Below are positions 1 through 64,000 of a DNA stretch of 64,000 bases, in pieces. The notes under the pieces were generated by a model. That model made no database searches. It worked only from the letters and a program-made list of their open reading frames with translations, and was not told the origin of the DNA. The first letter of the stretch is position 1; every line of letters begins with the position of its first letter. Source of the DNA: Comamonadaceae bacterium OTU4NAUVB1 (GTDB lineage: Bacteria; Pseudomonadota; Gammaproteobacteria; Burkholderiales; Burkholderiaceae_C); assembly GCA_024372625.1 (NCBI GenBank), contig CP099605.1:2897001-2961000 (forward strand), given 5' to 3'. A program made the translations under genes and the position numbers.

Positions 1-642
1 CTGCACGGCGGCCTTGTAGATGGCGTCGAGCGGCCTGCTGCCGTCCACCGACAGGCGCAGGTCCTGCAGCAGGCCGTCGTGCACGCCGTAGCTCCAGCCG
101 TGGATGCGCACCTTCTGGCCCCGGCTCCAGGCGTCCACCATGACGGTGCTGACCGCCACGTTGACCACCTGCTCGGCCACGTTGAGCTCGCACAGCGCGT
201 CCACGCGCACCGCCTCGGGCAGCGAGTCGAGCATCACGTGGTGGCGGTCGCGCACGTCCTGGATGTGGCGGATCCAGTTGTCGGCCAGGCCGATGCGCGT
301 GCCGCTCAGGGCCGCCTTCACGCCGGCGCAGCCGTAGTGGCCGACCACCATGATGTGCTCGACCTTCAGGTGCTCGACCGCGAACTGGATCGCCGAGAGC
401 GCGTTGAGGTCGGAATGCACCACGATGTTGGCGACGTTGCGGTGCACGAACACCTCGCCGGGCTCCAGGCCGGTGATCTGGTTGGCCGGCACGCGGCTGT
501 CGGAGCAGCCGATCCACATGTAGCGCGGCGTCTGCTGCTTGACCAGGCTGGTGAAGAAGCCGGGGCGGTCGCGCTCCATCTGGGCCGACCAGGCACGGTT
601 GTGGGCGAACAGGTCGTCGAGGGTGTCGTCGGAATCGGGCAT
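1..642 (-). CDS. can: Beta-class carbonic anhydrase (partial, C-terminus off the window)
   Basis: Interconverts CO2 and bicarbonate in the cytoplasm. The zinc site of the beta class is visible: Cys46-Ser-Asp48-Ser-Arg50 (Asp-Arg dyad) and His102-Tyr-Gly-Cys105. The reading frame is open to base 1, so 214 codons are present and the 3' end is missing. The ATG at 642 lies 61 bp downstream of the LiuR-like regulator gene on the same strand, so they probably form one operon. In Burkholderiales, carbonic anhydrase genes are found with leucine/isovalerate catabolism genes, where bicarbonate feeds methylcrotonyl-CoA carboxylase. That role is inferred, because such genes would lie beyond the left edge. 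Confidence 0.95.
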   Translation of the reverse strand, partial: MPDSDDTLDDLFAHNRAWSAQMERDRPGFFTSLVKQQTPRYMWIGCSDSRVPANQITGLEPGEVFVHRNVANIVVHSDLNALSAIQFAVEHLKVEHIMVVGHYGCAGVKAALSGTRIGLADNWIRHIQDVRDRHHVMLDSLPEAVRVDALCELNVAEQVVNVAVSTVMVDAWSRGQKVRIHGWSYGVHDGLLQDLRLSVDGSRPLDAIYKAAVQ

Positions 643-703
643 GGTCGAAGGTTCGGGAAGTGGTTGATCGGAGAGGGTCGGCCGGGCGCGTGACGCTCGC
701 GTG

Positions 704-1231
704 TCAGTGCGGCGCGGCGGCCTTGCCGGGGGCCGCGCGCGGCGCCTTGGCGGCGGTCTTGGAGACGTTCCGGGGCGCGGTCCGGGGCGCGGCCTTGGCG
801 GCGGCCTTCGCGCCCGTCCGCGCGCCCGGGGCGGCGGCGCCCCGGCGCGCCCGCTCGAGCGCGGCGCGGGCCTGGTCCTCCTGCAGCCGCACGTCGTCGA
901 GGTTGCCCTGCACCTCGGCCATCTGCGCCTCCAGCTGCGCGCGGTGCGCGCCCAGCACGCCGAGGAACTTCTCCAGCTGCGCGACGGTGTCGCGCGGGCT
1001 GTCGTACATGTCGAGGATGTCCTTCACCTCGCTCAGGCTCAGGCCCAGGCGCTTGGCGCGCAGGGTCAGCGCGAGCCGGGTGCGGTCGCGCGCGCCGTAC
1101 ACGCGCTGGCGCCCGCCGGGGCCGGTGCGCGCCGGCGCGAGCAGGCCCTTGTCCTCGTAGAAGCGCATGGCCCGGGTCGTGAGCTCGAACTCGCGGGCGA
1201 GCTCGCCGATGGTGAAGGTCTGTGCGGACAT
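704..1231 (-). CDS. MerR-family transcriptional regulator, LiuR-like
   Basis: DNA-binding regulator of 175 residues. The N-terminus is a MerR winged helix (residues 6-75) containing TIGELAREF, TRAMRFYEDKGLL and ARDRTRLALTLRAKRLG. A coiled coil follows (about 95-145), then an Ala/Lys/Arg-rich tail. This resembles LiuR, the regulator of leucine and branched-chain acid degradation. No effector-binding domain is visible beyond the coiled coil, as in LiuR. The ATG at 1231 was chosen because the conserved fold begins four residues later; the frame stays open upstream without homology. A LiuR-type palindrome sits between this gene and the divergent hydrolase. The gene lies 61 bp before the carbonic anhydrase gene. 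Assignment to LiuR rather than another MerR subgroup is inference. Confidence 0.85.
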   Translation of the reverse strand: MSAQTFTIGELAREFELTTRAMRFYEDKGLLAPARTGPGGRQRVYGARDRTRLALTLRAKRLGLSLSEVKDILDMYDSPRDTVAQLEKFLGVLGAHRAQLEAQMAEVQGNLDDVRLQEDQARAALERARRGAAAPGARTGAKAAAKAAPRTAPRNVSKTAAKAPRAAPGKAAAPH

Positions 1232-1303
1232 GGGGCGGAAGAAGGGTTGCGGGAGCGACAGGGCGCCGCGCGGGCGCGTGCCTACAATGAAAACCCCGTC
1301 GCA

Positions 1304-1324
1304 TGACGTTGACGTCAACGTCAA
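1304..1324. promoter_or_regulatory. Palindromic operator, LiuR-like
   Basis: Bases 1304-1323 form a perfect 20-bp palindrome built from TGACGT/ACGTCA units. The overlapping 16-mer TTGACGTCAACGTCAA (1309-1324) fits the TTGACGT..ACGTCAA form described for LiuR boxes. It lies 16 bp upstream of the hydrolase ATG and 73 bp upstream of the regulator start. A TACAAT box on the + strand is at 1283-1288. Confidence 0.6.
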
Positions 1325-1339
1325 CCTCCATCCTATCCC

Positions 1340-2422
1340 ATGAACCTCCTCGAACGCGAACTCCACTATCCGATGGGCGAGCGCCTGCCGGCTCCCGGCG
1401 AGGCCATCGAGGTGGCGCCCGGCATCCGCTGGGTCCGCATGGGCCTGCCCTTCGCCCTGGACCACGTCAACCTCTGGCTCCTGCGCGACGCGCAGGACGG
1501 CCCCGAGGGCCGCGTGGAGGGCTGGACGGTGGTGGACTGCTGCATCGCCAGCGACGCCTCGCGCGCGCAGTGGGAGCAGGTCTTCGCCACGCAGCTCGAC
1601 GGCCTGCCGGTGCTGCGCGTGATCGTCACGCACATGCACCCCGACCACATCGGCCTGGCCGACTGGCTGTGCACGCGCTGGAACGCGCCCCTGTGGATGA
1701 GCGCCACCGACTTCCACGTCGCGCGCGGCCTCGTGGCGCCCGGCGCGGCCGACAACACCGCCGGCGGCGACGAGGCGGCCGACTTCTTCGCCAGCCACGG
1801 CCTGGTCGCCGGCGAGGCCGTGCAGCGCATCCGCGAGCGCACCGGCTACTACCGCCACCTCGTGCCGTCGGTGCCGCGCAGCTTCGTGCGCCTGCTCGAC
1901 GGCGGCACGGTGACCATCGGCGGGCGCGCCTGGCGCTGCATCGACGGGCACGGCCACGCGCCCGAGCACATCGCCCTGTACTGCGAGGCGATCGACGTGC
2001 TGATCGCCGGCGACATGATGCTGCCGCGCATCTCCACCAACGTGAGCGTGCATTCGGACGAGCCCGAGGCCGATTCGCTGCGGCTCTTCCTGGAGAGCAT
2101 CGTGCGCTTTCGCGACCTGCCCGCCGGCGTGCTGGCCCTGCCCTCGCACGGCAAGCCCTTCACCGGCGTGCACCGCCGCATCGAGCAACTGCAGGAACAC
2201 CACCGCGACCGTCTGGCCGAGCTGTTCGCGGCCTGCACCGCGCGGCCGCTGTCGGCCGCCGAGGCCCTGCCCGTGCTGTTCAGGCGCGAACTCGACGTGC
2301 ACCAGCTGACCTTCGCGATGGGCGAGACCGTGGCGCACCTGAACCTGCTGTGGCATGCCGGCCAGCTGCAGCGCCGCCGGGGCGCGGACGGCATCCTGCG
2401 CTTCGGCGCGCACGCCGCATGA
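1340..2422 (+). CDS. MBL-fold metallo-hydrolase
   Basis: Cytoplasmic metallo-beta-lactamase-fold hydrolase of 360 residues. The metal-binding motif T-His98-Met-His100-Pro-Asp102-His103 is intact, and further ligands are expected in DGHGHAPEH, AGDMML and PSHGKPF. The C-terminal third is helical and carries no catalytic motif, as in enlarged glyoxalase II/lactonase-type MBL proteins. The substrate cannot be read from sequence. The gene diverges from the LiuR-like regulator across a palindromic operator, so control by that regulator and a link to branched-chain acid or thioester metabolism are likely but inferred. Its TGA overlaps the ATG of the next gene (ATGA). Confidence 0.85.
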   Translation: MNLLERELHYPMGERLPAPGEAIEVAPGIRWVRMGLPFALDHVNLWLLRDAQDGPEGRVEGWTVVDCCIASDASRAQWEQVFATQLDGLPVLRVIVTHMHPDHIGLADWLCTRWNAPLWMSATDFHVARGLVAPGAADNTAGGDEAADFFASHGLVAGEAVQRIRERTGYYRHLVPSVPRSFVRLLDGGTVTIGGRAWRCIDGHGHAPEHIALYCEAIDVLIAGDMMLPRISTNVSVHSDEPEADSLRLFLESIVRFRDLPAGVLALPSHGKPFTGVHRRIEQLQEHHRDRLAELFAACTARPLSAAEALPVLFRRELDVHQLTFAMGETVAHLNLLWHAGQLQRRRGADGILRFGAHAA

Positions 2423-3789
2423 GCGGCCGCGCGGCGGGCGACGAGACGCTGCGCGCCCTGCGCGCGGGCGAACTCGCGGGCGCGACCCGCCTCGCGCTGG
2501 CCTGCGGCCTGGACGAGTTCCCGCGCGAGGTCTTCGCGCTGGCCGATTCGCTGGAGATCCTCGACCTGTCGGGCAATGCGCTCGACGCGCTGCCCGACGA
2601 CCTGCACCGGCTGCATCGCCTGCGCGTGCTGTTCTGCTCGGACAACCGCTTCACCACGCTGCCGTCGAGCCTGGGTGCCTGCCTGCGGCTGGAGATGGTC
2701 GGCTTCAAGGCCAACCGCATCCGCGACGTGCCGGCCGCGTCGCTGCCGCTGCGCCTGCGCTGGCTGATCCTGACGGACAACGACATCGCCGAACTGCCCG
2801 ACGCGCTGGGCGAACGCCCCCGGCTGCAGAAGCTGATGCTGGCGGGCAACCGGCTCGAGCGCCTGCCCGACACCCTGGCCGGCGCCGGGCGCCTGGAGCT
2901 GCTGCGCATCGCGGCCAACCGCTTCGAGCGCCTGCCGCCCTGGCTCGCGCGGCTGCCGCGCCTGGCGTGGCTGGCCTTCGGCGGCAACCCGCTGGGCCGC
3001 GCGCGCGAGGACGCCGCGCTCGGCGCCCACGCCCTGCCGCGCATCGCCGGCGCCGACCTGGTGGCGCAGGCGCGGCTGGGCGAAGGCGCCTCGGGCGTGA
3101 TCCGGCGCGCGCTGTGGCGGCGACGCGATGGCGAGCCGCTCGCCATCGCCGTGAAGCATTTCAAGGGCGCCATGACCAGCGACGGCACGCCGCGCAGCGA
3201 GCGCGCCGCCTGCATCGCGGCGGGCGACCACCCCGGACTGATCGGCGCGCTGGCCACGGTCGAGGCCGGCGCGGACGCGGACGCCGCCGGCGAGGGCCTG
3301 GCGCTGCGCCTGGTCGACCCGGCCTTCGGCGTGCTGGCCGGGCCGCCGAGCCTCGCGTCCTGCACGCGCGACGTCTACGCCGCCGACCGGCGCTTCACGC
3401 CCGCGCAGGCGCTGGGCATCGCCCGCGACGTCGCCTCGGCGGCGGCGCACCTGCACGCGCGCGGGCTGCTGCACGGGGACCTCTACGCGCACAACATCCT
3501 GTGGCGCGACGACGCGCCGGCCGGCGCCGTCGCCCTGCTGGGCGATTTCGGCGCCGCCTCGTTCGTCGCCGACGCCCCCGCGCTGGCCCGCCTGGAGGTG
3601 CGCGCCTTCGGCTGCCTGCTGGAAGAGCTGGTCGAGCGCTGCGACGTGGACGCCGATGCCGACGCCGGCGCCCGGGCGGGGCTGGCCGCGCTGCGCGCGC
3701 TCCGGGGGCGCTGCCTCGATCGCGATCCCGCGGCGCGCCCCGGCTTCGTGGCGATCGACGCCGCGCTGCGGGCGCCGCGCGTCGACTGA
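2419..3789 (+). CDS. Leucine-rich-repeat protein kinase
   Basis: A 456-residue cytoplasmic protein joining leucine-rich repeats (about residues 40-205, LxxLxLxxNxLxxLP units) to a Ser/Thr-kinase-like domain (about 215-450). Kinase landmarks are Gly-Glu-Gly-Ala-Ser-Gly (221-226), Ala-Val-Lys246, His352-Gly-Asp354-Leu with Asn359, and Asp376-Phe-Gly. The usual HRD is HGD, so this is a non-RD kinase; Lys, catalytic Asp, Asn and DFG Asp are all present, suggesting an active enzyme. There is no signal peptide or membrane segment. The start overlaps the hydrolase stop by 4 bp, so the two are translationally coupled. Substrates and ligand are unknown. Confidence 0.85.
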   Translation: MSGRAAGDETLRALRAGELAGATRLALACGLDEFPREVFALADSLEILDLSGNALDALPDDLHRLHRLRVLFCSDNRFTTLPSSLGACLRLEMVGFKANRIRDVPAASLPLRLRWLILTDNDIAELPDALGERPRLQKLMLAGNRLERLPDTLAGAGRLELLRIAANRFERLPPWLARLPRLAWLAFGGNPLGRAREDAALGAHALPRIAGADLVAQARLGEGASGVIRRALWRRRDGEPLAIAVKHFKGAMTSDGTPRSERAACIAAGDHPGLIGALATVEAGADADAAGEGLALRLVDPAFGVLAGPPSLASCTRDVYAADRRFTPAQALGIARDVASAAAHLHARGLLHGDLYAHNILWRDDAPAGAVALLGDFGAASFVADAPALARLEVRAFGCLLEELVERCDVDADADAGARAGLAALRALRGRCLDRDPAARPGFVAIDAALRAPRVD

Positions 3790-3929
3790 CCGGCGGGGGC
3801 GGCGGGGGCGGCGGCGGCCGGCCGCCGGCACCTGGCGCCTGCGTGACGCCGGGCGCCGCGTCCGCCTCTTAAGCTGCCTCCCGCCCGGCCACCCGTCGGC
3901 ACGCGGCGCACCACGGAGACCCCCTTCCC

Positions 3930-4706
3930 ATGAACACCACCGACCTCTTCTCGCTCCAGGGCCGCAGCGCCCTCGTCACGGGCGGCTCGCGCGGCATCGG
4001 CCGCATGATCGCCGAGGGCTTCCTCGCGCAGGGCGCCCGCGTCTACATCTCCGCGCGCAAGGCCGAGGCCTGCGACCGCGCCGCCGCCGAGATGTCGGCG
4101 CTGGGCCCGTGCGTCTCGCTGCCGGCGGACGTCTCGACGCCCGAAGGCATCCGCGACCTGGTCGCCGCCTACGCCAGGCACGAAGCCACGCTCGACATCC
4201 TGGTCAACAACGCCGGCGCCGCCTGGGGAGCGCCCTTCGACGAGTTCCCGGAGAGCGGCTGGGACAAGGTCGTCGACCTCAACCTGAAGGCGCCCTTCTT
4301 CCTCACGCAGGCGCTGGCGCCGATGCTGCGCGCCGCCGCCACCGACCACCTCGCCAAGGTGATCCACATCGCCTCCATCGACGGCCTGTCGGTCAACCCG
4401 ATGGAGACCTACTCGTACGCGGCGAGCAAGGCCGGGCTGGTGCACCTCACGCGCCGCATGGCGCTGCGCCTGGCGCCCGAGCGCATCGCGGTGAGCGCCA
4501 TCGCGCCGGGCGCCTTCGCCTCGGACATGAACCGCACCGCGCGCGACCACGCCGACCAGGTGACGCCGCGCATTCCCGGCGGGCGCATCGGCGTGGCCGA
4601 GGACATGGCCGGCGCGGCCATCTACCTGGCCTCGCGCGCGGGCGACTACGTCATGGGAGCGACGCTGACAGTGGACGGCGGCTCGTCGCTGGTCCGCCCG
4701 GCATAG
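3930..4706 (+). CDS. SDR-family NAD(P)-dependent oxidoreductase
   Basis: Classical short-chain dehydrogenase of 258 residues. Visible motifs are the cofactor motif TGGSRGIG (17-24), NNAG, the catalytic Ser in HIASIDG, and Tyr-x-x-x-Lys in YAASKAG. It resembles 3-oxoacyl-ACP reductase/RhlG-type enzymes, so a beta-keto or hydroxyacyl substrate is plausible, but specificity is not readable. A 140-bp GC-rich gap separates it from the kinase gene. The last 56 bp overlap the 3' end of the convergent acyltransferase gene. Confidence 0.88.
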   Translation: MNTTDLFSLQGRSALVTGGSRGIGRMIAEGFLAQGARVYISARKAEACDRAAAEMSALGPCVSLPADVSTPEGIRDLVAAYARHEATLDILVNNAGAAWGAPFDEFPESGWDKVVDLNLKAPFFLTQALAPMLRAAATDHLAKVIHIASIDGLSVNPMETYSYAASKAGLVHLTRRMALRLAPERIAVSAIAPGAFASDMNRTARDHADQVTPRIPGGRIGVAEDMAGAAIYLASRAGDYVMGATLTVDGGSSLVRPA

Positions 4707-6792
4707 CGGGGATGACGGCGTGGGCGACGAGGTGCTCGCCCCTGCCGATGGAGGCGTCGCCCGGGTCGCCCGGCACGAACGGCGCGGCGGGCGGCGGCGC
4801 GGCGGGCGCGGCCGGCGCGGCGGGTGCGCGCTCGGCGCCGAAGACCTCGGCGAACATCGGCACCAGCAGCTTGTTGCCGTACTCGCTCATGTGGTCGTCG
4901 TCGAAGTACAGCGGCCGGCCGTCGCGGCTGCCGTGGCACATGCCGTCCTCGCACAGGTAGGGCAGCGGGTCGAGGATCCTGGCGCCGCACTGGTCGCGCG
5001 CGGCGTCCTGCGCGGCCCAGATGAAATCGTGCCGTCGGTGGTAGCTCGCCAGGGTGATGCCGACCTCCCGCCGCTCGCCCCAGACCATGGCGCGCGCCGT
5101 GCTGGGCACGTCGCGGTCCATCTCCGGCACCGGGCGCACGAGGTAGACCGGATGGTCCTTGGCCAGGCGGCAGGCCATCGCGACCAGGCGGTCGGTGTAT
5201 TCCTTCTTGAAGGCCGGCTCCGGGGTGGCGTAGCGCTTGGTGAAGTAGATCCACGGCGTGGAGGGATGCGCGTCGTCCACGATGTCGCCGAAGACGTACT
5301 GGCCATGGCGGTTGATGACCACCACCGGCGTGGCCGCCGGCACGGCCTTGAGCTGCCTGAGCGTCCAGTCGACGAACTCGTGGCAGCGGTTCTGCGAGAC
5401 GCCCTGCAGGTGAGCGCCCTCGAGCGTCGGGCAGGCGCTGTAGGACCATTCCATGACGCCCTGCGCGGCCGTGGGAAGCGCCGCGGCCACCGCCGTCACC
5501 AGCGCGTTGGCGTGGCTGTCGCCGATGACCACGGCGTCCACCCGCGGGCCGCCGTACACGCACGAGGGCGATGCGACGCCGGTGTTGAGGTTGCATTCCA
5601 GGCGGCGCGGATTGAAGTTGAGGGCTTCGGCCGAGACCCGCTCGATCTCCGGCGCGAGGCGCCCGGCGACGCCCTGCTTGGCGGCCACGCCCAGGCCCGG
5701 CACCACCACCAGGGCGACGACGCCGGCCAGGGCCGCGACGCCCCAGCCGCGCGGCAGGCGATCGAGGCCGACGCGCGCCGGCGTCTCGATCAGGCGGTAG
5801 GAGAGGTCGCCCAGCGCCAGCGTCAGCGCCAGACCGGCCGCGATGGCCACGGGCTGGGCCAGCCAGCCGGCGTAGCTCAGCGCCACCACCAGCGGCCAGT
5901 GCCACAGGTAGATCGAGTACGAACGCGTGCCCAGCCACTGCGCGATCGGGTTGCCGGTCCACGGCGAGCCGCCGCGCGCCGCCATCAGCACCGCCACGGC
6001 GCCGGCCACCGGCACCATGGCGCGCCAGCCCGGCCAGTCCGAGGTGGCGTCGAAGGCGGCCAGCGACGCGACGATCAGGCCCAGGCCGGCGGCCTCCAGC
6101 GCCGTGCGCTGGCGCGCCGTGAAGGCCCAGCGGTTGGCCAGCATCCAGGCCAGGCCGCCGGCGATCATTTCCCAGGCCCGCGTGGGCAGCATGAAGAAGG
6201 CGCCGATCGGCTTGAGCGGCGTGCCGATCACCGACAGCGCGAGCGAGCCCGCCAGGCCGGCGATCAGCACGGCCATCAGCGCGGCGCGCCCGGGACGCAG
6301 CTTCCACACCGCCAGCAGCACCAGCGGCAGCACCAGGTAGAACTGCCACTCCACGGCCAGCGACCAGGTGTGCAGCAGCCACTTGTCGTGCGAGCCGGCA
6401 TCGAAGTAGCCGGCCTCGCGCCAGTACTTGAAGTTCGACACGAACGTCACGCTCGACCAGGCGTGCGAGGCGAGCCCGTGGTAGTCGGTCGGCAGCAGGA
6501 AGCGCCAGCCCAGCGCCAGCAGCGTCGCGCACAGCGCGGCCAGCGCCGGCACGATCCGCCGCGCCCGCGCCAGGTAGAACGCCAGCACCGAAAACCGGCC
6601 GCGCTCCAGCGCCTTGACCACGATCCCCGTCATCAGGAAGCCCGAGATGGCGAAGAACACATCGACGCCGACGAAGCCGCCCTGCGACCCCGGCAGGCCG
6701 AAATGGAAGAGCACCACGGCGACGACCGCCCAGGCGCGCAGACCGTTGATGTCGTCCCTGAAACCAGGGGATTCGAGGTGTTTTGGAGTCAC
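4651..6792 (-). CDS. Acyltransferase-3 / SGNH fusion membrane protein (OafA-like)
   Basis: Inner-membrane acyltransferase of 713 residues that probably acetylates a surface polysaccharide. The N-terminal half (about 10-380) is an acyltransferase-3 domain with about ten membrane segments and the motifs DINGLRAWAVV, FFAISGFL and HTWSLAVEWQFYL. The C-terminal half is an SGNH esterase-like periplasmic domain with the Ser in VVIGDSHAN and a late DDDHMSEYG block holding the Asp/His pair. A Pro/Ala-rich tail follows and overlaps the SDR gene in antisense. Translation starts at GTG (6792) behind a strong AGGAGGG. The upstream leader is notably AT-rich for this genome, which may mean special regulation or transfer. 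Confidence 0.9.
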   Translation of the reverse strand: MTPKHLESPGFRDDINGLRAWAVVAVVLFHFGLPGSQGGFVGVDVFFAISGFLMTGIVVKALERGRFSVLAFYLARARRIVPALAALCATLLALGWRFLLPTDYHGLASHAWSSVTFVSNFKYWREAGYFDAGSHDKWLLHTWSLAVEWQFYLVLPLVLLAVWKLRPGRAALMAVLIAGLAGSLALSVIGTPLKPIGAFFMLPTRAWEMIAGGLAWMLANRWAFTARQRTALEAAGLGLIVASLAAFDATSDWPGWRAMVPVAGAVAVLMAARGGSPWTGNPIAQWLGTRSYSIYLWHWPLVVALSYAGWLAQPVAIAAGLALTLALGDLSYRLIETPARVGLDRLPRGWGVAALAGVVALVVVPGLGVAAKQGVAGRLAPEIERVSAEALNFNPRRLECNLNTGVASPSCVYGGPRVDAVVIGDSHANALVTAVAAALPTAAQGVMEWSYSACPTLEGAHLQGVSQNRCHEFVDWTLRQLKAVPAATPVVVINRHGQYVFGDIVDDAHPSTPWIYFTKRYATPEPAFKKEYTDRLVAMACRLAKDHPVYLVRPVPEMDRDVPSTARAMVWGERREVGITLASYHRRHDFIWAAQDAARDQCGARILDPLPYLCEDGMCHGSRDGRPLYFDDDHMSEYGNKLLVPMFAEVFGAERAPAAPAAPAAPPPAAPFVPGDPGDASIGRGEHLVAHAVIPAMPGGPATSRRPLSASLP

Positions 6793-6948
6793 GAGACCCT
6801 CCTGCTGTTTGTTACAGCATGTAGTCTTGTCTATCCAGTTAATACTTTAAAGTTACTTATGTCACCGAATCGCGGTCCATCGACATTCCGTGAAAAAGTA
6901 GCCAGAAAGGTTTAGTCGGCCGGGAACGCGGTGCCCGTGCCCGGGCCG
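6793..6948. promoter_or_regulatory. AT-rich leader/promoter region of the acyltransferase gene
   Basis: This stretch is far richer in A/T than its surroundings. It holds a 6-bp inverted repeat (TGCTGT 6803-6808, ACAGCA 6814-6819) right next to the ribosome binding site, and a 10-bp palindrome ACTTTAAAGT (6844-6853). The hairpin could limit access to the ribosome binding site. No clear -35/-10 pair stands out. The rest of the gap, up to the MocR gene stop, shows nothing further. Confidence 0.4.
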
Positions 6949-8373
6949 TCAGCCGCCGCGCCGGAGTTCCGAGAACACGCCCCAGAACGTCGCGTCCTGC
7001 GTCGTGGCGAAGTTGATGCGCATGAGCGTTCCCGGCGTGCGCGCGGCGTGGAACAGCGAGCCCGGCGCCAGCATGTAGCCCCGGTCGAGCATGCGCTGGG
7101 TCAGGGCGTCGGTGTCGACGCCGGTGTCGACCCAGCCGAACAGCCCGGCGGGCTCGGCGGCGAACCGGCAGCCGTGCGCGAGGGCGAGCTTGACGGTGCG
7201 CGCGCGCGCACCGTCGAGCCGGGTGCGCACGCGCTCGGCATGCCGGCGCAGCTGGCCCTGGTCGATGCACGCGGACAGCGCGCGTTCGAACAGCGCCGGC
7301 GTGGTGAGCGTGGACAGCAGCTTGGTCTCCAGCAGCCGCGCGCACAAGGCCGGCGACGCCGCCAGGAAGCCGATGCGCCAGTTGGGCGCCAGGATCTTGG
7401 CGAAGCCGCCGACGTAGATGGTGCGGCGCAGGCCGTCGAGCGCGCACAGGCGCGTGGCGTGCTCGGGCGCGAGGTGGCTGTAGGTGTCGTCCTCGACGAT
7501 GTGGAAGTCGTGCTGGGCGGCGAGCTGCAGCACGCGGTGCGCGCTGCCGGGCGCGAGGCTGTGGCCGGTGGGGTTGTGCAGCACGCTCACGCTGACGAAG
7601 AGCTTGGGCGCGTGCGTCTCGCAGTAGCGCGCCATCACGGCCAGGTCGGGGCCGTCGGCGCGCCGGGGCACGGGCAGGATGCGCATGCCCAGCGACTCCA
7701 GCCGGGCGAACTCGATCGCCCAGCCCGGCTCCTCCACCATCACCGGATCGCCCGCGCGCAGCAGCGTGCGGCTCACGACGTCCAGGGCGTGCGTGGCGCC
7801 CACGGTGGTCACGATCTGGCCGGGCGCGGCCGGCACGCCGATGCCCGCGAGCTTGTGCGACAGGCTGCGCCGCAGGGCCTCGTCGCCGGCCGGATCGCCG
7901 TACTGCAGCGACAGTTCCTGCAGCGCGCGCGTGCCGGTCAGGCGCCGCAGCGCCGTGGGCATGAAGGTGGCGTCCATCCAGTCGGGCGGGAACACGCCCA
8001 TGCCGGGCTGGGGCTTGTCGCTCTGGCGGTGGAACATGCCGCGGATGAGCGAGCTGGCGTCGGCCGGCAGGCGCGCCGGCATCGCGGCCGGCGCGGCGGC
8101 GGCGCGCGCGCCGTCGCCGGAGGCCGCGCGCGCGGGCTCGCGCACCGTGTCGCGCACGTAGAAGCCGCGCTGGCGCCGCGCCTCGACCAGGCCCTGCGCG
8201 AGCAGCTGGTCGTAGGCCGCGACCACCGTGTGCGGGCTCACGCCCTGCTGGCGCGCGCATTCGCGCACCGACGGCAGGCGCGCCCCGGGCGCGAGCAGGT
8301 GGGTGCGGATGCGTTCGGCGAAGCGCTCGGCCAACTGGGCGGTGAGCGACTGGCTGGCGGTGCGGGTGAGCAT
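6949..8373 (-). CDS. MocR/GntR-family PLP-dependent transcriptional regulator
   Basis: Regulator of 474 residues with an N-terminal GntR winged helix (about 8-75; LPSVRECARQQGVSPHTVVAAYDQL) joined by an Ala-rich linker to a fold-type I aminotransferase-like domain. The PLP-binding lysine is in GGFAKILAPNWRIGF, with HNPTGHS and the EDDTYS Asp also present. MocR proteins usually sense PLP or an amino compound and control a neighbouring transporter or enzyme. The ATG at 8373 directly precedes the helix-turn-helix. It diverges from the LysE exporter across ACTGTA direct repeats. The probable targets are the LysE-EamA-aminotransferase run. Confidence 0.9.
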   Translation of the reverse strand: MLTRTASQSLTAQLAERFAERIRTHLLAPGARLPSVRECARQQGVSPHTVVAAYDQLLAQGLVEARRQRGFYVRDTVREPARAASGDGARAAAAPAAMPARLPADASSLIRGMFHRQSDKPQPGMGVFPPDWMDATFMPTALRRLTGTRALQELSLQYGDPAGDEALRRSLSHKLAGIGVPAAPGQIVTTVGATHALDVVSRTLLRAGDPVMVEEPGWAIEFARLESLGMRILPVPRRADGPDLAVMARYCETHAPKLFVSVSVLHNPTGHSLAPGSAHRVLQLAAQHDFHIVEDDTYSHLAPEHATRLCALDGLRRTIYVGGFAKILAPNWRIGFLAASPALCARLLETKLLSTLTTPALFERALSACIDQGQLRRHAERVRTRLDGARARTVKLALAHGCRFAAEPAGLFGWVDTGVDTDALTQRMLDRGYMLAPGSLFHAARTPGTLMRINFATTQDATFWGVFSELRRGG

Positions 8374-8441
8374 GGGAGAAGGCCTTCCTGGGCGGGGATC
8401 GCTGCGGTCCGCGCCGCGATCTGTGTCTGGCGCCGGAGCCA

Positions 8442-8485
8442 TACAGTTCCGGGCTGTGTGCTGAAAACTGTACCGGTACTGTAAT
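8442..8485. promoter_or_regulatory. Putative MocR operator (ACTGTA repeats)
   Basis: ACTGTA occurs at 8467-8472 and 8478-8483 as direct repeats 11 bp apart, about one helical turn. The inverse, TACAGT, is at 8442-8447. Direct repeats plus an inverted distal half-site are a known arrangement for MocR regulators. The site lies 24-67 bp upstream of the LysE gene and about 70-110 bp upstream of the MocR gene, so one protein could control both directions. Confidence 0.55.
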
Positions 8486-8508
8486 GGTCGAACGTCTAGA
8501 GTGAGGGA

Positions 8509-9108
8509 ATGGACTGGCAAGAATTCACCGCGCTGCTGGTGCTGGCCACGGCGATGAGTTTCTCGCCCGGACCCAACACCACGCTCTCCACCGCCCTGGC
8601 CGCGAACGGCGGCCTGGGGCGCGCCATGCGCTTCGTGCTGGCCGTGCCGCTGGGCTGGACGCTGCTGCTGGGCCTGTGCGCGGCGGGCCTGGGCTCGCTG
8701 CTGGTGGCCGCGCCGGCGTTGCGCTGGACGGTCAAGGCGATCGGCATCGGCTACCTGCTGTGGCTCGCGCTGCGGCTGTCGCGCAGCGGAGCCCTCGGCA
8801 CCGCCGACGCCGCGCGGCTCGACGTGGGTTTCGTGCAGGGCGTGCTGCTGCAGTTCCTCAACATCAAGGCCTGGCTGCTCGCGCTCACGCTGGTGGCCGG
8901 CTGGATCGCCGGGCAGGCCGACGCGCTGCACCGCTTCGCCCTCGTCGCCCCGGTGATGGCCGCCTATGCCTTCGCCAGCAACTTCGCCTATGCGCTGGTC
9001 GGCGCGCTGCTGCGCGGCTGGCTCGCGCGGGGCCGGCGCCTGCTGTGGTTCAACCGCGCCATGGCGCTGCTGCTGGTGCTCACGGCCGCCTGGATGGTGG
9101 GCGCATGA
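8509..9108 (+). CDS. LysE/RhtB-family amino-acid exporter
   Basis: Inner-membrane exporter of 199 residues with about six hydrophobic segments and the family signature SFSPGPNTTL near residue 17. The family exports basic or neutral amino acids and related amines. GAGGG upstream serves as the ribosome binding site. Its TGA overlaps the ATG of the next transporter gene (ATGA at 9105-9108). Divergence from the MocR gene suggests that the exporter is induced by the compound sensed there. Confidence 0.9.
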   Translation: MDWQEFTALLVLATAMSFSPGPNTTLSTALAANGGLGRAMRFVLAVPLGWTLLLGLCAAGLGSLLVAAPALRWTVKAIGIGYLLWLALRLSRSGALGTADAARLDVGFVQGVLLQFLNIKAWLLALTLVAGWIAGQADALHRFALVAPVMAAYAFASNFAYALVGALLRGWLARGRRLLWFNRAMALLLVLTAAWMVGA

Positions 9109-10046
9109 CGGCCCGGGACCTGCCGGCGACGGCCGCCGGGGCCGCGCCCGGCGGCCTGCGGCGCGAGACCCTCGGCCTGTGGCTGGGCGTGCTCGGCGTG
9201 GCGATCTTCGCGGTCACCCTGCCGATGACCCGGCTGGCCACCGGCACGCAGGCCGCGCCGCAGCTCTCGCCGTGGTTCGTGACCTTCGCACGCGCGGCGC
9301 TGGCCGGCGTGCTGTCGATCGTGGTGCTCGCGGCCCTGCGCGCGCCGCGACCGCGCCGCCACGAGTGGGCGCCGCTGGGCTGGGCGGTGCTGGGCAACGC
9401 CATCGGCTATCCGCTGCTGCTGGGCCTGGCGCTGCGCGTGGTGACGGCCAGCCACGCGGCGGTGGTGACGGCGCTGCTGCCGCTGGCGACGGCGGCGGTC
9501 GCGGCCCTGGTGCTGCGCCAGCGCGCGCGGCCGGCCTTCTGGCTCTGCGCCGTCGCCGGCGGCGCGCTGGTGGTGGCCTTCTCGCTGCTGCGCGCGCGGG
9601 CGCAGGGCCACGGCTTCGGCCTCGAATGGGCCGACCTGCTGCTGCTGGTGGCGGTGCTGGCGGCGGCGCTGGGCTACATCCAGGGCGCGCGGGTCACGCC
9701 GTCGCTGGGCGCCGAACGCGTGATCTGCTGGGTCTGCGTGCTGGCCCTGCCCGTCACGCTGCCGGGCACGCTGCTGACCTGGCCGACGCAGCCGGTGGCC
9801 GCCTCGGCCTGGGCCGGGCTGGTCTACGTCGGCGTGTTCTCGATGTGGATGGGTTTCTTCGCCTGGTACCGGGGCCTGGCCCTGGGGGGCGCGCTGCGCG
9901 TGAGCCAGGTGCAGCTGCTGCAGCCCTTCCTGTCCATGCTCGCGGCCGTGCCGCTGCTGGGCGAGCCGCTGGAATGGGTCACGCTGGGCTTCGCGCTCGC
10001 GGTGGTGGCCACGGTGGTCGCCGGCCGGAAACTGGCGGCGCCGTGA
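9105..10046 (+). CDS. EamA-family (DMT superfamily) transporter
   Basis: Inner-membrane protein of 313 residues with ten hydrophobic segments in two repeats of five, the drug/metabolite transporter layout. Members export amino acids, nucleobases or drugs. It overlaps the LysE gene by 4 bp and is therefore co-translated with it. Two exporters in tandem suggest removal of an amino-acid-like compound or its product. The N-terminal 15 residues are Ala/Gly-rich and not conserved. Confidence 0.88.
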   Translation: MTARDLPATAAGAAPGGLRRETLGLWLGVLGVAIFAVTLPMTRLATGTQAAPQLSPWFVTFARAALAGVLSIVVLAALRAPRPRRHEWAPLGWAVLGNAIGYPLLLGLALRVVTASHAAVVTALLPLATAAVAALVLRQRARPAFWLCAVAGGALVVAFSLLRARAQGHGFGLEWADLLLLVAVLAAALGYIQGARVTPSLGAERVICWVCVLALPVTLPGTLLTWPTQPVAASAWAGLVYVGVFSMWMGFFAWYRGLALGGALRVSQVQLLQPFLSMLAAVPLLGEPLEWVTLGFALAVVATVVAGRKLAAP

Positions 10047-10158
10047 CGCCCCGCCACGCCACCGCGCGGCCGCGCCCCGACCCCAATCGCACCGCCCGCG
10101 CCCGTCCTCGGTCCGACAATCGTCCCCAACGTCCCGACAACACCCAAGGAAGCTCCCC

Positions 10159-11403
10159 ATGACAAGCTGGAAACTGGCCGCCCGCGCCGACAAGATGAAC
10201 CCCTCGGTGCTGCGCGAGATCCTCAAGGTCGCCGAACGCCCGGGCGTGATCAGCCTGGCCGGCGGCCTGCCCTCGCCCGCGACCTTCCCGGTCGCGGCCT
10301 TCGCCGCCGCCTGCGCGACCGTGCTGGCCGACGACGGCGCGGCCGCCCTGCAGTACGCCGCCAGCGAGGGCTACGGCCCGCTGCGCCAGGCGGTGGCCGA
10401 CATGCTGCCCTGGGCGGTCGATCCGTCGCAGGTGCTCATCACCACCGGCTCGCAGCAGGGCCTGGACCTGGTGGCCAAGGTGCTGCTGGACGCCGGCAGC
10501 CGCGTGCTGGTGGAGACGCCGACCTACCTCGGCGCGCTGCAGGCCTTCTCGCCGATGGAGCCGCTGGCCGTGGCGGTGGCCAGCGACGACGGCGGCGTGG
10601 TGGTCGACGACATGGTGGCCCGGGCCCGGGGCGCCGACGGCGAGGAGGCGGCGCGCTTCATCTACCTGCTGCCCAATTTCCAGAACCCGACCGGCCGCAC
10701 CATGGACGAGGCGCGCCGCGCCGCCGTCTCGGCCGCCGCGGCGGCGGCCGACCTGCCGATCGTCGAGGACAACCCCTACGGCGAGCTGTGGTTCGACGAG
10801 GCGCCGCCGCTGCCGCTGACCGCGCGCAACCCCGAAGGCTGCATCTACCTCGGCTCGTTCTCCAAGGTGCTGGCCCCGGGCCTGCGCCTGGGCTTCCTGG
10901 TGGCGCCCAAGGCGATCTACCCGAAGCTGCTGCAGGCCAAGCAGGCGGTCGACCTGCACACGCCGATCTTCACGCAGCGCATGGTCTGCGAGGTCATCAA
11001 GGACGGCTTCCTGGAGCGCCACGTGCCCACCATCCGCGCGCTCTACAAGCGCCAGCGCGACGCCATGGTGGCGGCCCTCGGGCGCGAGATGGCCGGCCTG
11101 GACGTCACCTTCAGGGCGCCCGTGGGCGGCATGTTCCTGTGGGCGCGCCTGCCCGAGGGCATCGACACCACGGCGCTGCTGCCGCTGGCGGTCGAGCGCG
11201 GCGTGGCCTTCGTGCCCGGTGCGCCCTTCCACGCCGACGGCCATGGCGATCCGCGCACGCTGCGCCTGTCGTTCGTGACAGCCAGCGTCGAGCAGATCGA
11301 CATCGCCGTCGCCGCCCTGGCCGAGACGCTGCGCGAGCAGCTCGCGCACGACGCCGTCGCGCGGGTGCGGCAGGAGCTCGCGGCCGCCTGCGAGGCGACC
11401 TGA
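10159..11403 (+). CDS. PLP-dependent aminotransferase, class I/II (2-aminoadipate-aminotransferase-like)
   Basis: Cytoplasmic aminotransferase of 414 residues without a DNA-binding domain. It shows ISLAGGLPSP, NFQNPTGR, VEDNPYGEL and GSFSKVLAPGLRLGF, with the Schiff-base lysine at Lys236 and a PLP-phosphate arginine nearby. The family includes 2-aminoadipate/leucine/kynurenine transaminases of the LysN type. A 112-bp gap precedes it with GACAAT at about 10112 and an AAGGAAG ribosome binding site, so it may have its own promoter. It lies 20 bp before the GST gene. Confidence 0.9.
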   Translation: MTSWKLAARADKMNPSVLREILKVAERPGVISLAGGLPSPATFPVAAFAAACATVLADDGAAALQYAASEGYGPLRQAVADMLPWAVDPSQVLITTGSQQGLDLVAKVLLDAGSRVLVETPTYLGALQAFSPMEPLAVAVASDDGGVVVDDMVARARGADGEEAARFIYLLPNFQNPTGRTMDEARRAAVSAAAAAADLPIVEDNPYGELWFDEAPPLPLTARNPEGCIYLGSFSKVLAPGLRLGFLVAPKAIYPKLLQAKQAVDLHTPIFTQRMVCEVIKDGFLERHVPTIRALYKRQRDAMVAALGREMAGLDVTFRAPVGGMFLWARLPEGIDTTALLPLAVERGVAFVPGAPFHADGHGDPRTLRLSFVTASVEQIDIAVAALAETLREQLAHDAVARVRQELAAACEAT

Positions 11404-11423
11404 GCGCGCCGGGGAACCACGCC

Positions 11424-12065
11424 ATGCTCAACGTCTGGGGCCGCATCAGCTCGATCAACGTGCGCAAGGTGGTCTGGTGCGCGCAGGAGCTGGGGCTCGA
11501 CTTCCAGCGCACGGAGGCCGGCGGGCGCTTCGGCATCGTGCGCACGCCCGAATACCTGGCGCTCAATCCGAACGCGCTGGTGCCGTGCATCGACGACGGC
11601 GAGGGCGCGGCGCGCCAGGTGCTGTGGGAGTCCAACGTCATCGTGCGCTACCTCTGCGCGAAGCACGCGCCCGGCACGCTCTATCCCGAGCCGCTGGACG
11701 CGCGCTTCGACGCCGAGCGCTGGATGGACTGGCAGCAGACCACCCTGAACCCGGTGAGCGCCGGGGCCTTCCGGCAGTGGATCCGCACGCCGGCGGCCGA
11801 GCGCGACGCCGCGGCGATCGCGCGCTCGGTCACGGCCACCGAGCCGCTGTTCGCACTGCTCGACGCGCACCTGGCGACGCGGGCCTTCATGACCGGCGAC
11901 GCATTCACCATGGCCGACATCCCGCTGGGCTGCGAGGCGCACCGCTGGATCGGCCTGCCGCCGGCCGACTACGTCCGCCCGTCGTGGCCGCACGTCGAAC
12001 GCTGGTTCGCCGACCTGAAGGCGCGCTCGGCCGCGCGCGGCGTGCTCGACCTCCCCCTCGAATGA
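11424..12065 (+). CDS. Glutathione S-transferase family protein
   Basis: 213 residues. The N-terminal thioredoxin-like half has VWGRISSINVRKVVW, NPNALVPCIDD (cis-Pro) and the glutathione-binding E-S pair in LWESNVIVRYL. The C-terminal half is all-helical with FTMADIPLG. The active residue is probably the Ser in GRISSINV, as in theta-like bacterial GSTs. It sits 20 bp after the aminotransferase gene and 22 bp before the PhzF gene, so it belongs to the same transcript. The substrate is unknown. Confidence 0.88.
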   Translation: MLNVWGRISSINVRKVVWCAQELGLDFQRTEAGGRFGIVRTPEYLALNPNALVPCIDDGEGAARQVLWESNVIVRYLCAKHAPGTLYPEPLDARFDAERWMDWQQTTLNPVSAGAFRQWIRTPAAERDAAAIARSVTATEPLFALLDAHLATRAFMTGDAFTMADIPLGCEAHRWIGLPPADYVRPSWPHVERWFADLKARSAARGVLDLPLE

Positions 12066-12087
12066 AACGAAACCACCGAGACCGACG

Positions 12088-13119
12088 ATGACCGCGCCCC
12101 CCGCGACCACCCCCCGCCCCTTCCAGCAGATCGACGTCTTCACCGCCGTGCCCGGCAACGGCAACCCGCTCGCGGTGGTGCTCGAGGGCACCGGCCTGGA
12201 CGACGCGCGGATGCAGCGCTTCGCCCACTGGACCAACCTGTCGGAGACCACCTTCCTGCTGCCGCCGACCGACCCGGCCGCCGACTACCGCGTGCGCATC
12301 TTCACGCCCGGCGCCGAGCTGCCCTTCGCCGGCCATCCCACGCTCGGCAGCTGCCACGCCTGGCTGGCCGCGGGCGGCCGGCCGAAGTCGCCCGGGCGCA
12401 TCGTCCAGGAGTGCGGCGTCGGCCTGGTGACGTTGCGCCGCGAGGCCGTCGACGGCGTGGCGGGCCCGGGCCGGCTGGCCTTCGCCGCGCCGCCGCTCGC
12501 GCGCAGCGCGCCGAGCCCGACGCTGCTGGCCAAGGTGGCGCGGGCGCTCGGCCTGGAGGCCCACCGGCTCGTCGCCGCGCAGCTGCTGGACAACGGCCCG
12601 GTCTGGCTGGGCCTGCTGCTCGACGGCGCCGACACCGTGCTCGCGCTGCAGCCGGACCACCGCGCGCTCAAGGCGCTGGGCGTGAAGGTCGGCGTGGCCG
12701 GCCTGCGCGACGCGCACGTGGACGCGGATTCCGAGATGGATGCGGACGCGGCGCCCGCGCTGGTGCGGCGCTCCAACCGCGAGGCGCGCGCCTTCGCCGG
12801 CGTGGCCGGCGTGGCCGCGACGGGCGGCACGGCCGCGGGCGCCCGCGCCGCCGACGCGACGGCGGCGCAGCGCCCGGCGCTGGAGGTGCGCGCCTTCGTC
12901 GCGCCGGTGGGCGTCGACGAGGACCCGGTCACCGGCAGCCTCAACGCCAGCCTGGCGCAATGGCTCGTCGCCGAGGGCCACCTGCCCGCGCGCTATGTCG
13001 CCGCGCAGGGCCAGTGCCTGGGCCGCGACGGCCGGGTGCACGTCGCGCGCGACGCCGACGGACAGGTCTGGATCGGCGGCGACGCGGTCACCCGCATCGA
13101 CGGGCGCGTCCACCTCTGA
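12088..13119 (+). CDS. PhzF-family isomerase/epimerase-like protein
   Basis: 343 residues with the diaminopimelate-epimerase fold of PhzF proteins. The catalytic Glu of the family fits Glu53 in [26 protein letters not shown] and the late [11 protein letters not shown] are the family hallmarks. PhzF isomerises a dihydro-hydroxyanthranilate in phenazine synthesis. No other phenazine genes are present, so this member more likely isomerises another compound handled by the cluster. An Ala/Gly-rich insertion lies at about 255-275. It follows GST by 22 bp. Confidence 0.9.
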
Positions 13120-13133
13120 GGCGCACGCCGCCC

Positions 13134-13826
13134 ATGACGACCCGCATCGACCACCTCGTCGTCGCCGCCCGCACCCTCGAGGAGGGCGTGCGGTGGTGCG
13201 AGGCCACGCTGGGGGTCGTGCCCGGCCCGGGCGGCGCGCACCCGCTGATGGGCACGCACAACCGGCTGCTGTCGATCGCGACCGAGGCCTTTCCCCGCGC
13301 CTACCTGGAGGTCATCGCCATCGACCCGGCGCAGCGGCCCGCGCGCGGGCCCGGCCAGCACCGCTGGTTCGACCTCGACGACGCGGCGCTCCAAGGCGGA
13401 CTGGCGCGCCACGGGCCCCGGCTGGTGCATTTCGTCGCCCGCGTGCCCGACGCCCGGGCGGCGCTCGACGCGCTGGCCGCCGGCGCCACGCACATCGATC
13501 GCGGCCCGCTGGTGGCGGCCTCGCGCGACACGCCGGCCGGGCGGCTGACCTGGAAGATCAGCGTGCGCGACGACGGCCAGCGCCTGTTCTACGGCGCGCT
13601 GCCCACGGTGATCGAGTGGGGCCCGGTGCATCCGGCCGACACGATGCCCGCCTCGGGCATCGCCCTGCAGGCGCTGCACGTGCGCCATCCGCGCGCCGCC
13701 GTGCTGCGCGAGGCGCTCGACGCGCTCGGCCTGGCGGACATCGCCGTGCGGGACGGCGCGCCCGACCTCGTGGCCGTGCTGCAAACGCCGCGCGGCATCG
13801 TGACGCTCGCCTCCGGCGGCCTCTGA
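13134..13826 (+). CDS. VOC-family protein (glyoxalase-like domain)
   Basis: 230-residue cytoplasmic protein of the glyoxalase-like type. It starts [19 protein letters not shown] and carries the family's pattern of paired beta-alpha-beta-beta-beta modules; His7, the Glu in YLEVIAID and His-Phe in LVHFVAR could bind a metal. No reaction can be assigned. It is the last gene of the LysE-to-VOC run, starting 14 bp after the PhzF stop. A 218-bp gap without a convincing gene follows, up to the autotransporter stop. Confidence 0.8.
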
Positions 13827-14044
13827 GGGCCATGCCCACCACCGCCGAACCCGCCGGGTTCGCCTTCGCCCCGCTGCTGCGGGTGCGCGCGCCCGGCCGA
13901 ACATGATCCATTGCGTCTCGCGCACGCCGTGCCGGGGCGCCGCGCCAGCCGGCGCCCGAGGCGCGAGGACGGCCACCCGGCCGACGCCCGACGCCGTCCC
14001 CGTCCGCCCGGCCATCGGCGCGCCCGTGCCCGCCGATGCGACGC

Positions 14045-17000
14045 CTACCAGCGCGCCTTGACGCCCACCGAGCCCTGCACGCCGCTCTTCACGCGGGTGT
14101 CGCCGCCGGCCGAGGCCAGCCGGCCGGCCTCGCCGTAGACGCTCCAGGTGCGACCCAGCGCCAGCGTGCCGCCGACGGCCGCCTCGGCCCAGGTGCCGCC
14201 GGTGCGGGTGGCGATGTCGGTGGCCGCGGCCGGTCCGGCGAAGCGTGCGATGTCGGTGCCGTGCGAGGCGCCGTAGACGTTGACGCGGGCATAGGGCCAC
14301 AGCGGGCCGGCGGCGGTCGTCACCTCGCCCTTCAGGCGCACGCCGACGCGGGCGATCCAGCCGTTGCCGGCGTCGTGCCGCACGGTGGCGCCGGAGAGGG
14401 CGGTGTCGTCGAGGTCGATGCGCTGGTGGATCAGCTGCACCTGCGGCTCGACGCGCCAGCCGCGGCCGAGGGCGAAGGACTGGCCCGCCTCGATCGACGC
14501 CAGCACGCTGTCGCCGCGCACCGGCGCCGTCGCGTTGCCCAGCGGCTCGGCGTTGACGCGGTGATCGCCGGCCTGCAGCACGGCGTCGGCGTAGAAGCCC
14601 GAGGCGTTCATGTAGGTGCCGTAGGCGCCGAGGTAGCGCGAACGCAGGTCGTTGGCGCCCACGCCGCCCCGGGTGCCGCCGGCGAAGCCGCTGGTCGCCA
14701 CGCGGCCGTCGAGCTGGCCGACGTAGACACCGGCGCGCCAGTCCCCGGCCGCGAACAGGTCGGCGCCGGCCTGGAAGCCGTCGACGCGGCCCCGGCTCGA
14801 CGGGTCGACGGTGCCCTGCTGGCGCACGTCGATGCGGGTGGAGATGACGCGGCCCCAGGCGCTGCGGCGCCGGCCGTCGGCGTCGGTGGCCGTGCCGGTG
14901 GCGGCGGCCCTGCCGGCGGGCTCGTCGCCGATGCGCTGGTGCAGGTTGCCCAGCATGGCGAGGTCGGCCTGGCGCAGCTGCTGCGGCAGCGCGGCGAACA
15001 GCGGCACCTCGGCGCGGTAGCTGGGCACCGGGGCGCCCGCCGGGGCCGCGGGTCCGGGCCGGACGGTGGCCGACAGCGTGCTGTCCTGAGACGCGCCGGT
15101 GGTGGGCGCGACGGGGGTCGTCGGCGTGGCCGGTGTCGTGACCGGCGTGGGAACGGGCGTCGTGGGCGTCGTGGGCGTCGTCGTCGGTGTCGTCACCGAC
15201 GGCGGCGGCGTGGCGACGGGCGGCGTCACGACGGCCGGGGCGGTCGAGCGCAGGTACCAGCTCTCGCCCGCGCCGCCGGCGTCGGCCGCGTGCAGGGTGT
15301 AGGCGTAGGCACCGGCGTCGACGTGGCCGCCGGCCAGCGCGAAGGCGCTGCGCGTGGTCTGCGCGGTGGTGGTGGCGCCGTTGCGCGCCGCGACGACCTC
15401 GATGCCGTTGCCGGTGGTCGGCGCGCCGAGGCCGCCGAGGTTGGTGACCTGCACCGTGGTGCGGCCGCTGGCGCTGGCGTTGGCGCCGTCGAGCACCAGG
15501 CGGTCGCTGACGCTGGCGCTGGTGCCCAGGGCGGTGCCCAGGCGCAGCGTGCCGCCGTTGCCGACGTAGGCGCCGGTCACGGTCAGGTCGGTGCCCGGCG
15601 CGGCGCCCAGCACCGACACGGTGCCACCGTTGGACAGCGAGGCGACCCGCTGGCTCAGGCCGGCGAGGTCGAGCGTGGCGCCCGTGGCCACCGCGTGGGC
15701 CGAGGCCGCGCTCAGGGTGTAGGCCGCGCCGGCCTTCAGCGTGCCGGCGTCGATGGCGGTCGCGCCGGTGTGGCCGTTGGCGCCCGAGAGCACCAGCGTG
15801 CCGGTGCCGCGCTTCACGATGGCGCCGCCCGTGCCGCCGGCCACGCCGCCGTCGCGGATCGCGCCGGCGATGGCGTCGTCCAGGTTCAGGCCGCCCAGCG
15901 TCAGGGTGGCGCCGCCCAGGCGCACGTCGCCCGCGCCGTCGAGCGAGCCGATGGCGGTGGCGCCGGCGCGCGAGACGTCGACGAAGCCGGCGTTGGCGAC
16001 CCGGGTGTCGGCCATGGTCGCGCCGGCGCCCACGCGCAGGCCGGCGCCCGGAGCGACCCGGACGGCGCCGGTGCCCAGGGCGGCGGTGGTCTGCAGGTCG
16101 ATCAGGCCGGCGCGCAGGTCGGTGCCGCCGGAGAAGGCGTTGGCCGCCGTCAGCTCGAGCGTGCCGGCGCCGGACTTGATCAGGCCCTGGCGGCCGCCGC
16201 GCTCGCCGATGGCGCCGGACTGGCGCACGCTGCCGGCGTCGACGTTGAGCGTCGCGGTGCCGCTCAGGGTGATGGCGTTGTCGATCCGGGCGACGCGGGT
16301 GGTGTCGTAGTCGAGCGTGGTGCCCCCGGCCAGCGCGAGGCCGCCGGTGCCCAGCGCGCCGTCGTTGGCCACGCGCAGCGTGCCGCCCTCGACCGTGGTG
16401 CCGCCGCTGTGGCGGTTGGCGCCCGACAGCGTGAACACGCCCGGGCCGTACTTGACGATCCGGCCGTCGGCCGCGACGCCCGGCACGCCGGCGTCGGAGA
16501 CCGTGCCGGAGAAGTCGCCCGCGCCGGTGCGCAGCGTGCTCGAGCCCAGCACGACGGTGCCATCGCCGTACAGCGCGCCGACGGTCTCGGTCAGTCCGGG
16601 CCTGAGGAACACCATGCCCGGCAGGCGCACCGACTCGCCGGTGACCGGATGGATCAGTTCGAAGCCCTGGCTGCGGACCGTGACCGTCGCGGTGTCGGCG
16701 ATCTGCTCGCTCTGCAGCAAGGCGACGCTGGAGACGCCCTGCACCAGCAGGTCGCCGGCGATGGACGTGGCGCCGCCGGTGCGCGCGAGGCCCAGCACGG
16801 TGCTGCCCTGCACGGTCGTCAGGCCGGTGTAGGTGTTGGACTTGCCGCCGACGAAATCGAGGTCGCCCCAGTACCGGGCCGAGGTCGGGGCCTCGATGGT
16901 CAGGCCCCGGGTGCCCGACACCACGCCGCCCATCTCCAGCAGGTAGGTCACCGACGAGGCCGGCGAGACGAAGCGGAGGGTGGGGGTGGTCGCGCTCTCG

Positions 17001-17575
17001 AGCCTGACGTCGCCGTCCAGGCGCAGGCTGCGCTGGGCCGCCGCCGGCGTGCTGTCCCGGTCGAGCGGCGCGACGGTGAAGTCGCCCCGCACGACGACGT
17101 CGTTGGCCAGCGTCACGCCGCCGCGCAGGGTGCCGCCGTTGATCGTCAGCGTGCCGGTGCCCAGCGAGCCGGCGTGCGTCACGGCCAGCGTGCCCGCGTC
17201 GAGCACGGTGCCGCCGGCATAAGTGTTGGCGCTCGTCGCGGCCGGGGCGTCGCGGCCCAGCACCAGCGTGCCGGCGCCGGTCTTCACGATGCCGCCGGCG
17301 CCCGAGATCGGGCCGGTCTGGCCGGCTTCGGCGCCCGCCACGGCGACGTTCAGGACCTGCGTGGTGCCCGCGGCCACCGCGATGGCGTCGGCGCGCACCT
17401 GCCCGTCGACGTAGTCGATGCCCTGGGCACCGGCGCCCACCGCCGCGACCAGGGCACCCGCGAGCACCAGGGCCGAGCGCAGGCCGCGGCCGTGACCGCC
17501 AGCACGATCGACCTCGGAAATCGCGACCCAGGCGCCGAGGGCCTGATTCCACACGCTACGATAAGACTTGTTCAT
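14045..17575 (-). CDS. Type Va autotransporter (beta-helical passenger, adhesin-like)
   Basis: Outer-membrane autotransporter of 1176 residues. It begins with an extended signal peptide region (MNKSYRSVWNQALGAWVA) followed by a hydrophobic core ending near residue 50. The passenger contains at least four passenger-associated transport repeats of the type GAGTLxL...GGTxxxxGTLxV, about residues 90-650, and forms a beta-helix. A Pro/Thr-rich linker (about 805-860) leads to a roughly 280-residue beta-barrel that ends in Lys-Ala-Arg-Trp. The terminal aromatic is the Bam recognition signal. No protease triad was seen, so adhesion or aggregation is likelier than catalysis. AGGAGC precedes the ATG. 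Confidence 0.92.
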   Translation of the reverse strand: MNKSYRSVWNQALGAWVAISEVDRAGGHGRGLRSALVLAGALVAAVGAGAQGIDYVDGQVRADAIAVAAGTTQVLNVAVAGAEAGQTGPISGAGGIVKTGAGTLVLGRDAPAATSANTYAGGTVLDAGTLAVTHAGSLGTGTLTINGGTLRGGVTLANDVVVRGDFTVAPLDRDSTPAAAQRSLRLDGDVRLESATTPTLRFVSPASSVTYLLEMGGVVSGTRGLTIEAPTSARYWGDLDFVGGKSNTYTGLTTVQGSTVLGLARTGGATSIAGDLLVQGVSSVALLQSEQIADTATVTVRSQGFELIHPVTGESVRLPGMVFLRPGLTETVGALYGDGTVVLGSSTLRTGAGDFSGTVSDAGVPGVAADGRIVKYGPGVFTLSGANRHSGGTTVEGGTLRVANDGALGTGGLALAGGTTLDYDTTRVARIDNAITLSGTATLNVDAGSVRQSGAIGERGGRQGLIKSGAGTLELTAANAFSGGTDLRAGLIDLQTTAALGTGAVRVAPGAGLRVGAGATMADTRVANAGFVDVSRAGATAIGSLDGAGDVRLGGATLTLGGLNLDDAIAGAIRDGGVAGGTGGAIVKRGTGTLVLSGANGHTGATAIDAGTLKAGAAYTLSAASAHAVATGATLDLAGLSQRVASLSNGGTVSVLGAAPGTDLTVTGAYVGNGGTLRLGTALGTSASVSDRLVLDGANASASGRTTVQVTNLGGLGAPTTGNGIEVVAARNGATTTAQTTRSAFALAGGHVDAGAYAYTLHAADAGGAGESWYLRSTAPAVVTPPVATPPPSVTTPTTTPTTPTTPVPTPVTTPATPTTPVAPTTGASQDSTLSATVRPGPAAPAGAPVPSYRAEVPLFAALPQQLRQADLAMLGNLHQRIGDEPAGRAAATGTATDADGRRRSAWGRVISTRIDVRQQGTVDPSSRGRVDGFQAGADLFAAGDWRAGVYVGQLDGRVATSGFAGGTRGGVGANDLRSRYLGAYGTYMNASGFYADAVLQAGDHRVNAEPLGNATAPVRGDSVLASIEAGQSFALGRGWRVEPQVQLIHQRIDLDDTALSGATVRHDAGNGWIARVGVRLKGEVTTAAGPLWPYARVNVYGASHGTDIARFAGPAAATDIATRTGGTWAEAAVGGTLALGRTWSVYGEAGRLASAGGDTRVKSGVQGSVGVKARW

Positions 17576-17792
17576 TACAGCTGCTCCTGAACTTCTTGTG
17601 AAACGGCGGCATGGTCGCGAAGACCAAACCTAAGGTGTTAATCCGAAGGTACTAATTGTTTCAGCTTTGAAACTTTTTAGTTATTTTGGTAACAACTTCA
17701 GGAAGCGAGCGTGAGGTAAGCCACAGCGGCGATGGCGCCGGCCGTCACGGCGGCGACGCGGGGCCGGCGCACGGCTCCCCAGAATCCCCGGC
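17576..17792. promoter_or_regulatory. AT-rich control region between autotransporter and phosphatase genes
   Basis: The divergent gap includes an AT-rich block at about 17625-17700. A perfect inverted repeat, GTTTCA at 17658-17663 and TGAAAC at 17668-17673, is followed on the + strand by TTTTT. It could be an operator for the autotransporter gene or a short hairpin. No + strand gene ends just before it, so an operator is favoured. Confidence 0.4.
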
Positions 17793-18467
17793 ATGGGAAC
17801 CCTCTATTTCGTGCGCCACGGACAGGCGAGCCTCGGCGCCGACGATTACGACCAGCTGAGCGACCTCGGCCGCCGGCAGGCCGAGCGGCTGGGCGCGCAC
17901 TGGCGGGCCCAGGACCTGCGCTTCGACGCCGTGATCACCGGCACCCTGCGGCGCCATGTGCAGACGTGGGAAGGGATCGCGACCGGCCTGGGATGCGCGG
18001 GTCGCGAGGCGATGCCCTGGCCGGGCCTCAACGAATACGACAGCGCGGCGGTGATCGCCACCGTGCAGGACGGGCCGCTCGCGAAGCCCGACACGCCCGA
18101 GCTGTACAAGCGACATTTCCGCCTGCTGCGCGACGGCCTGGGCCGATGGATGGAAGGGCTCGCCGCGCCGGTGGGCATGCCCAGCCACGTGGACTTCCTC
18201 GCCGGCGTGACCGGCGCGCTCGACCACGTGCGCGCGCACCACTACGGCTCACGCGTGCTGGTGGTCTCCAGCGGCGGGCCGATCGGAATGGCGGTGGCTC
18301 ACGTGCTGGGCGCGGGCGCGGCGGCGGCGATCGAGTTGAACCTGCGCATCCGCAACACCGCCGTGACCGAATTCGTCTTCACGCCGCGCCGCCACGCGCT
18401 TCTGACCTTCAACACGCTGCCGCACCTCGACGGTCCGGCCCACGCGGACTGGGTCACCTACGCCTGA
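17793..18467 (+). CDS. Histidine phosphatase family protein
   Basis: 224-residue cytoplasmic phosphatase or mutase-like protein. The phosphohistidine motif Arg8-His9-Gly10 is at the N-terminus (FVRHGQAS), and the second catalytic His region is replaced by VVSSGGPIG. Phosphoglycerate-mutase-type enzymes usually have a His there, so activity may be altered; such SGG variants are common in this subgroup. It converges with the GlsB gene, 28 bp away. The substrate is unknown. Confidence 0.85.
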   Translation: MGTLYFVRHGQASLGADDYDQLSDLGRRQAERLGAHWRAQDLRFDAVITGTLRRHVQTWEGIATGLGCAGREAMPWPGLNEYDSAAVIATVQDGPLAKPDTPELYKRHFRLLRDGLGRWMEGLAAPVGMPSHVDFLAGVTGALDHVRAHHYGSRVLVVSSGGPIGMAVAHVLGAGAAAAIELNLRIRNTAVTEFVFTPRRHALLTFNTLPHLDGPAHADWVTYA

Positions 18468-18495
18468 GCCCGCGCGGCGCGCCCGGGGCCGGACC

Positions 18496-18744
18496 TCAGC
18501 GCCGGCCCTTGACCAGGCCCCACAGCGCCAGCAGGACGATCGCGCCGACCACCGAGGCGATGAAACCGGCGCCCTGGGCCGCCGTGTACCAGCCCATCGC
18601 CTGCCCGACGTAGGTGGCGCCGACCGAGCCCAGCACGCCGATCAGCGTGGTGACGATGAAGCCGGCGGCGTCGTTGCCGGGCTTGAGGGCGCGCGCGACG
18701 AGGCCGACGATGAAGCCGATGAGGATGGTCCAGACGATGCTCAT
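18496..18744 (-). CDS. GlsB/YeaQ/YmgE-family stress-response membrane protein
   Basis: 82-residue inner-membrane protein with three hydrophobic segments (about 3-20, 28-48, 57-76) and glycine-rich GxxxG-like faces, ending in LVKGRR. The transglycosylase-associated family is induced by stationary phase and acid or membrane stress in other bacteria. It lies 60 bp downstream of the hybrid histidine kinase on the same strand, so it may be the last gene of the KaiC-kinase transcript. Confidence 0.88.
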   Translation of the reverse strand: MSIVWTILIGFIVGLVARALKPGNDAAGFIVTTLIGVLGSVGATYVGQAMGWYTAAQGAGFIASVVGAIVLLALWGLVKGRR

Positions 18745-18804
18745 GATGCGAAAGACTCCGTGGAGGATGTTGAATGGGTCGGGATCGGCGGCGGGCCGGC
18801 CGGC

Positions 18805-20487
18805 TCAGGCGGCCGCGGCCCGTTCGGGCAGGGCCTTGGCCACCGCGTTGGCCAGCGTGGCGATGTCGAAGGGTTTGACAAGGATCGACTGGGTCCCCAG
18901 CACCCGGCCGACCTGCGCCATGTCGGCATAGCCGGTCGCCAGGATCACCGGGATGTCGCCGACGAGTTCGCGCGCCTGGGCGATCACCTCCGCGCCGTTC
19001 AGCCCGGGCATGGCGTAGTCCACGACCAGCAGGTCGTGCCCGCCCGCGCTCAGGGCGCGCAGTCCGCTGGCGCCGTCGGGCGCTTCGGTGACGGTGTAGC
19101 CCAGCATCGACAGGCTCTCGACGATCACGCGCCGCACCTCGGCGTCGTCCTCGATCACCAGCACCTTGCGATGGTGGGCGTCGACGGGGCCGGGCTGCGC
19201 CCGGTCGCACGTCGCGGCGGCGTCGGCGCGCTCGCTCGAGGCCGGAAAGAGCATGTCGACGGCCGTGCCCACGCGCTCCTCGCTGCGCAGCGCGGTCATG
19301 CCGCCGGACTGGTGCGCGAAGCCGTAGACCTGGCTCAGGCCCAGCCCTGTGCCGCTGCCCACCGGCTTGGTGGTGAAGAACGGATCGAAGACCTTGTTGA
19401 GCAGGTGCGCGGCGATGCCCATGCCGGTGTCGGCCACCGACACCACGACGTGGTCGGCGACCGGTCGCGCGCCCTCCCCGGCCACCGCCCGCACCTGCGA
19501 CGACACGGTCAGCGTGCCGCCCGAGGGCATCGCGTCGCGGGCGTTGACCGCGAGGTTGAGCACCGCCATCTCCAGCTGGTTGGCGTCCAGCACGGCCCAG
19601 GCCGGCTCCTCGCACAGCCGCAGCTCGACCTGGATGGCCGGACCGACCGACACCGCGACCAGTTCGCGCATGCCCTCGAGCAGCGCGTTGACGTCGGTCA
19701 GGCGCGGCAGCAGCGACTGGTTGCGGGCGAACGAGAGCAGCTGGCCGGTGAGCTTGGCGCCGCGCCCGACCGCGCCCTTGGCGCGCGCCGCGATGCCCAG
19801 CACCTTCTCGTCGCGGGCGACGCGCGCGACGAGGTCGAGGTTCATGTTGACGACGTGCAGCAGGTTGTTGAAGTCGTGCGCGATCCCGCCGGTGAGCCGA
19901 CCGATGGCTTCCATCTTCTGGACCTGGATCAGCGCCGCCTGGGCCCGTTCGCGTTCGGCGATCTCCGCCATGAGGCGGTCGTTGGCGCCGGCGAGCTCGC
20001 GCGTGCGCGCGGCGATGCGCTCCTCGAGCTGGGCGTTGAGGCGCTCCACCTCGGCCCGCGTGTCCTCCAGCTGGTGCAGGTTGAGCCGGGTCGCGTACTG
20101 GCGCTTTCGGGCGCGCACGGCCGCATCGACGGCGCGCGCCAGCGTCTCGGTGTGCACCGGACGCTCCAGCACGAAGGCGTTGCCCAGCGTCTGCAGCAGG
20201 CGCAGCGCCTGGCGCGAGCGCGCGCCGGCCTCGCGCGAGGCCAGCACGATGAACGGGAAGTCCGACCAGCTCGGCTGCGCCATGAGCCAGGCCCGCAGCG
20301 GAGCCTCGGGCAGCTTGAGCAGCGACTCCTCGGTGACGATGGCGGCGGCGGCGCCCTGGTCGAGCTGCGCGATCAGCGCGTCGGCCGAGGCGCAGACCAC
20401 CGCCACCAGTTCGAGCCCCTGCAGCAGGCCCTGGATGACGTCCGCGTCGCGTCCGCGCGGCGCATGGATGAGAACCCGGCGTTCCAC
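18805..20487 (-). CDS. Hybrid histidine kinase with degenerate N-terminal receiver and C-terminal receiver
   Basis: 560-residue soluble sensor kinase. Residues 1-125 look like a receiver fold but lack the phospho-acceptor Asp (Thr52-Glu53 at the position) and the conserved Lys (Arg109). A coiled coil follows (about 135-190), then a HisKA domain with the phospho-accepting His204 (GGIAHDFNN), and an HATPase domain with NLAVNARDAM, DTGMGI and GTGLGL. The C-terminal receiver (about 440-560) is intact, with Asp447/448 and Asp490. It begins at GTG one base after the KaiC-like stop, so translation is coupled. No membrane segment is present; the KaiC-like ATPase is the likely partner. Confidence 0.9.
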   Translation of the reverse strand: MERRVLIHAPRGRDADVIQGLLQGLELVAVVCASADALIAQLDQGAAAAIVTEESLLKLPEAPLRAWLMAQPSWSDFPFIVLASREAGARSRQALRLLQTLGNAFVLERPVHTETLARAVDAAVRARKRQYATRLNLHQLEDTRAEVERLNAQLEERIAARTRELAGANDRLMAEIAERERAQAALIQVQKMEAIGRLTGGIAHDFNNLLHVVNMNLDLVARVARDEKVLGIAARAKGAVGRGAKLTGQLLSFARNQSLLPRLTDVNALLEGMRELVAVSVGPAIQVELRLCEEPAWAVLDANQLEMAVLNLAVNARDAMPSGGTLTVSSQVRAVAGEGARPVADHVVVSVADTGMGIAAHLLNKVFDPFFTTKPVGSGTGLGLSQVYGFAHQSGGMTALRSEERVGTAVDMLFPASSERADAAATCDRAQPGPVDAHHRKVLVIEDDAEVRRVIVESLSMLGYTVTEAPDGASGLRALSAGGHDLLVVDYAMPGLNGAEVIAQARELVGDIPVILATGYADMAQVGRVLGTQSILVKPFDIATLANAVAKALPERAAAA

Positions 20488-20488
20488 C

Positions 20489-22018
20489 TCAGGCTCCGCT
20501 GCCCGGGGGCGGCGCGTCGTCCAGCAACGCGATGCCCCCGCGATAGGACGGCACGCCGGCGATCACGCCCTCGAAGTCGGTCAGCGCCGGGCCGACCTCG
20601 ACCCCGCGCTCGCCCAGGCGGAATTCGCGGATGGTCGTCTCGTGCTTGCTCACGCGGCTCTTGACCACCGAGATCGCCTTGAGCAGCCGCCCGCGCGCCT
20701 CGAAGAAGCGGAACAGCACGATCGCGTCCGACAGGTAGCTCAGGTCGAGGTCGCTGCGGATGTCGCCGATCACGCCGTGCTGGCCCAGCACCAGGAGGGT
20801 GATCATTCCCTGCTGGTTGAGGAAGGTCAGGAGTTCGTGCATCTGCAGCAGCAGGAACTTGGCCCCGGGCATCGCCTGCAGGTAGGCGTTGAGGCTGTCG
20901 ATGACGATGATGCTGGCGCCGCGCTGCTGCACGGCGTGGCGCACCAGGTTGGAGAACTGGCCCGCCGACATCTCCGCCGGGTCGAGCGCCACGACGTCGA
21001 GCTGGCCGTTGGCGATGTAGGGTTCGAGCGCCAGACCCAGCGAGGCGCAGCGATGCAGCAGGGTGTTGAGGCCCTCGTCGAACAGGTAGTAGGAAGCCTT
21101 CTCGCCGCGCATCAGGGCGCCCATCACGGCCGACATCGCCGTGGTGGTCTTGCCCACGCCCGACGGACCCACGAAGAGCGTGTTGCTGCCGCGCGCGAGC
21201 CCGCCGCCGAACAGCGTGTCCAGCGCCGCCGTGCCGGTCGAGGCGACGGAGGAGGTGAACTCGACGCGGTGCTCGGCGGCCACCAGCCGGGGGAAGACCT
21301 GGATGCCCCCGGTGTCGAGCACCACGTCGTGCTCGCCGCCGCGATAGCGCACGCCGCGCATCTTGACGATGCGCAGGTGCCGGCGCACCGGGCCGTAGTC
21401 GTCGGTCGCCTGGTCGAGCCCCAGCACGCCGTGGGCGATGCTGTGCAGCTGCAGGTCGCCGCCCTGCGAACTCTTGTCGTCGAGCAGCAGCACCGTGCAC
21501 TCGCGCGCCGCGAAGAAATGCTTGAGCGCCAGGATCTGGCGGCGGTAGCGCAGCGGGTCCTGCGCCAGCAGGCGCATCTCCGAGAGGCTGTCGAAGACCA
21601 GCCGCGAGGGCGACAGCCGCTCGACCGCCGTCATGATGCCGCGCACCGTCTCGCCGAGCTCGACCTCGGAGGGATGGAAGATCGACTGCTCCGCCGAGGC
21701 GCTCAGGCCCTCCTCGTTCACCAGTTCGAACAGGTCGATGCCGTCCAGCGACCAGCCGTGGGAGCCGGCGACGACGCGCAGCTCGGCGGAGGTCTCCGAC
21801 AGCGTGACATAGAGGCTGCGCTCGCCGCGGGCGTCGCCCTCCAGCAGGAACTGCAGCCCCAGCGTCGTCTTGCCGGCGCCGGGGGTGCCTTCGACCAGGT
21901 AGAGATGGCCACGCGGGAAACCGCCGCCCAGAACGTTGTCGAGCCCGTCGATGCCGGTGGCGGCCCGGGGCTGGGGCGGGGACGGGGACGGGACCTTGGG
22001 AGCGGCGGGAATGTTCAT
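20489..22018 (-). CDS. KaiC-like tandem RecA-fold ATPase
   Basis: 509-residue double-domain ATPase like cyanobacterial KaiC. Walker A motifs are GTPGAGKT (44-51) and GPSGVGKT (284-291); Walker B-type Asp residues are in RLVFDSLSE and IIVIDSLNA. The region matching the KaiC autophosphorylation loop reads LSYLSDAIVL, so the Ser (Ser427) is kept and the adjacent Thr is Tyr428. The C-terminal RAINVFK-like helix is present as KAISVVKSR. No kaiA or kaiB was seen. The ATG at 22018 places the first domain about 20 residues in, as usual. It is followed directly by the hybrid kinase gene, indicating a KaiC-kinase signalling pair rather than a full clock. Confidence 0.9.
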   Translation of the reverse strand: MNIPAAPKVPSPSPPQPRAATGIDGLDNVLGGGFPRGHLYLVEGTPGAGKTTLGLQFLLEGDARGERSLYVTLSETSAELRVVAGSHGWSLDGIDLFELVNEEGLSASAEQSIFHPSEVELGETVRGIMTAVERLSPSRLVFDSLSEMRLLAQDPLRYRRQILALKHFFAARECTVLLLDDKSSQGGDLQLHSIAHGVLGLDQATDDYGPVRRHLRIVKMRGVRYRGGEHDVVLDTGGIQVFPRLVAAEHRVEFTSSVASTGTAALDTLFGGGLARGSNTLFVGPSGVGKTTTAMSAVMGALMRGEKASYYLFDEGLNTLLHRCASLGLALEPYIANGQLDVVALDPAEMSAGQFSNLVRHAVQQRGASIIVIDSLNAYLQAMPGAKFLLLQMHELLTFLNQQGMITLLVLGQHGVIGDIRSDLDLSYLSDAIVLFRFFEARGRLLKAISVVKSRVSKHETTIREFRLGERGVEVGPALTDFEGVIAGVPSYRGGIALLDDAPPPGSGA

Positions 22019-22099
22019 CGGGGCGGACACTTTCGAGGAGCGGGGCGACCAGACACGCTCCCATGAAGGTCCATTCTGCCGACGCGCCCGGCAATCGGC

Positions 22100-22130
22100 T
22101 GTCCTGCCGATTCCTACATACGGCAGGACA
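22100..22130. promoter_or_regulatory. Perfect inverted repeat between KaiC-like and YbhB genes
   Basis: TGTCCTGCCG (22100-22109) and CGGCAGGACA (22121-22130) are exact inverted copies around an 11-bp AT-richer spacer. Half-site centres are 21 bp apart, two helical turns, as expected for a dimeric regulator. The repeat lies 21 bp before the YbhB ATG and 82 bp before the KaiC-like ATG, within a divergent promoter region. Confidence 0.6.
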
Positions 22131-22151
22131 AAGGCGCGATATACCTCGCAA

Positions 22152-22781
22152 ATGCTCGAAAAATTGCCTGATGTCATCGGTCACGCGCTGCACAACGTGC
22201 GCGCCGGCCTCGATGCGATCGTCTTCAACACCCTGGGCCTGCGCCAGGGGATGGCCTCCATCGCCGTCACCAGCCTGGCCTTCGCGGACCACGCGCCGCT
22301 GCCGGCGCGCTACACCGCCGACGGCGCGGGCGTCTCGCCGCCGCTGCAGTGGAGCGGCCTGCCGGTGGGCACGGTGTCGGTGATCCTGCTGGTCGAGGAC
22401 GCCGATTCGCCGACGCCCAGTCCCCTGGTGCACGCGATCGTGGTGGGACTGCCGGCGACCGACGGCGCGGTCGCCGAGGGCGCCATGCCCAGCCCCGATC
22501 GCGAGGAGACCGAACTGCGCGTCGGCCGCAATTCCTACCTCCAGGCCGGCTGGCTGCCGCCCGACCCGCCGCCGGGCCATGGCGTGCACCGCTACGCTTT
22601 CCAGGTCTACGCGCTCGACGTCGCGCCGCCGTTCTCCGACACGCCCGGGCGCGACGAGGTGGTCGAGGCGCTCCAGGCCCACACCATCGCCAGCGGCCTC
22701 CTGATCGGCACCTGCGAACGCCCGGACGGCTCGATCCGGATCGGCGACGAGGCACCGGCCGGACCGCTCGCCGCCGCCTGA
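22152..22781 (+). CDS. YbhB/YbcL-family Raf-kinase-inhibitor-like protein
   Basis: 209-residue protein of the PEBP family. Typical elements are SPPLQWSGLP, VEDADSPTPSPLVHAIV (the DPD-like anion site) and the HGVHRYAFQVYAL block. A 33-residue N-terminal extension without a signal peptide precedes the domain. The molecular role of bacterial PEBPs is unclear; they bind anionic ligands. The ATG at 22152 is the first after the inverted repeat. It diverges from the KaiC/kinase pair and may share its control. Confidence 0.85.
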   Translation: MLEKLPDVIGHALHNVRAGLDAIVFNTLGLRQGMASIAVTSLAFADHAPLPARYTADGAGVSPPLQWSGLPVGTVSVILLVEDADSPTPSPLVHAIVVGLPATDGAVAEGAMPSPDREETELRVGRNSYLQAGWLPPDPPPGHGVHRYAFQVYALDVAPPFSDTPGRDEVVEALQAHTIASGLLIGTCERPDGSIRIGDEAPAGPLAAA

Positions 22782-22809
22782 GCGGCAGCCGCCGCCGGGC
22801 GTCGCCGGT

Positions 22810-23664
22810 CTAGGTGGCCCTGGCCGGGCCGGCCACGGCGGGCGTGCCGATCATGTCCAGCGGCAGCCGGGACACCTCGGCCAGCAGCAGCGCCAGTTGC
22901 GTCGCCGCCGCGTCCACGACCGCGCGGCCCAGGCCCGCGTCGGCGGCCGCCGCGTTGCCGGCGGCGCCGGCGGCGTTGTAGTCCTCCATCGCCCAGCCGA
23001 GCTTGGCGCTGCGCCCGTCGCCCAGCAGCGGATGGCGCGGCGCCCGGTCGCGCGAGGCCGAACCGAAGTCGCGCGCCGCCGCCATGTCGACCAGGCCTGG
23101 TTCGAGCGCCAGCATCATGGACGTCTCGATCTGGCCCGCGTGCACGCCGAAGCGGTGCTCGTCGGTGCTGAACGCGGCGCCCGCCGCGCCCAGCGGCAGG
23201 TTGAACCAGCTCACGCCATAGACGACGAGCCCGTGCGCGACCCGCAGCTCGCGCGCCACGATGTCCATCGCCCCGACATGGCCGCCGTGCGCGTTGAACA
23301 GCACCAGCTTGCGCACGCCGGCGCGCGCCACGCCCGCGCCGATGTCCTTCCACAGCCGGATCAGCGTCTCCGACGACAGGGTGAGCGTGCCGGGGAAGTT
23401 CGCGTGCTCGGGGCTCAGGCCGATCGCCTGCGTGGGCAGGAACAGCACCGGCAGGTCCGCCGGCAGCCGCGGCAGCGCGGCGGCGACGATGCCCTCGACG
23501 AGCATCGAATCCACGCCCAGCGGCAGGTGCGGCCCGTGCTGTTCGGTGGCGCCCAGGGGGAGCACGGCGACGGTGGCCGCCGGGTCGAGCGTGGCGAAGT
23601 CGGGGCTGGCGAGTTGCGACCAGAAACGGCGCGGCGCGGGGGACGGAGCGGAAGCGGCGGTCAT
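22810..23664 (-). CDS. Creatininase-family amidohydrolase
   Basis: 284-residue metal-dependent amidase-like protein. Metal ligands are visible in ATEQHGPHLPLGVD (Glu, His, Asp), NAHGGHVGAMD and the later DEHRFGVHAGQIETS (Glu/His). The family cleaves C-N bonds in creatinine, N-formyl or cyclic amide compounds, and MftE-type peptidases belong to it; the substrate here is unknown. It begins 10 bp after the LysR stop on the same strand, so both are probably co-transcribed. Confidence 0.88.
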   Translation of the reverse strand: MTAASAPSPAPRRFWSQLASPDFATLDPAATVAVLPLGATEQHGPHLPLGVDSMLVEGIVAAALPRLPADLPVLFLPTQAIGLSPEHANFPGTLTLSSETLIRLWKDIGAGVARAGVRKLVLFNAHGGHVGAMDIVARELRVAHGLVVYGVSWFNLPLGAAGAAFSTDEHRFGVHAGQIETSMMLALEPGLVDMAAARDFGSASRDRAPRHPLLGDGRSAKLGWAMEDYNAAGAAGNAAAADAGLGRAVVDAAATQLALLLAEVSRLPLDMIGTPAVAGPARAT

Positions 23665-23674
23665 GCGCAGGATG

Positions 23675-24592
23675 TTAGGGCCGCGCCGCGCCTGGGTCGG
23701 ACGGCGCGAACCGCGCCGCCAGGAAATCCACCAGCGAGCGCACGCGCGCCGGCACGAAGCGCCCGCTGGGCAGCAGCGCGTGCAGCGGATAGGGCTCCGT
23801 GTCCCAGTCGTCGAGCAGGCGCACCAGCGTGCCGGCCGCTTCGTCCTGGCGCACGTCGAGCTCGGACTTGAAGGTGATGCCGCGCCCGGCCAGCGCCCAC
23901 TGGCGCGCGAGCGACGCGTCGTCGGCGACGCGGTCGCCGTCGACCCGCACCTCCGTCCACTGGCCCTGCTTCAGGAAGCGCCAGGTGCGCTGGTGCCGGC
24001 CGCTGCGGTGGAACGTGAGGCAGTTGTGCTGCTGCAGGTCCTGCGGCGTGTCCGGCGCACCCCGCCGCGCCAGGTAGGCGGGCGAGGCCCACAGGCGCGG
24101 CCGGCTCATCGCCAGCGGTCGCGCCACCAGCCGCGAATCGGCCAGCGGGCCGTAGCGCAGGGCGACGTCGACCTCGTCGCGCAGCACGTCGAGCGGCCGG
24201 TCGCCCACCGACAGCGCGAGCTGCACGCCGGGGTGGAGGTCGAGGAAGTCGTCGAACCACGCCAGCAGCGTGCCGCGCGTGAGGTCCGAGGGCGACGCCA
24301 CGCGCACCGTGCCGACCAGCGTCCCGCCCTCGGCCGCGACCTGCGATTCGCCCTCGGCCAGCAGGTCGAGCGCGCGGATCGCGTAGCCCAGCAGGGTCTG
24401 TCCCTGCGGCGTCAGCCGCATGGCGCGCGTGGAGCGCTCGAACAGCCGGGCCCCGAGCCGGGCCTCGAGCCGCTTGAGCGCCGCGCTCGCGGCGGCGGGC
24501 GTCAGGCCGAGCGCGCGGCCGGCGGCGCTCAGGGTGCCCCCGCGCGCGGTGAGCACCAGGACGCGCAGGTCGGCGAGATTGTCAATCCTCAT
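23675..24592 (-). CDS. LysR-family transcriptional regulator
   Basis: 305 residues. The N-terminal winged helix (about 3-62) has RVLVLTARGGTLSAAGRALGLTPAAASAALKRLEARLGARLFERS; shown here only as a landmark is the AALKRLEARLG helix. A periplasmic-binding-like effector domain follows (about 90-295). The ATG at 24592 gives the standard MRIDNLADLRVLV start. It diverges from the quinone oxidoreductase gene with a GCTTATCAAGC dyad between them, the usual LysR arrangement. The creatininase gene downstream may also be a target. Confidence 0.9.
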   Translation of the reverse strand: MRIDNLADLRVLVLTARGGTLSAAGRALGLTPAAASAALKRLEARLGARLFERSTRAMRLTPQGQTLLGYAIRALDLLAEGESQVAAEGGTLVGTVRVASPSDLTRGTLLAWFDDFLDLHPGVQLALSVGDRPLDVLRDEVDVALRYGPLADSRLVARPLAMSRPRLWASPAYLARRGAPDTPQDLQQHNCLTFHRSGRHQRTWRFLKQGQWTEVRVDGDRVADDASLARQWALAGRGITFKSELDVRQDEAAGTLVRLLDDWDTEPYPLHALLPSGRFVPARVRSLVDFLAARFAPSDPGAARP

Positions 24593-24617
24593 TTGAAACT
24601 GATGCCTTTCCGGGCCA

Positions 24618-24628
24618 GCTTATCAAGC
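24618..24628. promoter_or_regulatory. Putative LysR operator dyad
   Basis: GCTTATCAAGC is an 11-bp interrupted dyad (GCTT/AAGC) in the 105-bp divergent gap, 26 bp upstream of the LysR start and 70 bp upstream of the oxidoreductase ATG. A TAGAGT box at about 24652 could be the -10 of the oxidoreductase promoter. LysR regulators bind T-N11-A dyads in such positions. Confidence 0.4.
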
Positions 24629-24697
24629 CGCGCGATGGGGCCTAGAGTGGCGGCATCCTCTTCCCTCCTCCCGCCACGCACGCTCAAGGAACGCGCC

Positions 24698-25708
24698 ATG
24701 AAAGCCATCGGTTACCACCAGTCCCTCCCCATCGACGACCCGGCCTCGCTGCGGGACCTCACCCTGCCCGATCCGGTCGCCGGACCGCGCGACCTGCTCG
24801 TGCGGGTCGCCGCCGTGTCGGTCAACCCGGTCGACACCAAGGTGCGGCGCAATGCCGCGCCCGAGGCCGGCCAGGCCAGGGTGCTGGGCTGGGACGCGGT
24901 GGGCATCGTCGAGGCCGTCGGCGACCGGGTGACCGGCTTCCGGGTCGGCGACCGCGTCTACTACGCCGGCTCGATCGTGCGCCCCGGCGCGAACTCGGAA
25001 CTGCACGCGGTGGACGAACGCATCGCCGCGCGCGCGCCCGCGAGCCTGGACGACGCGCAGGCCGCCGCCCTGCCGCTGACCAGCATCACCGCCTGGGAGC
25101 TGCTGTTCGACCGCCTGGGCGTGGCGCGCGATGGCGGCGCCGGCCAGACGCTGCTGGTGGTCGGCGGCGCGGGCGGCGTGGGCTCGATCCTGATCCAGCT
25201 CGCGCGCGAGCTCACGCAACTGCGCGTGGTCGCCACCGCGTCCCGGCCCGAGACGCGCCAGTGGTGCCTGGACCTGGGCGCGCACGCCGTCATCGACCAT
25301 TCGAAGCCGCTGGCGGGCGAACTGAAGGCGGCGGGCCTCGGCGAGGTGGACCTGGTCGCGAGCCTCACGCAGACGCAGCAGCACTACGCCCAGATCATCG
25401 AGAGCCTGAAGCCGCAGGGCCGCATCGGCGTGATCGACGACATGCCGGTGCTCGACGTCATGCCGCTCAAGACGAAGTGCCTGTCGCTGCACTGGGAACT
25501 GATGTTCACGCGCTCGCGCTTCGAGACGCCCGACATGGCCGAGCAAGGCCGGCTGCTGGCCGAGGTCGCCGCGCTGGTCGACGCCGGCCGCGTCCGCACC
25601 ACCGTCGGGGAGCACTTCGGCACCATCGACGCGGCCAACCTGCGGCGCGCCCACGCCTTCATCGAGAGCGGCAAGGCGCGCGGCAAGGTGGTGCTGGCGG
25701 GGTTCTGA
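24698..25708 (+). CDS. MDR-family quinone oxidoreductase (zinc-type alcohol dehydrogenase-like)
   Basis: 336-residue NADPH-dependent oxidoreductase. The GroES-like N-terminal half has VAAVSVNPVDTKVR and GWDAVGIVEAVG; the Rossmann half has LLVVGGAGGVGSILIQLA. The zinc ligands of true alcohol dehydrogenases are absent, so it is a quinone/enone reductase of the QOR/YhdH kind. CAAGGA precedes the ATG. It diverges from the LysR gene, which probably controls it. Confidence 0.88.
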   Translation: MKAIGYHQSLPIDDPASLRDLTLPDPVAGPRDLLVRVAAVSVNPVDTKVRRNAAPEAGQARVLGWDAVGIVEAVGDRVTGFRVGDRVYYAGSIVRPGANSELHAVDERIAARAPASLDDAQAAALPLTSITAWELLFDRLGVARDGGAGQTLLVVGGAGGVGSILIQLARELTQLRVVATASRPETRQWCLDLGAHAVIDHSKPLAGELKAAGLGEVDLVASLTQTQQHYAQIIESLKPQGRIGVIDDMPVLDVMPLKTKCLSLHWELMFTRSRFETPDMAEQGRLLAEVAALVDAGRVRTTVGEHFGTIDAANLRRAHAFIESGKARGKVVLAGF

Positions 25709-25742
25709 CGACCGGGCCCGCCCGGGCGCCCGCTCTGTCGGT

Positions 25743-27074
25743 TTATTGCTTGGAGACGCGCCAGACGGCGTTGCCGACGTCGTCGGCCACCAGCAGGGCG
25801 CCCGACTTGTCCAGCGCCACGCCGACCGGGCGGCCCTGGGCCTTGCCGTCGGCGCTCAGGAAGCCGCTGAGCACCTCGACCGGCTTGCCCGCCGGCTTGC
25901 CGCCGATGAAGGGCACGAACACCACGTTGTAGCCCGACATCGGCTTGCGGTTCCACGAACCGTGCTGGCCGACGAAGGCACCCTGGGCGAATTCCGGCGG
26001 CATGCCGCGCGCGCTGGAGAAGGTCAGGCCCAGCGCGGCGACGTGCGTGCCCAGCGCGTAGTCGGGCGCGATGGCCTTGGCCACCATGTCCGGGCGCTGC
26101 GGCTGCACGCGGGCATCGACCGTGCCGCCGTAGTAGCTCCACGGCCAGCCGTAGAAGCCGCCGTCCTTGACCGAGGTCAGGTAGTCGGGCACCAGGTCGC
26201 TGCCGATCTCGTCGCGCTCGTTGGCCACGGTCCACAGCACGTTGGTGTCGGGCTCCCAGGCCATGCCGTTGGGATTGCGCAGGCCGCTGGCGAACGGGCG
26301 CTTCTGGCCGCTCTTCGTGTCGACTTCCCAGATCGCGGCGCGGCCTTCCTCGGCCTGCATGCCGTTCTCGCCGATGTTGCTGTTGGAGCCGACCGTCACG
26401 TAGAGCTTGGCGCCGTCGCGGCTGGCGATGACGTTCTTGGTCCAGTGGTGGTTGATGCCCGCGGGCAGGTCGGTCACCTTGACCGGCACGGCGGTGCTCG
26501 CCGTCTGGCCGTCGGCGTAGGGCACCTTCACCAGCGCGTCGGCGTTGGCGATGAACAGTTCGCCGTTCACCAGCGCGACGCCGAAGGGCGAATTCAGACC
26601 CTGCAGGAACACGTTGCGCGTCTCGGCGACGCCGTCGTTGTCGGCATCGCGCAGCAGCGTGATGCGGTTGGCGCTGGGCACCTCGGCGCCGGCCCGCTTC
26701 ATGACCAGACCCTGCACCACGCCCTTGGCCTTGTCGAACAGGTCCTTCTCGGCCTGCGGGGCGCCCGGCTCCTTGGGCGGCTTGTTGCTCTCCACCACCA
26801 GCACGTCGCCGTTGGGCAGCGTGTAGACCCAGCGCGGGTGGTCCAGCCCCCGGGCCAGCGCCACCACCTTGAAGCCCGACGCCGCGGTCGGCCCGGCGGT
26901 GTCGTTCCAGCCGCTGGCCTCGGCGATCTTCAGGGTCGGGATGAGCGTCTTGTTGGGGGCGGGCAGCTGCGGATTGGGACCGACGCCGGCCTCGAACGGC
27001 AGCTTGGCGGTTTCGCCGCAGGCCGCGACCAGCAGGGCGGCCAGCGGAATCAGGCAGAGACGGGGGAAGTTCAT
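25743..27074 (-). CDS. PQQ-type sugar (sorbosone) dehydrogenase, lipoprotein
   Basis: 443-residue exported beta-propeller. The N-terminus is a lipoprotein signal (LAALLVAAC, lipid Cys at about residue 19). The propeller carries the family blocks [43 protein letters not shown] and [10 protein letters not shown], typical of sorbosone/glucose dehydrogenases that use PQQ in the periplasm. The His in INHHW is a likely catalytic base. AAGGA precedes the ATG at 27074. No PQQ synthesis genes are nearby. Converges with the oxidoreductase gene; diverges from the DsbD-like gene across 223 bp. Confidence 0.9.
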
Positions 27075-27297
27075 GGCGAAGGTCCTTGGGAAGCAGGGCG
27101 GCGGCGCGGACGCGCGCCGGGAGTGGTCGCCAGCATCGGGTCGCCGGCGGCGGCCCCCTGTCGGCTGCCGGCGCGTCGTTTCGTGGGCAATCGGAAAGGC
27201 GTCGTGGCGCGTGCGACGCTTACCATCGGCCTCGCGGTCCGGCGGCGCGTTCAGGAACCCCGGAACCATCCGGCCGCCCCTTGCTCCGAATGCCGGC

Positions 27298-29514
27298 ATG
27301 CCACGCTACCGCCTCCCCCGCTCGTTCGCCTCCGTCCTGATCCCGTTCATGCTCGCCCTGGGCGGCGCGATGCCGGTCGCGGCGCAGCTCGCCCTGCCCG
27401 CGCGCGCCGCGCCGGCCTCGCCGGTGGTGACGACGCCGCACGTGCGCGCCGAACTGGTCGCCCAGGCGCCCGACGGCGTCGCGCCCGGCGCGCCGCTGCA
27501 GGTCGGCCTGCGCATCGTCCATCAGCCCGGCTGGCACACCTACTGGAAGAACGCCGGCGATTCCGGCCTGCCCACCGAGCTGGCCTGGACCCTGCCTCCC
27601 GGCATCTCGGCGGGCGACATCGCCTGGCCGGTGCCCCGGAAGATCGCGATCGGCACGCTGGCCAACCACGGCTACGAGGGCACGGTGCTGCTGCCGGTGC
27701 CGCTGACCGTGGCGCCGGACTTCGCGCCCCCGGCCGCGCTCGCCGGCGCGCCGTCGGTCGACCTCCGCCTGAAGGCCTCCTGGCTGGTCTGCCGCCAGGA
27801 ATGCATTCCCGAGGAAGGCGAATTCGCGCTGCGGCTGCCGGTGCGCGGCTCGACCGCGCTGGACGCCGGCGCCTTCGAGGCCGCGCGGGCCGCGCAGCCG
27901 GTGGCGCTGGCCGCGCCGGGCCGCGTCGAGATCGACGGCGCCACGCTGCGCGTGCAGCTCGACGACCTGCCGCCGGCGGCGCGCGGCCGCTCGCTCGAAC
28001 TCTTTTTCGAGACCGCCGACGTGATCCGCACCGCCGCGACGCCGCAGCAGTCGTGGGACGGCGGACGCTGGCGCGCGACCGTGCCACTGGCCGACCACCG
28101 CAGCGCCAGCCCCGCCGAGATGCCGGTCGTGGTGGCGCTGGCCGAGGCCGACCGCCGCGACGGCGCCCCCATCGCCTGGCGCGCCGTCGCCCCGGTCAGC
28201 GGCACGTGGCCGGCCACGCCGGCGCCGGCCACCGTCTCCCCCGCCCTGCAGGCGGCGCTCGCGGCCAACCTCGCCGCGCCGTTGCCGGCGCCCGCCGCCG
28301 GCTTCTTCGCCGCGCTGCTCGGCGCCCTGCTCGGCGGCCTGCTGCTCAACCTGATGCCGTGCGTGTTCCCGGTGCTGGCGATCAAGGTGCTGGGCTTCGC
28401 ACGCCATGGCGGGGACCGCGCCGGCCACCGCCGGGCCGGCCTGGCCTACACCGCCGGCGTGCTGGCCTCGTTCCTGGCGCTGGGCGCGGCCATGCTGGCC
28501 CTGCGCGCGGCCGGATCGCAGCTCGGCTGGGGCTTCCAGTTGCAGTCGCCGGCCGTGGTGGCGGCGCTGGCGGCGCTGTTCACGCTGATCGGGCTGAACC
28601 TGGCGGGCCTCTTCGAGGTGCGCATGCCCGGCACCGCCTCGCTCGGCGGCCTGCGGGCCCGCCACCCGCGCGTCGACGACTTCCTCTCGGGCGTGCTGGC
28701 GGTGGTGGTCGCCTCGCCCTGCACCGCGCCGTTCATGGGCGCCTCGCTGGGACTGGCCGTCGGCCTGCCGCCGGCGCAGGCGCTGGCGCTGTTCGCGGCG
28801 CTGGGCCTGGGGCTCGCGCTGCCCTACCTGGTGGCGAGCTTCGTGCCGGCGGTGGCGCGCCGGCTGCCCCGGCCCGGCGCCTGGATGGACACCCTGCGCC
28901 GGCTGCTGGCCTTTCCGATGTTCGCCACCGTCGCGTGGCTGGTCTGGGTGCTGGGCCGCCAGAGCGGCGTCGACGGCGCCGGCGCGCTGCTGGCGCTGCT
29001 GGTGTGCCTGGCCGCGGTGGCCTGGGCCTTCACGCTGCGCGGGCGGACGCGCCTGGGGTTGGCCGGCGCGCTGCTGGCCGTGACGGCGCTGACGGCGGCG
29101 GCCCTGGGCGGCAACATCGTCGATCCGGCGCCGCCGGCCTCGGCGGGCGGCGCCCCCGGAGCGGGCGTGGCCGACGCGCGCTGGCAGCCCTGGTCGGTGC
29201 GGCGCGTGGCCGAGCTGCACGCGCAGGGCCGTCCGGTGTTCGTCGACTTCACCGCCGCCTGGTGCGTCACCTGCCAGTACAACAAGCAGACGACGCTGGC
29301 CGACACCGCGCTGCTGGCCGAGTTCGACACCCGCCGCGTCGCCCTGCTGCGCGCCGACTGGACGCGCCAGGATCCGGCCATCACCGCCGCCCTGGCGGCC
29401 CTGGGGCGCAGCGGCGTGCCGGTCTACGTGCTGCAGGCGCCGGGCCGCGCGCCGGTGGTGCTCTCGGAGATCCTGGGCCGCGACGAGGTGCGCGCGGCGC
29501 TGGCCGGCCTCTGA
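27298..29514 (+). CDS. DsbD/ScsB-like thiol:disulfide interchange protein
   Basis: 738-residue inner-membrane protein that passes electrons from cytoplasmic thioredoxin to periplasmic substrates. The order is: signal peptide (1-29), periplasmic N-domain with Cys in [13 protein letters not shown], an eight-segment membrane domain (about 335-620) with the redox Cys in [10 protein letters not shown] and SPCTAPFMG, and a C-terminal thioredoxin domain with Cys-Val-Thr-Cys in [10 protein letters not shown]. All three redox pairs are present. The ATG at 27298 was chosen because the signal peptide begins there. It is followed 109 bp later by a periplasmic redoxin gene, its possible client. Confidence 0.92.
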
Positions 29515-29623
29515 CCGTCGCCAAGCCCCTGCCGGTGGCGCGGCTTGCCGCCCTTTCCCGAGCAAAGCATCCTAAGCTCGGGCGGCCATTCGGTTTTTCA
29601 GGATTCCCAGGAGTCTTCAAGTC

Positions 29624-30316
29624 ATGCCCTCCCTGTCCTCTTCGGCAGCCCGCTCGGCCGAGATCGCCCGCAATGCCCAGGCCGCGCTCACCCGCGCCTC
29701 GCGCCGCGCCGTCATGGCCGCCGCCGTCGCCCTGGGCGCGACGCTGCTGGCGGCAGCGCCCGCCCACGCGGTGCCCTCGGTCGGCGAGAAGGCGCCCGAT
29801 TTCGTCGCCACCGACACGCGCGGCGCGTCGCGCAAGCTCTCGGATTTCGCCGGCAAGTACGTGGTCCTCGAATGGACCAACCCGGGCTGTCCCTTCGTGC
29901 GCAAGCACTACGACAGCGGCAACATGCCCGCCACGCAGAAGGCCGCCACGGCGCGTGGCGCCGTCTGGCTGGCGATCAACTCGACCGAGCGCGCCGCCAG
30001 CGACCACCTGCTTCCCGCCGCCCTGGACGAATGGATGCGCCAGCGCGCCGCCGCGCCGACGGCCGTGCTGCTCGACGAGGACGGCACCATCGGCCAGGCC
30101 TACGGCGCGCGCACCACGCCGCACCTGTTCATCATCGACCCCCGGGGCGTGCTGGTGTACGTGGGCGGCATCGACAGCGTGCCCTCGGCGCGCGCGAGCG
30201 ACATCAAGACCGCCACCAACTACGTCGACCAGGCGCTCACCGAGGCGTATGGCGGCCGGCCGATCACCGCGGCGGTGACCAAGCCCTACGGCTGCAGCAT
30301 CAAGTACAAGGGCTGA
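29624..30316 (+). CDS. Exported redoxin/thioredoxin-like protein (AhpC-TSA fold)
   Basis: 230 residues. A twin-arginine-like or Sec signal ([18 protein letters not shown], cleavage near AHA at about 46) leads into a redoxin domain: [33 protein letters not shown], and the cis-Pro region [13 protein letters not shown]. The active site has one Cys (CPF) rather than CxxC, and a second conserved Cys lies at the C-terminus in PYGCSIKY. It may act as a periplasmic peroxidase or thiol reductant kept reduced by the upstream DsbD-like protein. Confidence 0.85.
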
Positions 30317-30380
30317 GGACGGGTCGGGCGGGTTGTCCGCACGGCCCGCCGGCGCGAAAGTCGCCTGCGACAATCCGGCG

Positions 30381-31484
30381 ATGCCCTTCGCTCCCCTGCA
30401 AAACGACACCTTCCTGCGCGCCTGCTGGCGCCAGGCCACCGACCACACGCCGGTCTGGCTGATGCGCCAGGCGGGGCGCTACCTGCCGGAATACGTCGCC
30501 ACGCGCGCCCGCGCCGGGAGCTTCATGGGCCTGGCGACCAACGTCGACCACGCCACCGAGGTCACGCTGCAGCCGCTGGAGCGCTTCCCGCTCGACGCCT
30601 CGATCCTGTTCTCCGACATCCTGACGGTGCCCGACGCCATGGGGCTGGGCCTGTCGTTCGAGGCCGGCGAGGGCCCGCGCTTCGCCCGCCCGCTGCGCGA
30701 CGAGGCCGCCGTGATGGCACTGGAGGTGCCCGACATGGCGCGCCTGCGCTACGTGTTCGACGCCGTGGCCTCGATCCGCCGCGCGCTCGACGGCCGCGTG
30801 CCGCTGATCGGTTTCTCGGGCAGTCCCTGGACGCTGGCCTGCTACATGGTCGAGGGCGCCGGCTCCAGCGACTACCGCAAGGTCAAGACGATGCTCTACG
30901 CCCGCCCGGACCTGATGCACCGCATCCTGGCGATCAACGCCGACGCGGTGGCCGACTACCTCAACGCGCAGATCGACGCCGGCGCGCAGGCCGTGATGGT
31001 GTTCGACAGCTGGGGCGGCGTGCTGGCCGACGGCGCGTTCCAGGAATTCAGCCTGGCCTACACCGCCCGCGTGCTGGCGCGCCTGAAGCGCACCGGCGCG
31101 GACGGCACGCCGGTGCCGCGCATCGTCTTCACCAAGGGCGGCGGCCTGTGGCTGGACGCCATGCGCGCGCTCGACTGCGAGGTGCTGGGCCTCGACTGGA
31201 CGGTCGACCTCGGCGCCGCGCGCGCCCGGGTCGGCGAAGGCGCCGGGGCCAAGGCGCTGCAGGGCAACATCGACCCCAACGTGCTGTTCGCGCCGCCGGA
31301 CCGCATCGAGGCCGAGGTGGCCAAGGTGCTGCAGGCCTTCGGCCGCCCGCACACCGACCGCGCCACCACCGGGCCGACGCACATCTTCAACCTCGGCCAC
31401 GGCATCAGCCAGTTCACGCCGCCCGAGCACGTCGCGGTGCTGGTCGAGGCCGTCCACACGCAGTCGCGCGCCCTGCGCGGGTGA
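30381..31484 (+). CDS. hemE: Uroporphyrinogen decarboxylase
   Basis: Removes four carboxyl groups from uroporphyrinogen III to give coproporphyrinogen III in heme synthesis. 367 residues, the normal length. Signatures are [15 protein letters not shown] (Arg residues binding substrate) and the catalytic Asp in ILFSDIL, plus [16 protein letters not shown]. The ATG at 30381 follows a GACAAT box; the ORF extends upstream without homology. HemE sits before priA as in several Burkholderiales, separated here by a 416-bp gap with DnaA boxes. Confidence 0.97.
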
Positions 31485-31900
31485 CGCGACACGGGACGTC
31501 CCGGCACCCGAGCCACAACGCGCCGGGCGTTGCAGCAGGCCGGCGGAAAAACCCCCGATTCCGGTTTGTCAAGCGCGAAATCATCTTCGGCTTCTGACTT
31601 ATGCACAAAAGATGTGGTACGGGTTTCAGGCCATGCGATGACCGGCTGGCTTTCGCTCCTAAAGGCATAGCAACGCTAAGTTGTTGATTCATATGGATTT
31701 CAGTTTTTCGATGTTTTCCGGATGCGCCCGCCAAGCCCTTGATTCACAGGGCTTTTCGACGACTCCGGCGCACCTATCAACAAAGTTATCCACAGCGGCG
31801 GTGGATGACCCGCAAAGCCCTGATAAATCAACGACTTGAAGCCTTTTCTCCGCGTACGGCCCCGGCGGCCGCCCTTCACGACACGACCCATCACATCCCC
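31485..31900. other. 416-bp intergenic region with DnaA boxes, candidate replication-related site
   Basis: No gene is visible. Two sequences fit the DnaA box TTATNCACA: TTATGCACA (31599-31607) and TTATCCACA (31786-31794). The second forms a near-perfect inverted repeat with GTGGATGA at 31801-31808. Weaker variants are TGATTCACA (31740-31748) and CTATCAACA (31774-31782). The block 31570-31850 is unusually AT-rich and has repeated TTGATT motifs and AGCCCT(T)GAT copies at 31734 and 31815. Could be an origin, a DnaA titration site or a priA control region. Confidence 0.55.
31733..31756 (+). terminator. Hairpin downstream of hemE, possible terminator
   Basis: AAGCCCT (31733-31739) and AGGGCTT (31748-31754) pair across an 8-base loop and are followed by two further T. 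The stem is short and the T-run weak; 249 bp separate it from hemE. It may equally belong to the repeat set around the DnaA boxes. Confidence 0.35.
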
Positions 31901-34027
31901 ATGACCCGGCGCCTCGACATCGCCGTCCATGCCCCGGCCCACGCCGCGCTGGGCGATCTGCTGAGCTACTCGGCCACCGAGGACCTGCCCGCCGGCACCC
32001 TGGTGCGCGTGCCGCTCGGCCGGCGCGAGGTGCTGGGCGTGGTCTGGGCGGGCGGCGAACTGGCCGGGGGCGAGGCCGAGGCGCTCAGGCCCGTCGGCGC
32101 CGCGCTCGATGCCCTGGCGCCGCTGGGCACGGCCTGGCGCGACCTGGTGGCCTTCGCGGCGCGCTACTACCAGCGTTCGCTGGGCGAGATCGCGCTTTCC
32201 GCCCTGCCGCCGCAGTTGCGCGACCTGAGCGGCGTGCAGCTGGCCCGGCGGCTCAAGCGCCGCGCCGCCGCCGCCACGGCGGCGGTCGCGTCGGCCGCCC
32301 CCGCCGCCCCGCCCGCCGTCGCCGCGACGCCCGAGCAGGCCGGCGCGCTGGCCCGCATCGACGCCGAGCCGGGTCCCTTCCTGCTGTTCGGCAGCACCGG
32401 CAGCGGCAAGACCGAGGTCTACCTGCGCGCCGTGGACGCCCTGCTCGCGCGCGACGCCAGCGCGCAGGCGCTGGTGATGGTGCCGGAGATCAACCTCACG
32501 CCGCAGCTGGAGGCACGCTTCCGGGAACGCTTCGAGCCGCGCTTCGGCGCCGACGCGGTGGTCTCGATGCACAGCGGCATGACCAACCCGCAGCGCCTGA
32601 CGAGCTGGCTGGCCGCGCACGCGGGCGTCGCGCGCATCGTGCTGGGCACGCGCATGGCGGTGTTCGCCTCGATGCCGGGGCTGCGGCTGATCGTGGTCGA
32701 CGAGGAGCACGACCCGAGCTACAAGCAGCAGGAGGGCGCGCGCTATTCGGCGCGCGACCTCGCGGTGTGGCGCGGCCGGCGCGAGGACGCCAAGGTGATC
32801 CTCGGCTCGGCGACGCCGTCGCTGGAGAGCTGGCACCGCAGCCGCCCGGCCGCCGACGGCGAGGCGACCGGGCCCTATGCGCGCCTGTGCATGCCCAGCC
32901 GCATCGGCGCGGGCGCCCTGCCGACCGTGCGGCTGGTCGACATGACCCTGCAGCCGCCCCGCACGGTGCTCTCCGGCGCGCTGCTGGAGGCCATCGGGGC
33001 GCGCATCGCGCGCGGCGAGCAGAGCATGGTGTTCCTCAACCGGCGCGGCTACGCGCCGGTGCTGGCCTGCGCCGACTGCGGCTGGAAGAGCGAATGCCCG
33101 CACTGCAGCGCCTACCGCGTGTTCCACAAGATCGACCGCACGCTGCGCTGCCACCACTGCGGCTTCACCGAGCGCGTGCCGCGCGCCTGCCCGTCGTGCG
33201 GCAACCCGGACATCGCGCCGGTCGGGCGCGGCACCGAGCGGCTGGAGGAGCACCTGGGCGAGCTGTTCGCGGCGATCGAGCGGCCCGGCGGCGGCGCGGT
33301 GCGCATCGCCCGCATCGACGCCGACAGCACGCGGGCGCAGGGCGCGCTGGAAGCGCAGCTGGCCGCCGTGCACGCCGGCGACGTCGACGTGCTGGTGGGC
33401 ACGCAGATGATCGCCAAGGGCCACGACTTCCGGCGCATCACGCTGGTGGCGGCGGTCAACCCCGACGGCGCGCTGTTCTCCAGCGACTTCCGCGCGCCCG
33501 AGCGGCTGTTCGGCCTGCTGATGCAGTCGGCCGGGCGCGCCGGGCGCGACGCCGCCTACCTGGCGGCGCAGGGCGCGACCGCCGAGATGTGGATCCAGAC
33601 GCACCACCCGGGCCACCCGCTGTTCCAGGCGCTGCGCCATCACGACTACCCGGCCTTCGCGGCGCAGGAACTCGCCGACCGCCGCGCCGCCGGCATGCCG
33701 CCCTTCGCCTTCCAGGCGCTGCTGCGCGCCGACGCCCGCACGCAGGAGGCGGCACAGGCGTTCCTGGAGGCGGCGGCCGCCGCCGCCGACGCGCTCGACG
33801 CCGGCACGGCCGAGGCGCCCGAGGTGGCGCGCTACCCGGCGGTGCCGCTGGCGATCCAGCGCGTGGCCAACGTCGAGCGCGCGCAGATGCTGGTCGAGAG
33901 CCATTCGCGCATCGCCCTGCAGCGCCTGCTCGCCGGCTGGCAGCCGCTGCTGCGCGAACTGCGCCGCACGCCCGAGGGCAAGGGCGTGATCCGCTGGCTG
34001 ATCGACGTCGATCCTCAGGGGATCTGA
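31901..34027 (+). CDS. priA: Primosomal replication protein N' (PriA helicase)
   Basis: 708-residue replication-restart helicase that reloads the replisome at repaired forks. An N-terminal DNA-binding domain (1-110) precedes the helicase core: Walker A GSTGSGKTE, DEEHD motif II, and the late motif QSAGRAGRDAAYL. Between them a zinc-binding insertion holds eight Cys (CADCGWKSECPHC, CHHCGF, CPSCG). Length is close to the family norm of about 730. The ATG at 31901 starts the conserved N-domain. An upstream region with DnaA boxes may link its expression to replication. Confidence 0.96.
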   Translation: MTRRLDIAVHAPAHAALGDLLSYSATEDLPAGTLVRVPLGRREVLGVVWAGGELAGGEAEALRPVGAALDALAPLGTAWRDLVAFAARYYQRSLGEIALSALPPQLRDLSGVQLARRLKRRAAAATAAVASAAPAAPPAVAATPEQAGALARIDAEPGPFLLFGSTGSGKTEVYLRAVDALLARDASAQALVMVPEINLTPQLEARFRERFEPRFGADAVVSMHSGMTNPQRLTSWLAAHAGVARIVLGTRMAVFASMPGLRLIVVDEEHDPSYKQQEGARYSARDLAVWRGRREDAKVILGSATPSLESWHRSRPAADGEATGPYARLCMPSRIGAGALPTVRLVDMTLQPPRTVLSGALLEAIGARIARGEQSMVFLNRRGYAPVLACADCGWKSECPHCSAYRVFHKIDRTLRCHHCGFTERVPRACPSCGNPDIAPVGRGTERLEEHLGELFAAIERPGGGAVRIARIDADSTRAQGALEAQLAAVHAGDVDVLVGTQMIAKGHDFRRITLVAAVNPDGALFSSDFRAPERLFGLLMQSAGRAGRDAAYLAAQGATAEMWIQTHHPGHPLFQALRHHDYPAFAAQELADRRAAGMPPFAFQALLRADARTQEAAQAFLEAAAAAADALDAGTAEAPEVARYPAVPLAIQRVANVERAQMLVESHSRIALQRLLAGWQPLLRELRRTPEGKGVIRWLIDVDPQGI

Positions 34028-34072
34028 GGCGGTCGCGCCGGGGCGCCGTCCTGCAAGCGGCGGGCGAGGGGC

Positions 34073-35032
34073 ATGAGAGCTTCACGCACCATGAACACCT
34101 CGATCTCGCGCGCCTTCGCGCCCGCCCGCCCGGCCTGGCGTCCGGTGGCCCTGGCCACCCTGCTGTTCGTCGCCCCGCTGGCGGCGCTCGCGCAGGCGAC
34201 GGCGACGGCGTCCCCGGGCGAGGGCGGGGACCCGGCGGCGCTGCAGGCCAAGTACCGCGCCCTGCAACCGCAGCTCCAGCGCAACGTCTTCGACCGGCCG
34301 CTGGCGCTGACCTCCAACGAGGCCTCCGGCGGCCTGAGCGGCGACATCTACGCCGTGGTCGACCATCCGATCGCCGAGGTGCGCCAGGCGATGGCGTCGC
34401 CCGCGGTCTGGTGCGAGGTGCTGATGCTGCACCTCAACACCAAGTACTGCGCGACGAGCGACGCCGGCGCCGGCGCCGCCGACGGGCGCACCGCCGCGCT
34501 CAACGTGGCGGTCGGGCGCAAGTTCGACCAGCCGCTCAAGGACGCCCAGCGCCTGGACTTCGGCTACCGCGTGGCCGCCACGCGCGCCGACTACCTCGAC
34601 GTGCGCCTGAGCGCGGCGAGCGGGCCGATGTCCACCCGCGACTACCGCATCGCGCTGGAGGCCGTGCCCGTCGACGGCGGCAAGACCTTCATCCACCTGG
34701 GCTACTCCTACGGCTACGGCACGGCGGCGCGGCTGGCCATGAAGAGCTACCTGGCGACCGTCGGCAGCGGCAAGGTCGGCTTCACCTCGACCGGGAACGA
34801 CGAGTTCATCGGCGGCGTGCGCGGGGTGGTCGAGCGCAACACCATGCGCTACTACCTGGCCATCGACGCCTACCTCGACGCCCCCGGGCCGCAGGGCCGC
34901 GAGAAGCGCCTGGGCGAGTGGTTCGACGACACCGAGCGCTACGCGCGCCAGCTCCACGAGATGGACCGCGACGACTACCTGGCGATGAAGCGCAGCGAAT
35001 TCCAGCGCCTGCAGACGGCCGCCAGACCCTGA
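34073..35032 (+). CDS. Exported protein of unknown function
   Basis: 319 residues. An N-terminal signal peptide runs to about residue 41 (LATLLFVAPLAALA). The mature protein alternates strands and helices; YAVVDHPIAEVRQAMASPAVWCEVLMLH and the GGKTFIHLGYSYGYG region recall START/SRPBCC-type lipid-binding folds, but I do not recognise the family. Starts at 34073 (GAGGGG upstream) or 34091 are both possible. It lies 45 bp after priA and ends 18 bp before the convergent AEC permease gene. Confidence 0.75.
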   Translation: MRASRTMNTSISRAFAPARPAWRPVALATLLFVAPLAALAQATATASPGEGGDPAALQAKYRALQPQLQRNVFDRPLALTSNEASGGLSGDIYAVVDHPIAEVRQAMASPAVWCEVLMLHLNTKYCATSDAGAGAADGRTAALNVAVGRKFDQPLKDAQRLDFGYRVAATRADYLDVRLSAASGPMSTRDYRIALEAVPVDGGKTFIHLGYSYGYGTAARLAMKSYLATVGSGKVGFTSTGNDEFIGGVRGVVERNTMRYYLAIDAYLDAPGPQGREKRLGEWFDDTERYARQLHEMDRDDYLAMKRSEFQRLQTAARP

Positions 35033-35050
35033 GCCCGGCGTCGGGCCGCG

Positions 35051-36064
35051 TCAGTGCAGCCACCGGGTGACCAGCGGGAAGGTGAAGAACGACCCGACCG
35101 TCGTCCACAGGATGATCCGCGCGATGCGGCCGTTGTCGGCGCCGAAGCGCTCGGCGAGCATCGACACGTTGCTCGCGCTGGGCAGCGCCGCGACCAGCAC
35201 CATGACCACCAGCGCCTCGCGGCTCACCGCCAGGCCGGCGGCCGAGGCCAGCCACGCCAGCCCACAGATCAGCAGCGGATGCGCCACCAGCTTCAGCAGC
35301 ACCACCGCCGGCACGTCGCCCATGGGCGCGCGCCGCGCCGCCAGTCCCTGGCGGGCGGCCAGCACCGCCGGACGCGCCAGCACGGCGCCGATGGTGAAGA
35401 GCGCGGCCGGCGAGGCGGCCTCGGCCAGCATGGCGACGGCGCGGTCGACCGGCCCGGGCAGCGCGAAGCCCGTCGCCGAGGCCAGCCCCCCCAGCAGGAT
35501 CGACCACGGCAGCGGGTTCACCACCACGCCCCGGAAGGCCTGGCGCAGGGCCGTCGCGACGCCCGCGCGCCCGGCGTCGCCGGCACCGGGCGGCGACGCG
35601 CCCGGGCGCCCCGCCACGCCGTCGAGCCGCGACAGCGCGATGCACAGCGACGAGGTCATCACCATGTCCAGGGTGATGGCGATGATGGCCGGGCCCAGCA
35701 CGCCCGCCCCGAGCAGTGCGGCGAACAGCGGCACGCCCATGAAGCCGGTGTTCGGGAAGGCCGCCACCAGCGCGCCGAACGCCGCGTCGTTCCAGCCCCG
35801 GCGGCCGCGCCGCGTGAGCGCGACCGTCGCACCGACCATCGTCAGGGCCCCCGCGCCCCAGACCAGGGCCACCGGGCCGTCGAGCAGCTGCGCGATCGGC
35901 GTGCGCGCGCCGAAGCGGTAGAGCATGCACGGCAGCGCGAAGAACAGCACGAAGACGTTGAGCCCGGGGATGGCGTCGATCGGCAGCACGCGCCGGCGCG
36001 CGGCGAGGTAGCCGGCCGCGACCAGGGCGAAGAAAGGCAGGGTGACGGCGAGGATCTGCAGCAT
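35051..36064 (-). CDS. AEC-family transporter
   Basis: 337-residue inner-membrane protein with about ten hydrophobic segments in two halves, the auxin-efflux-carrier fold. Landmarks are NVFVLFFALPCMLYRF and FPNTGFMGVPL (family NxxF/N-T-G signature). Bacterial members export malate, malonate or amino acids. It is 52 bp from the next upstream gene (HKD protein) on the same strand and may be co-transcribed with it. Confidence 0.88.
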   Translation of the reverse strand: MLQILAVTLPFFALVAAGYLAARRRVLPIDAIPGLNVFVLFFALPCMLYRFGARTPIAQLLDGPVALVWGAGALTMVGATVALTRRGRRGWNDAAFGALVAAFPNTGFMGVPLFAALLGAGVLGPAIIAITLDMVMTSSLCIALSRLDGVAGRPGASPPGAGDAGRAGVATALRQAFRGVVVNPLPWSILLGGLASATGFALPGPVDRAVAMLAEAASPAALFTIGAVLARPAVLAARQGLAARRAPMGDVPAVVLLKLVAHPLLICGLAWLASAAGLAVSREALVVMVLVAALPSASNVSMLAERFGADNGRIARIILWTTVGSFFTFPLVTRWLH

Positions 36065-36116
36065 GGCTCGGGAAGGCGGCTCCGGCGGGGGCTGCGATCG
36101 TACGGCCCCGCCCGGC

Positions 36117-37466
36117 TCACAGCTGCCGGGACAGCAGCGACGCCAGGTGCTCCATCGCCTTCTCCCGCAGCGGCCGGTCGAGCCAGGCCTGGTGCGTGAC
36201 GCGCCTGGACTGCTTCAGGTCGGCCTCGAAGACGGCGGTCTCGCGCGCGGCGAAGGCGGCGTCGTAGATGTTGAGGTTGGCCTCGTCGTTCAGCCGGAAC
36301 GAGCGGTTGTCGAAGTTGGTCGAACCCACCGACACCAGCAGGCCGTCGACCGTGAAGACCTTGCAATGGAACATGGTGGGCTGGTATTCGCTGATCTCGG
36401 CGCCGGCCTCGAGCAGCGGGCCCCAGCTCGCGCGCGAGGCGCGGCGCACGATGTCCGCGTCGATGTGCGGGCCGGGCGTGATGACGCGCAGCCGCACGCC
36501 GCGGCGCATCGCCGCCACCAGGGTGCGGACGGTCAGCGCGTCGGGCACGAAGTAGGCGCTCGACAGGTCGATGGTCTTGGTCGCCGCGGCGATCGCCATC
36601 AGGTACATGATGTGCATGCTCTCGCCGCCGCCCGAGGGCGAACTGGCGAAGACCTGGGCGCGCCCGCCGGCGGCCCCGCCGGTCTCGGGGATCGCGCTCT
36701 CGGCCTTCGTCGCCGCCGTCGAGCCGCCCAGCGTGGGCACGACCGGGCCGATGGCCGGGAAGTAGCGCTCGTCGTGCAGCACCTCGCCCGAGGCCTTGAT
36801 CCAGTTGTCCATGAACACGGCCTGCATCTGCGCGACCACCGGCCCCTCGACGCGGTAGTGCGAATCGCGCCAGTGGTCCGGGTCCTGCGCGTGGCCGGTC
36901 CACGAGGGCGCGATGCCCACGCCGCCCGTGAAGCCGATGCGGCCGTCGGCGATCAGGAGCTTGCGGTGGGTGCGGTTGTTCAGGCGCGAGATGCCCCACC
37001 AGTCGGGCTTGTGGAACTTGCGGATCTGCACGCCGGACTTCTCCATCTCGCGCAGGAAGTCCTCGTCGATCTTGGCGCTGCCGACCCAGTCGAGCAGCAC
37101 GTGCACCGCGACGCCGGCGCGGGCGCGCTCGGACAGCGCCTCGGCGAAGGCGCGGCCGATGTCGCCCGACCAGTAGATGTAGGTCTCGAAGGTGATGCTG
37201 CGCCGCGCGCCGCGGATGGCCGCGAGCATGGGCGGAAAGATCTCGTCGCCGTTGTGCAGCGCCTCGAAGCGGTTGCCGGCCGTGATGGGCGGGCCCAGCA
37301 GCACGCCCAGCGCGCGCTGGAACTGGTCGTCCTGCAGCGCGTAGGCGCGCTCGACCTGCTCGTCGATGCGCTTCTCGCCCCCGGCGAAGTTGATCACCGC
37401 CAGTGTGGCGACCACCGTGAGGACGAAGGTCGCGAGGATCGTGAGGAATCGGCTTTTCTTCAGCAT
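36117..37466 (-). CDS. Phospholipase D-like / cardiolipin synthase protein
   Basis: 449-residue membrane-anchored enzyme with one N-terminal hydrophobic segment (about 6-28) and two HKD domains. The motifs are His-Arg-Lys-(x4)-Asp in HRKLLIADGRIGFTGG and His-Cys-Lys-(x4)-Asp in HCKVFTVDGLLVSVGS. Cardiolipin synthases join two phosphatidyl groups; one membrane helix instead of two places it near ClsB/ClsC-like or PLD variants. The start at 37466 was chosen from the membrane segment. No clear ribosome binding site was seen. Diverges from rep across 321 bp. Confidence 0.88.
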   Translation of the reverse strand: MLKKSRFLTILATFVLTVVATLAVINFAGGEKRIDEQVERAYALQDDQFQRALGVLLGPPITAGNRFEALHNGDEIFPPMLAAIRGARRSITFETYIYWSGDIGRAFAEALSERARAGVAVHVLLDWVGSAKIDEDFLREMEKSGVQIRKFHKPDWWGISRLNNRTHRKLLIADGRIGFTGGVGIAPSWTGHAQDPDHWRDSHYRVEGPVVAQMQAVFMDNWIKASGEVLHDERYFPAIGPVVPTLGGSTAATKAESAIPETGGAAGGRAQVFASSPSGGGESMHIMYLMAIAAATKTIDLSSAYFVPDALTVRTLVAAMRRGVRLRVITPGPHIDADIVRRASRASWGPLLEAGAEISEYQPTMFHCKVFTVDGLLVSVGSTNFDNRSFRLNDEANLNIYDAAFAARETAVFEADLKQSRRVTHQAWLDRPLREKAMEHLASLLSRQL

Positions 37467-37787
37467 GTTGTTGTTCTTGTCGTCTCGGCTCGTTTGGAAG
37501 GCGCAACGGGGCGCCGAAGGACCCGCCCGGACCCATCCCGGCGACTCCGGCGGCCCCGGCGGGCGGCGCAACGTAGCACGCCTCCCCCCGCGGGCGTTGT
37601 AGGCCCAGCCGGTATCATGGCGAGCGCCCCGCACGTTCCCCGCGTTCCCCGGCATTCCGTCACGCTCGCCGCGCCGGCTCCCCCGTGCGGACCGGCCACC
37701 GCCGCGCCGGCCTCCGCCGCCCGGGTCCGCTTCGCCACCGGCGTTTCCGGTGCCGCCCGTCCCGCTCCATCGATCGATCCTCGCCGC
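37467..37787. other. 321-bp divergent intergenic region
   Basis: No gene or repeat was found. It must hold the promoters of the phospholipase D-like gene and rep. TATCAT at 37613-37618 could be a -10 for rep, but no matching -35 was seen at the right distance. The rest is GC-rich without obvious structure. Confidence 0.4.
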
Positions 37788-39893
37788 ATGTCCTCCGGTC
37801 TCAATCTCGCCCAGCAGGAAGCCGTCAACTACCTGCACGGCCCGTGTCTCGTGCTCGCGGGCGCGGGCTCGGGCAAGACGCGCGTGATCACGCACAAGAT
37901 CGCGCGGCTGATCCAGTCGGGGATGCCGCCGAAGAAGATCGCCGCCATCACCTTCACCAACAAGGCGGCCGCCGAGATGCGCGAGCGCGCCAAGGGCCTG
38001 ATCGGGCGCGACGCGAAGCATGTGGTGATCTGCACCTTCCACGCGCTGGGCGTGCGCATGATGCGCGAGGACGGCGCGGTGCTGGGCCTGAAGCCGGCCT
38101 TCAGCATCCTCGACAGCGACGACGTCACCAAGATCCTGAAGGACGCCGGCGGCTCGGTCGACACCGCCACGGCGCGCCTGTGGCAGTGGACCATCAGCCG
38201 CTGGAAGAACATGGGCCTGAACGCGGCGCAGGCCGAGGCCGCGGCCGCCGACGACGCCGAGCGCATCGTGGCGCAGGTCATGGCGCGCTACGAGGAGCGC
38301 CTGGCGGCCTACCAGAGCGTCGACTTCGACGACCTGATCGGCCTGCCGCTGAAGCTGCTGCGGGAGCACGACGCCGTGCGCGCCAAGTGGCAGGAGGCGC
38401 TCGGCCACGTGCTGGTCGACGAGTACCAGGACACCAACGCCACGCAGTACGAGGTGCTCAAGGCGCTGGTGGGCGAACGCGGACGCTTCACCGCCGTGGG
38501 CGACGACGACCAGTCGATCTACGGCTGGCGCGGCGCCACGCTGGACAACCTGAGGAAGCTGCCGATCGACTATCCGGCGCTCAAGGTCGTGAAGCTGGAG
38601 CAGAACTACCGCTCCACCAGCGCCATCCTGCGCGCGGCCAACAACGTCATCGGCCCCAACCCCAAGCTGTTCCCGAAGACGCTGTTCAGCGAGCTCGGCG
38701 AGGGCGAGCCGGTGCGCATCGTCGACGCCGACAACGAGGCCCACGAGGCCGAGCGCGCCGTGGCGCGCATCCAGAGCCTGCGCGGCGGCGCCACCGTGAC
38801 GCAGGGCGATCAGCACAAGGCGTTCCGCGACTTCGCCATCCTCTACCGCGCCAACCACATGGCGCGCGTCTTCGAGCAGGCGCTGCGCAAGGCGCAGATC
38901 CCCTACAAGGTCTCCGGCGGCCAGAGCTTCTTCGACCGCGCCGAGATCAAGGACCTGTGCGGCTGGTTCCGCCTGTGGGTCAACAGCGACGACGACCCGG
39001 CCTTCCTGCGCGCGGTGACCACGCCCAAGCGCGGCATCGGCCACACCACGCTCGCCGCGCTGGGCACCTTCGCGAGCCAGTACAAGCTCAGCCTGTTCGG
39101 CGCCCTGTTCAGCGCCTCGCTGCCCAGCGTGATCCCGCAGCGCGCGATCGGCGGCCTGCACGAGTTCGGCCGCTACGTGAACGACCTGGAACACAGGGCC
39201 CGCCAGACGATGGGCGCGGAAGGCGCGCGCGCCTTCCTGGCCGAATGGCTCAAGGAGATCGACTACGAGCGCCACCTCTACGACGGCGAGGACAGCGAGC
39301 AGGCCGCCGCCAGCCGCTGGACCAACGTGCTGGAGTTCTGCGACTGGATGGCCGCGCGCTGCGGCGGCGAGGTCGACGACGCCTCCGGCGCGACCCCGCA
39401 GGCGAGCGAGCGCAAGAGCCTGCTGGAGGTGGCGCAGACCATCTCGCTGCTCTCCACCATCAGCGACCGGGGCGACCAGGACCAGGACGTGGTCACGCTG
39501 TCGACCCTGCACGCGGCCAAGGGGCTGGAGTGGCCGCACGTGATGCTCATCGGCGTCAACGAGGGCCTGCTGCCCTTCAAGCTCGACGACGACGACGGCC
39601 GCCAGCAGATGGTCAGCGAGGACACCCTCACGCGCCTGCAGGAGGAACGCCGGCTGATGTACGTGGGCATCACGCGCGCCCAGCGCACCCTGGCGGTGAG
39701 CTGGACCAAGCGGCGCAAGAAGGGCCGCGAGACGGTCGCCGCCCAGCCCAGCCGCTTCATCGCCGAGATGGCGCTCGACCCGACCTCCGCCAAGGAGGAC
39801 CCGCGCGAGAAGATCCGCGCGCTGCGCGCCGAGTTCGCGCGCCGCGCGCAGGAGAGCGCGGCGGCGGCGGCCGCATCGGCCGCCGCGCCATGA
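37788..39893 (+). CDS. rep: ATP-dependent DNA helicase Rep
   Basis: SF1A 3'-5' helicase of 701 residues that clears protein and RNA polymerase roadblocks ahead of the fork. All helicase motifs are visible: GAGSGKT (I), TFTNKAAAEM (Ia), DEYQDTN (II), GDDDQSIYGWRG (III), QNYRST (IV), TLHAAKGLEW (V) and RRLMYVGITRAQ (VI). UvrD is similar, but the order and ending fit Rep. The ATG at 37788 gives MSSGLNLAQQEAV, the usual Rep N-terminus. The tail is Ala-rich. Confidence 0.94.
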   Translation: MSSGLNLAQQEAVNYLHGPCLVLAGAGSGKTRVITHKIARLIQSGMPPKKIAAITFTNKAAAEMRERAKGLIGRDAKHVVICTFHALGVRMMREDGAVLGLKPAFSILDSDDVTKILKDAGGSVDTATARLWQWTISRWKNMGLNAAQAEAAAADDAERIVAQVMARYEERLAAYQSVDFDDLIGLPLKLLREHDAVRAKWQEALGHVLVDEYQDTNATQYEVLKALVGERGRFTAVGDDDQSIYGWRGATLDNLRKLPIDYPALKVVKLEQNYRSTSAILRAANNVIGPNPKLFPKTLFSELGEGEPVRIVDADNEAHEAERAVARIQSLRGGATVTQGDQHKAFRDFAILYRANHMARVFEQALRKAQIPYKVSGGQSFFDRAEIKDLCGWFRLWVNSDDDPAFLRAVTTPKRGIGHTTLAALGTFASQYKLSLFGALFSASLPSVIPQRAIGGLHEFGRYVNDLEHRARQTMGAEGARAFLAEWLKEIDYERHLYDGEDSEQAAASRWTNVLEFCDWMAARCGGEVDDASGATPQASERKSLLEVAQTISLLSTISDRGDQDQDVVTLSTLHAAKGLEWPHVMLIGVNEGLLPFKLDDDDGRQQMVSEDTLTRLQEERRLMYVGITRAQRTLAVSWTKRRKKGRETVAAQPSRFIAEMALDPTSAKEDPREKIRALRAEFARRAQESAAAAAASAAAP

Positions 39894-39927
39894 GGCCGAC
39901 CCCGATCCCCGCTGCCCCGAGGCCCCG

Positions 39928-40485
39928 ATGCGCGCCATGACGACCCTTTCCCACCTTGCGGCCGGCCGCGCGCGGCGCCCGGCCCGACGCGGCGCGCGGG
40001 CAGCGACGCTGCCGCTGCTCCTCGCGGCGCTGTCGATCGTCGGCGGCGCGGCCCGAGCGCAACGCGCCGATGCCGTCGCGCCCCCGGGCGTCGTCGTCGC
40101 GGCCGACTGCCCGCGCAGCGCCGACGAACTGGCCCCCGAGATGCTCCACGGCCGCTGGGAGGCGCGCTTCGAGGACGGCGTCGCGCCGGCGCTGGCCGTG
40201 CTGCGGCTCGCGCGCCACCCCGAATACGCCGGCAGCGTGCGCGGCACGCTGACGCGCCCGCCGGGCTCGACCGCGCCCGGCGCCGACGCGCAGGTGGCCG
40301 GCGACGTCGACGACGCCGGCGTGCTCACGCTGGACGAATCGGCCGACGGCCGCGCCATCGACGCGGTCTGGTCGGCCGACCTGGAACCGGGCTCCTGCGG
40401 CCGGTCCTTCCGCGGCAGCCGGCGCGACGCGCGCGACGACAGCCTCCGCACCTTCGTGCTCCAAAAGACCGACGACCGCCCATGA
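39928..40485 (+). CDS. Exported protein of unknown function, coupled to pldA
   Basis: 185 residues. A long signal peptide runs to about residue 45 (ATLPLLLAALSIVGGAARA). The mature part has two Cys (in AADCPRS and PGSCGRS) that may pair, and beta-rich segments such as MLHGRWEARFEDG. I do not recognise the family. Its TGA overlaps the pldA ATG (ATGA at 40482-40485), so it is made together with the outer-membrane phospholipase. A periplasmic partner or chaperone role is speculative. Confidence 0.7.
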   Translation: MRAMTTLSHLAAGRARRPARRGARAATLPLLLAALSIVGGAARAQRADAVAPPGVVVAADCPRSADELAPEMLHGRWEARFEDGVAPALAVLRLARHPEYAGSVRGTLTRPPGSTAPGADAQVAGDVDDAGVLTLDESADGRAIDAVWSADLEPGSCGRSFRGSRRDARDDSLRTFVLQKTDDRP

Positions 40486-41774
40486 CGACGATGCCCGCTC
40501 CACTCCCCGCACTTTCGTCGGACCGGCCGCGCCGGCGGACGCGATCGACCCGCGCAGTGTTCGCCGGCCTGGGCCTGGCCGTGGCGGCGCAGGCCCAGGC
40601 GCAAACCGACGCCGGCCGCGCCGCGCCGGGCCCGGTCGCCGCCCCCGGCCTGAGCTGGCAGGCCTGCCAGCGCCTGGACGACAGCAAGGAAGCGCGCCTG
40701 GCGTGCTTCGACCGCTGGGCGCAGGAGCAGCAGCAGCTGCCGGCGGCAGCGCCCCTGCCCACGCAGCCGCTGGCCGCGACCGGCGTGCGCCCCGCCGTCG
40801 CGCCGACCACCGCGGCGGCCGCGGCGTCGGCCGTCCCCGGCAACGCCGCGCTCGCCAGCGCGCAGCCCGTCGCCGACCCGGCCGTGCCGCTCAGGCCGGT
40901 GATCGTCGTGGCGGCCAGCGAGGGCTGTCGCGACCGCCAGTACTCGGCCTTCTCGCGCTTCTGGGAGCTGGAGGAAGGCAGCGACTGCGGCACCTTCGGC
41001 TTTCGCGGCTACCGGCCGCTGAGCGTCTCGGCCACCGCCGCCACGGACCGGCCCGACACGCCCACCTCGCCCTCGGCCGGCCACACCGGCACGCCCATCG
41101 CCTACCAGGCCAACGAGATGCGCATCGGCCTGTCGGTGCGCACCAAGCTCGCCCAGGGCCTGCTCACGGGCAACGACCCGCAGCGCAAGGACTCGCTGTG
41201 GTTCGGCTACACCCAGCAGTCGAGCTGGCAGCTCTTCAACGGCGCGATCTCGCGCCCGTTCCGCAGCACCGACCACGAGCCGGAGATGATGTATGTTTAT
41301 CCGACCGACCTGACCCTGCCCGGGGGCTGGCGCTGGCGCTACCTGGGCGCGGGCATCGCCCACCAGTCCAACGGCCAGACGCTGCCGCTGTCGCGCAGCT
41401 GGAACCGCACCTACCTGATGACCGGCGTCGAGCTCGACAGCCGCTTCCAGATCGCCGCGCGGTTCTGGAACCGCATCGCCGAGGACCCCGCCAAGGACGA
41501 CAACCCCGACATCGCCGACTACATCGGGCGCGCCGAGTTCATCGGACGCTGGAACTTCGACCGCGACAACACCTTCGGACTCACGCTGCGCAACAACCTG
41601 CGCAGCAACGGCCACGGCTCGCTGCGCCTGGAGTGGCTCAAGGCGCTGGGCGACCCGGTCACCAGCAACCTGCGCCTGCACACCCAGCTCTTCCACGGCT
41701 ACGGCGACACCCTGGTCGACTACAACCGCAAGCGCACGGTGCTGAGCATCGGTCTGAGCCTGGTGGATTTCTAG
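40482..41774 (+). CDS. pldA: Outer membrane phospholipase A
   Basis: 430-residue outer-membrane beta-barrel that hydrolyses phospholipids when membrane asymmetry is lost. Residues 1-38 are the signal; a long Ala/Pro-rich region (to about 160) is unusual and precedes the 12-strand barrel. The active-site motif His-x-Ser-x-Gly appears as AHQSNGQTLPLSRSWNR, with the usual Asn in WNR nearby. The C-terminal strand ends in Phe (LVDF). It overlaps the upstream exported gene. Confidence 0.92.
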   Translation: MTTMPAPLPALSSDRPRRRTRSTRAVFAGLGLAVAAQAQAQTDAGRAAPGPVAAPGLSWQACQRLDDSKEARLACFDRWAQEQQQLPAAAPLPTQPLAATGVRPAVAPTTAAAAASAVPGNAALASAQPVADPAVPLRPVIVVAASEGCRDRQYSAFSRFWELEEGSDCGTFGFRGYRPLSVSATAATDRPDTPTSPSAGHTGTPIAYQANEMRIGLSVRTKLAQGLLTGNDPQRKDSLWFGYTQQSSWQLFNGAISRPFRSTDHEPEMMYVYPTDLTLPGGWRWRYLGAGIAHQSNGQTLPLSRSWNRTYLMTGVELDSRFQIAARFWNRIAEDPAKDDNPDIADYIGRAEFIGRWNFDRDNTFGLTLRNNLRSNGHGSLRLEWLKALGDPVTSNLRLHTQLFHGYGDTLVDYNRKRTVLSIGLSLVDF

Positions 41775-41913
41775 CCGCTTCGCCGGGGGTCGGCGACACG
41801 TTCCTACAGGCGCGAAAAGCGAACTGCGGAAGACTGGGTGTCTTTCGCACGGATCGCTCCCCGAGATGTCCCCGCCGTCGTCCCTCGCCCCCTTCGTCCC
41901 CTTCGCCTGACCG

Positions 41914-42330
41914 ATGCCCTGGCTCAAGCTGTTCCACGTGAGCGCGGTCATCGCATGGGCCGGATCGCTGTTCTACCTGACCGTCGCACTGGCGCTGGCG
42001 AGCCGCGAGACCAGCCCGGCGCTGTTCTCCAACGCCCATCGCCGCACCCTGCTGCGCGGCCTGTTCGTCGGCGTCGCGACCCCGGCGGCGCTGCTGGCCA
42101 TCGCCTCGGGCACGGCCATCTTCATGCTGTACGGGCCGCTCGCGCCCTGGCTGATCGCCAAGCTCGGCGTGGTCGGCCTGCTGGTGCTCGGCCATGCGTC
42201 CTGCGGCCTGCTGGTGCTGCGCGTCGAGCGCCAGGACAGCCCCTGGACGAAGGCCGCCTACGCCGTCTGCGCGCTCTCGCTGCTGTGGTTCGCCACCATC
42301 GCGTGGCTGGCGCTGCGCAAGCCGTTCTGA
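41914..42330 (+). CDS. CopD/HemJ-like membrane protein
   Basis: 138-residue inner-membrane protein with four hydrophobic segments, starting MPWLKLFHVSAVIAWAGSLFYL, which resembles CopD and HemJ proteins (His8 conserved). HemJ oxidises protoporphyrinogen; CopD proteins take part in copper handling. Its place before a cytochrome oxidase gene set suggests copper or heme supply for the oxidase. The 139-bp gap after pldA has no clear terminator. It ends 31 bp before the convergent DUF2231 gene. Confidence 0.75.
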   Translation: MPWLKLFHVSAVIAWAGSLFYLTVALALASRETSPALFSNAHRRTLLRGLFVGVATPAALLAIASGTAIFMLYGPLAPWLIAKLGVVGLLVLGHASCGLLVLRVERQDSPWTKAAYAVCALSLLWFATIAWLALRKPF

Positions 42331-42361
42331 GGCCGCCGCGATGACACCGCCACGCCCCCGT

Positions 42362-42889
42362 CTAGTCGGACGTATCGACCGCCACCGCGTGCTCGTAGAC
42401 CAGCCGTCCGCCCAGGTAGGCCGCCAGGGCGATGAAGGCGGCCGTCACCCCCGTGATGCCGGCGCCCCACGGCACCACGTTCGCGCCGGGCTCGCCCCCC
42501 AGGCGGAGCATCCAGTTCATCGAGGCCATGGACAGCATCATCACGGCGATGAGGGCGTGGCCCCAGGCCGTCACCAGGCGCCGGATGCGCCCGACGGTGA
42601 TCAGGTCGACCAGCCCCGCCACGCTGGCGCCCCAGCCACCCAGCGCGCCGACGCCGGACAGCCACAACCCCGCGCGCGCCCAGAACGGGTCGCCGTTCCA
42701 GACGTAGGCCGCGTCGGCGCCCACCAGGCCGATGAGCGCCGCCACGGGGAAGTGGATCAGCATGGGATGCAGCGGATGGCCGGCGATGGCGGCGCGGCTG
42801 AGGATCGGCTCGTCGGTCGGGCCGCCGGCCGAGAGGGTGGAGGAGATCACGGGGGACGAATCGGGAGGGGTCGCGCTCGGGGTGCTCAT
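42362..42889 (-). CDS. DUF2231-family membrane protein
   Basis: 175-residue inner-membrane protein with four hydrophobic segments. The DUF2231 hallmark is GHPLHPMLIHFPVAALIG, holding His residues that could bind heme. Function unknown; such genes are frequent near cytochromes and oxidases. The start at 42889 is almost back to back with the subunit II gene, on the opposite strand, so the two 5' ends share one short control region. Confidence 0.82.
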   Translation of the reverse strand: MSTPSATPPDSSPVISSTLSAGGPTDEPILSRAAIAGHPLHPMLIHFPVAALIGLVGADAAYVWNGDPFWARAGLWLSGVGALGGWGASVAGLVDLITVGRIRRLVTAWGHALIAVMMLSMASMNWMLRLGGEPGANVVPWGAGITGVTAAFIALAAYLGGRLVYEHAVAVDTSD

Positions 42890-42916
42890 GCGGGCATTCT
42901 GACCCGCGCCACCGGG

Positions 42917-43651
42917 GTGGCCGTCCTGTGCGGGCTTGCCGCCTGCGCCGGTCCGCAGTCGGTGCTGGACCCGGCCGGACCGTCGGCGGCGGCGATCGCC
43001 ACGGTGTGGTGGTGGATGTTCGGCGTCGCCGTCGCGGTGCTCGCGGGCATCTGCGCGATCTGGTTGCTGGCGATGCGCCCGCGCGCCGAGGCGCTCGACG
43101 AGGACGCGGCGCGACGCGTCCAGCGCCGCTGGCTGGTCGGCGGCGGCCTGGTGCTGCCGGGCGCGAGCATCGTCGCGCTGCTGGTCTTCGGCTCGCCCTC
43201 GGGCTTCCACCAGCTGCCCCTGCCCGGGACCGGCCCGGCGCCGCTGCGCGTGGACGCCATCGGCCACCGGTGGTGGTGGGAGATGCACTATCCGGCCAAC
43301 GGCGTTCGCCTGAGGAACGAGATGCGCGTGCCGGTCGGCCGCCCCGTCGACGTGCACACCCAGAGCGTCGACGTGATCCATTCGTTCTGGGTGCCGCGCC
43401 TGGGCGGCAAGCTCGACGCGGTGCCCGGTCGCACCCTGGTCGTGCGCCTTCAGGCCGACCGCGCGGGCACCTACCGCGGCCAGTGCGCGGAGTTCTGCGG
43501 CGCCGGCCACGCCCACATGACCATGACCGTGATCGCGATGGAGCCGGCCGATTTCGACGCCTGGCTGCGGGACGGGCGGGCGCAGGGCGAGCCCGCGCCC
43601 GACACCGTCCGGGAGACCGCCGGCGACGGCAGAGGAAGCACGAAGCGATGA
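42917..43651 (+). CDS. coxB: Cytochrome c oxidase subunit II (CuA subunit)
   Basis: Accepts electrons from cytochrome c. Two membrane segments (WWWMFGVAVAVLAGICAIWLL and a second at about 66-85) precede the CuA domain with HSFWVPRLGGK and Cys-x3-Cys-x3-His-x2-Met in CAEFCGAGHAHM. No cytochrome c domain is fused. A lipoprotein motif LAAC lies at the start. The GTG at 42917 is the only standard start, but it leaves just 9 residues before the lipid Cys; ATT 42896 or CTG 42899 would give a proper signal (LTRATGVAV). The true start is therefore uncertain. Overlaps coxA by 4 bp. Confidence 0.85.
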   Translation: MAVLCGLAACAGPQSVLDPAGPSAAAIATVWWWMFGVAVAVLAGICAIWLLAMRPRAEALDEDAARRVQRRWLVGGGLVLPGASIVALLVFGSPSGFHQLPLPGTGPAPLRVDAIGHRWWWEMHYPANGVRLRNEMRVPVGRPVDVHTQSVDVIHSFWVPRLGGKLDAVPGRTLVVRLQADRAGTYRGQCAEFCGAGHAHMTMTVIAMEPADFDAWLRDGRAQGEPAPDTVRETAGDGRGSTKR

Positions 43652-46275
43652 GCAGCGACGGCGGCGACGCCACCCCTTCCTCCACGGCGTCCGGCGCCCC
43701 CGGGCGCGACGCGCTGCACGACCGGCTCGAGCAGGTCTGGGGCAACCCGCGCGGCTGGCGCGCGCTCTCGGTGGTCAACCACTCCACCATCGCCAAGCGC
43801 TTCATGGTCACCGGCGGGGTGTTCTTCGTGCTGGCCGGGCTGCTGTCGATGCTCATGCGCGCGCAGCTGGCGCTGCCCAACCACGACTTCATGGGCGCGG
43901 AGGCCTACAACCAGGCCTTCACCATGCACGGGACCATCATGATGTTCCTGTTCGCGGTGCCGATCCTGCAGGGGCTGGCGGCCTACCTGCTGCCCAAGAT
44001 GCTGGGCGCGCGCGACCTGGTGTTCCCGCGCCTGTCGGCCTTCGGCTACTGGTGCTACCTCTTCGGCGGGATCATCTTCTGCAGCAGCCTGCTGTTCGGC
44101 CTGGCGCCCGACGCCGGCTGGTTCATGTACACGCCGCTGTCGAGCGACGTCTACACGCCCGGGCTGAACTCCGACTTCTGGCTGCTGGGCATCACCTTCG
44201 TCGAGATCGCGACCATGGCCGCGGGCATCGAGATCGCGGTGTCGATCCTGCGCACGCGCGCCGCGGGCATGTCGCTCGAGCGCATGCCGGTGTTCGCGTG
44301 GTCGATGCTGGTGACCTCGCTGATGATCGTGGTGGGCTTCCCGCCGCTGATCCTCGGCTCGATCCTGCTGGAGCTGGAGCGCGCCGCCGGCTGGGCCTTC
44401 TTCGACACCCTGCGCGGGGGCGACCCGCTGCTGTGGGCGCACCTGTTCTGGCTCTTCGGCCACCCGGAGGTCTACATCGTCTTCCTGCCGGCCGCCGGCG
44501 TCATCTCGACCATCGTGCCGGTGTTCGCGCGCCGCCCGCTGGTGGGCTACCGCTGGGTGGTGGTCTCGCTCATCGCCATCGGCTTCATCAGCTTCGGGCT
44601 GTGGGTGCACCACATGTTCACGCTCGGCATCCCGGCGCTGGGGCAGGCCTTCTTCTCGGCGGCCAGCATGCTGGTGGGCATTCCGACGGGCGTGCAGCTG
44701 TTCGCCTGGATCGCCACGCTGTGGACCGGGCGGCCGGTGTGGCGCGCGCCGATGCTGTGGGTCGGCGCCTTCCTGACGGTGTTCGTCGCCGGCGGCCTCA
44801 CGGGCGTGATGCTGGCGCTGGTGCCCTTCAACTGGCAGGTCCACGACACGCACTTCGTGGTGGCGCACTTCCACTACGTGCTGGTGGGCGGCATGCTGTT
44901 CCCGCTGATCGCGGGGGTGTACTACTGGCTGCCGCACTTCAGCGGGCGGATGCCCTCGGAGCGGCTCTCGAAGATCGGTTTCTGGGTCACCTTCGTCGGC
45001 TTCAACGGCACCTTCCTGGTCATGCACTGGACCGGCCTGCTGGGCATGCCGCGCCGCGTCTACACCTACGACACCGGCCTGGGCTGGGACGTGCCCAACC
45101 TGATCTCCTCGGTCTTCAGCTTCCTGATGGCCTTCGGCGTGGCGACGGTGCTGCTGGACATCGCCCTGCACTTCCGCTTCGGGCGCAAGGCGCCGCCCAA
45201 CCCGTGGGGCGCCGACACCATGGAATGGGCCATGGCCATGCCCGCGCCCTCCTACAACTTCGCCAGCCAGCCCGCCCTGCCGCTGCGCCATCCGCTGTGG
45301 GACGCGCCCGAGTTGCCCCAGACCATCGCCGAGGGCCGCCACGCGCTCGCCGACGCCAGCCACGGCCGGCGCGAGACGCTCGGCAGCGACCCCGTCAGCG
45401 GCCGGCCGCGCGAGGTGTTCCACCTGCCGGGCAGTTCCTGGCTGCCGCTGGTGGCGAGCCTGCTGCTGGCGGCGCTGTGCATCCTATTGCTGCTCAAGCT
45501 CTACGTCGCCGCGCTGGCGACCGGCCTGGTGGTGGCGGCGGTGCTGCTGCGCTGGTCGTGGCTCAACGGGGGCCATCCGTGCATGAGCGGCACCGAGGCG
45601 GCCGACCTGCCCGACGGCCTGAAGCTGCACACCCACACCTTCGACGGCCCCGGCCTCTGGGGCATGGGCCTGACGATGCTGGCGGACGCGTCGCTCTACG
45701 GCTCGCTGGTGTTCGGCTGGCTGTTCCTGTGGACCGTGGCGCCCGCGTGGCAGCCACCGGCCGCCTCGCCGGTGGGCACCTGGCCGCTGCTGGGCGTGGC
45801 GCTGCTGCTGGGCGCGGGGCGCTGGTCGATGCACGGGGTGGTGCGACGCCTGCGCGGCTGCCGGGACGCGGGGGACGGGAAGGGGGACGAGAACGGCGAC
45901 GACAAGGGCAGCGGCACGGACGCCTCGACGGTCGCGCGCGCGGCGCCCGCGCTGCTCGGCAGCCTGTGGGCCGCCGCGGGCTGCGCGCTGGCGGCCGCCG
46001 CCGGACTCGCCGCGCTGCTCGCGCTCGCGCCGCTCGCACCCACGCGCAGCGCGCACGACGCCATGCTCGCCTTCCTGCTGTCGTTCCTGCTGCTGCACAC
46101 GGCGCTGGCGCTGGTGCTGTCGGTGCTGCAGGCGCTGCGGGTGCGGCGCGGCCACGTCGGCGCGGCCGCGCCCTACGAGCCGGTGGTGGTGGCGTCGTTC
46201 TGGAGCTTCACCGCCGGGGCGGCGGCCGTCGCCTGGCTGGCCTTCGCGCTGCTGCCGCTGGCCTTCGCTCACTGA
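43648..46275 (+). CDS. Cytochrome c oxidase, fused subunits I and III
   Basis: 875-residue inner-membrane terminal oxidase that reduces O2 and pumps protons. Subunit I (about 40-590) has the heme a ligand His94 (FTMHGTIMM), the CuB His with the cross-linked Tyr and the D-channel Glu in GHPEVYIVFLP, the CuB pair WVHHMFTLG, and the heme ligands in THFVVAHFHY. This is the A1 type. The C-terminal part (about 600-875) is subunit III-like, with several membrane segments (LWGMGLTMLADASLYGSLVFGWLF); a Gly/Asp-rich charged loop sits near 740-760. Fusions of I+III occur in caa3-type oxidases. Confidence 0.92.
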   Translation: MSSDGGDATPSSTASGAPGRDALHDRLEQVWGNPRGWRALSVVNHSTIAKRFMVTGGVFFVLAGLLSMLMRAQLALPNHDFMGAEAYNQAFTMHGTIMMFLFAVPILQGLAAYLLPKMLGARDLVFPRLSAFGYWCYLFGGIIFCSSLLFGLAPDAGWFMYTPLSSDVYTPGLNSDFWLLGITFVEIATMAAGIEIAVSILRTRAAGMSLERMPVFAWSMLVTSLMIVVGFPPLILGSILLELERAAGWAFFDTLRGGDPLLWAHLFWLFGHPEVYIVFLPAAGVISTIVPVFARRPLVGYRWVVVSLIAIGFISFGLWVHHMFTLGIPALGQAFFSAASMLVGIPTGVQLFAWIATLWTGRPVWRAPMLWVGAFLTVFVAGGLTGVMLALVPFNWQVHDTHFVVAHFHYVLVGGMLFPLIAGVYYWLPHFSGRMPSERLSKIGFWVTFVGFNGTFLVMHWTGLLGMPRRVYTYDTGLGWDVPNLISSVFSFLMAFGVATVLLDIALHFRFGRKAPPNPWGADTMEWAMAMPAPSYNFASQPALPLRHPLWDAPELPQTIAEGRHALADASHGRRETLGSDPVSGRPREVFHLPGSSWLPLVASLLLAALCILLLLKLYVAALATGLVVAAVLLRWSWLNGGHPCMSGTEAADLPDGLKLHTHTFDGPGLWGMGLTMLADASLYGSLVFGWLFLWTVAPAWQPPAASPVGTWPLLGVALLLGAGRWSMHGVVRRLRGCRDAGDGKGDENGDDKGSGTDASTVARAAPALLGSLWAAAGCALAAAAGLAALLALAPLAPTRSAHDAMLAFLLSFLLLHTALALVLSVLQALRVRRGHVGAAAPYEPVVVASFWSFTAGAAAVAWLAFALLPLAFAH

Positions 46276-46296
46276 ACGCATCGCACCACAACGACC

Positions 46297-46791
46297 ATGT
46301 CCAGCCCCCCCGCCACCGCCCCGCGCCCCGCGCCTTCGACCCGCGCGCCGCGCGTCGCCTGGCTGGCGCCGGGCCATCCGTGGCAGCTGGGGCTCGGACT
46401 GGCCGCGTGGTCGGTGTGGTTCGTGGTCGTCTACGGCGGCCTGTCGGTGGGCTGCGCCGTCGCCGCGCCGGACGTGGCGCGCCGCCAGTTCAACGCGATC
46501 AACGGCGCGCTGCTGCTGGTCACGCTGGTGCTCGTGCTGTGGCTGGCGCATGCGTCATGGACCTGCGCCCGCGCGGCGCGCCGGTCGCCGGGCACGGACA
46601 CCGGACCGGCCGCGGCCCGCGCGCGCCCGGGCCGCGGCACCGAAGCCGGCGCGGCATCGCCCGGCGACGTGCCCGACGACGCCGCCACGGTGCATTTCAT
46701 CGCCAACGCCGCCGCCTGGCTCTATGGCGTGGCGGCCGTCGCCGCCGTCTTCGTCGGCGCGCCGATGCTGGCGCTGTGGCCGTGCATCTGA
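46297..46791 (+). CDS. Small membrane protein in the oxidase operon
   Basis: 164 residues with three hydrophobic segments (about 33-57, 70-88, 141-160) and a Pro/Ala-rich middle region. I do not recognise the family. It lies 21 bp after the I+III gene and overlaps the ctaG start by about 10 bp. Probably an accessory or assembly protein of this oxidase, by position only. Confidence 0.7.
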   Translation: MSSPPATAPRPAPSTRAPRVAWLAPGHPWQLGLGLAAWSVWFVVVYGGLSVGCAVAAPDVARRQFNAINGALLLVTLVLVLWLAHASWTCARAARRSPGTDTGPAAARARPGRGTEAGAASPGDVPDDAATVHFIANAAAWLYGVAAVAAVFVGAPMLALWPCI

Positions 46792-47654
46792 CGCCACCGC
46801 CACGCGCTGGCCTCGGCGCGGCGCTCGCGCTGCTGCCGGTGGCGGCTCTCGCGCACGGCAATGCCTTCACGGGCGAAGGCGCCCACGCGCCCATCTGGCT
46901 GTCGCAGGGACTGTTCGCCATGGCTTGGCTGGGCTATGGCTTCGGCGCGATGCGCCGGCGGCCGACCTTCGCCGGCCGAGCCCTGTTCCACACGGCGATG
47001 CTGGTGGCGGGACTGGCGCTGTTCGGCCCGTTCGACGACTGGGCCGAATCGAGCACCGCCTTGCACATGGTGCAGCACATGCTCCTGATCCTGGTGGTGG
47101 CGCCGCTGGCGGTGCTGGCCCGCCCGCTCGCGCAGTGGCGCTCCGCCATCGGGCCGGCGGCCGATGCCGCGTGGCGCCCGTTGCTGCGCCTGACGCGCCA
47201 TCCCGGCGCCTGCGCGCTGCTGCACGCCGCGGCGATCTGGATCTGGCACGCGCCGGGGCCCTACATGGCCGCGGTGTTCGACAACTGGCTGCACGTGGCC
47301 GAGCACGCGTCCTTCCTGTTCACGGGCTGGCTGTTCTGGTGGTCGGTGCTGCGCGGCGGGCGCCAGGGCACGCTGGCGGCGGCGTCGGCGCTGCTGTTCA
47401 CCGCCATGCACACGGGCGCGCTGGGCGCGCTGCTGACCTTCTCCACCCGGCCGCTCTACTGGCGCGAGTCGCGCGAACTCTGGGACCAGCAGCTCGCCGG
47501 TCTCGTGATGTGGGTGCCCGGGGGATTCGCCTACCTGCTCGCGGCCGCCTGGGCGGCGTACCGGTGGCTGCAGGCTCGGCAGCATGAGTCTCATGCGACG
47601 TCGCGCGGACGGCCCGACGCCCCTCATCCACCTCGCCAGGAAACGCACCCATGA
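46782..47654 (+). CDS. ctaG: CtaG-like cytochrome c oxidase assembly protein (caa3 type)
   Basis: 290-residue inner-membrane protein of the caa3_CtaG family with about seven hydrophobic segments. Landmarks are HMVQHMLLILVVAPL, WIWHAPGPYMAAV and HVAEHASFLFTGWLFWW, whose His residues may bind copper. The family helps insert CuB. Start at GTG 46782; GTG 46776 is equally possible. It overlaps the small membrane gene upstream and the FdhF-like gene downstream (ATGA at 47651). Confidence 0.87.
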   Translation: MHLTPPPRAGLGAALALLPVAALAHGNAFTGEGAHAPIWLSQGLFAMAWLGYGFGAMRRRPTFAGRALFHTAMLVAGLALFGPFDDWAESSTALHMVQHMLLILVVAPLAVLARPLAQWRSAIGPAADAAWRPLLRLTRHPGACALLHAAAIWIWHAPGPYMAAVFDNWLHVAEHASFLFTGWLFWWSVLRGGRQGTLAAASALLFTAMHTGALGALLTFSTRPLYWRESRELWDQQLAGLVMWVPGGFAYLLAAAWAAYRWLQARQHESHATSRGRPDAPHPPRQETHP

Positions 47655-49972
47655 CCCCCGAGATCGACCACGAGAGCGGTACCGCCATCAGGATCGAGGC
47701 CTACGACGGCCCGGTCGGAGGCTGGGGCTCGGCCACCTCGCTCGCGCACCACGTCAAGCACCACGAGGCCTTCGGCGCCCTGCCCGAACTGGTGCGGCAG
47801 AACAAGGCCGACGGCTTCGCCTGCACCAGCTGCGCCTGGGCCAAGCCGGCCAAGGCCCACACGGCGGAGTTCTGCGAGAACGGCGCCAAGGCGACCTTCG
47901 CCGAACTCACCAGCCTGCGCGCCGGCGTCGACTTCTTCGAGCGCCACACCGTGACCGAGCTGCTCGCGTGGCCCGACCACGACCTGGAGCACGAGGGGCG
48001 CCTGACCGACCCGCTGCGCTACGACGCCGGGCGCGACCGCTACGTGCCGGTGGCCTGGCACGAGGCGTTCGCGGACATCGGCCAGCGGCTGCGCGCCCTG
48101 AAGGACACCGGCGGGCCGGACCAGACGGTCTTCTACGCTTCGGGCCGGGCCTCGCTGGAGACCTCCTACATGTACCAGCTGTTCGCGCGGCTCTACGGCA
48201 CCAACAACCTGCCCGACAGCTCCAACATGTGCCACGAGAGCACCTCCGTGGCGCTCAAGGAGGCGATCGGCGTGCCGGTGGGCACGGTGCGCCTGGAGGA
48301 CTTCGAGCACACCGACTGCCTGCTGTTCTTCGGCCAGAACGTGGGCACCAACAGCCCCCGCATGCTCCATCCGCTGCAGGAGGCCCGCAGGCGCGACGTG
48401 CCGGTGATCGTCTTCAATCCGCTGCGCGAACGCGGGCTGGAGGCCTTCACCAACCCGCAGAGCCCGATCGAGATGGCCACGCGCTCGGAGACGCGCATCG
48501 CCACGCAGTACCTGCAGGTGCGCGCGGGGGGCGACATCGCCGCCATCGCCGGCATGTGCAAGGCACTGCTGGACCTCGACGACACGGCCATCGCCGAGGG
48601 CCGGGCACGGGTGATCGATGCCGACTTCATCGGCACGCACACGCACGGCTTCGAGGATTTCGCGCGCTTCGTGCGCGAACAGGACTGGACGCGGCTGGAG
48701 ACCGAATCCGGGCTGTCCCGCGTGGCGCTGACCGAGGCGGCGCGCACCTACGCCAAGGCCAAGGCCGTCATCGGCGTCTACGGCATGGGCCTCACGCAGC
48801 ACAAGCTGGGTGTGGACAACGTGCGCATGCTGGTCAACCTGCTGCTCATGGGCGGCCACATCGGCCGGCGCGGCGCGGGCGTGTGTCCCGTGCGCGGCCA
48901 CTCCAACGTGCAGGGCCAGCGCACGGTGGGCATCTCGGAGAAGCCCGAGCTGGTGCCGCTGGACCAGCTGGCCGGGCAATACGGCTTCGAGCCGCCGCGC
49001 CACAAGGGGCTCAACACGGTGGAGGCCTGCGAGGCCATGCTCGAAGGCCGCGTGAAGGCCTTCGTCGCGCTGGGCGGCAACTTCGTCCGCGCGGTGCCCG
49101 ACCACCACCGCATGGAGCCGGCCTGGCAGGCGCTCGAACTCACCGTGCAGGTCGCCACCAAGCTCAACCGCAGTCACCTGCTGCACGGCAAGGTGGCCTA
49201 CCTGCTGCCATGCCTGGGGCGCATCGAGCGCGACGTGCAGCTCGGCGGCGTGCAGACCGTGACGATCGAGGACAGCACCGCGCGCATCCACGCCTCGCGC
49301 GGCCACCACGCGCCGGCGAGCGCGCGGCTCCTGTCGGAGCAGCGCATCGTCGCCGGCCTGGCCAAGGCGACGCTCGATCCCAACCCGAAGGTCGACTGGG
49401 ACGCCTGGTGCGCCGACTACGCGCTCGTGCGCGACGCCATCGAGACCACCTACCCGAAGGACTTCAAGGACTTCAACGCGCGCATGCACCAGCCCGGGGG
49501 CTTCCCGCGCCCGCTGGCCGCGACCGAACGGCGCTGGGAGACGAAGAGCGGCAAGGCCGAGTTCAAGGTGCCCGCGGCCCTGCACGCCGCCTTCGAGGGC
49601 GACGGTGGCGCCGACGTGCTGCGCCTGGTCACGCTGCGCAGCAACGACCAGTTCAACACCACCATCTACGGCTACGACGACCGCCTGCGCGGCATCGACG
49701 GCACCCGCGAGGTGCTGCTGCTCAGCGCCCTGGACATCGACCGGCTGGGCCTGGTGAACGGCCAGCGCGTCACGCTGGCCAGCGCGGCGGGCGACGGCAT
49801 CGAGCGCGAGGTGAAGAACCTGCGCGTGACGGTCTACGACCTGCCCCCGGGCACCTGCGCGGCCTATTTCCCGGAGTGCAACCCGGTGATCCCGCTGGCG
49901 CACTACGCCCAGGAGAGCAAGGTGCCGGCGGCCAAGTCGGTGCCGGTGCGGGTGCGCGCGCCGGCCGCCTGA
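47651..49972 (+). CDS. FdhF/YdeP-family molybdopterin oxidoreductase
   Basis: 773-residue molybdenum enzyme of the formate-dehydrogenase-like YdeP group. The expected active-site residue is Cys in SSNMCHESTSVALK, where E. coli FdhF has selenocysteine. Cofactor-binding blocks include FFGQNVGTNSPRM, YGMGLTQHKLGVDN and GAGVCPVRGHSNVQG. The N-terminal Cys pair (CTSCAW, then C in EFCENG) is incomplete compared with the 4Fe-4S motif of FdhF, as in YdeP. Substrate unknown; YdeP is linked to acid resistance. The start is coupled to ctaG, which places it in the oxidase operon. No fdhD is nearby. Confidence 0.9.
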   Translation: MTPEIDHESGTAIRIEAYDGPVGGWGSATSLAHHVKHHEAFGALPELVRQNKADGFACTSCAWAKPAKAHTAEFCENGAKATFAELTSLRAGVDFFERHTVTELLAWPDHDLEHEGRLTDPLRYDAGRDRYVPVAWHEAFADIGQRLRALKDTGGPDQTVFYASGRASLETSYMYQLFARLYGTNNLPDSSNMCHESTSVALKEAIGVPVGTVRLEDFEHTDCLLFFGQNVGTNSPRMLHPLQEARRRDVPVIVFNPLRERGLEAFTNPQSPIEMATRSETRIATQYLQVRAGGDIAAIAGMCKALLDLDDTAIAEGRARVIDADFIGTHTHGFEDFARFVREQDWTRLETESGLSRVALTEAARTYAKAKAVIGVYGMGLTQHKLGVDNVRMLVNLLLMGGHIGRRGAGVCPVRGHSNVQGQRTVGISEKPELVPLDQLAGQYGFEPPRHKGLNTVEACEAMLEGRVKAFVALGGNFVRAVPDHHRMEPAWQALELTVQVATKLNRSHLLHGKVAYLLPCLGRIERDVQLGGVQTVTIEDSTARIHASRGHHAPASARLLSEQRIVAGLAKATLDPNPKVDWDAWCADYALVRDAIETTYPKDFKDFNARMHQPGGFPRPLAATERRWETKSGKAEFKVPAALHAAFEGDGGADVLRLVTLRSNDQFNTTIYGYDDRLRGIDGTREVLLLSALDIDRLGLVNGQRVTLASAAGDGIEREVKNLRVTVYDLPPGTCAAYFPECNPVIPLAHYAQESKVPAAKSVPVRVRAPAA

Positions 49973-49976
49973 GCAC

Positions 49977-49998
49977 GGTCCGGGCACCATCCCGGACC
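49977..49998. terminator. Bidirectional hairpin between convergent genes
   Basis: GGTCCGGG (49977-49984) and CCCGGACC (49991-49998) are exact inverted copies with a 6-base loop. It lies between the ends of the FdhF-like and the giant helicase gene. There is no U-run, so it may act together with Rho or merely block read-through. Confidence 0.5.
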
Positions 49999-50012
49999 CG
50001 GGCCCGGACGGG

Positions 50013-53000
50013 TCAGTCGGCCGGTCGCAGGCGACCGTCCTCGTCGATCAGCGCGCCGGCGGCGACGCTGGCGTCGATGGCGAGGTCGACGCGGCTTTCG
50101 GCCGGTGGCGTGTCGGGCGCCGCGCCGGTCAGTCCGCAGACCGCGTCGGCCACGTCCTTGCGCGTCGCCGCGCCGGTCTCGCGCAGCACGTGGTTGACGA
50201 GGTTCGACAGCTCCTCGACGCAGACGTCGCCGATGTCGCGGCGCGAGGACGGCACGGTGTCCCCGGCCACCCGGGCCACGTCCGACGCGCCGGGATCGGC
50301 GCCCGCGGGCCAGTAGAAGCGCTTGCCGAGACCTTCCCCCGGCGCCGGCTCGGTGGTGCGGGGCACGTCGTCCGGCACCAGCGCGCGCAGCCGGTCGGCC
50401 AGGCGCGGGCTGACCCGCTCCAGGCCCCAGGCGCGTGCCACGCGGGCGAACAGGACGGCCTCGGGCAGCGGGCCCTCGACCTCGGCCACCTCGCGCAGCT
50501 GCGCGGCCAGCACGAGTTCGGACTCCTCGTCGAAGAACGAGGCCGGATCGTTGGCCGGCAGCGCGGCCGGCGCGTAGACCGCCAGGACGGGACGCGCGAC
50601 CGGCTCGGGCGCCACGGGATCGGCGGGCCCGGCGCCGGCCGGCACGGCCTCCGCACGATCCGCGTGCACCCCCGCATCCGCATCCGCATCCGCATCCGCA
50701 CCTGCACCCGCGTCCATGGCCATGGCCGTGCGCGCGACGTCGCCCGCGCCGGCATCCGCGTCCACGTCCGGGTCGATGCCCGCGTCCGCGACGGCGGCCG
50801 ACGCGCCCGGTACCGCCGGCGGCGCGGCGACCAGCCCCTCCAGCAGCTTCACGACCTTGGCGATCTCGCCTTCCGCGTCGAGCCACCAGTCGGTCGACCA
50901 GATGCGGTGGATCTTCCAGCCGAGCCCTTCGAGGACGTGCTGGCGCAGCCGGTCGCGGTCGCGCGCGGTGGCGCCGGAGTGGTAGGTGCGGCCGTCGCAC
51001 TCGATGCCCACCAGGTAGCGCCCCGGCGCGCGGGGGTCGACCACCGCCAGGTCGATGCGGTAGCCCGAGCACCCGACCTGCGGATGCACCACCCAGCCGC
51101 GCGAGCGCAGCATGCCGATCACGGCGACCTCGAACGGGCTGTCCGGGTCGAGCCCGGTGGGCAGGCTGCGGGCGGACAGCGCGCGCGCCCCGCCGATGGC
51201 GAACTCCAGATAGTGCTTGAGGTCGCGCACGCCGGCCGCGCGCACGCGGGCCAGGTCGATCTGCTCGGGCAGCAGGGTGCTGAAGATCACCACCGCCTCG
51301 CGCGCCCGCGAGATCGCCACGTTCAGGCGGCGGTGGCCGCCCTCGCCGTTGAGCGGGCCGAAGTTCATCGTCATCTTGCCGGCCGCGTCGGGGCCGTAGG
51401 TGATCGAGAAGAAGATCACGTCGCGCTCGTCGCCCTGCACGTTCTCCAGGTTCTTGATGAAGAGCTTCTCCTGGGTCCCCTGCGAGCGCGCGGCGATGGC
51501 GCGGTCGAGCGCCGGCTCGGCGCGGCGCCGGGCGTCCAGCAGGGTCTCGATGAGCGCCTGCTGGGGCTGGTTGAAGGTCACCACGCCGAGCGTGAGGTGC
51601 GCGCGCGCCGCGTCGAGGTGGTGCGCCTCGATGGTGGCCACGATGGCGTCGGCCTCGGCGCGGTTGGTGCGCGAGCCGCCGCGGTCGTAGACGCCGGCCA
51701 CGCGCTCGAAGCGCACCGCCACGTCGTCGGTCACGGGCGAGGGGAAGGTCACCAGCTGCGAGTCGTAGTAGGTGACGTTGCTGAAGGTGATGAGGCTCTC
51801 GTGGCGGCTGCGGTAGTGCCACTGCAGGCTCAGGCGGTTCATGCCCGCGCCCAGGCACTCGTCCAGGATGCTCTCCAGGTCGCGCACCTGCTCGTCGGCG
51901 GGCACGCCCTCCTCGGGCTCGGCGGACTTGTTGAAGAAGTTCGTCGGCGGCAGCTGCTTGGGGTCGCCCACCACCGCCAGCTGGCGGCCGCGCGCGATCA
52001 CGCCCACCGCGTCCCACACCGGGATCTGCGAGGCCTCGTCGAACACCACCAGGTCGAACGGCGCGTAGCCCGCGTCGAGGTACTGCGACACCGACAGCGG
52101 CGACATCAGGAGGCAGGGCTTCAGGCGCGGCAGCAGCGTGGGCAGGGCCTGCACCAGCTGGCGCACCGGCATGTGGCCGCGCTGCTTCTGGCGCTCGCGC
52201 CGCAGCCGGCCGAGTTCGCTGTCGGCGCCCGCCGCCGCGCCGCCGGCCGCCGGGATGCGGCCGGCCAGCGTGGCGGCGATGTAGCGCTCGGTGAGCTTCT
52301 GGAAGCGCGCGTCGGCGGCGCGGAACTCGCGGATCTTGCGGTCGTGGTCGGCGCTGGAGAAGCCGCGCAGGACCGGGTCGCGGTCGATGGTGCGCTTGAG
52401 CCACCAGGTGCGGTAGCTCACCTCGAAATGCGATTCGACCTCGCCCAGCGCGATGGCGCCCGCCTCCACGTCGCCGACGACGCCCTGCAGGCCGAGCGCG
52501 ATGGCGGCCTCGCGGGCGCTGCGCCACAGGCACCACGGCTGCAGCAGGCGCCGCGCGCCCTGCCAGGTCTGCATCAGCGCGCGCAGGCGTTCGAGGGCGC
52601 CGTCGGCGTCCTCGTCGCCCGCGAGCGGCGCCACCGGCTGCGCCAGCGCCTCGACGCCCGCCAGGCACCGGCGCAAGTCGAGCCAGGCCTCGCGGTAGCC
52701 GACCAGCGCGCGGCCGGCCGTGCCGCCGGAGGCCAGGTCGGCGCGTCGCTCGGCCACCAGGGGCCGCAGCGCGGCGCGCAGCGCCTCGCCACGCGCCGCG
52801 TCGCCGCCGGCCAGGCGCGCGACGGCCTCAGCGAAGCGCCCTGCCCAGGCCTCGTGCGCGGCGAGCGCGGCCCAGTCGGTGTCGGCGCCGGCGTAGGCGT
52901 CGTCGAGCAGCGCCTGCGCATCGGCCTGCGCGGCGCGCAGGAAGGCGTCCTCGTCGTTGACCTCGCCGAGCGGGCCGAGCATGGCGCGCACCTGCTCGGG

Positions 53001-56000
53001 CGCCGGGCGCCGGCCGTCGGCGCGGAAGCCCGAGAGCCGGCCCGTGATCGCGCGCTGGGCGAGCAGCGACTTCGGCCACCAGGTCGAAGTGGCGAGCGAC
53101 CATTCGCCCAGCAGCTCGACCGCGTTCAGCTTGGCGAGCGTCGCGCTCCAGCCGTCGCCCAGGCGCAGCCAGGCGGCGTTGCGCGCCGCGCCGTGGCGCG
53201 CGAGCGCCTGCAGCCGCGCGCGCGTGGGCGCGTCGTGCGCCTCGCGCGCGAGGCCGGTGGGCACGCCGGGCGCGGCCAGCAGCAGGTCGGCGAGCTCGTC
53301 GAGCAGGCCGTGCGCGCGCAGGCCCATGCCGCTCGCGCCGATGCCCAGCTGCGCGGCCAGCGTGGCGGTGCGCTCGCGCAGCACCGTGGCGGCGCGCTCC
53401 AGCGCCTGCGCCTGCGCCATGAGCTCGTCGCCCCAGCCCGGCGACCAGTCGGGCCGCCCGACGCACGCGAGCGGATGGCCACGCAGGTCGCCGAGGGCGC
53501 CGGCGAGCGCCTGGATGCGGCGCGCCGCCTCGCGCAGGCGGTCGAGCGCGGCGCGGTCGTGCACGAGCGGATCGCTCCAGGGCATCGAAGCGGTGCGCTC
53601 GCCCGTGTGCGCGATGGACGTGCCCATGGTCTCGTGGACGGTCAGGCCGTTCGGATGTTCGCGGTGCAGGGCGTCGACCAGGCCGTTGAGGTCCTGGCGC
53701 AGCACGGCCAGCCGCTCGGCCTCGCGCGACCAGTCGTCGGCGGTGCGCTGGCCGGCCAGGTCGAGCGAGCCGGCGAGCTGCTGCAGCACCTCGGACTTCT
53801 TCGACTTGGACGAGTGCAGTTCGAGGCAGAACGGCCCCAGGCCGATGTCGGCGAGGCGCCGGTGGACGACCGACAGCGCGGCCATCTTCTCCGAGACGAA
53901 CAGCACCGTCTTGCCCTTGGCCAGCGAGTGCGCGATGAGGTTGGTGATGGTCTGCGACTTGCCCGTGCCGGGCGGGCCCTCGAGCACCAGGTCGCGCCCG
54001 GCGTCGATGGCGCAGATGGCCTTGAGCTGGGACGAGTCGGCCAGCAGCGGCGCGAGGATGTCCTGCGGGCGGTGCGTCTCGTCGAGGCGCTCGAACTCGG
54101 CCGGGTCGTGGGACGCCTGCGCGAAGGCCTCGCCCGGGTGGTCGATCAGGTGGCGCACCACGCGGTTGGCCTTGAGCTGCTCGGTGCGGTCCTGCAGGTC
54201 GCGCCACATCAGGTACTTGGTGAAGGAGAAGATGCCCAGGTGGGCCTGCTCTAGCACCTCCCACTTCGGGATCTCCGCCACCGCCAGCCGGAAGGCCTGC
54301 AGCACGCGCGCGACGTCGACGCCCTTCTCGTCCACGGGAATGGCGTCGAGCCCCGTCACGCGCAGCTCGAAGTTCGTGCGCAGCAGCTGCAGCAGGGTCG
54401 GGTTGACGATCGCCTCGTCGTCGTGGCGCGCCAGCCGGAAGCCCGCGCGCACCGACTGGCGCTGCAGCGTCACCGGGATCAGCAGGATCGGCGCGGCGTG
54501 CACCGTCTCGGCCTTCTCGTCCTCGGTCCACTGCAGCAGGCCCAGGGCCAGGTAGAGCGTGTTGGCCCCGCCCTCCTCCAGCCCGATGCGGGCGGCCGCG
54601 TGGATGGCCAGCAGGTGGCCGTCCAGCGCCTCGGGGGCGACGCGCGCGAGCAGTTCGCGCTGGCCCAGCGCGTCGAGCGCCATGTCGTCGAGCGGCGCCC
54701 GGCCGGTGCCCCGGCTGGCGTGCACCTGCGCCACGCGCGGATCGAGCCCCTCCATCAGCGTCGGCAGCGCCCGCAGGTGGAAGTCGCGGCCCTCGGCCAG
54801 GGCGTCCTCCAGCCGCGCGAGGTCGGGCGCGACCAGGTGCAGCGTCGCCTTGGTCGGCTTGAAGTTCAGCAGCCTGTTGCGCAGCGTCAGGTCCAGCAGC
54901 TTCGACTTCCACTGGGCGAGCCGGCCCTCGGGCGTGTCATCGGCCGGGCCGTCGAGCGCGACGAGCGTGTCGGCGTCCAGCGCGGGCAGCGGCGGCGTCG
55001 GCTCGATCGCCGCGGGCGGCTCCTCCCCGGCCTCGCCGGGCGCACCGTCGCCCGGGGCCGGCGCGCGCGAGGGCAGCGGCTTGATCTGCAGCTCGCGCGC
55101 GCGGTGGATGTCGATGGCGTAGCGGAAGCCGTCGTCGTCGCGCAGGTGCGCCAGGCCCTGCTCCATGGCCACGCGCAGCGACGGCCGGATGCTGTGGTGG
55201 TGGGCCACGCCGGTGGTCTCGAAGACCAGCAGCTCGCCGCTGTCCACGCGCTTGCGCACGGCCTGCACGTCGTCGGTCAGCGGATCGGCGAAGCTCGCCG
55301 GGTGAAGCCAGACACCGACCCAGGCGTGGCCTTCCTTGACCAGCACCACCGGGCGCAGCCCGGCCTGCTCGAAGGCCGAGGCGAACAGCATCGCCAGGTC
55401 GAGGCAGGTGGCGACGCGGTGCGCGAGGATGCGGTCGGGCGTGCGGATCTTCTGGCCGTCGCTGCCGAAGGAGGCCGGCGGCTCGACGTACTGCAGCCCC
55501 TCGGCGCCGAGCGTGCTGTAGATCGCCGAGACCTGCTTCCAGACCGTGTCGCGGCTGCGGGACTGGTAGCCGTTCATCGACAGCTCGCCGTGCGCCTCGC
55601 GCAGCAGGCGCGAGGCCTTGCCCACCAGGGTGTCGACCGCCGGGTTGTTGGGCATGCAGAAGGCCGCCAGCAGCTCGGGCAGCGCGCGCGTGCCGGCCCA
55701 CTGGTCGTGGGCCAGCACCTCCACGGGACGGGCCTCCCGGGCGATCTCCACGCCCTCGGTGCTCACCGTGACCTCGATGGCGGCGCGCACCGATTCCCCC
55801 AGGTCGCCGAGCCAGGCGTGGTCGGGTCGCAGGTCCACCGGCGCGAAGCGGCGCGTCTCGCCCGGCGCCAGGCGGTCGAAGCGCAGGCGCGCGCCCTGCG
55901 CGAAGGGCGGATTGCAGGCGATGCGCACCTCGACGTCGGCCAGCGCGCGGGGACCGCGGTGCGTCAGCCGCAGCGAGCGCAGCACCGGCACGGCGTTCTG

Positions 56001-56222
56001 GATGGAGGCATGGCCGAGCGTGGCATCGGCCTCGATGGCGATGGCGATCACGGGGTCGGCATCGTCGCGGATCGCATTGGCGGCGGGGCCGGGGACATCG
56101 GGCGCCACGTTCGCCCCGGAGGCCGTGGCGGGGGCCGCGACGGCCACGCCGCCGAGGGACGCGGCGCGCTCGCCTGCCGTCGGAACCGGGCCTCGGCCCG
56201 GTTCGTCTTCTTGTTTGTTCAT
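50013..56222 (-). CDS. Giant DUF4011 / SF1 helicase / Vsr-like nuclease / DUF3320 protein (Hhe-like anti-phage protein)
   Basis: 2069-residue protein. Order: an N-terminal part with a transglutaminase-like Cys/His patch (about 265-300), DUF4011 (about 430-720; KSKLLDLTLRNRLLNF), SF1 helicase with Walker A GPPGTGKS (about 747), DEAS Walker B (about 1394), GDPKQLPPTNFF, and RRLNVAISRARE (about 1629), then a Vsr-like endonuclease domain (about 1695-1780; the acid residues in FEVAVIG, YRIDLAV and GIECDGRTYHSG), an Asp-Ala repeat linker (about 1820-1870), and C-terminal DUF3320 (about 1995-2069). The DUF4011-helicase-Vsr build is the single-gene Hhe defence type reported from bacterial defence islands. 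It stands alone here. Defence role inferred. Confidence 0.88.
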   Translation of the reverse strand: MNKQEDEPGRGPVPTAGERAASLGGVAVAAPATASGANVAPDVPGPAANAIRDDADPVIAIAIEADATLGHASIQNAVPVLRSLRLTHRGPRALADVEVRIACNPPFAQGARLRFDRLAPGETRRFAPVDLRPDHAWLGDLGESVRAAIEVTVSTEGVEIAREARPVEVLAHDQWAGTRALPELLAAFCMPNNPAVDTLVGKASRLLREAHGELSMNGYQSRSRDTVWKQVSAIYSTLGAEGLQYVEPPASFGSDGQKIRTPDRILAHRVATCLDLAMLFASAFEQAGLRPVVLVKEGHAWVGVWLHPASFADPLTDDVQAVRKRVDSGELLVFETTGVAHHHSIRPSLRVAMEQGLAHLRDDDGFRYAIDIHRARELQIKPLPSRAPAPGDGAPGEAGEEPPAAIEPTPPLPALDADTLVALDGPADDTPEGRLAQWKSKLLDLTLRNRLLNFKPTKATLHLVAPDLARLEDALAEGRDFHLRALPTLMEGLDPRVAQVHASRGTGRAPLDDMALDALGQRELLARVAPEALDGHLLAIHAAARIGLEEGGANTLYLALGLLQWTEDEKAETVHAAPILLIPVTLQRQSVRAGFRLARHDDEAIVNPTLLQLLRTNFELRVTGLDAIPVDEKGVDVARVLQAFRLAVAEIPKWEVLEQAHLGIFSFTKYLMWRDLQDRTEQLKANRVVRHLIDHPGEAFAQASHDPAEFERLDETHRPQDILAPLLADSSQLKAICAIDAGRDLVLEGPPGTGKSQTITNLIAHSLAKGKTVLFVSEKMAALSVVHRRLADIGLGPFCLELHSSKSKKSEVLQQLAGSLDLAGQRTADDWSREAERLAVLRQDLNGLVDALHREHPNGLTVHETMGTSIAHTGERTASMPWSDPLVHDRAALDRLREAARRIQALAGALGDLRGHPLACVGRPDWSPGWGDELMAQAQALERAATVLRERTATLAAQLGIGASGMGLRAHGLLDELADLLLAAPGVPTGLAREAHDAPTRARLQALARHGAARNAAWLRLGDGWSATLAKLNAVELLGEWSLATSTWWPKSLLAQRAITGRLSGFRADGRRPAPEQVRAMLGPLGEVNDEDAFLRAAQADAQALLDDAYAGADTDWAALAAHEAWAGRFAEAVARLAGGDAARGEALRAALRPLVAERRADLASGGTAGRALVGYREAWLDLRRCLAGVEALAQPVAPLAGDEDADGALERLRALMQTWQGARRLLQPWCLWRSAREAAIALGLQGVVGDVEAGAIALGEVESHFEVSYRTWWLKRTIDRDPVLRGFSSADHDRKIREFRAADARFQKLTERYIAATLAGRIPAAGGAAAGADSELGRLRRERQKQRGHMPVRQLVQALPTLLPRLKPCLLMSPLSVSQYLDAGYAPFDLVVFDEASQIPVWDAVGVIARGRQLAVVGDPKQLPPTNFFNKSAEPEEGVPADEQVRDLESILDECLGAGMNRLSLQWHYRSRHESLITFSNVTYYDSQLVTFPSPVTDDVAVRFERVAGVYDRGGSRTNRAEADAIVATIEAHHLDAARAHLTLGVVTFNQPQQALIETLLDARRRAEPALDRAIAARSQGTQEKLFIKNLENVQGDERDVIFFSITYGPDAAGKMTMNFGPLNGEGGHRRLNVAISRAREAVVIFSTLLPEQIDLARVRAAGVRDLKHYLEFAIGGARALSARSLPTGLDPDSPFEVAVIGMLRSRGWVVHPQVGCSGYRIDLAVVDPRAPGRYLVGIECDGRTYHSGATARDRDRLRQHVLEGLGWKIHRIWSTDWWLDAEGEIAKVVKLLEGLVAAPPAVPGASAAVADAGIDPDVDADAGAGDVARTAMAMDAGAGADADADADAGVHADRAEAVPAGAGPADPVAPEPVARPVLAVYAPAALPANDPASFFDEESELVLAAQLREVAEVEGPLPEAVLFARVARAWGLERVSPRLADRLRALVPDDVPRTTEPAPGEGLGKRFYWPAGADPGASDVARVAGDTVPSSRRDIGDVCVEELSNLVNHVLRETGAATRKDVADAVCGLTGAAPDTPPAESRVDLAIDASVAAGALIDEDGRLRPAD
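50674..50697. repeat. GCATCC hexanucleotide tandem repeat inside the helicase-nuclease gene
   Basis: Four perfect GCATCC units (GGATGC on the coding strand) followed by two degenerate ones. They encode an Asp-Ala repeat in the linker between the nuclease domain and DUF3320. Because units are 6 bp, gain or loss changes linker length and not the reading frame. Confidence 0.85.
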
Positions 56223-56398
56223 CAATCTGCTTGGGGGATCGTTCAGGCGGGCCGACCCGGAAGAAAAACGGTCGTGGCCATCGGCGCGCGAACATCGCTT
56301 ATACCGTCGCCAACGCGCGAAAACGGTGCGTCTTCGCATCGACCCCGCGTTTTTGGCGGTCTCCCCGTCTTCCACCCCCACGGCCTCTGCGCAAACCC

Positions 56399-56818
56399 AT
56401 GTTCCTCGCTTCGCTGCAATCGAATCCCTGGGCCTATCCGGCGCTCGAAACCCTCCACATCCTGGGCATCGCCCTGCTGCTGGGCAACCTGGTGGCGCTG
56501 GAGGTGCGCGTCTGGGGCGGTGCCGCCTCGCTGCCGGTGCTGCCGCTCGCGCGGCTCTCGCTCGGCCTGGCGGCGGTCGGCTTCGCGCTCGTCGCGGCCA
56601 GCGGCCTGCTGATGTTCGCCACGCAGGCGGCCGAACTGCTCGCCCACCGCACCTTCCTGCTGAAGATGGGGCTGCTGACGCTGGCGGGCTGCAACGCCGC
56701 CTGGTTCCACGGCCGCGGGTCGCTGCGCAAACTCGACCCGACGGCACGGCTACAGATGCTGGTGTCCACTGCGCTCTGGCTCGGCGTCCTGGTCTGCGGA
56801 CGCTGGCTGGCCTACTGA
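56399..56818 (+). CDS. DUF6644-like membrane protein
   Basis: 139-residue inner-membrane protein with four hydrophobic segments (ETLHILGIALLLGNLVALEVR in the first, with a possible heme-ligating His). Function unknown; similar to DUF6644 proteins. Divergent from the giant helicase gene across about 176 bp that include a poly-A/T patch (GCGTTTTTGG). The downstream gene, 39 bp later, encodes a DUF6152-like exported protein, a pair seen together in related genomes. Confidence 0.75.
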   Translation: MFLASLQSNPWAYPALETLHILGIALLLGNLVALEVRVWGGAASLPVLPLARLSLGLAAVGFALVAASGLLMFATQAAELLAHRTFLLKMGLLTLAGCNAAWFHGRGSLRKLDPTARLQMLVSTALWLGVLVCGRWLAY

Positions 56819-56857
56819 GACCGATCGTCCCGTCCATCCGACACAAGGAGCCCCGCC

Positions 56858-57388
56858 ATGCCGATCCCGCCGCCTTCCCCCCTCCGCATCTCCGCTCCCG
56901 CATCGTCCCGCCGGCGCTTCGTGCTCGCCGCCGCCACGGCGGTGGCCGCGCCCCTGGCGACCTCGCTCGCCCGGGCGCACCACGGCTGGAGCGGCTTCGA
57001 CCAGGCGCGCCCGATCTACCTCGAAGGCCGCGTCGTGGCCAGCCGGTGGCAGAACCCGCATGCCGAACTGACGCTGGAGACCACGCCCGGCCTCGCCGTG
57101 CCCGCCGACCTGGCGCGCCGGCCGGTGCCGGCCCAGGGCGCCGGCGTCGACGGTCCGGCGCTGCTGGCGAAGGCGACCGTGCCGCGCCGCGCCGACCGGC
57201 GCTGGACCGTCGAGCTCGCCCCGCTCACGCGCATGGGGGCCTGGAACGTGGCGGAGATCAAGCCCGGCGAGCGCATCGCCGCCGTCGGCTTCACGACCCA
57301 GGACGAACGTGGCGAGACCGCGGTGATGCGCGTGGAGTACCTGTTCGTGGGCGACAAGGTCTACGGCCTGCGCTCGAGCCCGGCCTGA
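56858..57388 (+). CDS. DUF6152-family exported protein
   Basis: 176 residues. A twin-arginine signal (SRRRFVLAAATAVAAPLA, cut near residue 40) leads to a small beta-rich domain starting AHHGWSGFD, the DUF6152 hallmark. Function unknown. It follows the DUF6644-like gene by 39 bp. Its end is 37 bp from the convergent NADH dehydrogenase stop. Confidence 0.8.
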   Translation: MPIPPPSPLRISAPASSRRRFVLAAATAVAAPLATSLARAHHGWSGFDQARPIYLEGRVVASRWQNPHAELTLETTPGLAVPADLARRPVPAQGAGVDGPALLAKATVPRRADRRWTVELAPLTRMGAWNVAEIKPGERIAAVGFTTQDERGETAVMRVEYLFVGDKVYGLRSSPA

Positions 57389-57425
57389 ACACGCGGCCCG
57401 GGCGCGACCGGCCGCGCTTGGCCGT

Positions 57426-58745
57426 TCAGTGCAGCTTCACGCGCGGTCCGGTGCCGCGCGTGAGGGCGCGCGAGGCCGTGCCCAGCGCGGTCTTCCAGAC
57501 GCCGTGGATGGCGACCTCGTGCATCTTGAAGAGCGACTGGTACATGGCCCGGGCGAACAGCCCCTCGACCCACAGGTTGCCCCCGACCAGCCCGCCCATG
57601 AGGTTGCCCACGGGCGAGCTGTCGCCCAGCGACACCAGCGAGCCGAAGTCGCGGTACTGCCATTCGCGCATCGGCTGCCCGCGCAGGCGCCGCGCCAGTT
57701 CGCGCGCCAGGTGCGAGGCCTGCTGGTGCGCGGCCTGCGCCCGGGGCGGCACGTTGCCGCCGTGCTTGAGCCAGGGCGCGGCGGCGCAGTCGCCGATGGC
57801 GAAGACCGCCTCGTCGCGCGTGGTCTGCAGCGTCGGCCCGACCACCAGCTGGTTGAACGGGTTGGTCTCCAGCCCGCCCAGGTCCTTGAGCCAGCCCGCG
57901 GCCTTCACGCCCGCCGCCCACACCACCAGCTGCGCCCGCAGGAAACGCTCGCCCGCGAGCTGCACGCCGTCGTGCGTGACCGCCGTGACGCGCGTGCCGA
58001 CCATCACCCGCACGTTCATGGTCCCGAGCAGTTCGGTGGCCGCCTGCGCGATGCGCTCGGACAGCGCCGGCAGGATGCGCGGGCCGGCCTCGATCAGGTG
58101 GATGCGGATGTCCGTCTCGGGGTCGATCCGGTCCAGGCCATAGGACACCAGCGTGCGCATGGAACGGTGCAGCTCCGCGGCCAGCTCCACGCCCGTGGCG
58201 CCGGCGCCGATGATGGCGATCTCCACCAGCCGCGACTCGTTCTGCGTGCCCCGCACGTGCGCGCTCATGCAGGCGTTGACCAGCCGGCTGTGGAAGCGTT
58301 CGGCCTGCTTGGGCGTCTCCAGCGCGATGGCGTGCTCGGCGACGCCGGGCGTGCCGAAGTCGTTGGTCTGGCTGCCGGCGGCGAGCACCAGCGTGTCGTA
58401 GCCGCGCTCGTAGGCCGGCGTGATGGGCAGCCCCTCGTCGTCCTGCGCGGAAGCCACCAGCACCTTGCGGCGCGCGCGGTCCAGGCCGGTGACCTCGCCG
58501 ATGCGGTAGCGGAAGCCGTGCCAGTGCGACTGCGCCAGGTAGTTGGTCGCGTGGTCGTTCACGTCGACGCTGCCGGCGGCGATCTCGTGCAGGTGCGGCT
58601 TCCAGAAATGGGTGCGCGCCTTGTCGATCAGGGTGACGTGGGCCTTGCCCGGCTTGCCCAGCCGGTCGCCCAGCCGGGTCGCCAGTTCCAGTCCTCCGGC
58701 GCCCCCGCCGACGATCACGATGCGGTGCGGTTGCTCGACTTTCAC
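57426..58745 (-). CDS. Type II NADH dehydrogenase (NDH-2-like flavoprotein)
   Basis: 439-residue FAD/NAD(P) oxidoreductase that passes electrons from NADH to quinone without pumping. Dinucleotide folds: GGGAGGLELATRLG (FAD, near residue 13) and GAGATGVELAAEL (NADH); the C-terminal FAD motif is AVFAIGDCAAAP. The C-terminal amphipathic helix (about 385-439) should bind the membrane. Translation begins at GTG 58745 behind GAGAGG. No close respiratory neighbour, but the oxidase block lies upstream in the window. Confidence 0.9.
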   Translation of the reverse strand: MKVEQPHRIVIVGGGAGGLELATRLGDRLGKPGKAHVTLIDKARTHFWKPHLHEIAAGSVDVNDHATNYLAQSHWHGFRYRIGEVTGLDRARRKVLVASAQDDEGLPITPAYERGYDTLVLAAGSQTNDFGTPGVAEHAIALETPKQAERFHSRLVNACMSAHVRGTQNESRLVEIAIIGAGATGVELAAELHRSMRTLVSYGLDRIDPETDIRIHLIEAGPRILPALSERIAQAATELLGTMNVRVMVGTRVTAVTHDGVQLAGERFLRAQLVVWAAGVKAAGWLKDLGGLETNPFNQLVVGPTLQTTRDEAVFAIGDCAAAPWLKHGGNVPPRAQAAHQQASHLARELARRLRGQPMREWQYRDFGSLVSLGDSSPVGNLMGGLVGGNLWVEGLFARAMYQSLFKMHEVAIHGVWKTALGTASRALTRGTGPRVKLH

Positions 58746-59046
58746 GGAGGACCTCTCAGACCGGAAGATGGTGATTCTTTTCGCGCCGCGCCGCGCCCAT
58801 GGCACGGCGCGCGGCCGTGCAGGGTAGCGTGGCCGGCAGACCGCGTCCAGCGCGCTTCACCGCATCGCGACCCCGTGCCGATAGCGTCGGAGTTTTGCCC
58901 GCGAACCGTGGACAACTGTGTGGACAACCTTGTGGGCTGTCGCCGGGATCGTTGTCCGGCGCGGCCTGCGACGCGATGCCCGCGAAATCAGCATGTGGAC
59001 GGTGCCGCGGACGGCGGCGGCGCGCGCGTCGAGGCGGACCGCCGGA
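58746..59046. other. 301-bp intergenic region with GTGGACAAC direct repeats
   Basis: No gene is visible. Two GTGGACAAC copies lie at 58908-58916 and 58920-58928, 12 bp apart. TGTGGACAA at 58919-58927 differs from a DnaA box in one base. GGCGCGCGG-rich sequence fills the remainder. No terminator was recognised after the hydrolase gene. Confidence 0.4.
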
Positions 59047-59616
59047 TCAGGTCAGGAGCGGAAACGCCACGGCGCCGGCCGGCGTGGCCCAGTCGCGCAC
59101 CAGTTCCGCGACGATGGCGTTGGTGCTGGTCAGGCGCACGCCGCCGAGCGCCATGCGGCGGTAGCTCATGTCCTCGGCGATCCGGCTGGACGAGCCGCAG
59201 GCGTCGGCCACCACCTGGACGTCGAAGCCCTCGGCCACCGCGCTGATGGCGGGCCCCACCATGCAGACGTCGGTGGTGACGCCGGCCATGACGAAGTTCT
59301 TCCTGCCGGTGCGCCGGCAGGCATCGGCGAAGGCCGGATCGTCCCATGCGTTGACGATGCCCGTGCGCCGGATGCGCGCGGCGAAGGCCTCGGGCAGCAC
59401 CTCGCGCAGTTGCGGCATGAGCGGTCCCTGCGCATCGACGTTGGTCTCCTGGCTGGACGTGAGCACCACCGGGAGCCCGACGCCGGCGGCGAAGCGCGCC
59501 AGGATGACGACGTTGCGCTGCAGCAGCGCCAGCGGCGTGGAGGTGGCCCAGGTGTTGGTGCCCACCTGGTGATCGATGAGGATGACGGCGGTGTCGTCGA
59601 GCTGAAAGCGTTTCAT
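59047..59616 (-). CDS. Isochorismatase-family cysteine hydrolase (YcaC-like)
   Basis: 189-residue hydrolase. The catalytic triad of the family is readable: Asp15 (VILIDHQVG), Lys106 (GRKNFVMAG) and Cys118 (TTDVCMVG), together with the cis-peptide Val-Thr. YcaC-like members act on amides or carbamates, but substrates are unknown. The ATG at 59616 begins the conserved domain. A 223-bp gap follows toward the tRNA, which shows only the tRNA terminator. Confidence 0.88.
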   Translation of the reverse strand: MKRFQLDDTAVILIDHQVGTNTWATSTPLALLQRNVVILARFAAGVGLPVVLTSSQETNVDAQGPLMPQLREVLPEAFAARIRRTGIVNAWDDPAFADACRRTGRKNFVMAGVTTDVCMVGPAISAVAEGFDVQVVADACGSSSRIAEDMSYRRMALGGVRLTSTNAIVAELVRDWATPAGAVAFPLLT

Positions 59617-59798
59617 GGCGAAGGACCCCGGTCGGGGCGTTGGAGGAAGGAAGACCTCCATGGCCACGCCACCGGAGGCGGCGGCAATTGTGACGATCTG
59701 CAACGGCAGCGCCTTGCGGCGATGTCTGAATCGATCCGTTCCACCGCCGATGCCGCGCCCTGGGGCGGACCCGACGGAAACCAGCGCCCTGAAATGCG

Positions 59799-59829
59799 AA
59801 AAACCCCTGATCCGGTGAAGGATCAGGGG
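59799..59829 (-). terminator. Rho-independent terminator of tRNA-Phe
   Basis: On the minus strand CCCCTGATCC (59829-59820) and GGATCAGGGG (59813-59804) pair across a 6-base loop, then TTTTT follows (59803-59799). A strong intrinsic terminator 11 bp downstream of the tRNA-Phe gene. Confidence 0.93.
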
Positions 59830-59839
59830 TCTTGGAAGG

Positions 59840-59915
59840 TGGTGGCCTGGGTCGGAATCGAACCAACGACACGCGGATTTTCAATCCGCTGCTCTACCAA
59901 CTGAGCTACCGGGCC
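59840..59915 (-). tRNA. tRNA-Phe (anticodon GAA)
   Basis: The 76-nt gene folds into a cloverleaf. Acceptor ends GGCCCGG / CCAGGCC-A pair, the anticodon loop TTGAAAA gives GAA, the T-loop reads GGTTCGATTCC, and the 3' CCA is encoded. It is transcribed leftwards. A TATAAT box for it lies just inside the end of the response regulator gene. Confidence 0.97.
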
Positions 59916-59931
59916 ATGAGTGCAGCCAGCG

Positions 59932-59937
59932 ATTATA
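59932..59937 (-). promoter_or_regulatory. -10 box of tRNA-Phe
   Basis: TATAAT on the minus strand, ending 16 bp before the tRNA 5' end. It overlaps the stop codon region of the upstream response-regulator gene. No clear -35 is seen at 16-18 bp. The tRNA can thus be transcribed separately from the regulator operon. Confidence 0.6.
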
Positions 59938-60652
59938 CAGCGTTGCGACGCCCGCGCGAGAGGTCGACACCGAGTTGCTTGAGTTTTCGATACAGATGGG
60001 TGCGTTCGAGACCCGTCTTCTCGGCCACGCGCGTCATGGAGCCGCCTTCCATGGCCAGATGAAACTCGAAATAGGCCTTCTCGAAACCGTCGCGCGCGTC
60101 GCGCAGGGGACGGTCCAGGTCGAAGCTCTGGCGCGATTGCGGTCCGGCATCGGCGGCCACCGGCAGCGAGGTCACCGGGAAAGCCGCCGCCGAGGGCGTG
60201 ATGAGCGTGCTTTCGCTGCCCGAGGTGGTCACGGCCGCGGAGAAACCGCTGGCCGGCGGCACCACGTTGGCCGCCGCGCGCCGCGCGCTCTCCCGCGCCA
60301 GTCCCTGCTCGACGGCCTTGAGCAGCTTGGCCAGTGTGATCGGTTTCTCCAGGAAGGCGAAGGCGCCGATGCGTGTCGCGTCGACCGCCGTGTCGATGGT
60401 GGCGTGGCCGCTCATCATGATGACCGGCATGCTCAGGAGGCCGGCGGTCGACCATTCCTTGAGCAGCGTGACGCCGTCGGTGTCGGGCATCCAGATGTCC
60501 AGCAGCACCAGGTCGGGACGGGCGCGCTGGCGCGCGGCACGCGCCTCGGCGGCGTTCTCGGCGAGCTCCACGTGGTGGCCTTCGTCATTGAGTATTTCGA
60601 ACAGCAGGTCCCGGATGCCCAGTTCGTCGTCGACCACGAGAATATTTGCCAT
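59933..60652 (-). CDS. NtrX-like response regulator without AAA+ domain
   Basis: 239 residues. The receiver domain (1-120) has the acid pair Asp8-Asp9, the phospho-acceptor Asp52 (LLDIWMPD) and the Lys in FLEKPITL. A low-complexity linker (about 125-175) leads to a Fis-type helix-turn-helix (about 195-235; EKTGLERTHLYRKLKQLGV). The sigma-54 AAA+ domain of classical NtrX is absent, so it probably acts by binding DNA alone. It follows ntrY by 51 bp. Confidence 0.9.
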   Translation of the reverse strand: MANILVVDDELGIRDLLFEILNDEGHHVELAENAAEARAARQRARPDLVLLDIWMPDTDGVTLLKEWSTAGLLSMPVIMMSGHATIDTAVDATRIGAFAFLEKPITLAKLLKAVEQGLARESARRAAANVVPPASGFSAAVTTSGSESTLITPSAAAFPVTSLPVAADAGPQSRQSFDLDRPLRDARDGFEKAYFEFHLAMEGGSMTRVAEKTGLERTHLYRKLKQLGVDLSRGRRNAV

Positions 60653-60703
60653 GAATGCTATCGATGCCTGTGCGCTGTTTGAAGAGCGCCTCGTCGATGG
60701 CGC

Positions 60704-63052
60704 TCAGCCGATGGATGGTCTGGCTTCGTCGGTGTGAGCGAGCGCTCCCGGCGGCTCTTCGGCCAGCGCAAATGATAGCGAGACTTGCGCACCGGTCGTC
60801 ACGCCGTCGGTAACACGATTCGACAGCTCGATGCGGGCGCCGTGCTCCTCGGCGATCTTCTTGACCACGGCCAGGCCGAGCCCGGTGCCCTTGGTCTTGG
60901 TGGTGACGTAGGGCTCGAAGGCGCGCTTGAGGATGTGCTCGGCGAAGCCGGGGCCGGTGTCCTGCACCGTCAGGCGCACGCGCCGGCCCGAATCGCCCAG
61001 TCGCGTGCGCAGCGTGACTTCGCCGGCGCGGCCGGTGGCGGTCATGGCGGCCTCGGCGGCGTCCTGGGCGTTCTGCAGCAGGTTGTGGATGATCTGGCGG
61101 ATCTGCTGGGCATCGCCGCGCACCGGGGGGCAACGCTCGTCGAGCTCGCAGCGCAGCACCACGGGCAAGGTGTCGGCGGCGTAGAGCTGCAGCACGTCGG
61201 CCACCAGCGTGTTGAGGTCGACGGGACGCAGGTCGGCCGCCGGCAGGCGCGCATAGTCGCGGAATTCGTTGACCAGCCGCTTCATCGCGTCGACCTGGTC
61301 GACGATGGTCTTGACCGACTTCGTGAGGATCGCCTGCTCCGGCGGCGCGACCTTGCCCGAGAGTTTCATCTCCAGCCGCTCGGCCGACAGCTGGATCGGC
61401 GTGAGCGGGTTCTTGATCTCGTGCGCGAGCCGGCGCGCGACCTCGCCCCAGGCCTGGGCGCGTTGCGCCGAGGCGATCTCCGAGATGTCGTCGAAGACCA
61501 GGAGGCGCTCGGCCCCGGGGAGTTCGGCGCCGCGCGCGACCAGGCTGATGGCGTCCTGCTCCATGTCGAAGCTGCTCGCGCGCAGCTCGAAGGCGTGCTG
61601 CCAGTGGTCGAGCCCGTGCTGGATGCGTTCGACCTCGAAGTCGTCGAACTGCTGCTGGACGTTGTGCGCGAAGTCCGCCAGACCCGGCACGTCGCGCAGC
61701 GGGCGCCCCTCGAAGGCGGCCAGGGGCGCGCGCAGGACGCGGGTAGCCCCGGGATTGGTGGAGAGCACGGTGCCGGCGGCGTCGAGCACGATCACCCCGG
61801 ACGTGAGGTTGTCCAGGATGGTCTGCAGGTTGCCGCGCGCGGCGTCGAGTTCGCCCACGGTCTTCTCCACGGCCGCGCGCGCGTCGGCGAGCTGCTGGGT
61901 CATGACGGCGAACGAGCGCGTGAGGCCACCGAGTTCGTCCTTGCCGCGCAGCACCGCCGTCGGACGCAGGTCGCCGGCGGCGACCTGGCGCACGCCGTCG
62001 GCCAGCACCAGCAGCGGCCGCGCGAGGCCGTTGCCGAACAGCACCGCCAGCAGCACGGCACCGAACACCGCCAGGAACAGGCACAGCGTGAGCGTGCCGA
62101 TGTACATGCGCCGCAGCCCCTCCCGCGCGAGCGAGCGTTCCTGGTATTCGCGGTTGGCCTCCTGCACGGCCAGGGCATTGGCCACCACCGCCGGCGGCAG
62201 CGGCAGCGTCACCTGCAGGTAGCGCGGCTCGGTGTTGAATTCGAAGCCCGGGCGCTGCACCAGCGCCAGCGCCCGCACGACCGCGCTCGGCGGCGCGGCG
62301 CCCTGCACCGCGGGCGCTTCGTCCAGACCCTCGATGTGCGCGATGGGGCGATCGGCGCGCACCTGCCGAAACTGCTGCTGCGTCGGCCGCTCGGGATTGA
62401 GCTGGAAGCGCGAGGCGCCCGCGCCGGCGACGACCTGACCGGTGCCGGTCCACAGCACGACGTCGCTGGCACCGAGCTGGTCGCGGATGCGCTCGAGCGC
62501 CAGACCGGCGCTGGCATCGGCCACCTGCGAGAGCTGGCCGCTGGCCGCGCGCGTCTTGACCGCCAGGTCGTCCGAAAGCGAGTCCAGCGTGGCTCGCCCG
62601 AGGTTGAGGCCGGCGTCGAGCGCGCCCTCGACCTTGACGTCGAACCAGCTCTCGATCGAGCGCGAGACGAACTGGTAGGAGACGAAGTACACCAGCACGC
62701 CCGGCACCACGCCCACCAGCGCGAAGATGGCCGCCAGCTTGATCAGCAGCCGGCTGCCGAACTTGCCCTGTCGCAGCCGGCGCACCAGTCGCACCGCGAC
62801 CCAGCCGATCACCAGCAGCAGCAGCGTCGCGACCACCACGTTGATGCCGAAGAGCCGGGTGTAGTTCTCCTCGTAGAAGACACGGTTGTTGGTCGATACC
62901 GCGAGCAGGAACATCAACACCAGGCCGATCGCCGTGACCAGCGCCGCGATCACGCCGATGGTCCAGCGCACCGCCTTGGCCCGGCGCGCGGCGCGCGGCA
63001 CGCTTTCCCCCGCGCCGGCGGGAACCGGTGACGGCCCGCGCTGCGGCGTCAT
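60704..63052 (-). CDS. NtrY-like sensor histidine kinase
   Basis: 782-residue membrane sensor. Two or three N-terminal membrane segments (about 30-50, 70-90, 105-125), a long periplasmic domain, a further segment near 320-345, HAMP (about 350-400), PAS (about 410-510), HisKA with the phospho-accepting His in LAHEIKNPLTPIQ, and HATPase with LLQNAQDAAE, DTGPGF and GTGLGLAVVKK. Partners with the short NtrX-like regulator in nitrogen or redox sensing. Overlaps the DUF4390 gene by 4 bp (ATGA). Confidence 0.92.
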   Translation of the reverse strand: MTPQRGPSPVPAGAGESVPRAARRAKAVRWTIGVIAALVTAIGLVLMFLLAVSTNNRVFYEENYTRLFGINVVVATLLLLVIGWVAVRLVRRLRQGKFGSRLLIKLAAIFALVGVVPGVLVYFVSYQFVSRSIESWFDVKVEGALDAGLNLGRATLDSLSDDLAVKTRAASGQLSQVADASAGLALERIRDQLGASDVVLWTGTGQVVAGAGASRFQLNPERPTQQQFRQVRADRPIAHIEGLDEAPAVQGAAPPSAVVRALALVQRPGFEFNTEPRYLQVTLPLPPAVVANALAVQEANREYQERSLAREGLRRMYIGTLTLCLFLAVFGAVLLAVLFGNGLARPLLVLADGVRQVAAGDLRPTAVLRGKDELGGLTRSFAVMTQQLADARAAVEKTVGELDAARGNLQTILDNLTSGVIVLDAAGTVLSTNPGATRVLRAPLAAFEGRPLRDVPGLADFAHNVQQQFDDFEVERIQHGLDHWQHAFELRASSFDMEQDAISLVARGAELPGAERLLVFDDISEIASAQRAQAWGEVARRLAHEIKNPLTPIQLSAERLEMKLSGKVAPPEQAILTKSVKTIVDQVDAMKRLVNEFRDYARLPAADLRPVDLNTLVADVLQLYAADTLPVVLRCELDERCPPVRGDAQQIRQIIHNLLQNAQDAAEAAMTATGRAGEVTLRTRLGDSGRRVRLTVQDTGPGFAEHILKRAFEPYVTTKTKGTGLGLAVVKKIAEEHGARIELSNRVTDGVTTGAQVSLSFALAEEPPGALAHTDEARPSIG

Positions 63053-63750
63053 GACGCCTTCTCCAGCGCCAGGCGCGCGCTGCGATCGACCGAGATGTCC
63101 CAGTCGGCCAGGCCCACCACGCCGATCTGGAACGGCCGCGGCAGCTGGGAGGTGTCGAGCCGGAAGCGGAACGCCACGAGGTAGGTCGTGTCCTCGGCGA
63201 TCTCTCCGGCATCGCCCAGGCGCAGCCGGCCGATGCGCCTCACGCCCTCGAGCGCGTCGTCGAGGGTGTCGAAATTCTGGTTGAGCTGGACGCCCAGTCC
63301 CGCGCTCCCGTTGCCCGCGACCGCGTTGACGCGCCAGCGGCGCGTGAGGGGCTGGAAGGCCAGGCGCACCTGGCGCGTCGACTGGGCGACGCGGCGGTCG
63401 GTCCAGTACCAGCGCTCGCGGTAGACATCGGCCTCGGCGACGAAGTGGATCGCGATGCCCTTCTCGAGCACCTCCTGGATCAGCAGCGGCAGCTGGAAGT
63501 CGACATGCGCGTTGAGGTAGATGCCGTCGTCGCCGCGTTCGAGCCGCATCTGCGTGATGGTGGCGTTGTGGGGCGTCTGTGCCCGTGCCCGCGTCGGCGG
63601 CACGGCGATCGAGGCGACGACGCCCAGGAGCAGCAGGCCCTGGAGGACCTCGCGCCGCCCACGCGGCTGGGCGCTCGCCGACGGAGAAAGGTCAGCGTGA
63701 GGTCTTTTCGAGCAGTGCGTAGAAGAAGCCGTCGTGGTCACCGAGGGCAT
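63049..63750 (-). CDS. DUF4390-domain protein
   Basis: About 233 residues. A hydrophobic segment (LQGLLLLGVVASIAV) leads to a beta-rich exported domain: DIYLNAHVDFQLPLLIQEVLEKGI-like blocks, including WYWTDRRVAQ and LPRPFQIGVVGLADWDI. Function unknown; such proteins usually sit between rsmB and ntrY in this group. The start is uncertain: ATG 63771, ATG 63750 and GTG 63741 all overlap the rsmB end; 63750 is a compromise. Its TGA overlaps the ntrY ATG. Confidence 0.82.
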   Translation of the reverse strand: MPSVTTTASSTHCSKRPHADLSPSASAQPRGRREVLQGLLLLGVVASIAVPPTRARAQTPHNATITQMRLERGDDGIYLNAHVDFQLPLLIQEVLEKGIAIHFVAEADVYRERWYWTDRRVAQSTRQVRLAFQPLTRRWRVNAVAGNGSAGLGVQLNQNFDTLDDALEGVRRIGRLRLGDAGEIAEDTTYLVAFRFRLDTSQLPRPFQIGVVGLADWDISVDRSARLALEKAS

Positions 63751-64000
63751 TGTCCGGGACGCCGTGGGCATTCGCGCCCGACTGCGGCAGCAAATGCCCC
63801 GGCGACGGCTTCAATCGCGCATCGGTGTTGTGTGCAAGGAACGACTCGATCTGGTGCGAGCCTTCGTCGCGGAACACCGAACAGGTGCAATAGAGCAGAC
63901 GACCGCCCGGACGCACCAGGGGCCACAGTGCGGCCAGGAGCATCGCCTGCTGCAGCGCGAGCTGCCCGGTGTCGCTCTCGCGCCGCAGCCAGCGCACGTC
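63692..64000 (-). CDS. rsmB: 16S rRNA (cytosine-967-C5)-methyltransferase RsmB (partial, 5' end off the window)
   Basis: The last 103 codons of RsmB. SAM-dependent methylation of C967 uses a Cys in GRLLYCTCSVFRDEG, which is visible here, as is the C-terminal GDHDGFFYALLEK block common to RNA m5C methyltransferases. The N-terminal NusB-like and most of the catalytic part lie past base 64000. It is the first visible gene of the rsmB - DUF4390 - ntrYX series. Confidence 0.93.
   Translation of the reverse strand, partial: DVRWLRRESDTGQLALQQAMLLAALWPLVRPGGRLLYCTCSVFRDEGSHQIESFLAHNTDARLKPSPGHLLPQSGANAHGVPDNALGDHDGFFYALLEKTSR

Follow-up and report, generated by a model that had tools for sequence, protein, structure and literature searches.

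A ProA-family helicase-nuclease gene

The window analysed here, 64,000 nucleotides of contig CP099605.1 of Comamonadaceae bacterium OTU4NAUVB1, contains a complete open reading frame that starts with an ATG at 56222 on the minus strand, ends with its stop codon at 50013 and encodes a protein of 2069 residues. The original prediction gave the coordinates 50013..56222 and the length correctly; the strand, on which it was silent, is minus. An alternative in-frame start lies upstream at 56903, and Met1 (56222) matches the first methionine in 20 of 22 aligned relatives, with a gap in the other two. The gene is the only DUF4011 gene in this genome and is surrounded in the window by respiratory and regulatory genes. 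Its G+C content is 0.748 versus 0.732 for the window, and thus gives no sign of recent import. The gene and its domains, in order from the N-terminus, are as follows.

50013..56222, minus strand: complete open reading frame, ProA-family helicase-nuclease (NF058533), 2069 aa (NCBIfam score and translation)
55707..56060, minus strand: Ig-like beta-sandwich, residues 55-172
55071..55706, minus strand: transglutaminase-like core, about residues 173-384, candidate triad Cys273, His299 and Glu335 (weak fold match)
54381..54902, minus strand: DUF4011, residues 441-614 (Pfam PF13195, 157.7 bits)
51282..54038, minus strand: SF1 helicase, residues 729-1647, Walker A K755, Walker B D1395/E1396 (AAA_11 and AAA_12)
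50844..51134, minus strand: Vsr-like MTES_1575 nuclease, residues 1697-1793, with E1698, D1724, E1741 and D1743 (PF18741, 128.7 bits)
50628..50792, minus strand: Asp/Ala-rich linker, about residues 1811-1865 (read from the translation)
50400..50540, minus strand: DUF3320, residues 1895-1941 (PF11784, 41.6 bits)

The predicted presence in one frame of DUF4011, an SF1 helicase, a Vsr-like nuclease with its acidic residues and DUF3320 is borne out by Pfam matches over cut-off, and the Asp/Ala linker by the translation. The helicase is matched by AAA_11 (51 bits, best stretch 729-792) and AAA_12 (51.8 bits, 1454-1647), both over cut-off. Residues K755, D1395/E1396, E1698, D1724, E1741 and D1743 are identical in all 22 aligned sequences, the 21 relatives being 33-89% identical to the window protein. 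DUF3320 is a winged helix (wHTH) according to the available text of PMC3710099.

Comparison with the NCBIfam models places the protein in a different family from the one first proposed. It scores 2200.8 bits against NF058533, 'anti-phage protein ProA' (cut-off 1500), with residues 72-2034 aligned to positions 3-1901 of the 1903 in the profile; this is a near whole-length match that includes the N-terminal module, since the model itself covers that domain. Nothing essential separates the window protein from ProA, although it has a long Asp/Ala-rich linker. The PADLOC candidate model PDC-S37 also matches (1265.6 bits, residues 433-2064), covering the part from DUF4011 on. The original prediction had filed the gene under the Hhe system, with which it shares a general architecture of DUF4011, helicase and Vsr-type nuclease and a PADLOC Hhe score of 626.7 bits. 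With NF042953, however, it reaches 886.9 bits, far under the family cut-off of 2000, while exceeding that of ProA; the Hhe assignment was therefore rejected, and we regard membership of that system as extremely improbable.

We consider it likely that the window gene is complete and belongs, as a single-gene system, to the ProA defence family, with a defence role indicated by the database name. Among the papers listed in a search of mainly open-access literature, none treats ProA as a defence protein, and the anti-phage designation comes from the database; the search returned other uses of ProA or proA (a flanking gene, a prophage label and a strain genotype), occurrences of the word in work on Legionella and amoebae, and no paper under PDC-S37. 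The window gene is one further ProA copy.

Distribution and genomic neighbourhoods

Copies over the ProA cut-off are present in 11 of 101 genomes of the genus, in differing neighbourhoods. This distribution agrees with the view that the gene is an accessory, defence-type helicase-nuclease and not a housekeeping gene. A Pfam scan of 20 neighbouring ORFs in the window found no integrase or transposase family, in keeping with the earlier remark that mobile-element marks are lacking, and no defence genes. Around the relatives, neighbouring genes were obtained by gene calling with locus-specific training together with all ORFs of at least 90 aa. Three of 12 fetched relatives adjoin Wadjet-type or Juk genes (Jet (Wadjet) genes at locus L102, Juk genes at L103 and a DUF3584 gene at L094), and two of these three have no N-terminal module. 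No defence family was found among the scanned neighbours at L098, L101 and L104.

The copy in genome G048, from another family of the order, is 67% identical to the window protein while two copies from the same genus are 41% identical; as the more distant genome holds the closer copy, these sequence comparisons suggest horizontal transfer of the gene. Relatives found by tblastn at about 47% identity over 70-71% of the query, which were not scored against NF058533, sit on plasmids typed as conjugative. Among 50,697 phage records a single one matched, an unannotated faecal record, over 67% of the query at 40%. The genes flanking the window copy, at 57426-58805 and 47651-49972, have best matches of 61-63% and 61-64% respectively, in different genomes (37 genomes each, this one included), and among the matches listed no other genome carries close counterparts of the two genes together on a single contig. 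These matches consequently offered no syntenic empty site for comparison.

A different reading of these data is that the protein is a chromosomal DNA-repair helicase-nuclease, whose effect on phages, if any, is a by-product. The location among respiratory and regulatory genes and the host-typical G+C would fit such a role, as would the presence of a DUF4011 gene in every P. aeruginosa isolate, reported in the available part of PMC10250203, from which it follows that some DUF4011 proteins are fixed genes. The patchy distribution, the neighbourhoods that vary between genomes, the relatives on conjugative-type plasmids and the defence-gene neighbours of some relatives argue against it, and we judge a repair function to be unlikely.

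The N-terminal module

The Cys/His patch that the original prediction likened to a transglutaminase domain does appear to belong to a transglutaminase-like domain, although Pfam matches it only under cut-off. In an AlphaFold2 model with a pLDDT of 91.7, an Ig-like sandwich is followed by a region in which Cys273, His299 and Glu335 are placed as in transglutaminase-like enzymes; a helix begins at the Cys, a strand begins at the His, and the Glu comes after a strand. Cysteine at a helix start, histidine at a strand and an acid at the strand end constitute the transglutaminase-like layout. Of the Cys-His-Asp triad that was anticipated, the Cys-His pair was thus recovered, while the acid is Glu335 and not Asp.

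Database matches to the fold are weak. Pfam Transglut_core scores 12.6 bits with the whole protein and 15.8 bits with a 382-aa piece, under its cut-off of 23, and DUF553 is likewise under cut-off with the 382-aa piece (15.4 vs 20.5 bits). The first Foldseek row, transglutaminase 3, extends over 415 columns, though with a TM score of 0.21 and an rmsd of 17.4. Rows of about 120 columns, placed on the beta-sandwich (a common fold), make up most of the remainder. The triad itself is conserved throughout an alignment of 43 module sequences (Cys 43/43, His 43/43, acid 43/43, with Glu in 42 and Asp in one), which consists of the window protein and 42 others chosen for coverage from 107 proteins, mostly short or partial.

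The proteins at L102 and L103 are over the ProA cut-off yet have no match to the module profile, and because such proteins exist we regard the N-terminal module as an optional addition to the core of helicase and nuclease. In 30 frames from 10 distant helicase loci the module was not matched at E values up to 100; these loci are not established as Hhe, the one that was scored reaching 475.8 bits. A profile-profile test on seven N-terminal segments, drawn from six of the 10 loci, was of little value (Neff 1.4, three rows, one of the seven antisense).

The domain was previously thought to be undescribed. This does not hold, as NF058533 spans it and a similar fusion was published in 2013. The available text of that paper (PMC3710099) describes a fusion of a transglutaminase-like peptidase, SF1 helicase, Vsr nuclease, wHTH (DUF3320) and HEPN, in which the transglutaminase-like domain is proposed to add another layer of defence by cutting proteins. 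The Pfam nuclease family MTES_1575 takes its name from these proteins, and the window protein shares with them the transglutaminase-like domain, SF1 helicase, Vsr-type nuclease and DUF3320. It differs in having no HEPN match with Pfam at E values up to 10, a search that a divergent HEPN domain may escape.

The module in a CHAT-transglutaminase operon

The N-terminal module also forms the C-terminal half of proteins of about 800 residues that carry a CHAT (caspase-like) domain, and the CHAT-transglutaminase gene usually adjoins a gene for a DUF7379 hydrolase. The module has a frame of its own, 366-418 residues long, in six Bradyrhizobium loci; in the others it is fused to CHAT. Its occurrence in this operon is a new observation here, and no PADLOC or NCBIfam name for the operon itself was found. 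Pairs of caspase-like and alpha/beta-hydrolase proteins are described for conflict systems in the accessible portion of PMC7159879, where transglutaminase-like peptidases are mentioned as rarely taking the place of trypsin or caspase domains. In the CHAT-transglutaminase operon, too, a caspase-like domain is accompanied by a gene for an alpha/beta-hydrolase, but the operon differs from the pairs as presented there in that the CHAT cysteine is mostly lost while an intact transglutaminase-like module is present, either in the CHAT gene itself or in the one next to it.

The CHAT catalytic cysteine is invariant in 20 close homologues. In the wider set it is kept in only seven of 29 readable loci and gone in 22, these 29 including near-identical ones (e.g. 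L123-L125) that are not independent events, and an active CHAT protease was dropped as an explanation. The transglutaminase triad of the CHAT-linked homologues is present in every row with a letter (Cys 28/28, His 28/28, Glu 27/27). That the triad is intact wherever readable, with the CHAT cysteine mostly lost, suggests that the module is an active enzyme, probably a cysteine peptidase (or amidase).

Alternatively, the module may serve ProA in a binding or regulatory capacity and not as an enzyme, by sensing a phage protein or restraining the nuclease. The helicase-nuclease core can do without it, as at L102 and L103, and the fold match of the transglutaminase-like core is weak. Transglutaminase-fold proteins without activity exist elsewhere, and Xp-C/Rad4 is termed inactivated in a reference title. 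An inactive domain would nevertheless be expected to lose its residues as the adjoining CHAT domain has, whereas Cys, His and acid are retained in all 43 module rows and in all CHAT-linked rows with letters. We consider a non-enzymatic role fairly unlikely.

Proposed mechanism and implications

In the scheme that we favour, the helicase core of ProA would load onto invading DNA and travel along it, the Vsr-like nuclease would cut that DNA, and DUF3320 and DUF4011 may help with coupling and with binding to DNA. As an active enzyme, the transglutaminase-like module would either process its own protein upon activation or act as a second effector against a protein of the phage or of the host. More tentatively, and with the odds somewhat against it, the Ig-like and transglutaminase-like unit may be a portable, catalytically active immune module, which in ProA is joined to a DNA-destroying helicase-nuclease and in the CHAT/DUF7379 operon has replaced a degenerate caspase-like domain as the protease and governs an effector resembling a lipase. 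If this were true, ProA and the CHAT/DUF7379 operon would respond to a common trigger or act on a common substrate. The module is open to study outside the giant protein, and the protein-cutting proposal of 2013 can therefore be tested on a small one.

The ProA gene and its family assignment

The window's gene was found where the original prediction had placed it:

56222 to 50013, minus strand, ProA-family helicase-nuclease, 2069 aa

The predicted union of DUF4011, helicase, Vsr-like nuclease and DUF3320 in one frame was borne out by Pfam, in the order DUF4011, AAA_11, AAA_12, MTES_1575 nuclease and DUF3320, each above its cut-off. When the protein was aligned with 21 relatives, residues K755, D1395, E1396, E1698, D1724, E1741 and D1743 were invariant in all 22 sequences. 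The prediction that it belongs to Hhe did not hold, as the Hhe model (NF042953) scores 886.9 bits against a cut-off of 2000, whereas the 1903-position NCBIfam model NF058533, 'anti-phage protein ProA', scores 2200.8 bits (cut-off 1500), far beyond chance. PADLOC reports PDC-S37 at 1265.6 bits, starting at residue 433, and Hhe at 626.7 bits.

Because the NF058533 match spans residues 72-2034, the N-terminal domain, originally thought not to have been described, belongs to the known ProA family. Transglutaminase-like peptidase, SF1 helicase, Vsr DNase, wHTH (DUF3320) and HEPN domains were also reported as parts of one fusion protein in a 2013 paper (PMC3710099), which suggests that the transglutaminase domain cuts proteins as a further defence line. 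A literature search found no paper treating ProA as a defence protein, and its anti-phage activity thus rests on the database name.

Distribution and genomic surroundings

The window's genome has one DUF4011 gene. The ProA cut-off is passed in 11 of 101 genus genomes, the window's own included (a count that leaves out G022, with ProA in two contig pieces, and G106, where it is partial), and 48 of the 101 show some match. The copy in G048, a genome of another family, is 67% identical to the window's protein, whereas two same-genus copies are only 41% identical, suggesting that the gene spread by horizontal transfer. The ProA proteins of loci L099, L100 and L104 stop shortly after the nuclease and are without the linker and DUF3320 part; their matches end at query residues about 1807-1816, or profile positions 1721-1731.

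Among 72,556 plasmid records, 457 gave some tblastn match to the window's protein and one covered 80% or more of the query in a single place. Four records were looked at. Those from P. aeruginosa and P. phymatum are plasmids typed conjugative; the Comamonas stretch also has genes for a UvrD helicase, an AAA ATPase and TIR, and on the Falsirhodobacter plasmid the match sits among metabolic genes.

The window neighbours with a Pfam name, and a nearby tRNA gene, are:

One side of the ProA gene: COX2; molybdopterin oxidoreductase
Other side: DUF6152, pyridine-nucleotide oxidoreductase, response regulator, NtrY-like sensor, DUF4390
59840-59915: tRNA-Phe (gaa), ~3.6 kb away from the ProA gene

The neighbouring ORFs that were scanned showed no integrase family, and none of 14 genes around the window's ProA gene has a match among the 814 ORFs of the twelve ProA or ProA-like neighbourhoods fetched (L094-L105). 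Only the L099/L100 pair has broadly common surroundings (33 ORF pairs above 50% identity); L094 and L095 have two ORF pairs in common.

Selected neighbours were scanned in seven of the twelve loci (L094, L095, L098, L101, L102, L103 and L104). Ten of them went through PADLOC (three each from L094 and L095, two each from L102 and L103). L102 gave JetC and JetA, and L103 gave JukA and JukB; in L095 one neighbour is a helicase that matches RTasHel/GajB and another is DEDDh/PDC-S48-like, and L094 has a single weak LmuB match; the other three had no match. By Pfam, an L094 neighbour carries DUF3584, and defence families are absent from the chosen neighbours of L098, L101 and L104. The L102 and L103 proteins lack the N-terminal module; these module-less ProA-like proteins directly precede JetA/JetC (Wadjet-type; L102:299-11697) and JukA/JukB (L103:955-8380).

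The N-terminal module outside ProA

Three genome-search matches fell in ~800-residue frames. A protein search returned 21 relatives, 20 of this ~800-residue build and one DUF4011 piece, and a genome scan gave 30 loci (L121-L150) from Burkholderiales, Bradyrhizobium, Gemmatimonas and kin, Myxococcota and Pirellulaceae, among others. The C-terminal half of these proteins is clearly homologous to the ProA module (E about 1e-34 to 1e-56), and the N-terminal domain is CHAT-like. CHAT scores 27.4 bits in homologue P0141 (Pfam cut-off 24), with the other scanned proteins below the cut-off or without a score. The predicted model of homologue P0122 has a mean pLDDT of 70.2, good in the CHAT part and mostly below 70 in the transglutaminase part; its five PDB matches with E <0.001 are all SAVED-CHAT filaments, and Csx29, caspase-11 and separase follow, mixed with unrelated entries.

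In six Bradyrhizobium loci (L144, L145, L146, L147, L148 and L150) CHAT and transglutaminase parts occupy separate frames that adjoin or overlap, and the module may therefore stand alone.

The CHAT-transglutaminase gene forms an operon with an alpha/beta-hydrolase gene, for example at L122:8001-11754 and L138:7830-11641. This hydrolase gene, always of one family, follows the CHAT-transglutaminase gene in 26 of the 30 loci and precedes it in one; the contig ends in two, and the gene is absent from one. All four hydrolases scanned pass the DUF7379 cut-off, and the hydrolase Ser, Asp and His are kept in 30/30 rows, including three that repeat other loci. For eight proteins scanned from these operons PADLOC gave no family with E ≤0.01, and with NCBIfam, using one protein per operon gene, the sole match was the ProA model on the module, below cut-off. 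According to the available text of a 2020 survey (PMC7159879), caspase-like domains of certain conflict systems are always accompanied by an alpha/beta-hydrolase gene, and transglutaminase-like peptidases are rare in those systems; a single protein joining the two domains was not found in that text.

Which domain acts, and how

The CHAT His is kept in 29/29 readable rows and the CHAT Cys in only 7/29, although this Cys is invariant in the 20 closer homologues. Of the transglutaminase residues, Cys and His are retained in 30/30 rows and the acid in 29/29. With the CHAT Cys mostly lost and the transglutaminase triad kept, it is the transglutaminase part and not CHAT that, in most of these proteins, appears to be the working enzyme.

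ProA is most likely a DNA-acting helicase-nuclease to which the N-terminal cysteine-enzyme module would add a protein-directed action, either self-processing or attack on a target protein. The DNA-directed part of this putative mechanism follows from the families to which the domains belong; the protein-directed part we infer from residues that are conserved in two distinct contexts.
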